Of a stretch of 39,987 nucleotides of DNA, positions 1 to 39,987 are shown piece by piece. The position numbers and the translations under genes were made by a program. Each line of letters begins with the position of its first letter. Position 1 is the first letter of the stretch. The notes under the pieces were generated by a model. That model saw only the letters and a program-made list of their open reading frames with translations, ran no database searches and was not told the DNA's origin. The stretch lies in assembly GCF_000170915.1 (NCBI RefSeq), contig NZ_ABCT01000021.1:1-39987 (forward strand), in the 5' to 3' direction. Origin of the DNA: Limnobacter sp. MED105 (lineage in GTDB: Bacteria; Pseudomonadota; Gammaproteobacteria; Burkholderiales; Burkholderiaceae_B).

Positions 1-645
1 ATTTTTCGCGACGGAATTCAGATCGACCCCGAAATAGATGAAATTTCTCTGGGGGACACCCTGTTAATCGACGGGAAAAGCTTTGAAATTACCCAGTACA
101 AATATGTGTTGATGCACAAACCCGCTGGCTATGAGACTTCCCATCTGCCCAGCCACAACCCTTCTGTATTTGATTTATTACCCAAACACTATATAAAGCG
201 CGGCCTGCAGGCCGCTGGTCGACTTGATGTAGACACCACGGGGCTTTTATTGTTTTCTGATGACGGTCAGTTTATTCACCGGCTTATTAGTGGCAAGGTA
301 GGCACCAAACAAGAAATAGAGAAGATTTATGAGGTGACTGGCGCGCGCCCATTCTCTGACTTGCAATTACAACGATTGCTTGAGGGCGTGGACCTCGATG
401 ACGAACCTGAGATTATTTATGCCAGCAGAGCTACCTTACTAGCGGACGGGAGGCTGGAATTGGGTATTACTACCGGGAAGTATCACCAGGTCAAAAGAAT
501 GGTAGCCGCCGTTGGCAATCATGTTGATGGACTACACCGCCGCTCGGTGGGCCCATACGAATTACCGGCGGACCTGGCGGCAGGTTCCTATATAGAGATA
601 GATCCGAGCCCGGTCCTTAATCGGAGCAACTCAAAAGCAGTGTGA
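1..645 (+). CDS. rsuA: 16S rRNA pseudouridine-516 synthase RsuA (5' end missing)
   Basis: Isomerises one uridine of 16S rRNA (U516 in the E. coli enzyme) to pseudouridine. The reading frame is open from base 1, so the start and most of the N-terminal S4 RNA-binding domain lie outside the window; an internal ATG at 112 is not a credible start. Visible are the HKPAGY motif that opens the catalytic domain, the family signature GRLDVDTTGLLL (217-252) whose first Asp (codon 226-228) is the expected nucleophile, then KIYEV and GKYHQVKRM, all in RsuA/RluB/E/F order. Choosing RsuA over RluB/RluE rests on overall resemblance and short length. It ends 125 bases before efp, on the same strand. Confidence 0.85.
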   Translation: MFRDGIQIDPEIDEISLGDTLLIDGKSFEITQYKYVLMHKPAGYETSHLPSHNPSVFDLLPKHYIKRGLQAAGRLDVDTTGLLLFSDDGQFIHRLISGKVGTKQEIEKIYEVTGARPFSDLQLQRLLEGVDLDDEPEIIYASRATLLADGRLELGITTGKYHQVKRMVAAVGNHVDGLHRRSVGPYELPADLAAGSYIEIDPSPVLNRSNSKAV

Positions 646-697
646 ATAGGACGGCTTTATTGTAATTTTTCAACATTTAACCGGCCCTCGGTGCGAA

Positions 698-737
698 CTC
701 GAAAGTGTGTTGTGTGAACAAACACTTCGAGTACAAT
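698..737 (+). promoter_or_regulatory. Candidate efp promoter with overlapping inverted repeat
   Basis: TTGTGT (710-715) and TACAAT (732-737) are spaced by 16 bases, a reasonable sigma-70 promoter 34 bases ahead of the efp start. An inverted repeat, CTCGA(A)AGTGT at 698-708 and ACACTTCGAG at 722-731 with one bulged A, brackets the -35 region. It could be an operator or chance. Read directly from the sequence; function is inferred. Confidence 0.45.
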
Positions 738-770
738 ACGGGGCTTGAATTTTAAATCCTCATCAAACTC

Positions 771-1331
771 ATGAAAACAGCACAAGAAGTTCGCCTAGGC
801 AACGTGGTTATGGTTGGCAAAGACCCCATGGTGGTTTTGAAGACCGAATACAACAAATCGGGCCGCAATGCCGCCGTTGTAAAAATGAAAATGAAAAACC
901 TGCTGACTGGTGCAGGCATGGAAAGCGTATACAAGGCGGACGAGAAGTTCGAACTGTTGGTGCTGGAACGCAAGGAAGTGACCTATTCCTATTTCGCAGA
1001 CCCCATGTATGTTTTCATGGATGCAGAATACAACCAGTACGAAGTGGAAGCCGAAAACATGGGTGACGCACTGAATTACCTGGACGACGGCATGGAATGC
1101 GAAGTGGTTTTCTATGACGGCAAAGCCTTGTCCGTTGAACTGCCAACCAGCTTGGTGCGCGAAGTGGAATACACCGAGCCCGCCGTGCGTGGTGACACGT
1201 CAGGAAAAATCATGAAAGCAGCCCGAATCAAGCCTACAAGTTTTGAAATTCAGGTGCCTGCGTTCGTTGAAATTGGTGACAAGATTGAAATTGACACACG
1301 CACTGCAGAATATCGTGCCCGAGTGAAGTAA
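771..1331 (+). CDS. efp: Elongation factor P
   Basis: Binds ribosomes stalled on polyproline stretches and promotes peptide-bond formation. The 186-residue length and three-domain architecture are standard: an N-terminal KOW-like domain with the acceptor loop, a central OB domain, and a C-terminal OB domain ending [17 protein letters not shown]. The tip of the loop reads [10 protein letters not shown] and places Arg at position 32 where E. coli has Lys34. That marks the arginine-rhamnosylated class found in betaproteobacteria and pseudomonads. The modifying enzyme EarP is encoded immediately downstream. The ATG at 771 fits family alignments and follows the promoter-like elements at 710-737. 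Confidence 0.98.
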
Positions 1332-1358
1332 ATGATCCACAACACGGTGGATTTGCTG

Positions 1359-1385
1359 GGGCCCCGTTGGGGCCCTTTGTATTTT
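1359..1385 (+). terminator. GC-rich hairpin followed by T-rich stretch, efp/earP gap
   Basis: GGGCCCC (1359-1365) and GGGGCCC (1369-1375) form a 7-bp stem with a 3-base loop, followed by TTTGTATTTT. It looks like an intrinsic terminator or attenuator that would make earP less expressed than efp. The U tract is interrupted, so termination may be partial. Confidence 0.5.
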
Positions 1386-1400
1386 CCGGCTTGAAACTCT

Positions 1401-2471
1401 ATGCACATCGGGATTGTTTGCAAGGTAATCGATAATTTCGGCGATGCGGGCTTTTCGCTTCGCTTGGCGAAAGCACTGGCTGCGAGAGGTCATCATGTCG
1501 ATTTGTTTCACGATGAATCAGCCACTTTTCAGGCGCTATACCCGTATAGGGACAATGACAATCTGACGCTTATTGATGCCAACAAAACCGACCTAGAAAT
1601 CGAGAAGCGACATAGCCTAGACTTAATTCTGGAACCATTCGGAACCTCAAGCGAGCAAACACTATTACGCTTCGATTTAATATTAAAACGCCAGTTCCCC
1701 CACACGCCTTGGTTGCTGATTGATTACCTTTCGTCTGAAAAATGGATTGAGCACTTTCACTTAAGTACTTCAGTAGACCCTGGCACCGGTCATGTCACTA
1801 CTTTTTTTTACCCTGGCTTTACTGACAAAACAGGTGGACTGATTCACTGTGACTACCCGACTCGTTTGGCTGGAAAACGGCAATCGACAAGCAATACAGG
1901 TCTCAATGTTTTCGTTTTCGCCTATCCGACCGCGCCTATTCGAAAGCTGATTGATGCCTGCAACTCAATGAACTCTACGGAGTACGCGATAAAAATTGGA
2001 TTGGCCGGGAATGTTTTACCGCCAGAACCGGAGGACTGCGCAAGCCTTGTTCCCTTCGTTGCTCAAAGTGAATTTGATGAGTTATTGGCGCAATATGATG
2101 TGTTGTTTGTGAGGGGAGAAGACTCATTTGTGAGAGCTCAACTGGCCGGCAGACCATTTGTTTGGCAAATTTACCCGACCAAAGACGACGCGCACCTGGA
2201 TAAACTTGTCTGTTTTTACGACCTATACGCCAGCGGGCTTGGTACGGATTGCAGACTGGCGCTCTGGAACTGCTGGTTGGCGTGGAATGGAATTGACCTG
2301 GAAATTGATTTTGGAGATGCATGGACTGCACTTTTGCCACATCTGCCCGAATTACACGACCATGCGTTGCGATGGCAATCTTGGATTCTCAACGGGAAAG
2401 AACTTGTAAAGGAAGTTCTTACATGGTGCAGTTTGCAGACTCCTACTTTGAGAGAAAAGCCTGATTTATAA
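1401..2471 (+). CDS. earP: EF-P arginine-32 rhamnosyltransferase EarP
   Basis: Transfers rhamnose from dTDP-L-rhamnose to Arg32 of EF-P, which activates that factor. The protein has 356 residues and two Rossmann-like (GT-B) halves. Near the N-terminus DNFGDAGF carries the two aspartates (Asp11, Asp15) expected at the arginine-binding site. The C-terminal half contains VRGEDSFVRAQLAGRPFVW, with Glu240-Asp241 in the donor-binding motif typical of the family (formerly DUF2331), followed by QIYP. The usual FGDIGVCWRLA is slightly altered here to FGDAGFSLRLA. It lies 69 bases after efp, the normal partner arrangement, separated by a terminator-like hairpin. The start ATG at 1401 gives the expected MHIGIVCKVIDNFGD. 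Confidence 0.93.
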   Translation: MHIGIVCKVIDNFGDAGFSLRLAKALAARGHHVDLFHDESATFQALYPYRDNDNLTLIDANKTDLEIEKRHSLDLILEPFGTSSEQTLLRFDLILKRQFPHTPWLLIDYLSSEKWIEHFHLSTSVDPGTGHVTTFFYPGFTDKTGGLIHCDYPTRLAGKRQSTSNTGLNVFVFAYPTAPIRKLIDACNSMNSTEYAIKIGLAGNVLPPEPEDCASLVPFVAQSEFDELLAQYDVLFVRGEDSFVRAQLAGRPFVWQIYPTKDDAHLDKLVCFYDLYASGLGTDCRLALWNCWLAWNGIDLEIDFGDAWTALLPHLPELHDHALRWQSWILNGKELVKEVLTWCSLQTPTLREKPDL

Positions 2472-2480
2472 GGCTTTTTT
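2455..2480 (+). terminator. Intrinsic terminator at the end of earP
   Basis: AAAAGCC (2455-2461) pairs with GGCTTTT (2472-2478) around a 10-base loop containing the earP stop codon, and runs into a T tract (2475-2480). It closes the efp-earP unit. Confidence 0.6.
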
Positions 2481-2543
2481 CACTAAAAAGAAATCCCATT
2501 GAAAGGCAGAAACTGAATTCAAGTTCAACGCTTGGATTTAGCC

Positions 2544-3203
2544 ATGCTGTCATTTCTTCTCTCTCTAGGTTTAGGTTTTGGCTCAATTAACCTGACTCAA
2601 TTGCCTGCACACCAAGTTGAACAGATTGCCAGGGAAGTCATGACGGAACTGGAGGCGGAAATGCGAACCAAACCCTCCTTGATCGTGACTGAACGACCTG
2701 AACCAACGCCGCTCGGTGCTTTGGCTTATGCCAATGGAAAATGCGTAGTCATCGTGAACACGAATGAGACAGCATGGGCGCAGTGGGGGAGATTCTTGAA
2801 CGAAAACAATCGCTCGCATTGGCCACAAATTATTGCTGCATCTGTGGCGCACGAAATGGGGCACTGTTTTAGAGAGAGCCGCTCTTTCGTGGTCAACTAC
2901 GAGGTGAATGAAGACGAGTTCCGAGGGATTCAAAATACGGGGAGTTTTGGTCCAAAACCAGAAATGGTTTACAAACAAGAACTGTTTGCCGACACAGTGG
3001 CCATTCTTTACGCCAAGGAAAATGCAGGGAGTGACGCCGATTACGTGATTGAATCGATGATTCAGGCACGAGAAAAATTCAGTGCAAATGACCCTACCCA
3101 CAACACCTCAAGAATGCTGAGCCGACTGATTGCCAAGGACACAACACGCCAAGGCAATGAGACTATGGGTGTGGCAGCAACACGTTTGCTCTCGGCGCTG
3201 TAA
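2544..3203 (+). CDS. Putative zinc metallopeptidase (HEMGH), unrecognised family
   Basis: I do not recognise this gene. From the ATG at 2544 it has 219 residues; an in-frame TTG at 2532 would add four, and neither start has a strong Shine-Dalgarno. The N-terminus (LSFLLSLGLGFGS) is a short hydrophobic stretch that could be a signal peptide or anchor. The central segment AASVAHEMGHCF has a complete HExxH zinc motif (His103, Glu104, His107). About 38 residues later ELFAD (Glu146, Asp150) offers an ExxxD third-ligand motif, as in M48-like gluzincins. The product is therefore plausibly a small exported or membrane-tethered protease, but substrate and role are unknown. It lies between the earP terminator and the 3' end of convergent xerC, with no functional partner nearby. 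Confidence 0.6.
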   Translation: MLSFLLSLGLGFGSINLTQLPAHQVEQIAREVMTELEAEMRTKPSLIVTERPEPTPLGALAYANGKCVVIVNTNETAWAQWGRFLNENNRSHWPQIIAASVAHEMGHCFRESRSFVVNYEVNEDEFRGIQNTGSFGPKPEMVYKQELFADTVAILYAKENAGSDADYVIESMIQAREKFSANDPTHNTSRMLSRLIAKDTTRQGNETMGVAATRLLSAL

Positions 3204-3215
3204 AAGCAGAAACCT

Positions 3216-4112
3216 TCACTTGGCACGCGGAAAGGCGTTGTCATAAACACTTGAAAGATGGTCAAAGTCAAGTGCAGTGTAGACCTGCGTTGATGCAATG
3301 GACGCATGCCCGAGCAATTCCTGAACGGCTCGCAAGTTTTGAGTGCCCTGCAACAAATGACTTCCAAACGAGTGACGTAACATATGGGGATGCAAATGTT
3401 GCCCCAAACCGCACTTGGCAGCATGGTCTGCAATATCTCGTTGAGCTTGTCTGGCAGTTAACGCCAGCCCTTTGGCCGATACGAACAAAGAGGCTCCCTG
3501 CCCTTTTCCTAGTTTGAGAAGATGGATCTGACGGGGCTCAACGAACTCTCTGAGGCGGGCTTGCAGTGCGTCGACCACAGGCACAATGCGAGCCTTGTTA
3601 CCCTTGCCGACAACTCTCAATTCTGTTGATCCATTCAAGGCTTCAGCCTGAAGCGTTAACGCTTCACTGATTCGCAGCCCGGTGCAATAGAGTAATTCAA
3701 TTAGAACATGAGCTTGGGCGAAACGAAACTCTTGCGGAAGTGGTTTGGCGAGCAGGGCAGCCAAGGGGTCAACCCCTACCGCTTTGGGCAGAGACCTTGT
3801 CAATTTGGGGGTTTTCAGCCCCAAAGTGGGGTCAACTTCGACAATACCGTTATTCAGTAAATACTTGAAAAATCCGCGCCAGCTTGAGGCCAAACGGGCC
3901 AGGCTCGCAGGTGCAGCTCCGGCTGCGTGACGCTGTGCAAGGATCGACTTAAGTGCTGTGGTGGTAACCTGCCCTGGGGGCGTGTCGATCAATGACAAGT
4001 CACGCTGAGCAGCTTTTACGGAGTGATCGCTGTAACGCCGCTCAAGGCGCAGAAAATCCAGATATCGCTGGATCAGGATTGAGTGTTCTGGAGTCTGCTC
4101 AGCGCGGCGCAT
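3216..4112 (-). CDS. xerC: Tyrosine recombinase XerC
   Basis: Acts with XerD at dif to resolve chromosome dimers at cell division. The protein has 298 residues, with a SAM-like core-binding domain (about 10-95) and a catalytic domain (about 110-298). The catalytic set is complete: Arg147 in CTGLRISE, a Lys in VVGKGNKAR (170/173), His243 and Arg246 in HPHMLRHSFG, His269 in LLGHASI, and nucleophile Tyr278 in STQVYTAL. The start overlaps the end of the DUF484 gene by 40 bases, an unusually long overlap, but no nearer alternative start preserves the N-terminal helix. The dapF-DUF484-xerC context argues for the housekeeping recombinase, not a mobile-element integrase. Confidence 0.93.
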   Translation of the reverse strand: MRRAEQTPEHSILIQRYLDFLRLERRYSDHSVKAAQRDLSLIDTPPGQVTTTALKSILAQRHAAGAAPASLARLASSWRGFFKYLLNNGIVEVDPTLGLKTPKLTRSLPKAVGVDPLAALLAKPLPQEFRFAQAHVLIELLYCTGLRISEALTLQAEALNGSTELRVVGKGNKARIVPVVDALQARLREFVEPRQIHLLKLGKGQGASLFVSAKGLALTARQAQRDIADHAAKCGLGQHLHPHMLRHSFGSHLLQGTQNLRAVQELLGHASIASTQVYTALDFDHLSSVYDNAFPRAK

Positions 4113-4723
4113 GCGGTTTCAGCCAGAGTGTTCAAAAAATCGGTTTCCAAAGTTGGCGAGAAGCGGTCTTTATCAGGTGAACCAAACCCCAGACAGCCGA
4201 AGGTCACAGGACTGGCACCAATACGCAAAGGAATCAATACCACTGAGCGCGGGGCTACCTCTTCGCCTTGAAAAACCGAGAGTGTTGGCGCATTCTCGGA
4301 AAATCCACAGTAAAGACTTTTCATGCCATCGATGAGCGTTTTATCAGAGTTGCTAGCGGCAGAGTTGTCCTCACTCCAAAGTTGCAAACGAACCATGGGA
4401 ACTACAAATTTTTTCTTGATTGCATCAACCAACACTGTGGGCAAGTCTGCAGAGTTTTTGACTGTAAGCAAAGTGCGGGTAATCGATTGTAGGTTGTCAA
4501 TAATCGCTTGATTCTCAACAGCTGCGTGCGTCATTTCAACCACGCGGTGTTCGAGAGATTTAACCTTTTCACGCATGGTTTGAACTTGACGCTCATGCAG
4601 CGATGCGACGTTCCCGGTGCTTTGCTCAGGCAATTTGATAAAAGCGAGAATACCCGGATTCTTGATTAAAAAATCAGGGTGTGCTTTCAGAAAATCGGCA
4701 ACCTGAATGGCCTCGTCAGTCAT
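4073..4723 (-). CDS. DUF484 family protein
   Basis: A 216-residue protein of the DUF484 family (YigA-like), usually found between dapF and xerC in beta- and gammaproteobacteria. The N-terminal part (VADFLKAHPDFLIKNPGIL) is the family signature. It is followed by a probable coiled coil around residues 45-85, then a GAF-like domain with PRSVVLIPLRIG and GCLGFGSPDKDRF. No catalytic residues are evident and the molecular role is unknown. GAF-like folds bind small ligands, so a sensory role is possible but unproven. Its start overlaps the dapF stop by 4 bases and its end overlaps xerC by 40, so the three genes are translationally coupled. Confidence 0.88.
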   Translation of the reverse strand: MTDEAIQVADFLKAHPDFLIKNPGILAFIKLPEQSTGNVASLHERQVQTMREKVKSLEHRVVEMTHAAVENQAIIDNLQSITRTLLTVKNSADLPTVLVDAIKKKFVVPMVRLQLWSEDNSAASNSDKTLIDGMKSLYCGFSENAPTLSVFQGEEVAPRSVVLIPLRIGASPVTFGCLGFGSPDKDRFSPTLETDFLNTLAETACAALSRLQNTQS

Positions 4724-5595
4724 AAGTAAAACTCTCCTTCAAAAACAGTTTGTGCTGGGCCTGTCATCAAGACATCACTGTCCTGCTGACCACTCCATTC
4801 AATGGTGAGGGTTCCGCCGGCTTTGACCACATCTACCTGCTCGGCAATGAGCCCCATTTTCATGCCAACTACGGCAGCCGCGCAGGCTCCGGTTCCACAG
4901 GCGAGGGTTTCACCCACCCCGCGCTCATAGACACGAAGATGAACACGACTGCGGTCGACGATATGAAGAAAACCCACATTAACCCTTTCGGGAAAACGGG
5001 GGTGAGACTCAAGTGTGGCGCCTAAGCGCTGAACTAAATCATTGGAGGCTGGTTGATCCAGAAGAATAACGACATGAGGATTGCCCATGGAAGCGACTCC
5101 GACCCACAATTCTTCCAAGTCAGGACCCAAGTCAACTGGTAGTCTGTACTGTATCAAGCCCCCCGCCTTTCGACTGGCAAGGCCCTCTACAATGAATGGC
5201 ACCTTTTCAGGATTAAGCTCGGCCGGCCCCATATTCACTTTGACCCAATTGTGTTTGATCAATTCGGGCTGGATGATGCCCGCGAGGGTTTCCACAGTGA
5301 TTTGATTTTTATCCGTCAGCCCTTTGTCAAACACGTACTGGGCAAAACAGCGCGCTCCGTTCCCACACTGCTGAACCTCTTGTCCATCTGCATTGAAGAT
5401 TCGGTACTTGAAATCGGCAAGCTCGGAGGACTCGACAACAAGCACCTGATCAGCGCCAACACCAAAATGACGGTCGGCAAGGCGCTTGATCAACCCGGGG
5501 CTGAGATCTATTTGATTCGCACAGTTATCCAGCACAACGAAATCGTTGCCCGCACCGTGCATTTTGGTGAACTTGAGTATGTTCGAATTTGCCAT
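4720..5595 (-). CDS. dapF: Diaminopimelate epimerase
   Basis: Converts LL- to meso-diaminopimelate, the precursor of lysine and of the peptidoglycan cross-linking residue. The protein has 291 residues, slightly above the usual 275 or so. It begins KFTKMHGAGNDFVVLD, the signature opening. The two catalytic cysteines are visible: Cys77 in QQCGNGARC and Cys233 in ETLACGTGAC. It follows an lpxL-type gene after 40 bases and overlaps the downstream DUF484 gene by 4 bases (ATGA), so it belongs to an envelope-plus-resolution operon on the minus strand. Confidence 0.97.
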   Translation of the reverse strand: MANSNILKFTKMHGAGNDFVVLDNCANQIDLSPGLIKRLADRHFGVGADQVLVVESSELADFKYRIFNADGQEVQQCGNGARCFAQYVFDKGLTDKNQITVETLAGIIQPELIKHNWVKVNMGPAELNPEKVPFIVEGLASRKAGGLIQYRLPVDLGPDLEELWVGVASMGNPHVVILLDQPASNDLVQRLGATLESHPRFPERVNVGFLHIVDRSRVHLRVYERGVGETLACGTGACAAAVVGMKMGLIAEQVDVVKAGGTLTIEWSGQQDSDVLMTGPAQTVFEGEFYL

Positions 5596-5635
5596 CGTCG
5601 CTTTGTCACAGACCGTGGTGTATTTGATTCAGGTG

Positions 5636-6511
5636 TCAGTATATTCTGGACTCGCCAGCCGGGCGGGTTTTGAACCGCTTGTGCAACCACAAGTATTGCG
5701 GAATGTTGTCTTTCACCCAAGACTCAATGTGATGATTCATAACTTGCGTGGATTGAGTGTCATCGTCCAATGGAAAGTTAGGCAAGGGTTCATGAATATG
5801 AATGCTGTAACGCCCATTGCTATATTTGGTCGTGACCGGCACGACCTGCGCCTGAAGCAACTTGGACAGCCGAGCCACCGCCGTAACAGTAGCGGCTTTC
5901 ACGCCAAAAAAGGTAACAAACACAGAGTCGCGCTCACCGAAATCCATATCGGGCAGATAGTACAAAGGACGCCCTTTTTTCATGGCGGCCAGCAATGGAC
6001 GCACACCCTGTTGGCGAGACAACAGCAATTGATCTCCAAACTTGGAACGTCCTTCCAATATCAGCGAATTCAACACCGGATTCTTCTGGTTTGAATACAT
6101 GGTAACCATATCGATTTCAAGGCACAGGCGACTCCATGCTGCATCGAGTCCCAAAAAATGTGGAGCCAGAAAAATGGTTGGCGATGTCGAATCAAGAACG
6201 CTCAAAGCATCCGGGTTTTCAATTAGCACCCGATCACGTACTACTTTTTCATTGCCTGCCCACAACCAAGCCCGGTCCAGAAAGGTGCGTAAGTAAAGGT
6301 AAATGTGAGCCACAGCCCAACGGATGCGCTGGAGCTGCGCCGCGTCAGGAAAACACAGAGCAAGATTCGTGAGTGCCACGGTTCGGCGTTCACGAGCCAA
6401 GGCGAACAAGAGCATAGCCAACAACATCGAGATTGACGAGGAAATCAGCCTGTAGGCAGAAAATGGTAGCCGCGCAAGTGCGAACCAGATTGAGATCAAA
6501 AATTGAGTCAC
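5636..6511 (-). CDS. Lipid A biosynthesis late acyltransferase (LpxL/HtrB family), second copy in the pair
   Basis: Inner-membrane enzyme that adds a secondary acyl chain from acyl-ACP to a lipid A precursor. The 291-residue protein has a hydrophobic N-terminal anchor (about 1-38) followed by RERRTVALTNLALCFP, the usual start of the catalytic domain. The HX4D catalytic motif is present as APHFLGLDA (His118, Asp123), with YYLPDMDFG and FFGVKAATVTAVARL further on. The start overlaps the preceding paralogue by 4 bases (ATGA), implying translational coupling. Which of the two genes adds the first or second acyl chain cannot be told from sequence, so no numbered symbol is assigned. Confidence 0.9.
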   Translation of the reverse strand: MTQFLISIWFALARLPFSAYRLISSSISMLLAMLLFALARERRTVALTNLALCFPDAAQLQRIRWAVAHIYLYLRTFLDRAWLWAGNEKVVRDRVLIENPDALSVLDSTSPTIFLAPHFLGLDAAWSRLCLEIDMVTMYSNQKNPVLNSLILEGRSKFGDQLLLSRQQGVRPLLAAMKKGRPLYYLPDMDFGERDSVFVTFFGVKAATVTAVARLSKLLQAQVVPVTTKYSNGRYSIHIHEPLPNFPLDDDTQSTQVMNHHIESWVKDNIPQYLWLHKRFKTRPAGESRIY

Positions 6512-7374
6512 GATTGCCCTTGCTGGCCCTGTTGGCCTTTGGGAGGTTTGTAACGTTCATAGCCCCAATAATACTGCTCAGGATGCATCAGAATCAGCTT
6601 TTCCATAGCCGCATTGACTTGTGCGGCGGCCTCGACAGGATCCTCACTGAGCGACTCGGGGCCTTGATACAACTCGAGGCAAAAACCTTGTCCGCCCGGC
6701 TTCCTGTAACCAATGGCCAAAACAATTGATGCGCCAGTCGCATGGTGGAGTCGGCCAGGCAAAGTCATGGTGTATGCGGGCTGACCAAACATGGGAGCCC
6801 AAACCCCCTCCCCCTGAGCGGGAACCTGGTCAGGCAACATGCCGACTGCCTCCCCTCTTTTCAGCGCCTTGAGCAGGATTTTCACACCCCCAAGCGTGGT
6901 GGGAGCCAGAGCGACGTTGTCGCGCGCACGGCTGTCTTCGATAATATCTTGAAGTTCCGCCTTGCGATTTGGGCGATACAACACAGTGATGGGTGCACGG
7001 GTTGAAAAAATTTGGGCGGTTGACTCAAAACTCCCCATGTGCGGAGTCAAAAAAATAATGCCTTTCCCTTTTGCTTGAGCCCTTTGAACAACGTCCCAGC
7101 CGGTTATGTCAGTACATCTCGCTGCGCCCCGCTGCGTAGACAAACCCCACAGAAAAGGGAGCTCCAGTAGCGCCATTCCAGCATGCTTGACGGAGCCCTT
7201 CACAGCACCGAGACGCGCTGATTCGTTATGTGGAAAAGCAATTTTGGAGTGAATTTCAATTTTGCGACGGTAGCTGGCCGACAAACCATATACCGCCCAC
7301 CCCAACCACGCACCAAGTGCGTGCAGGACAGGCAAAGGAAAAACTGACAACGCTTTAAACAAATTTTTGATCAT
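6508..7374 (-). CDS. Lipid A biosynthesis late acyltransferase (LpxL/HtrB family), first copy
   Basis: Paralogue of the next gene in the same operon. It has 288 residues from the ATG at 7374 (MIKNLFKALSVFP). The motif TPHMGSFE supplies the HX4E catalytic pair (His112, Glu117). An N-terminal hydrophobic segment (about 8-30) and RPNRKAELQ and GMLPDQVPAQGEGVW blocks match the family. A longer frame to 7455 exists, but it would run through the SAM-II aptamer of the divergent metK leader and add 27 residues unlike the family, so I reject it. The C-terminus has a small GQQGQQGQS repeat. The pair of adjacent acyltransferases fits hexa-acylated lipid A production. Confidence 0.9.
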   Translation of the reverse strand: MIKNLFKALSVFPLPVLHALGAWLGWAVYGLSASYRRKIEIHSKIAFPHNESARLGAVKGSVKHAGMALLELPFLWGLSTQRGAARCTDITGWDVVQRAQAKGKGIIFLTPHMGSFESTAQIFSTRAPITVLYRPNRKAELQDIIEDSRARDNVALAPTTLGGVKILLKALKRGEAVGMLPDQVPAQGEGVWAPMFGQPAYTMTLPGRLHHATGASIVLAIGYRKPGGQGFCLELYQGPESLSEDPVEAAAQVNAAMEKLILMHPEQYYWGYERYKPPKGQQGQQGQS

Positions 7375-7400
7375 GGGGCAGATTGTAACCAGTACGCGCT

Positions 7401-7428
7401 TTGCCTTCGTCCCCAAATGTTGTATATT
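7401..7428 (+). promoter_or_regulatory. Candidate metK promoter
   Basis: TTGCCT (7401-7406) and TATATT (7423-7428) are separated by 16 bases. The predicted start of transcription, about 7435, falls on the first stem of the SAM-II-like aptamer, which is the usual arrangement for that class. The elements lie in the gap before the divergent acyltransferase gene. Confidence 0.5.
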
Positions 7429-7431
7429 TCT

Positions 7432-7490
7432 CAAGTTCGCTGAGTTAAATGACAACTTGCGGGGCGAACTAAAACAAATCTGCTAAAGCG
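7432..7490 (+). ncRNA. SAM-II-type riboswitch upstream of metK
   Basis: The stretch folds as a SAM-II H-type pseudoknot. P1 is AGTTCGC (7434-7440) with GCGAACT (7464-7470), a perfect 7-bp stem. The loop begins TGAGTTAAAT, like the conserved TGATTTAA of the class. The second helix pairs CTTGC in the loop (7456-7460) with GC (7482-7483) and AAG (7486-7488), flanking the unpaired T-A of the conserved GCTAAAG element. These elements, their order and spacing match the SAM-II class known mainly from alphaproteobacteria, where SAM binding turns off methionine/SAM genes. It ends about 50 bases before the metK ribosome-binding site (ggag at 7541-7544), so how binding is coupled to expression is not obvious. 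No covariance-model search was run. Confidence 0.75.
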
Positions 7491-7551
7491 TCGCCGGGCT
7501 TCAATTGAACATGGCGGCAGTAATAACCCCTTGTTTTATTGGAGCTTTTCA

Positions 7552-8718
7552 ATGTCTAACGAATTTTTCTTTACCTCTGAGTCCGTGTCGGAGGGCCATC
7601 CGGACAAGGTTGCCGACCAAATTTCTGACGCGGTTCTAGACGCGATTCTCGAACAAGACCCCACAGCACGTGTAGCTGCCGAAACACTGACCAACACTGG
7701 TCTGGTGGTGATGGCCGGTGAAATCACGACCACTGCCCAAGTAAACTACATCGACGTCGCGCGCGAGACACTGAAGAACATTGGCTACGACAACGGCGAT
7801 TTCGGTATTGATTACAAAAGCTGTGCGGTGATGGTGTGCTACGACCGCCAAAGCCCGGACATTGCGCAAGGTGTAGACAAGGCGCACGACAACGATTTAG
7901 ATCAAGGTGCCGGCGACCAGGGTTTGATGTTTGGTTACGCGGTGAATGAAACCCGCGAATTGATGCCACTGGCCATTAGCCTTTCACACCAGCTGGTTCA
8001 ACGTCAGAGCCTGCTTCGCAAGGACGGGCGCTTGTCTTGGCTACGCCCTGATGCGAAATCCCAGGTCACGATCAAATATGTGGATGGAAAGCCTTTCTGT
8101 ATCGATACCGTGGTGCTTTCAACCCAGCATTCGCCAGACATCGAGTTGGCGACATTGCGCGAGGCGGTGATTGAAGAGGTGATCAAGCCTGTGTTACCTA
8201 AAGAACTGGTGAAAGGAAACATCAACTTTTTGGTGAACCCAACCGGGCGCTTTGTGATTGGCGGCCCACAGGGTGACTGTGGTTTGACAGGCCGCAAGAT
8301 TATTGTGGACACGTATGGCGGTGCTGCACCACACGGCGGAGGCGCATTCTCGGGCAAGGACCCTTCCAAGGTAGACCGCTCCGCTGCGTATGCTGGGCGT
8401 TACGTAGCCAAGAACATTGTTGCAGCGGGCTTGGCTGAGAAGTGTCTGGTCCAGGTGAGCTACGCGATCGGCGTGGCACGCCCTACTTCAATTATGGTGA
8501 ACACCTTCGGCACCGGAAAAATTGAAGACAGTGCAATTACCGAATTGGTGAGCGCTCACTTCGACCTGCGCCCCAAGGGTATTGTACAAATGCTGGATTT
8601 GCTGCGCCCGATTTATGCAAAAACGGCAGCGTACGGACACTTTGGTCGCGAAGAACCCGAATTTAGCTGGGAACGTACTGACAAGGCAGAGGCTTTGAAG
8701 GCTGCAGCAGGTATCTGA
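7552..8718 (+). CDS. metK: S-adenosylmethionine synthetase
   Basis: Makes SAM from methionine and ATP. From the ATG at 7552 ([19 protein letters not shown]) the protein has 388 residues, close to the E. coli length. A frame opening at 7531 adds seven residues without a ribosome-binding site, whereas ggag (7541-7544) precedes 7552. Signature motifs are [25 protein letters not shown] (ATP/methionine loop) and the phosphate-binding [16 protein letters not shown]. It is the first gene of a methyl-cycle operon (metK-ahcY-tlyA-metF), and a SAM-II-like aptamer in its leader predicts repression by its own product. Confidence 0.98.
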
Positions 8719-8733
8719 TTAAACGGACGTTCT

Positions 8734-8771
8734 ACAGGAAGGGTTGGCTGAATACCGCTTGGCCTTCCTGT
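8734..8771 (+). terminator. Inverted repeat after metK (possible weak terminator)
   Basis: ACAGGAAGG (8734-8742) and CCTTCCTGT (8763-8771) are perfect 9-base complements around a 20-base loop, 15 bases after the metK stop. No T tract follows, so it is not a classical terminator. It overlaps the candidate -35 of the ahcY promoter and could instead be an RNA-stabilising or processing hairpin. Confidence 0.4.
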
Positions 8772-8788
8772 GCTAACCCTGTTACAAT
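8759..8788 (+). promoter_or_regulatory. Candidate ahcY promoter
   Basis: TTGGCC (8759-8764) and TACAAT (8783-8788) are separated by 18 bases. The expected transcript start, about 8795, coincides with the 5' edge of the SAH aptamer, so ahcY probably has its own promoter besides any read-through from metK. Confidence 0.5.
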
Positions 8789-8794
8789 TTGTGC

Positions 8795-8870
8795 CGTTCG
8801 AGGAGCGTTGCGACACACCCATGCTTTTTTGGGGTGCTAGGCTCGAACAAGAAATAAACAACGGCGCTCA
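8795..8870 (+). ncRNA. SAH riboswitch upstream of ahcY
   Basis: The element shows the conserved core of the S-adenosylhomocysteine riboswitch. P1 is GTTCGAG (8796-8802) with CTCGAAC (8842-8848). GAGCG (8803-8807) inside the conserved GAGGAGCGTTGCGAC forms the pseudoknot with CGCTC (8865-8869) in the conserved ACGGCGCTCACG. The P2 hairpin is CACCC (8816-8820) with GGGTG (8832-8836), closed by the GCTAGGCTCG block. This class senses SAH and switches on SAH-recycling genes, typically ahcY in betaproteobacteria and pseudomonads. It sits 38 bases before the ahcY start codon and close to its strong Shine-Dalgarno (8896-8903), which allows control at translation. Confidence 0.92.
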
Positions 8871-8907
8871 CGCTTCTTTCTTTATGAACTTTAAAAAGGA
8901 GGGCGTG

Positions 8908-10335
8908 ATGAACGCCATTGCAAAACCAATCACCGCTACCGGCGAAAACGACTTCTTCGTAGCCGACATCAACCTGGCCGACTTTGGCCGCAAAGAAATC
9001 GCAATTGCAGAAACCGAAATGCCTGGCTTGATGGCCATTCGCAAGGAATTTGCTGCATCCCAGCCTTTGAAAGGCGCCCGCATTACCGGTTCACTGCACA
9101 TGACCATTCAAACAGCGGTGCTGATTGAAACCCTTGCAGCACTGGGCGCAGAAGTGCGTTGGGCCTCTTGCAACATTTATTCAACACAAGACCATGCAGC
9201 CGCAGCAATCGCAGCCGCTGGTATTCCTGTGTTTGCGTTCAAGGGCGAATCACTGACTGATTACTGGAATTTCACACACCGCATTTTCGAATGGGCAGAC
9301 GGTGGTTATTCCAACATGATTCTGGACGATGGTGGCGATGCGACCATGTTGCTGCACTTGGGTACCAAGGCAGAAAAAGACATCAGCGTACTGAACAACC
9401 CTGGCAGCGAAGAAGAAATTTGCCTGTTCGAGTCAATCAAGAAAACGCTGAAAACAGACCCAACCTGGTATTCAACACGCCTGAAAGAGATCAAGGGCGT
9501 GACTGAAGAAACTACAACTGGTGTTCACCGCTTGTATGAAATGCACAAGAAGGGCGAATTGGCCTTCCCTGCAATCAACGTGAACGACTCAGTAACCAAG
9601 TCGAAATTCGACAATCTGTATGGCTGCCGTGAATCGCTGGTTGACGGTATCAAGCGTGCTACAGACGTAATGATCGCCGGTAAAGTGGCTGTTGTTGCCG
9701 GTTACGGCGATGTGGGCAAGGGTTCTGCACAGGCATTGCGCGCCCTGTCAGCCCAGGTTTGGGTTACTGAAATTGACCCAATTTGCGCACTGCAAGCAGC
9801 AATGGAAGGCTACCGCGTGGTGACTATGGATTATGCAGCTGACAAAGCTGACATTTTCGTGACGGCCACAGGCAACAAAGACATCATTACCCATGACCAC
9901 ATGGTGAAAATGAAGGACCAAGCCATTGTTTGTAACATTGGTCACTTTGACAACGAAATCGACATTGCCAGCGTGAAGAAGTACCAGTGGGAAAACATCA
10001 AGCCACAGGTTGATCACATTATTTTCCCCGATGGCAAGCGCATCATCATGTTGGCTGAAGGCCGTTTGGTGAACCTGGGCTGCGGCACAGGCCACCCCTC
10101 GTTCGTGATGTCCTCCAGCTTTGCCAATCAAACCATTGCACAAATCGAGCTGTGGACGCAAAACGAGAAGTATCCAGTGGGCGTGTATGTGTTGCCCAAG
10201 CACCTGGACGAAAAAGTGGCCCGCCTGCACCTGATGAAAATTGGCGCCCAGCTGACAGAGCTGAGCCCATCGCAAGCAAGCTACATTGGCGTGAAGCAAG
10301 ACGGCCCTTACAAGCCAGACCACTACCGCTATTAA
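8908..10335 (+). CDS. ahcY: Adenosylhomocysteinase (SAH hydrolase)
   Basis: Hydrolyses SAH to homocysteine and adenosine using tightly bound NAD, which relieves product inhibition of methyltransferases. The ATG at 8908 ([29 protein letters not shown]) is preceded by aaggaggg (8896-8903). A longer frame to a GTG at 8770 runs through the SAH riboswitch and is rejected. The protein has 475 residues, the bacterial/eukaryotic long form. Visible are the substrate region [17 protein letters not shown], the NAD-binding [27 protein letters not shown], and the C-terminal KPDHYRY that reaches across to the neighbouring subunit's NAD site. tlyA follows after 18 bases and metF after that. Confidence 0.98.
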
Positions 10336-10353
10336 TTAGGGAAAGAGCTACCT

Positions 10354-11154
10354 TTGCGCGCTGACCTTGCCTTGGTTGAAAAAGGCCTGTGTCCCTCACG
10401 GGCGCAGGCACAAATATTGATCGAACAAGGAAAAGTGCAAGTGCGCAACGGTGTAGTTCAGGCACCTGTTGTTGTAAAAAAAGCATCGCAGCAGATCGAG
10501 CCATTCATGACTCTTGAATTGATTGACTGCGATGCACCCAGTTTTGTATCCCGTGGTGGATTGAAATTACACCACGCACTTGAAACCACCAAGATTGAAG
10601 TTCACGCAAGGCGTTGCATCGACTTGGGACAATCCACTGGCGGCTTCACTGACTGCCTACTTCAGAAAGGTGCATCGAGTGTCGTGGGTATTGACGTTGG
10701 GCGGGAACAGTTACACCCTCGCTTGAGAGGACACCAAGCTGTGATGGCCCTGGAGGGGATCAACCTGTACAAAATCAATGCAGGTGATCTCGAAAAGGAC
10801 ATTGCCGCGCTGAAACCAGAATTCATGCCATTTGACCTGGCGGTGGCGGATTTGAGCTTCATCTCTCTGCGCAAGGTGTTGCCCAATATTGCAAAGCTGA
10901 TGCCTGCAAGGTGTGAAGGTTTGTTTCTGGTTAAACCTCAATTTGAAGTTGGGCCGGAAAACATCGGTAAAAATGGTTTGGTGAAAAATCTCGATGACCT
11001 GATCGAACAACTAGAGAACGATATAAAGACTTGCTGCGCCCAACTCGACTTGACTGTGAAAGATTTTTTCCAGTGCGAGTTGAAAGGTGGCGACGGCAAT
11101 CAGGAATATTTTGTGTACGCGACGAAAAGTATCGATGTTGCGACCAACCACTAA
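10354..11154 (+). CDS. tlyA: TlyA-family rRNA 2'-O-methyltransferase
   Basis: The protein has 266 residues: an N-terminal S4 RNA-binding domain (about 1-60, RADLALVEKGLCPSRAQAQ) and an FtsJ-like SAM-dependent methyltransferase domain (about 65-250). SAM motif I is DLGQSTGGFTDCLLQKGA; VADLSFISLRKVLP and FLVKPQFEVG are the other family blocks. TlyA proteins methylate ribose of cytidine in 16S and/or 23S rRNA. Their older label haemolysin is not supported by this architecture. The start is a TTG at 10354 behind agggaaagag (about 10338-10347), the only start that keeps the S4 domain. Sitting between ahcY and metF, it is a SAM-consuming enzyme inside the SAH-controlled unit. Confidence 0.9.
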   Translation: MRADLALVEKGLCPSRAQAQILIEQGKVQVRNGVVQAPVVVKKASQQIEPFMTLELIDCDAPSFVSRGGLKLHHALETTKIEVHARRCIDLGQSTGGFTDCLLQKGASSVVGIDVGREQLHPRLRGHQAVMALEGINLYKINAGDLEKDIAALKPEFMPFDLAVADLSFISLRKVLPNIAKLMPARCEGLFLVKPQFEVGPENIGKNGLVKNLDDLIEQLENDIKTCCAQLDLTVKDFFQCELKGGDGNQEYFVYATKSIDVATNH

Positions 11155-11173
11155 CTCTGTGAATGAATACACC

Positions 11174-11995
11174 ATGATGAATATCAGCTTTGAGTTTTTC
11201 CCCGCGAAAACAGACGAAGGTGCAGAGAAGTTGCGCGCCACGCGTGAAAAACTGTCCGAAAGAAAGCCAGAGTTTTTTTCCGTGACATTTGGGGCCGGCG
11301 GGACAACCCAAGACGGAACACTGTCCACTGTGCTTGAAATCAAGGCGGCTGGTGAGGAAGCAGCACCGCATTTGTCATGCGTTGGATCTTCCAAAGAAAA
11401 GGTAGCCGCATTGCTAAAGCAGTACAAAGAACACGGAATTAAGCGCATTGTTGCGCTTCGTGGCGATTTGCCTTCCGGCATGCTTGAGACAGGCTCATTT
11501 CGATATGCCAGCGAGTTGGTCGAGTTCATTCGTCGGGAAACTGGCGATCACTTTTTCATTGAGGTGGCCGCTTATCCAGAAACACATCCCCAAGCGAAAA
11601 GCCCGGCGGCCGACGTAGACGCTTTTGTTCACAAAGTGAACTGCGGCGCGAACTCTGCAATTACCCAATACTTTTTCAACTTGGATGCCTTTTTGTACTT
11701 CCGGGATCAGGTTCAACACCGAATTTCAATCCCATTGATTCCAGGTATTATGCCTGTGACCAATTTCAGTCAGCTTGCTCGTTTTTCAGATGCATGTGGT
11801 GCAGAAATTCCACGTTGGATGCGCAATCGCTTGCAACATTTCGGAGATGATCGCGAATCGATTCGCGCATTTGGATTGGAAGTTGTATCGAATCTGTGCG
11901 AACAACTTATTCGAGAAGGAGCACCCGGATTGCACTTCTACACCATGAACAATGCGCAGCCAACCTTGGCGATTCTGGATCAAATCGGTTATTAA
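11174..11995 (+). CDS. metF: Methylenetetrahydrofolate reductase
   Basis: FAD-dependent reduction of 5,10-methylene-THF to 5-methyl-THF, the methyl donor for homocysteine remethylation. From the ATG at 11174 (MMNISFEFFPAKT; a second ATG follows at 11177) it has 273 residues. Upstream in-frame codons to 11087 would overlap tlyA and add unrelated sequence. Family motifs in order: SFEFFPAKTDEG, FSVTFGAGGTTQDGT, IVALRGDLP, EVAAYPETHPQA, CGANSAITQYFFNLDAF, PGIMPVTNFSQL and LHFYTMNNAQPTLAI. It is the last gene of the metK-ahcY-tlyA-metF run. Its end overlaps the convergent 5-FCL gene by 4 bases, and no terminator is visible. Confidence 0.97.
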   Translation: MMNISFEFFPAKTDEGAEKLRATREKLSERKPEFFSVTFGAGGTTQDGTLSTVLEIKAAGEEAAPHLSCVGSSKEKVAALLKQYKEHGIKRIVALRGDLPSGMLETGSFRYASELVEFIRRETGDHFFIEVAAYPETHPQAKSPAADVDAFVHKVNCGANSAITQYFFNLDAFLYFRDQVQHRISIPLIPGIMPVTNFSQLARFSDACGAEIPRWMRNRLQHFGDDRESIRAFGLEVVSNLCEQLIREGAPGLHFYTMNNAQPTLAILDQIGY

Positions 11996-12561
11996 GAAGT
12001 GCCTGAGTGAGAGAAAATCAGCTCTCGCTCAGTCAATACGTAATCGAGCAGCTCATCGTGTTGTTCTGAAAAATTGTCTTGAAATTCAGTCAATGCGTAG
12101 GCCACGCCCACAGTAACTGGCTTCTCGGGCATTTGACTCAAGGTGCGATCGTACCAACCTGCACCATATCCGAGACGGGCCCCTTCCCGGTGAAAAGCTA
12201 GACAAGGAATCAGTAACACATCGGGCTGAACCCACGACTTGAATTTTGGAACTGGAATATCGTATCGTCCGGGTTCCAATTCGTCGTTGGGTGCAAACTG
12301 CGCAAACTTCAAAAACGCACCTGTTGGCGACTCACAACATACAGGCAAAGCCCAGTGAAAGCCTTTGAGTGCCAAATTATTCATGATCTCCAGTACATTC
12401 GGCTCGCGACGTGTGGGATAGAACAGACCTACAGTGCAAGGCTGGAATGTTTGGAGTAGAGTTGACAAAGACGCCGAAATCTCTTGGCTCAACGCTTTGA
12501 TTTCTTCGGGCTGCAGCTCATTTCGATAGGCTAAGGCAGTTTGCCGCAATGATTTTTTCAT
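11992..12561 (-). CDS. 5-formyltetrahydrofolate cyclo-ligase
   Basis: ATP-dependent conversion of 5-formyl-THF to 5,10-methenyl-THF, which rescues folate for one-carbon metabolism. The 189-residue length is typical. The N-terminus has the basic KKSLRQTALAYRNEL helix. FYPTRREPN, the LIPCLAFHREGARLGYGAGWYDRTL block (ATP/metal loop) and VGVAYALTEFQ are characteristic. It converges on metF with a 4-base overlap and diverges from slt with start codons that touch or overlap (CATG at 12559-12562). Folate chemistry links it functionally to metF although it is on the other strand. Confidence 0.93.
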   Translation of the reverse strand: MKKSLRQTALAYRNELQPEEIKALSQEISASLSTLLQTFQPCTVGLFYPTRREPNVLEIMNNLALKGFHWALPVCCESPTGAFLKFAQFAPNDELEPGRYDIPVPKFKSWVQPDVLLIPCLAFHREGARLGYGAGWYDRTLSQMPEKPVTVGVAYALTEFQDNFSEQHDELLDYVLTERELIFSHSGTS

Positions 12562-12571
12562 GACAGGAACA

Positions 12572-14551
12572 ATGACAATTTCTCACTACATTTCACGCTG
12601 GATCTCGCTGCCTTTGCTTGCCTTGGGTGCCATGGCATTTCAACCCGCCTTGGCCAATAAAGAGTCGGATGCAGAGTTAATCAAACAGATTAAATCTGCT
12701 TATGCTGATGGCGCGTATGACAAGTTTAACCGCTTGACTTCCGAGTTGCCGCAAAAAAGCATATTTAGGCCTTATGTGGACATCTGGGAATTTCGCTTTT
12801 TTCAAAAAGGCGTGGAGAAACAGTTTCCGGACCGAGAAGTGGTGTGGGCGAAGTCTGAAATTCTGCCTCTGCTGAACAAACATGACAATAGCTGGCCTGC
12901 GGAAACCTTGCGGCGAGACTGGCTTGAGCAACTAGCGCGTACCGCACAGTGGAATGATTTTGCAGAGCAGCGACAACACCTGCGCTACCGACCAGATCAA
13001 GGCGTTGAGTGTGCAGACCTGATGTATGCAGCAGAACAGGGACAATTGGTCAGGTACAAACTGGATGCCGTTGTAAGTTTCGACAAACGCCTGCCTAAAA
13101 CATGTCGAGTTCTTCTGAAAAACCTGTACAAACTGGGCGGCGTTAGCGCCCAAGACCTGGATCGACATGTGCTGCAGATGGTGGCTGCAAACCAGCTGAC
13201 CAACGCGGTTAAATTTGTTGATGAATTCGAAGACACGGCCTGGGGAAAAGCCATTGACAGCAAGACTTTGCGAGAGGCCATTTTCAATCCCGATAAATAC
13301 TTGAAATCGCCAGGTCGCAGTACCGACACAGATCTGTACTTGACGGGTGCGCTGGCCAGAAAAGCGGTTGAAGACTATGAGCGCATTGCGCGACAGATCA
13401 CTGAAAACCACCAGGGCAAACTTTCTCCCAGCTCTGAACAATGGCTTTGGGCGCATGTGGGATACCGTGCAGGCCTGGTATGGGACAGAAATGCGCTGAC
13501 CTACTTCAAGCGCAGCAAATTGGAAGCAATGAGCCTGGAACAGCAAGAATGGAAGGTACGCTCGGCGCTGCTCTTGGAAGACTGGAATGCCGTGCTTCAG
13601 GCCACCAACGAGATGAGCCCGAATGTGAAAGAAGACAGAGCCTGGGCCTATTGGCGAGGACGCGCACTGGCCCAAGCAGGCAAGCTAGTTGAAGCCCGGC
13701 AAGAATGGATCAAAGCCAGCAGCCCTTTTTCTTTCTATGGAAAACTGGCGCATGAAGAGCTGGGCGACACAGTCACAGCCCCAAAACGCCCTGACTTATT
13801 GAGTGCCGCTGAACTGGACTGGGCGAAGAAACACCCAGGGCTGTTACGCGCCCTTGCGCTTTACGATGCAGGCCTGCGTACCGAGGGTTTTTGGGAATTT
13901 AACCTGCAAGTCGCGCAGATGAACGACCGGCAATTGCTTGCAGCGGCAACTTGGGCAGAACGCAACCAGTTGTACGACCGTGCCATTGCGGCAGCGGATC
14001 GCACCGAAGCCGAGCATGACTTGGCCTTGAGATACCTCACGCCTTTCCGTGACAACATGCAAGCGAAAACCAGGGAAATTGGCGTGGATGAATCATGGGT
14101 GTATGGCTTGATTCGCCAGGAGTCCCGCTTTGTCACGATTGCAAGATCAGGTGTTGGCGCCAGTGGCTTGATGCAGGTCATGCCCGCCACCGCCAAATAT
14201 GTCGCGAAGAAAATTGGCATGTCTGACTTTAAACCAGCCGATATTACGGAAATTGAGACCAACCTGACTTTGGGTACCAGCTACCTGAAAATGGTCTTTG
14301 AGCAACACGATCAATCGCCGGTACTCGCTTCAGCGGGTTATAACGCAGGACCGAGTCGCCCTGCCCTTTGGAAACGCAGACTCGGCGACAGAAAGATAGA
14401 AGGCGCGATTTTTGCAGAATTGATCCCATTTGACGAAACACGTGGTTACGTGAAGAACGTAATGTCCAATACAGTGGCGTATTCTCTGTTGTTGAACAAT
14501 GCCTCGACCCCTTTGAAACAAAGACTGGGTATCATCTACGGATCCAAGTAA
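12572..14551 (+). CDS. slt: Soluble lytic murein transglycosylase (Slt70-like)
   Basis: Cleaves the MurNAc-GlcNAc bond of peptidoglycan with formation of 1,6-anhydro ends. The protein has 659 residues: a signal peptide (about 1-28, ending QPALA), a long alpha-helical superhelix (about 30-490), and a C-terminal lysozyme-like domain. The latter shows GLIRQESRF with catalytic Glu517, then GASGLMQVMPATAKYV, NLTLGTSYL and ASAGYNAGPSRP, the usual transglycosylase motifs. The ATG at 12572 lies behind aggaa (about 12565-12569). An in-frame ATG at 12560 would overlap the divergent 5-FCL start codon by two bases and is less likely. The next gene begins 19 bases after the stop. Confidence 0.92.
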   Translation: MTISHYISRWISLPLLALGAMAFQPALANKESDAELIKQIKSAYADGAYDKFNRLTSELPQKSIFRPYVDIWEFRFFQKGVEKQFPDREVVWAKSEILPLLNKHDNSWPAETLRRDWLEQLARTAQWNDFAEQRQHLRYRPDQGVECADLMYAAEQGQLVRYKLDAVVSFDKRLPKTCRVLLKNLYKLGGVSAQDLDRHVLQMVAANQLTNAVKFVDEFEDTAWGKAIDSKTLREAIFNPDKYLKSPGRSTDTDLYLTGALARKAVEDYERIARQITENHQGKLSPSSEQWLWAHVGYRAGLVWDRNALTYFKRSKLEAMSLEQQEWKVRSALLLEDWNAVLQATNEMSPNVKEDRAWAYWRGRALAQAGKLVEARQEWIKASSPFSFYGKLAHEELGDTVTAPKRPDLLSAAELDWAKKHPGLLRALALYDAGLRTEGFWEFNLQVAQMNDRQLLAAATWAERNQLYDRAIAAADRTEAEHDLALRYLTPFRDNMQAKTREIGVDESWVYGLIRQESRFVTIARSGVGASGLMQVMPATAKYVAKKIGMSDFKPADITEIETNLTLGTSYLKMVFEQHDQSPVLASAGYNAGPSRPALWKRRLGDRKIEGAIFAELIPFDETRGYVKNVMSNTVAYSLLLNNASTPLKQRLGIIYGSK

Positions 14552-14570
14552 TCAGGTGAACGCTGTTTCT

Positions 14571-15545
14571 ATGAGTAAGACAAAAAACGTATTGGTGATC
14601 GGTGGCTCGGGCTTTCTGGGCCAAGCTGTTTGCAATCAACTGGCCAAAGCTGGTTACCGCATCACTGTACCCACCCGCCGCTATGACAAAGCAAAGCATT
14701 TGCTGACCCTGCCAACCTGCCAGATCATTGAAGCGAATATTCACGATCGCGCCACACTGGGTCGCCTGGTGTCGGGACAGGATATTGTTGTGAATCTACT
14801 GGGTGTATTGCACAGCAAACCGGGCAAACCTTACGGTCAAAACTTTCGAGTCAATCATGTTGAATTTCCGAAAGCCCTGTGCACAGCGATGTCCAAGCAC
14901 GGTGCCAAACGGATTGTTCATGTCAGCGCCTTGGGTGTGGGTGTGCAAAACCCGGCTCCATCGATGTACCTTCGCTCCAAAACCGATGGTGAAGCCGTAG
15001 TCAAGGACAGCGGACTGGCCTGGACGATTCTCCGTCCATCCGTGGTGTTTGGTCGGGAAGACAAATTCTTGAATACGTTCGCTTCGCTTGCGAAAATCGC
15101 GCCTTTTATTCCCTTGGCCGGTGCTGACGCACGCTTTCAACCTGTCTCGGTCAGTGATGTGGCCAAGGCTGTGTTTGCATGTGTCGAGGATCAAGGCAAA
15201 GACACCCTGCACAACACCTATGATTTAGTCGGTACGGAAATTTTTACCCTAAAAGAATTGGTCAAACTCTCCGCGCGGGCTGTGGGAAAAAACCCGCTGG
15301 TGTTTGGTATTCCCGATGTAGCCGCAAAAGCCCAGGCATTTTTGATGGAACTTGCGCCAGGTGAACCATTGATGAGCCGAGACAATGTCGACTCGATGAA
15401 AATCGACAATATCCGAACCTCGGGCAGAACTTTCCCTCTACCGAGCTACGAATGCTTGTCGGTGGTCGCCCATGAATACCTGAGAGCCAAGCATTTACCC
15501 TCTGATCTTGATGAATTTAGGACTCGAGCTCACCGGCAAGACTAG
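14571..15545 (+). CDS. NDUFA9-like atypical short-chain dehydrogenase (complex I NDUFA9 subunit family)
   Basis: NAD(P)-binding Rossmann protein of 324 residues. VLVIGGSGFLGQAVCNQLAKAG carries the GGxGFxG dinucleotide motif. Later blocks (NLLGVLHSKPG, IVHVSALGV, SMYLRSKTDGEAVVKDSGLAWTILRPSVVFGRED, FQPVSVSDVAKAV) match the atypical SDR group that includes mitochondrial NDUFA9. The catalytic Tyr is present as MYLRSK, a YxxxK-like arrangement. The real substrate is unknown. The ATG at 14571 is preceded by aggtga at 14553-14558; an in-frame GTG at 14556 is the alternative. It follows slt directly, a common pairing in Burkholderiales. Confidence 0.82.
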   Translation: MSKTKNVLVIGGSGFLGQAVCNQLAKAGYRITVPTRRYDKAKHLLTLPTCQIIEANIHDRATLGRLVSGQDIVVNLLGVLHSKPGKPYGQNFRVNHVEFPKALCTAMSKHGAKRIVHVSALGVGVQNPAPSMYLRSKTDGEAVVKDSGLAWTILRPSVVFGREDKFLNTFASLAKIAPFIPLAGADARFQPVSVSDVAKAVFACVEDQGKDTLHNTYDLVGTEIFTLKELVKLSARAVGKNPLVFGIPDVAAKAQAFLMELAPGEPLMSRDNVDSMKIDNIRTSGRTFPLPSYECLSVVAHEYLRAKHLPSDLDEFRTRAHRQD

Positions 15546-15584
15546 CCCTTAAGCCTTGATTCGTCGTACAATTTCGCTTTGCAC

Positions 15585-15624
15585 AACGCAGCCGCACGTC
15601 GACCGATTGGCTGCGTTTGTTTTT
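15585..15624 (+). terminator. Intrinsic terminator between the SDR gene and argD
   Basis: AACGCAGCC (15585-15593) pairs perfectly with GGCTGCGTT (15609-15617) around a 15-base loop, followed by TGTTTTTA. It closes the slt-SDR unit. A TACAAT at 15567-15572 lies just upstream, so the hairpin might instead sit at the 5' end of an argD transcript, but no good -35 accompanies it. Confidence 0.6.
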
Positions 15625-15668
15625 AGAGTCCGCGTTTTGCCTGAACACTGCTGATAGAGAGTTTTACC

Positions 15669-16850
15669 GTGACAGACCACTTGATGAAAACCTACGCCCG
15701 CCAGCCCATTGCTTTCACCCACGGTGATGGCGCCTGGATGTGGTCAACTGATGGCAAAAAGTACCTGGATGGCTTGTCTGGTATTGCGGTAAACGGTTTG
15801 GGACACAATCACCCCAAGTTGGTGAAAGCTATCGCCGAACAAGCGGGCAAATTGATCCATACCTCCAACTTGTATGGTGTGGTTGAGCAGTCGAAACTTG
15901 CTGATCGCCTGTGTGAAATCTCGGGCATGGATGAAGCATTTTTCTGTAACTCGGGTGCGGAAGCCAATGAGGCAGCCATCAAACTGGCCAAATATTACGG
16001 TCACAAAAAAGGCATCGAGAACGCAAAAATCATCGTGATGGAACGTGCCTGGCATGGTCGAACCCTCGCCACGCTGGCAGCAACAGACAGCCCCAAGGCC
16101 AAGGTTGGTTTTGGCGAGTTGCCCGGTGGATTTGTTCGCGTACCCTACAAAAACTTTGCGGCCATTGAACAGGCTGCAGACGAGAACCCTGAAATTCAAG
16201 CGGTTTTGCTTGAGGTTCTTCAGGGCGAAGGCGGCATTAATGTGGCAGATACCGAATACTTGCAAGCTTTGCGCAAGTTGTGCACCGCCAAAGGCTGGCT
16301 GCTGATGATAGACGAAGTGCAAAGTGGCATTGGCCGCACAGGCAAGTGGTTTGGCTACCAGCACGCTGGCATTCAACCCGATGTCATTACACTGGCCAAG
16401 GGTTTGGGATCGGGCGTACCGATTGGCGCCTGCCTGGCCTGGGGTCCTGCAGCTGGTGTATTCACGCCGGGCACGCATGGCACCACGTTTGGTGGTGGCC
16501 CTTTGGTTTCAGTGGCGGCACTGGCCACAATCCAGATTATGGAAGAAGAAGGCCTGCTGGCCCATTCCGAACAAATGGGCCAGTTGATTCGCGCTGTTTT
16601 GTCGCGAGAACTGGCTGGAATTGCAGGGGTAAAGGACATTCGTGGCCGCGGCCTGATGGTGGGTGTGGAGTTGTGGAAGCCGTGTGCCGAGCTGGTTGCA
16701 ATTGCACGCGACAAAGGCTTGATCATTAACGTCACCCGGGACAATGTGGTTCGCCTGTTGCCACCACTGGTGATTAAAAAAGAAGAAGCAGAAACGCTGG
16801 CCATGGAACTGGCCCCATTGATTAAAGCGTTTCTTGAACAATCCGCCTAA
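15669..16850 (+). CDS. argD: Acetylornithine aminotransferase
   Basis: PLP-dependent class-III transaminase converting N-acetylglutamate semialdehyde to N-acetylornithine in arginine synthesis. The protein has 393 residues. Visible are the YLDGLSGIAVNGLGHNHP opening, PLP-phosphate contacts in FFCNSGAEANEAAIKLAK, the MIDEVQSGIGRTGKW block and the Schiff-base Lys in TLAKGLGSGVPIGA, then GTHGTTFGGGPL. The start is a GTG at 15669 behind gagag (15656-15660); an ATG at 15684 (MKTYARQP) is a possible alternative. It heads argD-argF-argG. Class-III substrate specificity is always somewhat uncertain, but the neighbours settle it here. Confidence 0.94.
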   Translation: MTDHLMKTYARQPIAFTHGDGAWMWSTDGKKYLDGLSGIAVNGLGHNHPKLVKAIAEQAGKLIHTSNLYGVVEQSKLADRLCEISGMDEAFFCNSGAEANEAAIKLAKYYGHKKGIENAKIIVMERAWHGRTLATLAATDSPKAKVGFGELPGGFVRVPYKNFAAIEQAADENPEIQAVLLEVLQGEGGINVADTEYLQALRKLCTAKGWLLMIDEVQSGIGRTGKWFGYQHAGIQPDVITLAKGLGSGVPIGACLAWGPAAGVFTPGTHGTTFGGGPLVSVAALATIQIMEEEGLLAHSEQMGQLIRAVLSRELAGIAGVKDIRGRGLMVGVELWKPCAELVAIARDKGLIINVTRDNVVRLLPPLVIKKEEAETLAMELAPLIKAFLEQSA

Positions 16851-16887
16851 GGAGGAACCGGCCTGCCAGGCAAGCCGGTCTACAAAA
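16850..16887 (+). promoter_or_regulatory. argF ribosome-binding site with a hairpin between Shine-Dalgarno and start codon
   Basis: TAAGGAGGA (16848-16856) is a near-perfect Shine-Dalgarno, but the argF ATG at 16888 is 32 bases beyond AGGAGG (16850-16855), too far for normal initiation. The gap holds an inverted repeat, CCGGCCTGCC (16858-16867) and GGCAAGCCGG (16869-16878), with one C-A mismatch. Folding it out (21 bases) leaves 11 bases between Shine-Dalgarno and ATG. No in-frame ATG, GTG or TTG lies closer. The fold and its effect are inferences. Confidence 0.55.
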
Positions 16888-17799
16888 ATGCCTATCAAAC
16901 ATTTTTTACAGTTCAACGACATCAGCAAAGACGAGTTCGAATATTTGATGCAGTCGTCTCGCGATGTGAAAGCGAGGTTCAAGCGCTACGAGCCCTATTA
17001 CCCGTTGCAGGACCGCACGCTGGTCATGATTTTCGAGAAGGCATCCACGCGCACACGGCTTAGCTTCGAGGCGGGCATGCATCAGCTGGGCGGCTCGGCG
17101 ATTTACCTGAACACCAAAGACTCACAACTGGGTCGTGGTGAACCAGTGGAAGATGCTGCACAGGTTATTTCACGCATGTGCGACATTGTGATGATTCGCA
17201 CCTATGAGCAGGAAATCATTGAGCGCTTTGCAGCCAACAGCCGTGTGCCTGTGATCAACGGCTTGACCAATGAATACCACCCCTGCCAAATTCTGGCAGA
17301 TATTTTTACATTCATTGAACACCGCGGCAGTATTCAGGGCAAAACGGTGGCGTGGGTAGGTGACGGCAACAACATGTGTGCCACCTGGTTGCAAGCCGCG
17401 GAACTGCTGGACTTCAAGGTGAATATTTCCACGCCCAGCGATTACAACATCGACCCGGCGAAAACCAATATCAAGGGCACCCACCATGAGTGGTTTGAAG
17501 ACCCGATGGACGCCTGCAAAGGCGCTGACCTGGTGACCACTGATGTATGGACCAGCATGGGTTTCGAGAATGAAAACAAGGCACGCCGCCGTGCATTTGC
17601 AGACTTTCAGGTGGACACTGAAATGATGGATGTGGCCAACCCGGAGGCCCTGTTCATGCACTGCCTGCCCGCCCACCGTGGCGAGGAAGTGGCGGCCGAA
17701 GTGATTGACGGGCCGAAAAGTGTGGTGTGGGACGAGGCAGAAAACCGCCTGCACACCCAAAAAGCCCTGATGGAATTCCTTTTGTTGGGCCGCAAGTAA
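16888..17799 (+). CDS. argF: Ornithine carbamoyltransferase
   Basis: Forms citrulline from ornithine and carbamoyl phosphate. From the ATG at 16888 ([17 protein letters not shown]) the protein has 303 residues, as expected for anabolic OTCases. The carbamoyl-phosphate loop [32 protein letters not shown], the ornithine-binding TTDVWTSMG and the closing [12 protein letters not shown] are all intact. The frame extends upstream to 16834 without a plausible start. Thirty-seven bases separate it from argD, and argG follows 35 bases after it. The initiation region is unusual (see the ribosome-binding site at 16850-16887). Confidence 0.97.
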
Positions 17800-17834
17800 G
17801 CGGACCTGTAACAACCCTTTTTGAATCGAGAACC

Positions 17835-19064
17835 ATGAGCGACATCAATAAAGTAGTACTCGCCTATTCCGGCGGTTTGGACACCTCAGTCATTCTGAAA
17901 TGGCTGCAAGACACCTATGGCTGTGAAATCGTGACATTCACCGCCGATTTGGGCCAGGGTGAAGAACTTGAACCCGCACGCCAAAAAGCACTGAAGTTTG
18001 GTATCAAGCCCGAGAATATTTACATCGACGACGTGCGCGAAGAATTCGTGCGCGATTTCGTATTCCCCATGTTCCGCGCCAATACCGTGTACGAAGGCGA
18101 ATACCTGCTGGGCACCTCGATTGCCCGCCCATTGATCGCCAAGCGATTGATCGACATTGCCCGTGAAACAGGCGCAGATGCGATTTCACATGGTGCCACA
18201 GGCAAAGGCAACGACCAGGTTCGCTTCGAGCTGGGTGCCTACGCTTTGATGCCAGGCGTAAAAATTATCGCTCCTTGGCGCGAATGGGACTTGCTGAGCC
18301 GCGAGAAGCTGCTGAAGTACGCTGAAGACGCTGGCATTGAAATCGACATGAAGCACAAGAAAGGCGGTGCTCCCTATTCCATGGACGCCAACTTGCTGCA
18401 CATCAGCTTCGAAGGTCGCCACCTGGAGAACCCAAGTGCAGAAGCCGAAGAGGCCATGTGGCGCTGGACCGTGAGCCCGGAAGCAGCGCCCGATGAAGCC
18501 GAGTACCTGGACATTGAATACGAGAAAGGCGACATTGTTGCCCTGAATGGCAAGAAAATGAGCCCCGCAACGGTACTGACCGAGCTGAACCGCTTGGGTG
18601 GCAAGCATGGCATTGGACGCCTTGACCTGGTTGAAAACCGCTACGTGGGCATGAAGAGCCGCGGCTGCTATGAAACTCCCGGCGGCACAATCATGCTGAA
18701 GGCGCACCGAGCGATTGAATCAATTACCTTGGACCGTGAAGTGGCGCACTTGAAAGATGATTTGATGCCCCGCTACGCCAGCATGATTTACAACGGTTAC
18801 TGGTGGGCACCAGAGCGCCTCGCATTGCAAGCCTTGATTGACCAAACACAAACCACCGTGAATGGCTGGGTACGCGTGAAGTTGTACAAGGGCAATGTGA
18901 TCGTAGTGGCCCGCGATTCAAAAACGGATTCCTTGTTCGATGAAAAAATCGCCACCTTTGATGAAGACGGCGGTGCCTACGATCAGGCCGACGCCGGTGG
19001 ATTTATCAAACTTAATGCACTGCGCCTGCGCATTGCAGCCAATGCCAAGTTGAAACGCGGCTAA
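17835..19064 (+). CDS. argG: Argininosuccinate synthase
   Basis: ATP-dependent condensation of citrulline with aspartate, the step after ArgF. From the ATG at 17835 ([19 protein letters not shown]) the protein has 409 residues, the common short form. An upstream extension to 17727 overlaps argF and is rejected. The N-type ATP pyrophosphatase loop AYSGGLDTS is followed by [29 protein letters not shown] and YETPGGTIM. It ends the arginine cluster, with a strong terminator 28 bases after the stop. argH is not in the window. Confidence 0.97.
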
Positions 19065-19091
19065 TCATTTGATTATTAGCGAATAAACTTT

Positions 19092-19127
19092 AAAAACCGC
19101 TACCCGAACAAGGTGGCGGTTTTTTTT
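19092..19127. terminator. Bidirectional intrinsic terminator, argG/murB
   Basis: AAAAACCGCTACC (19092-19104) pairs with GGTGGCGGTTTTT (19112-19124), 13 pairs including one U-G, around a 7-base loop, followed by eight T. The A run on the left serves as a U tract for murB on the opposite strand, whose stop codon lies at 19126-19128. Confidence 0.88.
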
Positions 19128-20151
19128 ACATCTCGATCAAATTCGGCTCTGGTTCAAGCAACACACCAAACCGCGCCTGAACTTGGGCCTGAACATGTTC
19201 AATCAATTGTCGCAGTTCAGCACCCTGCCCCTTTCCCAAATTGACAAGAATCAGCGATTGTTTAGTGTAAACACCAACGCCGCCCAACACATACCCCTTC
19301 AAACCACACTGCTCGATTAACCAACCAGCCGCCAGCTTGACTTGGCCATGATCAGCCGGGTAATTCACTATGTTGGGAAACTGCTCAACCAAGGCTTGCA
19401 CCTTTGACTCAGAGACAATCGGATTCTTGAAAAAGCTGCCGCTGTTCCCCAATACGGCCGGATCTGGCAACTTCTCGGTACGAATGGCACTGATCACCTT
19501 AAACAAGTTCAAAGGAGTCAGTTTTCCCGGTCCAGCCACACGCTGGGCCACATCACCGTAACCCAACACGGGCTGCCACTGCACTGGCAAGGCGAAATCT
19601 ACCGCTGTAATCACATAACGACCCTGCGCAGCATGCTTGAAAACGCTGTCGCGATAGGCAAACTCACATTCATCCAGATTGAAAATACATTCCTTTTGAA
19701 CATCCAAATCAAATACGTGCACTGCTGAAACGCGGTCTTTGAGTTCAACGCCGTAGGCTCCGATGTTCTGCACCGGGCTTGCACCCACGCATCCTGGAAT
19801 CAAGGCAAGGTTTTCAAGCCCACCCCAGCCCATGGCCACCGTCCACTCCACTGTGTGGTGCCAGTTTTCGCCAGCCCAAACCCTCAAATGGTGATGAACC
19901 CCATCGCAGCCCAAATATCGGCGGCCTTTTAGTGCAACCTTCCAAATCGTTGCGTCTACCTGCGGGCTGGTAAACACCGTATTGCTGCCTTCACCCAACA
20001 ACAGAAAAGGCTGTCCTTCCTGCCTGACGCGGGCAAAAGCCATTAGATCGTCCTGATTGGTCAACAAACGCAGCTCTCGGGCACGGGCAGGTAAACCAAA
20101 GGTGTGCAAGGGTTGCAGATCGACGCTGTGGGTGGCAGTGAGGGCTGACAT
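19126..20151 (-). CDS. murB: UDP-N-acetylenolpyruvoylglucosamine reductase
   Basis: FAD/NADPH enzyme that makes UDP-MurNAc, the second committed step of peptidoglycan synthesis. The protein has 341 residues, the long type-I form like E. coli. Motifs: HTFGLPARARE at the start, FLLLGEGSNTVF (FAD binding), GLENLALIPGCVGASPVQNIGAYGVEL, then GNSGSFFKNP with the proton-donor Ser (about 239), AGWLIEQCGLKG, and the C-terminal EPEPNLIE with the catalytic Glu. It converges on argG through a shared terminator and diverges from yajQ. Confidence 0.97.
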   Translation of the reverse strand: MSALTATHSVDLQPLHTFGLPARARELRLLTNQDDLMAFARVRQEGQPFLLLGEGSNTVFTSPQVDATIWKVALKGRRYLGCDGVHHHLRVWAGENWHHTVEWTVAMGWGGLENLALIPGCVGASPVQNIGAYGVELKDRVSAVHVFDLDVQKECIFNLDECEFAYRDSVFKHAAQGRYVITAVDFALPVQWQPVLGYGDVAQRVAGPGKLTPLNLFKVISAIRTEKLPDPAVLGNSGSFFKNPIVSESKVQALVEQFPNIVNYPADHGQVKLAAGWLIEQCGLKGYVLGGVGVYTKQSLILVNLGKGQGAELRQLIEHVQAQVQARFGVLLEPEPNLIEM

Positions 20152-20202
20152 AGGGGATGGTCTAGCGATTACAATGAGGCATTATGCTTGAAGGAATGAA
20201 CT

Positions 20203-20688
20203 ATGCCGTCTTTTGATGTGGTCTGCAAACCGGACTTGATCGAATTGCGCAATGCGGTTGATCAGGTGAACAAAGAAATTGGTACCCGCTTTGATTTCAA
20301 AGGCTCCGATTCCAAAGTCGAATTGAATGAAAACACCATCATGGTATATGCCGACGATGATTTCAAACTTGAACAGGTCGCCGAGATTATTCGCAACAAG
20401 TGCGCGAAACGAAATGTGGATGTTCGCTTCCTGACTTTTGACAAGAAAGAGAAAGTATCGGGCGATAAAATCAAGCAGACAGTGACTGTGAAAAACGGGC
20501 TGGACAAAGACTTGGCCAAGCAAGTTGTGAAGGAAATCAAAGACAGCAAGATGAAAGTACAGGCCAGCATTCAGGGCGACACCGTACGTATTCAAGGCGC
20601 AAAGCGCGACGACCTGCAAAGTGCGATTGCCCTGCTGAAACAAAAAGTAACCGAGACACCCCTGGGTTTCGAAAATTTCCGCGACTAA
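20203..20688 (+). CDS. yajQ: YajQ family nucleotide-binding protein (UPF0234)
   Basis: The 161-residue length and sequence are typical of the family ([21 protein letters not shown] at the start, [52 protein letters not shown] at the end). It has two ferredoxin-like repeats. Relatives bind tRNA or nucleotides, and the Xanthomonas homologue binds cyclic di-GMP; its role here is not established. The ATG at 20203 follows aaggaa (20191-20196). It starts a probable four-gene operon with the UreE-like gene, pepN and fbp, with gaps of 20, 22 and 24 bases. Confidence 0.93.
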
Positions 20689-20708
20689 ATTACCTCGAAG
20701 GACACGCC

Positions 20709-21311
20709 ATGAGCGCAGACCATTCACACGATCACCATCATGATCACGAGCACGGCCCGGACTGTGGCCACAACCACGATGTGGTCTACAACAAGGTGGT
20801 TAAGGCCAATCACAAAGTGGCTGCTGTGTTGCTTCGCAATGCGAAAACCATTGAACTGACTTTTGATGAGCGCCAAGAAGTGCCTCACGATGTGAAAGCC
20901 ACCGATGGCAGCACACTGATTTGCCACCTGCATGACACCGTGGAAGTAGGAGACAAGTTGGTGTCGAACACCAACGAGTGGGCGATTGTGGCAGCCGCGA
21001 AAGAAGAGCTGTTTGAAGTAGCGCGAGGCCAGAAAGGCTTTGAAGAATTTCTTCATGTGGCTGGCCTGAACTTTTGGCCGGTTCAGTTAAATGAAACCGG
21101 CGCGCGCGTTGTGGCAAGCCACGAATGCATGCACATGCTTGAGCATTTTGAATTGAAGTTCAGCACACTGACTGCAGCCATGCTGGAAATTGTGGTGCCG
21201 GAACTGAAACACCACGATTGCTGTGACCATGATCACGGACATGATCATGACCATGGACATTCGCACGCTCATGAACACAAACACGGACCAGACTGCGGTC
21301 ACGACCACTAA
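20709..21311 (+). CDS. Orphan UreE-like metallochaperone with His-rich tails at both ends
   Basis: A 200-residue protein. Residues 1-24 hold nine His and one Cys; residues 167-200 hold fourteen His. Both tails contain the same GPDCGH box (residues 16-21, repeated near the C-terminus). The middle resembles UreE: a beta-rich domain with IELTFDERQEVPHDV, LHDTVEVGDKLV and WAIVAAAKEELFEV, then a ferredoxin-like part with WPVQLNETGARV and SHECMHMLEHFEL, where His138 sits where UreE has its dimer-interface metal His. UreE delivers nickel to urease, but no urease gene is present. It lies between yajQ and pepN in a tight operon, so nickel or zinc storage or delivery is plausible. The fold assignment is by eye and moderately sure; the metal and client are unknown. 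Confidence 0.65.
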   Translation: MSADHSHDHHHDHEHGPDCGHNHDVVYNKVVKANHKVAAVLLRNAKTIELTFDERQEVPHDVKATDGSTLICHLHDTVEVGDKLVSNTNEWAIVAAAKEELFEVARGQKGFEEFLHVAGLNFWPVQLNETGARVVASHECMHMLEHFELKFSTLTAAMLEIVVPELKHHDCCDHDHGHDHDHGHSHAHEHKHGPDCGHDH

Positions 21312-21333
21312 GTAGTAACAAGGAATTCCCGGC

Positions 21334-24048
21334 ATGAGAGACGCACAAGTACCTATCACCTTTTATCGCAAGGATTACACAGCGCCGAACTACAAGATCA
21401 GTCGCACTGATTTGACGTTCACGCTGAATCCGTCGCGCACCAAGGTGGCAAGTCGCCTGGAATTTCAAGTGTGGGACCATTCATACCCTGACAACTTGCC
21501 ACTTGAACTGGATGGGGAAGACCTTGAGCTGGATCAAGTGCTGCTCAATGGTGAAAAGCTGGATACCACCCGCTACACTCAAAGCCCTACTGGCCTGACC
21601 ATCCATCAACCCGGCCGAGAAGGCGTGCTGGAAGTGACCGTCTACATTCAACCCGACCAAAACACGCGGCTTGAAGGCCTGTATGTGTCCAACGGCAACT
21701 TTTTCACACAATGTGAGGCTCAAGGTTTCAGACGTATTACCTATTTCCCTGACCGTCCGGACGTACTTAGCCAGTTCACAGTCACCCTGATTGCGAACGA
21801 GGCCACGCACCCTGTCAGTTTGTCCAATGGCAACTTGATAGAGGAAAAGAAGCTGAGGGAGGGCTTGCACATGACACGTTGGGAAGACCCATTTCCCAAG
21901 CCTGCCTACCTGTTTGCCTTGGTGGCCGGTCGCTTTGTGTGCCAAGAAGAAACTGTAAAGAAAGGCAATGGCAAACCGGCATTGCTTCAAGTGTGGGTTG
22001 AACCGGGCAACCTGGACAAAACTGACTTTGCGATGCAGAGCCTGAAGAAGTCGATCGACTGGGACCGTGAACGGTTTGGCCTTGATCTGGACTTGGACAG
22101 GTTCATGATTGTGGCCACAGCCGATTTCAACATGGGCGCCATGGAAAACAAGGGTTTGAATATTTTCAATACCAAGTTTGTGTTTGCAAACCCAGAACTG
22201 GCCACAGACATTGATTTCGAGAACGTCGAAAGCGTGGTGGGCCACGAGTACTTTCACAACTGGACCGGCAACCGGGTGACCTGTAGAGACTGGTTTCAAC
22301 TCTCGTTAAAAGAAGGCTTGACTGTATTCCGCGACCAAGAGTTTTCTGCAGACATGATGGCCGAAGGGCTGGATGAAGTGCAGGCAGATTCTGCACGCGC
22401 GGTAAAACGGATTGAAGATGTGAAGGTGCTGCGCGCCGCACAGTTTCCTGAGGATGCCGGCCCAATGGCCCATCCAATTCGACCTGACAGCTATCAGGAA
22501 ATCAACAATTTCTACACAGTGACTGTGTACGAGAAAGGCGCCGAAGTTATTCGCATGCAGCACACGTTGCTGGGAGAGCAGTTGTTTCAGCGTGGCATGC
22601 AAATTTATTTTGAACGCCACGATGGTCAGGCAGTGACCTGCGAAGATTTTGTCAGCGCCATGGAAACTTCCCTGCAGGAAGCGCATCCAGAACTCGATTT
22701 AAAGCAGTTTCGTCATTGGTATTCACAGGCGGGTACCCCAGAAGTATCCGCAAGCTGGAAGCAAACCAATGGCCAACTTGCACTGACCTTGAAACAAAAC
22801 TGCCGCCCTACCCCAGGTCAAGTGAGCAAACCCGCTTTTCACATTCCTGTGAAATTGGGTTTTGTAGAAAAAGCCAGTGGTCGCGATATGCCACTACAAC
22901 TTGAAAACAATGCCGGTGCCCTACATGGGGATGTACTCGACTTTACTGAGCACACGCAAACATTCGTATTCACTGGGTTGGATGCAACTGTAGTACCCTC
23001 GCTGCTGCGCGGATTTTCGGCACCCGTTATCCTGCAAACCACGCACACCACGGATGACCTCATCTTTTTGGCAGGTCACGACAATGACCCATTCAACCGC
23101 TGGGATGCATGCCAGAAAATTTATGGCAAAGCCATTTTGGACATTTACCTGCAACGCGGGCAAACCGACGGTACAAACACCCAGGCTGCCGTGCAAATTG
23201 TGGAAAACTTGCTGAACGACAAGCAATTGTCAGACGGCTTTTTGGCTTTGGCCTTGCAGTTGCCCAGTGAAGGCACTCTGCTTGAAGCATTCGACGGACT
23301 GGTAGACCCCGTCGCCATGCATTTCGCACGTTCGACCTTGCGCGACTTGTTGGCATGCACCTTCGGGGCTGACTTCAAGGCGATTTATGAGGCACGCAAC
23401 GTAACCGGACAACCGTACAACTACAATGCAGTGGCCGCAAGCCAGCGTGCGCTGAAAAATGTGGCTTTGGCCTATTTGGTGACAGCTGGTGCAGACGAAG
23501 AAATGAATGTGGCAAAGTTGCAGTATGCGGCCTCGAACAACATGACCGACCGCATGGCTGCACTGAGCAATATTGTGCACAACGGTCCGGGTAACCCACC
23601 GGAGTTGGCGGAGTTTTTCGAACGCTTTAAAAATGAAGCGCTGGCTGTTGACAAGTGGTTTATGTTGCAGGCCACTGTGCCTGCCAGCAATGAAAACGTG
23701 AACACTTTACAGGCGGTACGTGAACTACTGAAACACCCGTCCTTTACCCTGAAAAACCCGAATCGTGCTCGCTCGCTTCTGGCTGCTTTCGCGATGCAAA
23801 ACCCCAGTGTGTTTCACTCGCATTCAGGGGAGGGTTATGCCCTGTGGGCCGACCTTGTCATTGAACTGAACACCATTAACCCACAAGTTGCCGCGCGAAT
23901 GGCACGTGGCCTGGACCGCTGGACCAAGCTGGTACCCGCTTTGCAAGAAAAAGCGCACAAACAACTAGAACGTATATTAAACACAGACAAATTGTCGCCA
24001 GATGTACGGGAAGTGATTGGCAAGGCGCTAGACGCTGCTACCCATTAA
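21334..24048 (+). CDS. pepN: Aminopeptidase N (M1 family)
   Basis: Cytosolic zinc exopeptidase that removes N-terminal residues from peptides. The 904-residue length is near the E. coli 870. The substrate-anchoring GAMENKGLN and the zinc site HEYFH...E (His304, Glu305, His308, with Glu327 19 residues after the second His) are intact, followed by the transition-state Tyr region NNFYTVTVYEKGAEV. The C-terminal helical domain covers roughly residues 560-904. The ATG at 21334 follows aaggaa (21319-21324). It follows the UreE-like gene by 22 bases, a context in which a metallochaperone could serve this zinc enzyme, though nothing shows that it does. Confidence 0.96.
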   Translation: MRDAQVPITFYRKDYTAPNYKISRTDLTFTLNPSRTKVASRLEFQVWDHSYPDNLPLELDGEDLELDQVLLNGEKLDTTRYTQSPTGLTIHQPGREGVLEVTVYIQPDQNTRLEGLYVSNGNFFTQCEAQGFRRITYFPDRPDVLSQFTVTLIANEATHPVSLSNGNLIEEKKLREGLHMTRWEDPFPKPAYLFALVAGRFVCQEETVKKGNGKPALLQVWVEPGNLDKTDFAMQSLKKSIDWDRERFGLDLDLDRFMIVATADFNMGAMENKGLNIFNTKFVFANPELATDIDFENVESVVGHEYFHNWTGNRVTCRDWFQLSLKEGLTVFRDQEFSADMMAEGLDEVQADSARAVKRIEDVKVLRAAQFPEDAGPMAHPIRPDSYQEINNFYTVTVYEKGAEVIRMQHTLLGEQLFQRGMQIYFERHDGQAVTCEDFVSAMETSLQEAHPELDLKQFRHWYSQAGTPEVSASWKQTNGQLALTLKQNCRPTPGQVSKPAFHIPVKLGFVEKASGRDMPLQLENNAGALHGDVLDFTEHTQTFVFTGLDATVVPSLLRGFSAPVILQTTHTTDDLIFLAGHDNDPFNRWDACQKIYGKAILDIYLQRGQTDGTNTQAAVQIVENLLNDKQLSDGFLALALQLPSEGTLLEAFDGLVDPVAMHFARSTLRDLLACTFGADFKAIYEARNVTGQPYNYNAVAASQRALKNVALAYLVTAGADEEMNVAKLQYAASNNMTDRMAALSNIVHNGPGNPPELAEFFERFKNEALAVDKWFMLQATVPASNENVNTLQAVRELLKHPSFTLKNPNRARSLLAAFAMQNPSVFHSHSGEGYALWADLVIELNTINPQVAARMARGLDRWTKLVPALQEKAHKQLERILNTDKLSPDVREVIGKALDAATH

Positions 24049-24072
24049 TTTTGAATTGAACAGAGGACAACA

Positions 24073-25047
24073 ATGAGTATGAATTTGGCGCAATACCTTG
24101 AACACCATGCCGATGCACACATGGGCGTGCTGATCTCGGCCATTGCCGACGTATCGCAATCCATCTCTGCTGCGGTTCACAAAGGGGCGCTGGGCGGCGT
24201 ATTGGGTAGCGCAGGTTCAGAAAATATTCAGGGCGAAACCCAAAAAAAGCTCGACATCATTGCCAATGACATGATTCTGGATGCACTTGCTGCAACCGGT
24301 GTTGTTGCGGGTATGGCCTCTGAAGAACTGGACGACTGTTCCCCAGTACCTGGGCACTCGGATCGCCCATTTCTTGTACTTTTTGACCCCTTGGATGGCT
24401 CGAGCAATATTGATGTAAACGTGTCGATTGGCACTATTTTCTCCATCCTACCCAATCCAGATGTGGGAGAAATTACCAATGAAAGCTTCTTGCAGCCTGG
24501 TACCGAACAACTGGCTGCAGGTTATGTGGTGTACGGCCCCCAAACCTCGCTGGTACTGACGTTTGGCAAGGGCGTTGTGGCCTTTACACTGGACCGTGAG
24601 GCAGGCCAGTATATCCAAACCAGCGAGAGTATGGACATACCAGAAGACACCAAAGAATTTGCCATCAACATGTCGAATCAGCGTCACTGGTATCAGCCAG
24701 TGCAGCGTTATATTGCTGAATTGCTCGAAGGGAAAACCGGGGTGCGCGGCAAAGACTTCAACATGCGCTGGATTGCCTCCATGGTGGCGGATGTGCATCG
24801 TGTGCTGACCAGGGGTGGTATTTTTATGTACCCCAAAGACCTGCGTGACCCCAACAAACCTGGCAAACTGCGCCTGATGTATGAAGCCAACCCGATGAGC
24901 TTGCTTGTAGAACAAGCCGGGGGCAAAAGCTTTGATTCAACCCAGCGAATTCTGGACATACAACCCACTGATTTACACCAACGCTGTGCAGTGATGCTGG
25001 GTTCGGCCAATGAAGTACAACGAGTCAGTGATTATCACAAAGAATGA
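24073..25047 (+). CDS. fbp: Fructose-1,6-bisphosphatase class 1
   Basis: Gluconeogenic phosphatase that produces fructose 6-phosphate. From [14 protein letters not shown] it has 324 residues. The metal- and phosphate-binding signature [22 protein letters not shown] is complete, with the acidic ASEELDD upstream, and [20 protein letters not shown] is the conserved substrate-site block near the C-terminus. The start at 24073 follows agaggac. It is the last gene of the yajQ operon; no T-tract terminator is visible in the 44 bases before the convergent M48 gene. Confidence 0.96.
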
Positions 25048-25091
25048 CATTGATTGGCTTCACGATTAACTACCAAACCTAGCAACCACAA

Positions 25092-26687
25092 TTAGTTGCC
25101 AAACTTGGCGAATTCACGCTCAGCATCGGCTTTGCGCTTGTATTCGCGTTGTTTGGCATCAATTTCCGCAAGCAAGTAATAGTTGTCTTTCGCGTAACGC
25201 TTGGCAATTTCAGCCTGTTCAATCGCGGGCAAATAGGCTTGGCGTGCATTGTAGGACTGAGCCAAGGCCATGTGATGTTCCGCTGGTTTTCTCAAGGCCA
25301 AGGCACTTTGGGCTAGCAAATCAAACACCTCCGGTACCGAGCGATAGGCCTGGGAAAGCTCTTTCAGGTATGCATCTGACTCGGCAAACAGCCCCAAACG
25401 CTGCAGGCCCTCGGCATACATAAGACGGACTGACATTTCACTTTTAAATTCATTTCGCAAGGCTGTCAGTTGCCCAAGCGTGGCCTTTTCCTGCGCATTC
25501 AAGGCCGAGCGGTCACGTACAGGACGCCGGTCCATGGGTGCCGAGGCCAAGGGTAAGCTTACATCCATAGCCATTCGCATGCGTTGACTTTGAAGCAGCA
25601 AGGGAACCTCGGTTTTCTTGACCACAGATTGCCCAGATTTGAACAACTCGATGGCCTTTTCACTGGCTGCCAGGGCCTCCTGCTTACGCCCCATCGAATT
25701 CAACACGAGTGAGCGACCATAAGTTAAAGCAACTGGATCTTTGATGCCCTCTTGCTCGTTGGGTGATTCGAAAGTTCGCAAACGATCAGCCAACTGCTGA
25801 TTACTTCGTTCTGCAAACACGATGGACTTCACCCGTATAAGCTCAAATTCCAGGCTTGACTGGTTTTGATTTCGATTTGAGCTGCTTTCCAGGCCAGCCC
25901 GGTTACGAATATCAGCAATTCGCTCGGTGGTTAGCGGATGAGTGCGCAAATAAGAAGGCGCATTGTTTTCGTATAGACGGGATGCTGTTTGCAAACGCCC
26001 AAAAAAATCAACCATGCCCTGGGTATCAAAACCCGCTTGCTGAAGGGTTAAAAATCCAACCCGATCTGCTTCCCGCTCCGCGTCACGAGAAAAAGACAAT
26101 TGCTGATCGATGGAGTAGCCTGCACCGGCCGCCATGAGGCCGGAAGCCGCCTGGGGATTAGAACCAGCAACCAGTAATGCTGCAATCATGGCGGCAGTGG
26201 CCACAAGGCTGGTTTGCTTTTGCTGCCCAAACCGGCGGGCAATGTGGCGTTGGGTTACGTGCCCCACTTCGTGAGCCAACACAGAGGCCAATTCAGATTC
26301 TGTTTGAGAGGCTGCGATTAGTCCAGTATGCACACCAATATAGCCGCCGGGCATGGCAAATGCATTCACTGATTTGTCGGTGACCAGAAAAAACTCAAAA
26401 TTGGACGGAGATTCCGATGCAGCTTGAACAATCTTGTTGCCCAATCGACTGATGTAAGCCGTGATCTCAAGATCAGTGTTTACCGCTCCAAAAGCCCGGT
26501 AATCCTTCATGATTAACGCGCCCAACCGGCGCTCGTCCTGAACAGAAAGCTCAGCCCCGCCGGCATCACCCAGGCTAGGCAAGTTATTCAAGCCGTCCGC
26601 ATGCGCGATCGGCGACAACATGGAAGACAGCAGCAGGGTACTGCACAGCACACTCGCAACACTTTTCCTAAAATCAAGACGCATCAT
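25092..26687 (-). CDS. Periplasmic M48 family metalloprotease with TPR-like C-terminus (BepA-like)
   Basis: The 531-residue protein starts MMRLDFRKSVAS from the ATG at 26687; a second ATG lies at 26684, and an upstream frame to 26741 is rejected because it precedes the signal peptide. The signal peptide ends about residue 30 (SPIAHA). The protease domain carries VLAHEVGHVTQRH (zinc ligands His139 and His143, catalytic Glu140) and SRDAEREADRVGF with the third ligand Glu204. Residues from about 290 to 530 are helical repeats with ASEKAIELF and AIEQAEIAKRY, consistent with TPRs. E. coli BepA assists or degrades outer-membrane proteins such as LptD; the same role here is inferred. It is divergent from moaC and monocistronic. 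Confidence 0.88.
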   Translation of the reverse strand: MMRLDFRKSVASVLCSTLLLSSMLSPIAHADGLNNLPSLGDAGGAELSVQDERRLGALIMKDYRAFGAVNTDLEITAYISRLGNKIVQAASESPSNFEFFLVTDKSVNAFAMPGGYIGVHTGLIAASQTESELASVLAHEVGHVTQRHIARRFGQQKQTSLVATAAMIAALLVAGSNPQAASGLMAAGAGYSIDQQLSFSRDAEREADRVGFLTLQQAGFDTQGMVDFFGRLQTASRLYENNAPSYLRTHPLTTERIADIRNRAGLESSSNRNQNQSSLEFELIRVKSIVFAERSNQQLADRLRTFESPNEQEGIKDPVALTYGRSLVLNSMGRKQEALAASEKAIELFKSGQSVVKKTEVPLLLQSQRMRMAMDVSLPLASAPMDRRPVRDRSALNAQEKATLGQLTALRNEFKSEMSVRLMYAEGLQRLGLFAESDAYLKELSQAYRSVPEVFDLLAQSALALRKPAEHHMALAQSYNARQAYLPAIEQAEIAKRYAKDNYYLLAEIDAKQREYKRKADAEREFAKFGN

Positions 26688-26829
26688 GGGCTTTTTACGG
26701 TGGTAGTGTGGGTATGATAGCGCGATGAAAAACAAGTTCAATCAACTTCCGGTTTGCAGCAAGGTTTCCTTGGGTAAATTTAGGTAAACGCCTTGAAGTT
26801 GATTGATTAGTCAGCAGGGGATTACAACA

Positions 26830-27300
26830 ATGAACGGACTTACGCACTTTGACCAGGAAGGCAATGCACACATGGTCGATGTGGGCGGGAAAAGTGAAAC
26901 CGAACGCAAAGCGGTGGCCACTGGCACCATACAGCTGGGGAACGAGGCCTACCAGGTTTTAAAGGCCGGAACGGCCAAAAAAGGCGATGTACTGGGAGTA
27001 GCAAGGATCGCAGCCATTCAAGGTGCAAAACGTACGTCTGATCTTATTCCTCTTTGTCACCCGCTACCCCTGACAAGGTTGGCAGTTGAATTTGAACTGA
27101 ACGATGAACTCTGCGAGGTTCATTGCACCTGCACCGCACAAACCGTGGGCAAAACCGGCGTGGAAATGGAAGCCCTGACCGGTGTTCAGGTAGGGCTTCT
27201 CACCATTTACGACATGCTGAAAGCGATCGACAAAGGCATGGTGATGACTCAAACCAAACTCGTTGAAAAACGCGGTGGCAAGAGTGATTTCACTCGGTAA
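26830..27300 (+). CDS. moaC: Cyclic pyranopterin monophosphate synthase MoaC
   Basis: Makes cyclic pyranopterin monophosphate in the first stage of molybdenum-cofactor synthesis, together with MoaA. From the ATG at 26830 ([21 protein letters not shown]), preceded by agggg (26816-26820), it has 156 residues. An upstream frame to 26803 is unlikely. Diagnostic blocks: [32 protein letters not shown]-type [33 protein letters not shown] and [15 protein letters not shown]. No other moa gene is in the window. It converges on the pilin gene with only 3 bases between stop codons. Confidence 0.95.
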
Positions 27301-27303
27301 ACT

Positions 27304-27807
27304 TTAGTTAACGTTGTTGTTACGACAGGCCGCGGGAAGATAGCGCCGGAACTCCGGAGTAACGTTGGTCACGCAACGCCATTCACCCACTGGCTGCAAC
27401 GGGTCTGTGTGCCTTGCACCTCCCGTGAAGGGAATAAGGGCAATGAAATTGTTGGCAACGATACCGGCAGCGACCGTGTTGGCTTGAAAAGTAACCTGAA
27501 TTCTACCGTTTGCCCCCACAAGCAATTGACGTGCGTACTGACTTTGCGCAGCCACGTTGGACTGACACCCCGCATCACCAGCGTTGGCTGGCCATGCGTT
27601 TGTTGTGGCTGTGTATTCAATAATGCCTGCCTTGCAAGACTGGGCAATATTCATTAACTCGGTAACCTTTGCACGGTTCAAGTAATCTTGAAACGCAGGG
27701 ATGGCAATGGCCGACAGCACGCCAATAATTGCAATGCCAATCATCAGCTCGATCAGGGTGAAGCCCTTAGAAACCTGACTTCGGGTAAAAGCTCTGGGAT
27801 TATTCAT
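27304..27807 (-). CDS. Type IV pilin (PilA-like prepilin)
   Basis: The 167-residue prepilin has cleavage and methylation motif VSKG-FTLIELMIGIAIIGVL, so maturation would follow Gly15 and leave Phe at the new N-terminus and Glu at +5. The hydrophobic N-terminal helix is followed by IPAFQDYLNRAKVTELM, as in other betaproteobacterial PilA proteins. The C-terminal region has four cysteines for possible disulphides (CKAG, CQSN, CVTN, CRNN). The ATG at 27807 has gaggaa (27815-27820) before it; an in-frame GTG at 27822 lacks one. The leader of 15 residues is long for type IVa pilins. No other pilus gene is nearby. Confidence 0.88.
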   Translation of the reverse strand: MNNPRAFTRSQVSKGFTLIELMIGIAIIGVLSAIAIPAFQDYLNRAKVTELMNIAQSCKAGIIEYTATTNAWPANAGDAGCQSNVAAQSQYARQLLVGANGRIQVTFQANTVAAGIVANNFIALIPFTGGARHTDPLQPVGEWRCVTNVTPEFRRYLPAACRNNNVN

Positions 27808-27895
27808 CGTCGCATTCCTCACATCGAAAAGTGGTGTTGAGAGACCATTCTTCGGTGTTCAGTCTGCTTGAAGTACCCCCGCTAGGGTTAAAAAG

Positions 27896-27932
27896 AAAAA
27901 CCCCACCATTCTGAGTGAATGGTGGGGTTTTT
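27896..27932 (-). terminator. Intrinsic terminator after sucD
   Basis: AAAAACCCCACCATTC (27896-27911) and GAATGGTGGGGTTTTT (27917-27932) are perfect 16-base complements around the 5-base loop TGAGT. The A-rich stretch at 27889-27900 is the U tract for the minus strand, so it ends the sucC-sucD transcript 16 bases after the stop. It also insulates the solitary pilin gene. Confidence 0.9.
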
Positions 27933-27947
27933 ATAGACCCAGACGAA

Positions 27948-28835
27948 TTACGCCCCGATTGCCTTCTTCAGCAATTGACCCATCACGGACGGGTCTTTGG
28001 TCACGGTAATGCCGCACTCTTCCATAATTGCCAGTTTTTCCTGAGCGGTGCCTTTACCGCCCGAGATAATGGCGCCAGCATGACCCATGCGCTTTCCGGG
28101 GGGGGCTGTGACACCAGCGATGAACCCAACAACAGGCTTCTTCATGTTGTCTTTCACCCACAAGGCTGCCTCTTCCTCGTCGCTACCACCAATTTCACCA
28201 ATCATAACCACTGCATCGGTGTCGGGATCATCGTTGAACATTCGCATCACGTCGATGTGCTTCAGCCCGTTCACGGGGTCACCACCAATACCCACGGCTG
28301 TAGACTGACCCAAGCCCAACTCACTCAACTGACCCACCGCTTCATAGGTCAAAGTACCGGAACGAGACACAACACCGATACGACCCTTTTTGTGAATGTG
28401 GCCGGGCATGATACCAATTTTGATTTCATCGGGCGTGATGACGCCTGGACAGTTTGGCCCGACAACGATGGTTTTACGTCCTTCCCTACGCATGCGATCA
28501 CGCACTTCGATCATGTCGCGAACGGGGATGCCTTCAGTGATACAAATCACCAAATCCAGATCAGCCTCAACGGCTTCCCAAATGGCAGCCGCAGCGAAGG
28601 GAGGCGGAACGTAAATGACAGATGCGTTGGCACCAGTCTGTTTTTTGGCATCGGCCACGGTGCCATAAATGGGCACACCCTCGAAATCTTCGCCAGCTTT
28701 TTTGGGGTTTACACCTGCGACAAAACAGTTCTTGCCGTTGGCGTATTCACGGCACATACGCGTGTGAAACTGACCAGTTTTACCAGTAATACCTTGGGTA
28801 ATTACCTTGGTGTCTTTGTTAATGAGAATAGACAT
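27948..28835 (-). CDS. sucD: Succinyl-CoA synthetase alpha subunit
   Basis: Carries the CoA-binding site and the phosphorylated His of the TCA-cycle enzyme that interconverts succinyl-CoA and succinate with nucleotide phosphorylation. The protein has 295 residues. [24 protein letters not shown] at the N-terminus is the standard CoA-binding start. [14 protein letters not shown] and [14 protein letters not shown] (His252 is the phosphorylated residue) are intact. It lies 53 bases after sucC and ends in a strong terminator. Confidence 0.97.
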
Positions 28836-28888
28836 TGTGAAAATCCTTTTTCGTGTTGAATGGCTGTCAAATGTGGAGCACCAGGCGC

Positions 28889-30054
28889 TTAAGCGCCTTT
28901 GGTCGCAGCCACCACTTTTTGCGCAGCCTCGCCCATGGTGTTCGCTGCAATAATTGGCAAACCGGATTCAGCCAAAATTTTCTTGCCCAAGTCTTCGTTT
29001 GTACCTTTCATGCGCACAACCAAGGGAACCGACAAACCCACCGCTTTCGATGCAGCCACCACGCCGTCTGCAATCACGTCGCAACGCATGATGCCGCCGA
29101 AGATGTTCACCAAAATGGCTTTTAGATTGGGGTTTTTCAACATAATTTTGAAAGCTTCAGTCACTTTCTCCGTGGTGGCACCGCCGCCCACATCCAAGAA
29201 GTTGGCAGGCTCACCACCGAACAACTTGATGGTGTCCATGGTGGCCATGGCCAAACCAGCACCGTTCACCAGGCAACCAATATTTCCATCCAGACTGATA
29301 TAGCTTAGATCGAACTTGCTGGCTTCAATTTCAGCAGGATCTTCTTCGGCCAGATCGCGCAAGGCGACGATTTCGGGATGACGATGCAAGGCATTGGAAT
29401 CGAAGTTCAGCTTCGCGTCCAGTGCGATGATGTCGCCAGAGCCAGTCAGGATCAGTGGGTTGATTTCGGCCAGGCTGGCGTCAGTTTCCCAAAATGCCTT
29501 GTACAAACCCTGAAACGCCACTCGCGCTTTGGCAACAGAACCTGCTGGGATACCAATTTTTACGGCCAGATCGTCTGCTTCGGAGTCGGTTAGGCCTGCA
29601 ACCGGATCTACGTACACCTTGTGAATCAATTCAGGCGTGTGTTCCGCCACCTCTTCAATTTCCATGCCGCCTTCACTAGATGCCATGACGCAAACACGCT
29701 GCGTAACACGGTCAACCACCATGCCAACGTAGTATTCTTTTTTGATGTCGGCACCCTCTTCAACCAGCAAGCGGCTGACTTTCTGGCCTTCTGGGCCTGT
29801 TTGATGGGTGATCAACTGCATGCCCAGAATTTGGCTGGCATACGTTTTTACATCGTCCATGCTCTTTGCCACTTTCACGCCACCGCTTTGCCGCGACCAC
29901 CTGCGTGAATTTGCGCCTTCACCACCCAAACCGGGCCGCCCAGTTTTTCTGCGGCAGCAATCGCCTCGTCGATTGAAAAACAGGGATAGCCGGTAGGAAC
30001 AGCTACACCATACTTCTTCAGAATTTCCTTGCCTTGATACTCGTGAATCTTCAT
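28889..30054 (-). CDS. sucC: Succinyl-CoA synthetase beta subunit, with apparent one-base deletion
   Basis: ATP-grasp subunit that pairs with SucD. The true start is the ATG at 30054 ([20 protein letters not shown]) behind aaggaa. That frame reads normally to codon 56 (AGGRGK), then meets a stop at 29877-29875 after 59 codons. From about 29886 the family sequence continues in another frame ([21 protein letters not shown]) to the stop at 28889. The expected GGCAAAGGCGGTGGC is GGCAAAGCGGTGGC: one G, a C on the plus strand near 29886, is missing. Restoring it gives 388 residues, the exact E. coli length. All later motifs ([38 protein letters not shown]) are undamaged. A sequencing or assembly error is more likely than a broken TCA gene, because the rest shows no decay. 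Confidence 0.9.
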
Positions 30055-30322
30055 TTGAATTCCTTGCTGGGAAAGTTAATGCAAATCGGCTAGGCGCAAC
30101 AAGGCGACCAAACTGACAACATTGTAAAGTGGAGAGTGTTTTTTTCGCGTGACAGCGCAAGCGGGTTCTCGGACGTAAAGCCGAGGCAAGGATGAGGCAT
30201 GCCGGGCATGCTATGAAGGTTTTTATCCATCTCTTTCTTTGCTTCTTGTGTCGTTGAATAACGCTTCGTTATTTAACTAGACTATCACTTCTATGGAAAC
30301 ACATAAGCCGAGGTGGATCATA
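30055..30322. other. Longest gap: sucC leader and recX 3' region with two hairpins
   Basis: No gene is visible. GCATGCC (30197-30203) and GGCATGC (30205-30211) form a perfect inverted repeat with one base between the arms. AATAACG (30257-30263) and CGTTATT (30267-30273) form another with a 3-base loop. CTCGG (30168-30172) and CCGAG (30181-30185) form a third, weaker one. A TACAAT on the minus strand (30126-30121) could be the sucC -10 element, but no convincing -35 accompanies it. None of the hairpins has a T tract. Confidence 0.4.
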
Positions 30323-30904
30323 TCACGCATTGGATTTGAACTCAGCTAGAATGCGCCGCCAGGCGCGTTCAATGTTGCCAAATTCAAACCCACGGGCTGA
30401 AAGAGCCCGATAAACCTTGGATTTTAAAACCAACAATTGAGCTTGATCAACAGCAGACTCCACGCCTAAAACGCTCTCCAGGCTTGAAAACTGCCTGCGC
30501 TTGATCCAGTCGAAGGCCCGGTCCTCTTCAGTACTCAAAATTTGGGGTTCTGAATCATCGTTCGAAAGCGATTTAACGCCTGCCAAACCGTGTTGCCCCA
30601 ACTCAGCGGCAATCGCACGGTCCCCAAATGTGGGCGCACGCCTGCGAAACAGACTTAGTTTGAAACGCTCATCGGATTGAAATTGATGTGAAGTTGCCCA
30701 TTCAATGGCGTCCTCTACCTCAGTGGGTTCATAACCACGCTGCAGTAACTTGGCGCGAAGTTCAGTTTGACTGTGTTCCCTGCGGGCCAGGAGTGCCACA
30801 ACTTTCGATTTTGCGGACGCCACAGGTTTGCTCGAACCTGTGGCACTTCCAAATGAACGCCTGTTTGACTTAACTGGCAACTTATTCGGCGTCTTCGACT
30901 TCAT
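30323..30904 (-). CDS. recX: Recombination regulatory protein RecX
   Basis: Binds RecA filaments and limits their growth. The 193-residue protein has a basic, Ser/Lys-rich N-terminal extension (about 1-35) and then the helical RecX repeats: [37 protein letters not shown] with [20 protein letters not shown], and [11 protein letters not shown] with [20 protein letters not shown]. It overlaps the end of recA by 23 bases and so is co-transcribed and probably translationally coupled with it. An acidic/Ser insert around residues 110-125 is slightly unusual. Confidence 0.9.
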
Positions 30905-31961
30905 TCTTTTTCTTGGTCACCGGCGCTGCGGCTGCTTCTTCAAGCAAGCGCACCCCCAGCTTTTCGCGGATCTTATTCTCGATTTCAGCCGCCATCACTG
31001 GGTTGGCTTTCAAAAAGTCGCGAGCGTTGTCTTTGCCTTGACCGATTTTTTCACCGTTGTAGGAATACCAGGCACCCGCTTTGTCGACAAATCCGTGCAA
31101 CACGCCCAGGTCAACAACTTCACCTTCTCGTGACGTTCCCTGACCGTAAAGAATATCGAACTCCGCCTGTTTGAAGGGAGGACTCACCTTGTTTTTTACG
31201 ACCTTGACCCGGGTTTCGCTGCCAATTACTTCCTCACCCTTTTTGATAGAGCCGATTCGACGAATATCCAGGCGAACAGAGGAATAAAACTTCAGGGCAT
31301 TACCGCCAGTCGTAGTCTCGGGGCTGCCGAACATGACGCCAATTTTCATTCGAATTTGGTTAATGAAAATAACCAGACAATTGGTACGCTTGATGTTCGC
31401 AGTTAATTTACGCAAGGCTTGGCTCATTAGTCGGGCTTGAAGACCTGGCAAGGAGTCGCCCATGTCGCCTTCGATTTCAGCCTTGGGTGTCAGCGCTGCC
31501 ACGGAGTCAACAATCACCAAATCAACTGAGCCTGACCGAACCAGGGCATCCACGATCTCGAGTGCCTGTTCACCTGTGTCAGGCTGGGAAATCAACAAAT
31601 CGGGCAAATTAACGCCCAATTTGGCGGCGTATTGAACATCGAGCGCGTGTTCAGCATCGATAAAAGCACAGGTGCCGCCCAGTTTTTGCATTTCAGCAAT
31701 GACTTGCAAGGTCAATGTGGTTTTACCGGAGGATTCAGGGCCGTAGATTTCTACAACTCGACCGCGCGGAAGACCGCCGATGCCCAACGCAATGTCGAGC
31801 CCCAAGGAACCGGTGGATACAGACTGGATGTCGTCGATGATCTCGTTTTCACCAAAACGCATGATACTGCCCTTGCCAAACTGCTTTTCAATTTGGCTAA
31901 GCGCAGCGGCCAAGGCTTTGACTTTTTCTGAGGATTGGTTTTTGGTTCTGAGATCTTCCAT
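30882..31961 (-). CDS. recA: Recombinase RecA
   Basis: DNA strand-exchange ATPase and co-protease for LexA self-cleavage. The protein has 359 residues. The Walker [14 protein letters not shown], Walker [22 protein letters not shown], the DNA-binding loop region around [42 protein letters not shown], and the C-terminal [20 protein letters not shown] tail are all regular. The start at 31961 follows gaagg about 7 bases upstream. A consensus LexA box lies 55 bases before the start, so SOS induction is expected. recX follows with a 23-base overlap. Confidence 0.99.
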
Positions 31962-32015
31962 GGTCTGCCTTCAACTGAATTGGGTTTCGATTTCTGAATT
32001 ATTGCACAGTTTTTA

Positions 32016-32031
32016 CTGTAAATCTATACAG
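32016..32031 (-). promoter_or_regulatory. LexA box (SOS operator) of recA
   Basis: CTGTAAATCTATACAG matches the proteobacterial LexA consensus CTGT-N8-ACAG exactly. It lies 55 bases ahead of the recA start and overlaps the cinA stop codon region (the cinA stop ends at 32024). An AATAAT at 31998-32003 (minus strand) could be the -10, which would put the operator over the -35. Confidence 0.88.
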
Positions 32032-32533
32032 CCTTTTTGAGTGATACTTTTGACAGAATGGTTAACCCGGCTTGTACCGCCTGTTGACGAACGGCGTCGC
32101 GATCACCTTCAAAAACATGGTGAAAAGCCTCGATCGACTTGTGTCGAACCGCCAAACCAAACCACACAGTGCCAACTGGCTTACCCGCCGAGCCACCTCC
32201 AGGGCCGGCGATACCAGACACTGACAAACAACAGTCCACACCCAAGGCAATCATTCCGCCATTGGCCATTTCTTTGACGCATTCTTCACTGACTGCGCCG
32301 TGTTGTTCCAAAGTCGACTCGCGCACATAAACCGACTTCATTTTTACTTTGTTTGAATAGGTGATCAACCCGCCCTCAAACCAGTCACTGGAGCCCGGAA
32401 GGCTGGTCAATGCTGAACCAAGCCCACCCCCAGTGCAGGATTCGACTACACCGAGCTTGCCAGCCGATGCATTGAATGTGTCCGCAATTTGCAGCAAGAG
32501 TGCTTTGTCAAGAGTGGTCAAAGTTGAATTCAC
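32024..32533 (-). CDS. pncC: CinA-family nicotinamide-nucleotide amidohydrolase (PncC)
   Basis: Stand-alone CinA C-terminal domain of 169 residues. The family deamidates nicotinamide mononucleotide to nicotinic acid mononucleotide in the NAD salvage cycle. VVESCTGGGLGSALTSLPGSSDWFEGGLITYSNKVK with the nucleophile region SCTGG, and LSVSGIAGPGGGSAGKPVGTVWFG, are characteristic. Its start overlaps the pgpA stop by 4 bases (ATGA). recA lies just downstream but has its own SOS operator. Confidence 0.92.
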   Translation of the reverse strand: MNSTLTTLDKALLLQIADTFNASAGKLGVVESCTGGGLGSALTSLPGSSDWFEGGLITYSNKVKMKSVYVRESTLEQHGAVSEECVKEMANGGMIALGVDCCLSVSGIAGPGGGSAGKPVGTVWFGLAVRHKSIEAFHHVFEGDRDAVRQQAVQAGLTILSKVSLKKAV

Positions 32534-33036
32534 TTCAAAAAGTACAAATAGACAGCCAGCATCAACAAAGTCATGAAAGCCGCGACGATGTCATCGAACA
32601 TTACACCAAAACCATTTTTCCAGTGTCGATCGAACCAGCGAATGGGCGGAGGTTTCACCATATCAAAAAATCTGAACAGTGCCACGCAGGCCAATTGCTC
32701 CGTGGGGCTGGAAAAATGATTAGAAGCCACAAACAACACCAGCCAGATCGCAACGATTTCATCCCAGACGATACCCCCGTGATCGATAATTCCCAATGCT
32801 TTTCCTGTGATTTGGCAAGCCCAGGCACCTGCGATGAAGGCACCACCAATTACCCAAGCCCATTGACCAGCAGCCAAGTAGGGGTCCAGCCACACATACA
32901 AAAGCCAACCCATCAATGTGCCAAAGGTTCCGGGCAAAACCCACGCCAAACCACTACCAAACCCCAATGCCAACAAGTGCGCCGGATGGGCCAGCATAAA
33001 CCGCCAGTCAGGTCGAGAACGGTGGATTGAGCTCAA
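32530..33036 (-). CDS. pgpA: Phosphatidylglycerophosphatase A
   Basis: Inner-membrane phosphatase that makes phosphatidylglycerol. Starting at a TTG at 33036, which overlaps the thiL stop as TTGA, it has 168 residues (MSSIHRSRPDWRFMLAHPAHLLALGFGSGLAWV) and matches family length. The ATG at 32997 would remove the conserved RPDWRF lead-in, and the frame further upstream to 33111 lies inside thiL. Three or four hydrophobic helices are present, with the conserved PGTFGTLMGW and VWDEIVAIWL and FFDMVKPPPIRWFDR blocks of the active site. It overlaps pncC by 4 bases. Confidence 0.9.
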   Translation of the reverse strand: MSSIHRSRPDWRFMLAHPAHLLALGFGSGLAWVLPGTFGTLMGWLLYVWLDPYLAAGQWAWVIGGAFIAGAWACQITGKALGIIDHGGIVWDEIVAIWLVLFVASNHFSSPTEQLACVALFRFFDMVKPPPIRWFDRHWKNGFGVMFDDIVAAFMTLLMLAVYLYFLK

Positions 33037-34109
33037 TTCTGGGTCTCGGCAAAATGGTTGTAAGAACGGGCAGATACTCGAGTACGATCCGCGCTTGGCG
33101 ATTGAAGCCAAATGCCGCTTCCGGGCTCAATGAAACCCACACAATGCAGACCTCCCCCAAAGGATTGTATTGCATCGTGGTGGTTCGGGTGGGCTGTCCA
33201 ACACAATTCAAAATCATCGCCACCCTTCAGAGTTTGAGTCACCAAAATTTTCAACAATTCAGCCGCATCGGCACGTTGGCAGATCTCTGGCCAACGTTCT
33301 CGCCACATTGATTCCAGGGACGACTGGACGAGTACCGCAGACACGTCGCTTGCTTTGGAAATATGGGCCAAATCGCCACTCAAACCATCGGACAGATCAA
33401 GGCACGCGCTGGCAAGTCCATGTAGTCGTACCCCAAGCTCAAGGCGTGGAAGCGGCGTGCCAAGCTGAATTACAGCGCTCTGGCGGAGATGTGCCGGCAT
33501 CGCATCCAGCAAAACCTGAACCTGATGCAATTCGGTACCCTGACAACATTCCGCCAAGCGGTCTCGTCTTTGGTATTCAAGCAAAAGCCCCAAACGGGCG
33601 AGCCCTGGTGTGCCACTCAGCCAGACTTCTTCGCCGATTTTTGCGTGCGCCCGGTTGAATCCACGGTGTGTAATCGGGGCCTGTCCAAACACGGTGATTG
33701 AAAGAGTTTTCGATGGATTGGGGCCAGATGAAGTGGTATCACCACCTACCAATGGGCAGTTAAACCGGGTAGCAACATCGAGCAAACCAGCAGAAAAATC
33801 GGCAAGCCAACTTTCATTGATTTCGGGCAAACTCAAATTCAGCGTAAAACCAAGAGGACTCGCCCCGCTGGCAGCGAGATCGGAGAGGTTACAGGCTAAG
33901 GCTTTCCAACCAGTCGCATGAGGCGAGTCATCTGAAAAAAAATGAACACCCTCCACTAAGGTGTCGGTGGAAGTGTATAGATGGTGGCCAGGTAAAAGTT
34001 GGAGGGTGGCACAGTCGTCTCCGATACCAACCAGCACCGTGTTGGCATTGGCCCGTGCAAGCCTGCCAAAAGGAGTTTTGAAATAGCGATGAATAAGGTC
34101 GAATTCCAA
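33033..34109 (-). CDS. thiL: Thiamine-monophosphate kinase
   Basis: Phosphorylates thiamine monophosphate to thiamine diphosphate, the last step of cofactor synthesis. The protein has 358 residues and PurM-like architecture. VGIGDDCATLQL, STDTLVEGVHFF, NLSDLAASGASPLGFTLNL, PLVGGDTTSS, DLSDGLSGDLAHI and KGGDDFELCW are the expected metal- and nucleotide-binding motifs. It follows nusB after 15 bases and overlaps pgpA. Confidence 0.95.
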   Translation of the reverse strand: MEFDLIHRYFKTPFGRLARANANTVLVGIGDDCATLQLLPGHHLYTSTDTLVEGVHFFSDDSPHATGWKALACNLSDLAASGASPLGFTLNLSLPEINESWLADFSAGLLDVATRFNCPLVGGDTTSSGPNPSKTLSITVFGQAPITHRGFNRAHAKIGEEVWLSGTPGLARLGLLLEYQRRDRLAECCQGTELHQVQVLLDAMPAHLRQSAVIQLGTPLPRLELGVRLHGLASACLDLSDGLSGDLAHISKASDVSAVLVQSSLESMWRERWPEICQRADAAELLKILVTQTLKGGDDFELCWTAHPNHHDAIQSFGGGLHCVGFIEPGSGIWLQSPSADRTRVSARSYNHFAETQN

Positions 34110-34124
34110 AACGCCTCTTGAATA

Positions 34125-34613
34125 TTAGCTGGACTGACTGTTCGCCTGCGCCTTGATTTCGGAATCGCGCGCCTGGGCGGCTACCTTGTCGAGCACGCCA
34201 TTAACGAACTTGAATGCGTCAGTGCCCCCGAAAGTTTTGGTCAACTCAACAGCCTCGTTGATCACCACTCGATAGGGAATTTCAGCGTGCGTATTCATTT
34301 CATGACTGGCCAGTACCAGCACGGCTTTCTCCACCGGGCTAAGCTCGCCCCATGGGCGATCAATGAACGGCTGAATTTGATGCATCAAGTCTTCCAAGTG
34401 GTGCACCGAACCGTGCAACAGCGACTCGTAATGCTCGCGATCGGCCTTGTCAAAACCAGGCGCATCACGAATGTGCGCATCGACTTCACCGACTTCTGTG
34501 GGATTTAAAAACCATTGATACAAGCCCTGCAAAGCCAACTCACGCGATCGTCGACGAGCGTTGCGCGTGTGGCCTTGCCTCTTGCCCGAATCAGGCTTGC
34601 TGGCTTCACTCAT
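34125..34613 (-). CDS. nusB: Transcription antitermination factor NusB
   Basis: Binds boxA RNA with NusE and takes part in rRNA antitermination. From the ATG at 34613 (MSEASKPDSGKRQG) it has 162 residues. The Shine-Dalgarno gaggaagaag lies inside the end of ribH, and the two genes overlap by 8 bases; an in-frame GTG at 34634 has no such site. RRRSRELALQGLYQWFL opens the all-helical fold, and LASHEMNTHAEIPYRVVINEAVELTKTFGGTDAFKFVNGVLDKV is the conserved C-terminal half. The ribH-nusB-thiL order is standard. Confidence 0.96.
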   Translation of the reverse strand: MSEASKPDSGKRQGHTRNARRRSRELALQGLYQWFLNPTEVGEVDAHIRDAPGFDKADREHYESLLHGSVHHLEDLMHQIQPFIDRPWGELSPVEKAVLVLASHEMNTHAEIPYRVVINEAVELTKTFGGTDAFKFVNGVLDKVAAQARDSEIKAQANSQSS

Positions 34614-35112
34614 CGTCTTCTTCCTCGTCATCAACGCCGGGCAGGTTGTCGTCCAGCGTCATCATTAAATTGCCCATTTCCACGGCGCAGCGGGCGGCAT
34701 CAACCCCCTTGTCTTCAATTCGCTCGATCGCCTGATCCTCGGTGTAGGTTGTCAACACCATGTTCACCACGGGAACATCGTGCGCCAAGGCCACGCTTGA
34801 AATGCCGCGGGCACTTTCCCCACATACGATTTCAAAATGATAGGTGTCACCCTTGATTACGGCACCCAGGGCAATCAAAGCATCAAACTCACCAGAAAAC
34901 GCCAGACGCTGCAATGCGATTGGAATTTCCATTGCGCCGGGCACGGTGATGTGCAAGATATCTTCGTTCAGCACACCCAAGCGCAGCAATTCGCTGCAAC
35001 AGGCGGCCCAAAGACCATTGGTAATTTCTTCGTTGAAGCGGGCCTGAACCACACCCACGCGAATGCCATCGCCATTCAAATTAGCAGGCACACTTCCTGG
35101 ACTGTTGCTCAT
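34606..35112 (-). CDS. ribH: 6,7-dimethyl-8-ribityllumazine synthase
   Basis: Condenses the RibBA product (dihydroxybutanone phosphate) with the pyrimidine intermediate to form lumazine, the penultimate step to riboflavin. The protein has 168 residues. VGVVQARFNEEITNGLW, the VPGAMEIPIALQRLAFSGEFDALIALGAVIKGDTYHFEIV block with the phosphate-binding loop, and MVLTTYTEDQAIERI are typical. It ends with an unusually acidic tail (DDEEEDDE), a feature seen in some betaproteobacteria. It overlaps ribBA by 4 bases and nusB by 8. Confidence 0.97.
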   Translation of the reverse strand: MSNSPGSVPANLNGDGIRVGVVQARFNEEITNGLWAACCSELLRLGVLNEDILHITVPGAMEIPIALQRLAFSGEFDALIALGAVIKGDTYHFEIVCGESARGISSVALAHDVPVVNMVLTTYTEDQAIERIEDKGVDAARCAVEMGNLMMTLDDNLPGVDDEEEDDE

Positions 35113-36233
35113 TTCGTTTCTCCGTTGACATAACCTGACACTTCCAAATCAAACCCGGTCATGCTTGGCATTTTCCGTGGTCGGGACAGCAATTTCATTT
35201 TGTTGACACCCAGATCACGCAGAATTTGCGCTCCGATACCGTAAGTGCGCAAGTCAGGGTTTGATCCTGCTCCTTTTCGCGCGGTTATGCCGCGCTGCTC
35301 GATGTCATCCAGCGAGGCAAACTGCCCCAACAAGCGATCAGAAGACACATCGCAGTTCAGAAGCACAATTACACCTGCCCCCTCTTCCACCACTTTCTTC
35401 ATGGCCGCTGGGATGGAGAAGGAGTGTTCGGACAAATTCACTTCAAGAAAATCGATCAACGAAGTAGGTTCGTGCACACGCACCAAAGCCTCGGTGTCTG
35501 GATTCAGTTGACCATACACCAACGCAAAGTGTGCGCTGCCTGTAGGTTTGTCACGGAAGGAAATACACTTGAATTGACCCTGTACTGTGTCAATAACACG
35601 TTCGTGCATACGCTCGATCAGCGACTCTTTGGTACTGCGGTACTGAATGAGGTCCGCAATGGTGCCAATCTTCAGGTTGTGTTCTTTGGCGAATTCCACC
35701 AGATCGGGCAAACGGGCCATGGTGCCGTCGTCTTTCATGATCTCGCAAATAACCGAGGCCGGGCTAAGGCCAGCCATGGCAGCCAGGTCGCAACCCGCTT
35801 CAGTGTGCCCGGCGCGCATGAGGACTCCGCCATTCACTGCCGTCAGAGGAAAAATATGACCGGGCTGTACCAAGTCTTCTGGCTTGGAGTTCTTGTTAAC
35901 CGCCACACGAATGGTGTGGGAGCGATCTGCTGCAGATATGCCAGTCGACACACCTTCTGCGGCTTCGATGGAGACCGTGAAATTGGTACCGTGAGAGGAG
36001 CCATTGGCTGCCACCATGGGGCGCAAGCCCAGCTCGCGACAACGAGCTTCGGTCAATGTCAGACAAATGAGGCCACGGCCATACTTGGCCATGAAATTGA
36101 TGGCCTCTGGCGTAACAAAGTCTGCGGCCAACACAAGGTCTCCCTCGTTTTCACGGTCTTCCTCGTCGACGAGAATAACCATGCGGCCTGCACGCATTTC
36201 TTCAACGATTTCGTTGACTGGACTAATTGACAT
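35109..36233 (-). CDS. ribB: 3,4-dihydroxy-2-butanone-4-phosphate synthase with degenerate GTP cyclohydrolase II domain (RibBA-like)
   Basis: The 374-residue, two-domain protein starts with an intact DHBP synthase domain (about 1-205): VDEEDRENEGDLVLAADF carries the acidic metal site, and GHIFPLTAVNGGVLMRAGHTEAGCDLAAMAGL the substrate site. The second domain (about 210-370) resembles GTP cyclohydrolase II in overall pattern, for example AHFALVYG, VRVHEPTSLIDFLEV, RTYGIGAQILRDLGVNKMKLLS. It lacks the zinc-binding cysteine segment (SECLTGDxFGSxRCDC in active RibA) and is probably not catalytic as a cyclohydrolase. A separate ribA would then be needed elsewhere. It follows lnt after 12 bases. 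Confidence 0.9.
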   Translation of the reverse strand: MSISPVNEIVEEMRAGRMVILVDEEDRENEGDLVLAADFVTPEAINFMAKYGRGLICLTLTEARCRELGLRPMVAANGSSHGTNFTVSIEAAEGVSTGISAADRSHTIRVAVNKNSKPEDLVQPGHIFPLTAVNGGVLMRAGHTEAGCDLAAMAGLSPASVICEIMKDDGTMARLPDLVEFAKEHNLKIGTIADLIQYRSTKESLIERMHERVIDTVQGQFKCISFRDKPTGSAHFALVYGQLNPDTEALVRVHEPTSLIDFLEVNLSEHSFSIPAAMKKVVEEGAGVIVLLNCDVSSDRLLGQFASLDDIEQRGITARKGAGSNPDLRTYGIGAQILRDLGVNKMKLLSRPRKMPSMTGFDLEVSGYVNGETK

Positions 36234-36245
36234 GGCTTTTAAATT

Positions 36246-37799
36246 TTACAGATTGATTGAATGGGCTCTATTGTAAGCCCTCAGGCGCCATTCACGCACG
36301 CACAGCAGTAGAAGGACCACTCCCCAAATTGAAAACCACAGGCGATCGCCCCACTTTGCGAAAAAGGTTTTACCCAACCGGCCTTCGACTTGCCCCGACC
36401 ACACCAAGGCCTGCCCGGGCTCAACGCGCTGGGTCCACTGGCCGTGCTCGTTCACAATACCGGACACTCCCGTATTGGTGACACGCAAGCCAGGCTTGCG
36501 GTGTTCAGCCGACCGGGTACGGCCCATTTGAGCATGCTGATCAAGAGCCCAGGACTGACCAAACCAGGCAAGATTGCTCAAATTCACAAACATGGACGGT
36601 TCTTGGGTGGAATTGGCGACCAATCCTGCAAACTCACCACTAAAAATATCTTCGTAACACACTGTGGAAGCCAAGGCATTGCCGCGGACCATGAAAGGCT
36701 TTAGAGGACCTGACCCGGAGGTGAACTCGCCCATGGGCATATTCAACATGGCCACAAACCATTTGAAGCCAAGTGGAATAAATTCACCGAACGGCACCAA
36801 ATGCCTTTTGTCATGGCGTGTTTCTGGCACCTCAAGCGCTTCCAAGGCCTCGTTACCTTGAAACATGACAATGGAGTTGAAATATCGAGAACCCTCTTGA
36901 ATGGCCGATCCCATGATCACGGCAGTTTCGCCCGGCGTTGCAAAGTCGCGAAATGTGGTTCTCCATTCAACCGGGGTGTCGGTCCACACCAATGGATTCA
37001 CCGTTTCGGGAAACACAAGCAAACCGCCCCCCTGCTGGGACAGCTGTTGCTTGGCCACATCGCCCAAGGCGAAGGCTTTTTGCATGTTCGAGACAATCAG
37101 ATCAGGATCAAACTTGATGCTTTGATCGACATTGGTTTGCACCCCGACCACGGTCAGAGGACTTGCACTTCGGGTTTTCACAGGTACCTGCACCAGCACC
37201 AGCAAGCCACCCAACACAGCAGCCGCTGCAAACACCTTGCTGGGTCGGCGATTCATTACAAAAGAGAGAACAAGATGAGCAAACAGCATCAATACAAACA
37301 AACTGCCGTAGCTGCCCAACCAAGGCAACAAGTTGGTAAATGGGGAATCGACCAAAGCGTCGCCTAGTCCCAGCCAGGCAAAACCGGTCATGAATGTGCC
37401 ACGAGCCCATTCAAAAAACGTCCAAAGGGCAGCCCAAAGCAATGCGTTAAATGTTGTGCCAAGTAACGACTGCTCGCGCAGAACCGAAAAACGACAGTAA
37501 ATCCACAAGGCCAAGGCAGGAAAAAGTGCCAAATAAAGCGTAAAGGCGGCAATGGCCGCCCAAGCCAGCATGGAAGGCAAACCACCATAGGTGTGCAGGC
37601 TAATGTGCAACCATGAAACACCAAAGCCGTAGGCCGACCAACCAAATGCCAGGCCGGTCAGCCAAGGGCGGCTGGTTTTCCGGGCCACAAAAGGCAACAC
37701 TGCGAGCAGCACCAAGCCAAGCCACCACAGGGAAAGTGGGGCGAATGACAACACCCAAGGCGCCCCCAAAAACGCGCCTGCCAAAAAGGAGTACATCAA
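36246..37799 (-). CDS. lnt: Apolipoprotein N-acyltransferase
   Basis: Third enzyme of lipoprotein maturation; it acylates the N-terminal cysteine in the inner membrane. The 517-residue protein has about six N-terminal membrane helices (to about residue 205), a nitrilase-like periplasmic domain, and a last helix (about 490-505). The Glu-Lys-Cys triad is present: Glu265 in LLVFPETVNPL, Lys331 in DKRHLVPFGEF, Cys381 in VCYEDIFSGEF. The start overlaps the corC stop (ATGA at 37796-37799), and a second ATG follows one codon later. The corC-lnt pairing is conserved in Proteobacteria. Confidence 0.95.
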   Translation of the reverse strand: MMYSFLAGAFLGAPWVLSFAPLSLWWLGLVLLAVLPFVARKTSRPWLTGLAFGWSAYGFGVSWLHISLHTYGGLPSMLAWAAIAAFTLYLALFPALALWIYCRFSVLREQSLLGTTFNALLWAALWTFFEWARGTFMTGFAWLGLGDALVDSPFTNLLPWLGSYGSLFVLMLFAHLVLSFVMNRRPSKVFAAAAVLGGLLVLVQVPVKTRSASPLTVVGVQTNVDQSIKFDPDLIVSNMQKAFALGDVAKQQLSQQGGGLLVFPETVNPLVWTDTPVEWRTTFRDFATPGETAVIMGSAIQEGSRYFNSIVMFQGNEALEALEVPETRHDKRHLVPFGEFIPLGFKWFVAMLNMPMGEFTSGSGPLKPFMVRGNALASTVCYEDIFSGEFAGLVANSTQEPSMFVNLSNLAWFGQSWALDQHAQMGRTRSAEHRKPGLRVTNTGVSGIVNEHGQWTQRVEPGQALVWSGQVEGRLGKTFFAKWGDRLWFSIWGVVLLLLCVREWRLRAYNRAHSINL

Positions 37800-38710
37800 G
37801 TGGGCCTGTCGTAGTCGGAGTTCTCGGTGAATGAATTGGTATTGGTGTTATCGGGTGCAGGTTCAATTTTCTGAACCCGAAGCAGGTGCACTTGCCGAGC
37901 GTCTGCACGCAATACTTCAAAGCGAAAAGGTGGCAATTCAACCACATCGCCACGCGCGGGCAGGCGCGCCAGTTGGTCGGTCAGCAATCCGCCCAAGGTA
38001 TCTGCATGCTCATTTGAAAACTCGGTTCCAAATGTTTCATTGAACTGTTCAATCGTGGTTAACGCTTTGACGCGATATAGGCCCAACTGATCTCCGCCGA
38101 GGCTCACGATATTGTCGGCTTCTTCATCAAAGTCATACTCGTCTTCAATGTCGCCCACAATTTGCTCAAGCACGTCTTCGATGGTCAGCAAGCCAGCTAC
38201 TCCACCATATTCATCAACCACAAGGGCGATGTGATTTCGGTTCAGGCGAAAATCATGCAGCAATACATTCAAGCGTTTGCTTTCAGGAATAAAGACCGCC
38301 GGGCGCAACATGTCTCGTAAATTGACTTCTGAGTCGGCATGTATGCGAAGCAGGTCCTTGGCCAGCAAGACACCGATTACGTTGTCACGTTCGCCCTCGT
38401 ACACCGGGAAACGTGAATGCGCCTTTTCAACTGCAAAAGCCACAATTTGGTCGATAGAATCTTCAGCGTTGATCGCATCCATCTGCGCCCGGGGCACCAT
38501 GATGTCTCCCGCAGACAGGTCGCTAACCTGCATGACACCCTCAATCATTGAGAGCGCATCAGCGTCCAGTAGATTTCTTTCATGGGCCTGTTGTAGCACT
38601 TCCAACAGTTGCTCCCTGTCCTCAGGCTCGCGAAGCAACAACGAAGACAAACGTTCTAGCAGGCCCCGTTCTTTTTTACTGGGGACCTGCGACGGACTCG
38701 GTTCTGACAT
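37796..38710 (-). CDS. corC: Magnesium/cobalt efflux protein CorC (YbeX-like)
   Basis: Soluble 304-residue protein of the CorC/HlyC type without membrane helices. A pair of CBS domains (about 65-195: IMVPRAQMDAINAEDSIDQIV and VVDEYGGVAGLLTIEDVLEQIVGDIEDEYD) is followed by the transporter-associated CorC_HlyC domain (about 215-290). CBS domains bind adenine nucleotides. Roles reported for relatives are Mg/Co homeostasis and ribosome-related functions; the exact one here is unknown. It precedes lnt with a 4-base overlap and follows miaB after 62 bases, without the phoH and ybeY genes that usually lie between. Confidence 0.92.
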   Translation of the reverse strand: MSEPSPSQVPSKKERGLLERLSSLLLREPEDREQLLEVLQQAHERNLLDADALSMIEGVMQVSDLSAGDIMVPRAQMDAINAEDSIDQIVAFAVEKAHSRFPVYEGERDNVIGVLLAKDLLRIHADSEVNLRDMLRPAVFIPESKRLNVLLHDFRLNRNHIALVVDEYGGVAGLLTIEDVLEQIVGDIEDEYDFDEEADNIVSLGGDQLGLYRVKALTTIEQFNETFGTEFSNEHADTLGGLLTDQLARLPARGDVVELPPFRFEVLRADARQVHLLRVQKIEPAPDNTNTNSFTENSDYDRPT

Positions 38711-38772
38711 ACGGGAGGATAAACCTCTGCAAACAATAACGGCTCAAGGATAACCGAAAAAAATGACGGATA

Positions 38773-39987
38773 TCAGGCAGCCGTGATCGGCACCTGTCCG
38801 CGCAAGGAATTGGGATAAGCCTCCACAATGTCTAATTCAACGATTTGCCCCACCATGCGAGCATTTCCTGCAAAGTTAACCACCCGGTTGTTCTCGGTCC
38901 GCCCTGCCAACTCGGCGGGGTCTTTTCTGGATGGACCTTCAACCAACACCTTTTGACGTGTACCCACCATGGACTTGCTGATGCTGGTGGCGTGGTCTTG
39001 AATTGTTTTTTGGAGGCGCGCCAAACGCTTGAGTTTGGTCACTTGGTCAACACCGTCCTCAAGATCCGCCGCAGGCGTTCCGGGGCGTGGGCTGTATACG
39101 AAGGAAAACGAAGTGTCGAAACCCACGGCATTGATCAGGTCCATGGTTTTCTCGAAATCGGCCTCGGATTCACCTGGGAATCCCACGATGAAATCAGAAG
39201 ACATTGAAATATTTGGGCGAATTTCACGCAGTTTGCGAATGATCGACTTGTATTCCAGTGCGGTATATCCGCGCTTCATTGCTGAAAGTATTCGGTCCGA
39301 ACCCGCCTGAACAGGCAAATGTAGATGATCCACCAGTTTGGGCAACTTGGCATATGCCTGAATAAGGCGCGGACCAAACTCCTTGGGGTGCGAGGTGGTA
39401 AAGCGAATCCGCTCAATACCTGGCACTTCCGAGACATATTCAAGCAACAGCGCAAAATCTGCAATTTCGCTGGTATCGCCCATCTTCCCGCGATAGGCAT
39501 TCACGTTTTGCCCCAGCAAATTGATTTCCCGCACACCCTGGTCTGCGAGATCAGCGATTTCTACCAGAACATCATCAAACGGACGGGAAATTTCCTCACC
39601 GCGCGTGTAGGGCACCACACAGAAACTGCAATACTTGCTGCAACCTTCCATGATGGATACAAATGCAGTGGCACCAGTGTTCTTGGCCAAGGGTAAATTA
39701 TCGAACTTTTCAATTTCAGGAAAAGAAATGTCCACTTGGGGCCGGTGTGTGTCTCGGCGCTGCTTGATCAGTTGCGGCAATCGGTGCAGCGTTTGAGGAC
39801 CAAACACCACATCCACATACGGGGCGCGGTCAACAATCGCCTTGCCTTCCTGGCTGGCCACGCAACCGCCCACGCCAATAATCAGGTTGGGGTTGGATTT
39901 TTTCAGGTGTTTGACACGACCCAAATCGCTAAACACTTTTTCCTGTGCTTTTTCACGCACCGAACAAGTGTTGAACAAAATAATATC
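38773..39987 (-). CDS. miaB: tRNA-2-methylthio-N6-dimethylallyladenosine synthase MiaB (5' end missing)
   Basis: Radical-SAM enzyme that adds the 2-methylthio group to adenosine 37 of tRNAs reading UNN codons. The frame runs off the right edge; the first visible residues are [18 protein letters not shown], so about 40-50 N-terminal residues, including the first cysteine of the auxiliary cluster, are outside. The UPF0004 domain is followed by the radical-SAM cluster motif [17 protein letters not shown] (CxxxCxxC), GQNVNAYRG, and a C-terminal TRAM domain (about the last 65 visible residues, with [11 protein letters not shown]). The start of the domain order and length fit MiaB rather than RimO or MtaB. 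Confidence 0.95.

Follow-up and report, generated by a model that had tools for sequence, protein, structure and literature searches.

The ligand pocket of SAM-II riboswitches has been described as 13 completely conserved bases, with U10 among them (PMC3764141). SAM-V was described from 'Candidatus Pelagibacter ubique' (PMC2704228) and occurs as the second tandem member after SAM-II (PMC9481103). According to PMC6061858, SAM-V, and by proposal the SAM-II aptamer of metX, conceals the Shine-Dalgarno (SD) sequence upon SAM binding. In Chlorobi, an RNA element was reported before metK and ahcY operons (PMC2864571). For the Betaproteobacteria, a comparative survey placed metK under no known regulator, its own search for a metK element having been unsuccessful (Leyn et al. 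2014, PMC4239095). A 2022 footnote states, as unpublished data, that regulatory elements were confirmed in the 5′UTRs of B. thailandensis metK, metX and metZ; the same article used 0.05 mM methionine to repress the metX 5′UTR. The terms 'SAM riboswitch' and 'S-adenosylmethionine' are both absent from its main text, and its passages on the metK leader name no structure or ligand (PMC8814607).

The window analysed here is the whole stretch of 39,987 nucleotides from Limnobacter sp. MED105 (NZ_ABCT01000021.1), and the locus of interest lies on its plus strand. The locus very probably combines a SAM-II subtype riboswitch acting on metK, as a translational OFF switch, with a separately promoted SAH riboswitch that turns on ahcY-tlyA-metF. 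What is unusual about it is not the riboswitch pairing but the SAM-II subtype before metK, which had gone unrecognised. The features are as follows.

7401..7428, plus strand: metK promoter-like element, −35 TTGCCT (7401–7406) and −10 TATATT (7423–7428); the −10-like box recurs in relatives
7433..7496, plus strand: SAM-II subtype aptamer of metK (models R2 72.3, R1 76 and R3 32.7 bits)
7434..7470, plus strand: P1, 7434–7441 pairing with 7463–7470, with covariation across 40 leaders
within 7434..7470, plus strand: P1 loop, starting GAGUUAA (SAM-II positions 8–14, U10 replaced by G)
7451..7492, plus strand: predicted P2 pseudoknot, mostly invariant, with few compensatory changes
7456..7460 with 7482..7488, plus strand: P2b, CUUGC with GCUAAAG
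7451..7453 with 7490..7492, plus strand: P2a, GAC with GUC
7490..7518, plus strand: possible competing hairpin, GUCGCC (7490–7495) with GGCGGC (7513–7518), taking the P2a 3′ strand
7496..7547, plus strand: anti-SD pairing, 7496–7505 with 7538–7547, covering GGAG (7541–7544)
7552..8718, plus strand: metK, SAM synthetase, 388 aa (Pfam S-AdoMet_synt N, M and C)
8734..8771, plus strand: inverted repeat of 9 bp in the metK–ahcY gap, not followed by a T tract and sharing bases of its 3′ arm with the −35-like hexamer of ahcY
8759..8788, plus strand: ahcY promoter-like element, TTGGCC, 18 nt, TACAAT
8794..8876, plus strand: SAH riboswitch aptamer (RF01057, 63.6 bits)
8859..8920, plus strand: predicted stem hiding the ahcY SD (about 8897–8902), overlapping the SAH aptamer's 3′ strand
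8908..10335, plus strand: ahcY, SAH hydrolase (Pfam AdoHcyase, 496 bits)
10354..11154, plus strand: tlyA-like methyltransferase (Pfam FtsJ and S4 domains)
11174..11995, plus strand: metF, methylenetetrahydrofolate reductase (Pfam MTHFR)

Homology of the metK leader to SAM-II

The Rfam model RF00521 (SAM_alpha) aligns to 7426–7509 with 13.3 bits against a gathering cut-off of 36 (E 1.3, 301 bases scanned), and three other places in the genome outscore the metK leader, which ranks fourth. By this model, the SAM-II-like aptamer that the first-pass annotation had placed before metK finds no support. None of 27 motif-bearing metK leaders (7 + 20 loci) matched SAM_alpha at the gathering threshold, and RF00521 found nothing above cut-off over 20 relatives, 12 of them from the window's genus, so that no classic SAM-II is present at threshold in that genus. 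A blastn search of 7380–7560 against a plasmid collection gave no match. Refutation of the SAM-II half on the Rfam result was considered; that result was counted against it and then outweighed by the comparative data.

Models built from relatives recover the element. Model R2, trained on 26 leaders with the window's genus and L016 excluded as a held-out set (L040, with 86% MetK identity, was retained), matches 7433–7496 with 72.3 bits (E 7.5e-14 genome-wide), the runner-up place scoring 15.9 bits; model R1, whose training set includes the window leader, gives 76 bits. In model R3, which consists of classic SAM-II RNAs from relatives only, the window's metK leader is the top place in the genome and the sole good one (32.7 bits, next 13.2), and the metK leader is matched in 11 of 12 sources, the window counted, although all R3 rows except L119–L122 were originally found via R1, which may tilt R3. 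Eleven of the 13 R1-found R3 loci tested have an RF00521 match at E ≤ 0.1, three of them above cut-off. With that row origin as a caveat, R3 and the joint alignment described below connect the leader to SAM-II through intermediates. The standard RNA library misses this subtype because it is too diverged.

The pattern with which leaders were collected requires TTAA, GACAACTT, C and AAAGCGT; pattern-based counts therefore speak only for SAM-II positions 8, 9, 10, 22, 43, 44 and 52, which are free. The pattern is absent in 4 of 110 leaders (window included), and these (L019, L030, L059 and L109) were dropped, although L030 shows the motif with a single altered base. Removal of near-identical cores left 57 of the 106, of which 40 form alignment A1. 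Downstream-gene positions for L136, L144, L148 and L152 are approximate and enter no count.

In A1, each of the eight P1 pairs shows changes at both partners, and 93.8% of cells are paired, compared with 34–42% when the strands are slid. When classic SAM-II sequences of metX, metZ and tandem leaders are added to the alignment, 87.2% are paired versus 34–49% slid, with both-side changes at two of the three P2a pairs; the two varying pairs are unpaired in 11 and 7 of 41 rows. For P2, every cell in A1 pairs, but six of eight pairs are invariant and the pseudoknot shows a single compensatory change (L108); in the joint set, two of eight pairs change on both sides. The compensatory changes in relatives that the first-pass annotation had asked for are seen at all P1 pairs; the pseudoknot pairs hardly vary. 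The aptamer itself is borne out by the held-out R2 score, the P1 covariation and the R3 rank; here the first-pass call did better than the Rfam model.

Judged from its sequence, the metK leader element is a genuine SAM-II subtype with the ligand pocket kept except for U10, which is replaced by G. Of the 13 bases that PMC3764141 assigns to the pocket, the window leader retains 12, this exception departing from the complete conservation described there. Among the 106 pattern-selected leaders, in which position 10 is free, the U10 equivalent is G in 103. In the 50 pattern-free R1-found matches of all types, that position is T in 37, G in 11, A in one and a gap in one, GCUAAAG is invariant (50/50), and the equivalents of U11, U12, U20 and U21 are U in 49 of 49 gap-free rows.

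Expression platforms, promoters and ligand response

The SD region of metK is complementary to the strand directly after the aptamer (−15.7 kcal/mol in the window, with 0 of 200 shuffles as low). Pairing shuffle tests used 60 leaders, in which this pairing reaches p<0.05 in 19 and the competing hairpin in 32 (window copy p=0.33); the p-values are not independent, because the leaders of the P1, pairing and promoter sets are related. Several relatives (L016, L021, L033 and L096) show weak pairing at the SD. The terminator scan lists no plus-strand intrinsic terminator from the aptamer to metK, and such a platform was rejected. Plain folding hides the metK SD whether the 3′ pseudoknot strand is present or not, with no clear difference (mean unpaired 0.20 and 0.22, respectively, over 98 distinct leaders). 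Since SD accessibility is similar in both states, the switch direction rests on the competing pairings.

In the proposed mechanism, the aptamer would occupy the very first bases of the metK transcript. At low SAM, the 3′ pseudoknot strand (GCGUC) would be free to pair downstream, with the competing hairpin as the putative ligand-free form, and metK would be translated. Bound SAM would let the pseudoknot hold GCUAAAG and GUC, and the strand directly 3′ of the aptamer would then pair with the SD region, turning translation off. At high SAH, the adjoining SAH riboswitch, transcribed from its own promoter, would free the SD and turn on ahcY-tlyA-metF.

Two other readings of the metK leader were weighed against this SAM-responsive switch. 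The leader might be a SAM-II relative with a changed ligand preference, binding SAH, methylthioadenosine or SAM plus SAH, because U10, the base touching the uridine that holds the adenine of SAM, is G, and is so in nearly all pattern-selected leaders. In SAM-V, U8, taken as the equivalent of U10, forms a hydrogen bond to the uridine paired with the adenine of SAM (PMC6061858). However, U11 and U21, the sulfonium-facing uridines according to PMC8525861, are kept, and the second aptamers of tandem leaders carry either U10 (L196, L199 and L216) or G10 (L129, L135 and L215), which indicates that the base varies within one type. We consider a changed preference very unlikely, and equally so a U10→G subclass with an altered ligand profile such as weaker SAH/SAM discrimination; if it were true, metK would be turned down according to the summed or relative amounts of SAM and SAH, and the adjoining SAH switch would open recycling. 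Slimmer still is the prospect that the leader senses no ligand and is a fixed SD-hiding structure or a protein or sRNA target. The SD is indeed predicted to be paired in both states, but conservation is highest in the SAM-II ligand pocket, while lineages differ in the sequence of their SD stems.

Two sigma-70-like matches occur in 7350–9000, TTGCCT-16-TATATT (7401–7428) and TTGGCC-18-TACAAT (8759–8788), where shuffles of both strands give a mean of 1.0 (sd 1.1). Both end 4–5 nt 5′ of their aptamers; the first-pass annotation had them ending where the aptamer begins. Transcript starts are predicted near 7433 and 8794. In a set of 53 non-redundant metK leaders, hexamers resembling a −10 box (5 of 6) number 0.89 per leader 4–7 nt before P1 and 0.002–0.008 per position elsewhere. 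Separate promoters are supported by these patterns, for metK by conservation and for ahcY by one consensus match.

The SAH riboswitch proposed before ahcY is confirmed by RF01057, which matches 8794–8876 on the plus strand above its gathering threshold (63.6 bits versus 37, E 1.4e-9 over the window), 5′ of the Pfam-supported ahcY; the identities first given to metK, ahcY, the tlyA-like gene and metF likewise have Pfam support. In the predicted fold the ahcY SD is almost fully paired (unpaired 0.02), which is consistent with SAH-dependent activation, and no more than that.

Distribution and the question of one operon

In 134 of 151 family genomes, among the matches listed, the motif precedes a metK match on its own strand by 43–150 nt (148 of 149 metK matches were used for the family-genome counts). 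The pairing had been thought unusual, but motif, metK and SAH riboswitch stand in a row within 1 kb in 71/151 of these genomes, among the matches listed, so that the pairing is ordinary in the window's family. It is looser elsewhere: a scan of the flank after metK (3 kb; 1.3 kb in L060) at 20 named loci gave an SAH match in 3.

The genes had also been described as one operon, and metK and ahcY could form a single unit with an internal SAH switch, in which SAM would also gate the ahcY transcripts. This alternative concerns transcription and is compatible with the SAM-II-plus-SAH explanation. The two genes share a strand, the gap in the motif-metK-SAH row is below 200 nt in 27/151 genomes among the matches listed, and the hairpin between the genes in the window has no T tract. 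Yet ahcY has its own promoter-like element, the 9-bp repeat stands between the two genes, and inverted repeats of differing sequence are seen by eye at the metK/ahcY site in L010, L012, L015, L016 and L040. The repeat of L040 runs into eight T, and by eye no repeat is evident in L011 or L014. Furthermore, the SAH element lies on the same strand but 1–25 kb away in 50 genomes, among the matches listed, which indicates that the SAH unit can stand alone. A single operon seems to us rather unlikely, and metK and ahcY would be transcribed as separate units.

Comparison with described systems

For the window's family and for named relatives within the Burkholderiales, the locus puts a name to a candidate regulator of SAM synthetase, in a subtype that the standard RNA family model misses despite its wide occurrence before metK in the family among the matches listed. 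Its natural variants could serve to test which of the pocket bases are required in a SAM-II aptamer.

Like SAM-II (RF00521), the metK element has P1, a loop with GA-N-UU, the CUUGC/GCUAAAG core with a predicted pseudoknot, and a predicted P2a, and it stands at a gene of SAM metabolism. It differs from SAM-II in the U10→G replacement, in CAA rather than CAG or CCG before CUUGC, in an extra G before the P1 3′ strand in most metK elements, in a hairpin that separates P1 from the 3′ strand in many relatives (absent in the window), in having metK as target, and in a score 23 bits below the Rfam cut-off. SAM-V, which we take to be RF01826, has no Rfam match in 7300–7600 at E up to 10. Its binding core is that of SAM-II, and it acts on translation (PMC6061858). 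RF01727 (SAM/SAH) and RF01724 (SAM-Chlorobi) are also RNA elements 5′ of metK (PMC2864571), but they are different motifs, with no Rfam match in the metK leader (7300–7600). The RF01057 aptamer at 8794–8876 is an ordinary member before ahcY, with no notable difference from its family. The metXZ element (PMC4239095) is likewise a betaproteobacterial methionine-gene RNA with a pseudoknot, located at metX and metZ, unlike the metK element of the window; metX copies L119–L122 score as SAM_alpha with 45.5–50.4 bits. The B. thailandensis metK 5′UTR, said to be regulatory in PMC8814607, belongs to the same gene and the same bacterial order as the leader in the window.

The metK leader and its gene neighbourhood

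The SAH riboswitch proposed upstream of ahcY in the first-pass annotation was recovered at 63.6 bits, and is the sole Rfam element above threshold in the entire window. The elements of the region are as follows.

7552-8718, + strand: metK (Pfam)
8794-8876, + strand: SAH riboswitch (Rfam, 63.6 bits)
8908-10335, + strand: ahcY (Pfam)
10354-11154, + strand: tlyA-like methyltransferase gene (Pfam)
11174-11995, + strand: metF (Pfam)

A minus-strand gene at 6508-7374, which from its translation we take to be lipid A acyltransferase-like, apparently starts near 7374, divergently from metK, so that the metK promoter and aptamer occupy the intergenic gap. The minus-strand gene at 11992-12561, presumably 5-formyltetrahydrofolate cyclo-ligase-like by its translation, is convergent and overlaps the end of metF.

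A SAM-II-like aptamer had also been proposed ahead of metK. The Rfam check failed: RF00521 (SAM_alpha, SAM-II) gave the stretch 7426-7509 a score of 13.3 bits, the cut-off being 36 (E of 1.3 for 301 bases searched), and three other sites outscore the leader genome-wide. Despite this shortfall, the aptamer is borne out by comparative data. Leaders of metK were gathered from 30 loci out of 151 genomes of the same family (window included) and from 80 named loci, and a strongly conserved block lies upstream of metK in 106 of the 110. In an alignment of 40 metK leaders, all eight pairs of stem P1 are altered on both sides, confirming the expected compensatory changes in relatives, and the whole structure has 93.8% of cells paired, versus 34–42% after shifting partners by 1–3 columns. 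The pseudoknot is paired in all rows and nearly invariant; L108 carries a single compensatory change and L043 a G-U pair. A held-out model, R2, trained on 26 leaders excluding the window's genus and locus L016 and retaining L040 (MetK 86% identical), scores the window at 72.3 bits (7433-7496, + strand), the genome's runner-up site reaching 15.9.

Kinship with classic SAM-II RNAs

Classic SAM-II RNAs occur in the relatives upstream of metX, upstream of metZ, and as the first member of tandems. The metX leaders L119-L122 score 45.5–50.4 bits with RF00521, the gene downstream of L119 being MetX (NCBIfam), and five of five ORFs checked at metZ-type loci encode O-succinylhomoserine sulfhydrylase. 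Among 13 such metZ and tandem loci, RF00521 matches 11 at E≤0.1, three of them above the cut-off, with no match in L186 and L195.

When aligned, the metK type and classic SAM-II have in common P1, the G-A-N-U-U loop, CUUGC and GCUAAAG. The joint structure pairs 87.2% of cells, versus 34–49% when slid; two of the three P2a pairs change on both sides and are unpaired there in 11/41 and 7/41 rows. R3, a model built from 21 classic RNAs only, ranks the window leader as the top site of its genome (32.7 bits; runner-up 13.2); across 12 sources, of which the window is one, it detects the leader in 11, missing L108. Most of its rows were first found via R1, the model trained with the window leader, which could tilt it toward the metK type; RF00521 itself supplied the four metX rows.

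Thirteen SAM-II pocket bases are called completely conserved in the passages of PMC3764141, and the window leader keeps 12 of these. The exception is U10, replaced by G here and in 103 of 106 metK leaders; second members of tandems carry either base. Equivalents of U11, U12, U20 and U21 are U in all 49 gap-free sequences among 50 model-found matches of all types. We file the metK-leader element as a SAM-II subtype, departing from the class in two formal features, the Rfam threshold and U10.

Proposed switching and transcription units

The strand following GCGUC is predicted to pair with the Shine-Dalgarno (SD) region (GGGCUUCAAU with AUUGGAGCUU, -15.7 kcal/mol, lower than all 200 shuffles); across leaders this pairing gives p<0.05 in 19/60, with a median p of 0.07. 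Downstream pairing of the GCGUC strand gives p<0.05 in 32/60 leaders, the window not among them, and folding by itself leaves the metK SD hidden in both states. Because P2a requires GUC, SAM binding would hold GUC there, removing the downstream pairing of GCGUC and sparing the SD-region pairing, an OFF switch. The ahcY SD is predicted to be hidden by a stem overlapping the 3' strand of the SAH aptamer, so that SAH binding would open it. SAH riboswitches as a class are ON switches, the behaviour expected here.

Each aptamer had been assigned a promoter-like element of its own, which agrees with the two sigma-70-like elements in 7350-9000, one ahead of each aptamer (shuffle mean 1.0), and with a -10-like box 4–7 nt before P1 that recurs at 0.89 per leader in 53 non-redundant metK leaders, far exceeding other positions. 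The spacer separating metK from the SAH aptamer contains a 9-bp inverted repeat that lacks a T tract. By eye, the spacer in relatives holds inverted repeats of different sequence in L010, L012, L015, L016 and L040, and the L040 repeat leads into a run of eight T; L011 and L014 show no such repeat by eye. The proposed single operon metK-ahcY-tlyA-metF seems less likely than two neighbouring units, although read-through may occur.

Distribution and comparison with known elements

With a limit of E≤1e-4, R1 matches 135 of the 151 family genomes. In 134 of them its match precedes that of metK by 43–150 nt on the same strand; the remaining genome, G051, has no metK row for comparison. Among the metK matches listed, 14/148 lack an R1 match: six in genus g8, six in genus g23, and G050 and G069. 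The six g8 genomes are 0.7–0.8 Mb in size; the six g23 genomes retain an SAH riboswitch. Of 200 genomes searched in the order, 130 match at E≤0.1, a tally including classic SAM-II at metZ and tandems. In the class, R1 matches 22 out of 274 genomes at E≤0.001, and the genome of the window is one of these.

The SAH riboswitch is present in 136/151 family genomes. Pairing of the two switches, initially regarded as unusual, is common, since 71 genomes have the row motif-metK-SAH within 1 kb and 27 have it within 200 nt; in the window, 79 nt separate the end of the metK match from the SAH element. The SAH element lies 1–25 kb downstream on the same strand in 50 genomes and on a different contig or strand in eight. 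Among 20 named loci, an SAH match follows metK in three (L116, Oxalobacteraceae; L117, Herbaspirillum; L118, Janthinobacterium), with none in the scanned flank of the Burkholderia, Paraburkholderia, Caballeronia, Pandoraea and Cupriavidus loci.

In other families of the order, L193, L194, L195 and L199 carry tandem SAM-II-type aptamers, the second of metK type, some hundred bases upstream of MatE (PF01554) transporter genes, and such control of a MATE transporter is unexpected. In the tandems also read as L153-L156, the first aptamer matches RF00521 in L153 and L156, with no match in L154. L215-L218, from more distant Gammaproteobacteria, carry metK-type aptamers, which in L216-L218 come second, after a classic type and then, by eye, a terminator-like hairpin; ORFs downstream of L215 and L218 have weak ATPase-like matches only, under NCBIfam cut-offs. 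Nine loci (L158, L160, L165, L135, L176, L182, L191, L216, L218) have sub-threshold matches to RF02424 (Bp2_287, 'Burkholderia sRNA'), always on the strand opposite the SAM-II-type match, and RF02424 may correspond to a betaproteobacterial SAM-II leader read in reverse complement.

In the literature listings and paper passages covered, the latter including those of PMC7736828 and PMC10853860, no paper identifies a SAM-II element before metK in these bacteria; the listing for surveys PMC8632094, PMC6429828 and PMC11109978 gives zero mentions of metK. In the passages of PMC4239095, beta-proteobacterial metK is under no known methionine regulator, that study's own search being unsuccessful. Regulation by a Burkholderia metK leader is already claimed in print, since a table footnote in PMC8814607 calls suspected regulatory elements in the B. 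thailandensis metK, metX and metZ 5'UTRs confirmed (unpublished data); its passages give neither data nor mechanism, and its main text does not name a SAM riboswitch. Passages of PMC9481103 describe 44 tandem SAM-II pairs, in some of which a second aptamer lies at the RBS; the metK-type subtype may therefore already be known in part under the SAM-II name. The 'metXZ element' of PMC4239095, as its passages present it, itself appears to be SAM-II, because the metX leaders L119-L122 and the metZ leaders L176, L178, L182, L188 and L192 match RF00521.
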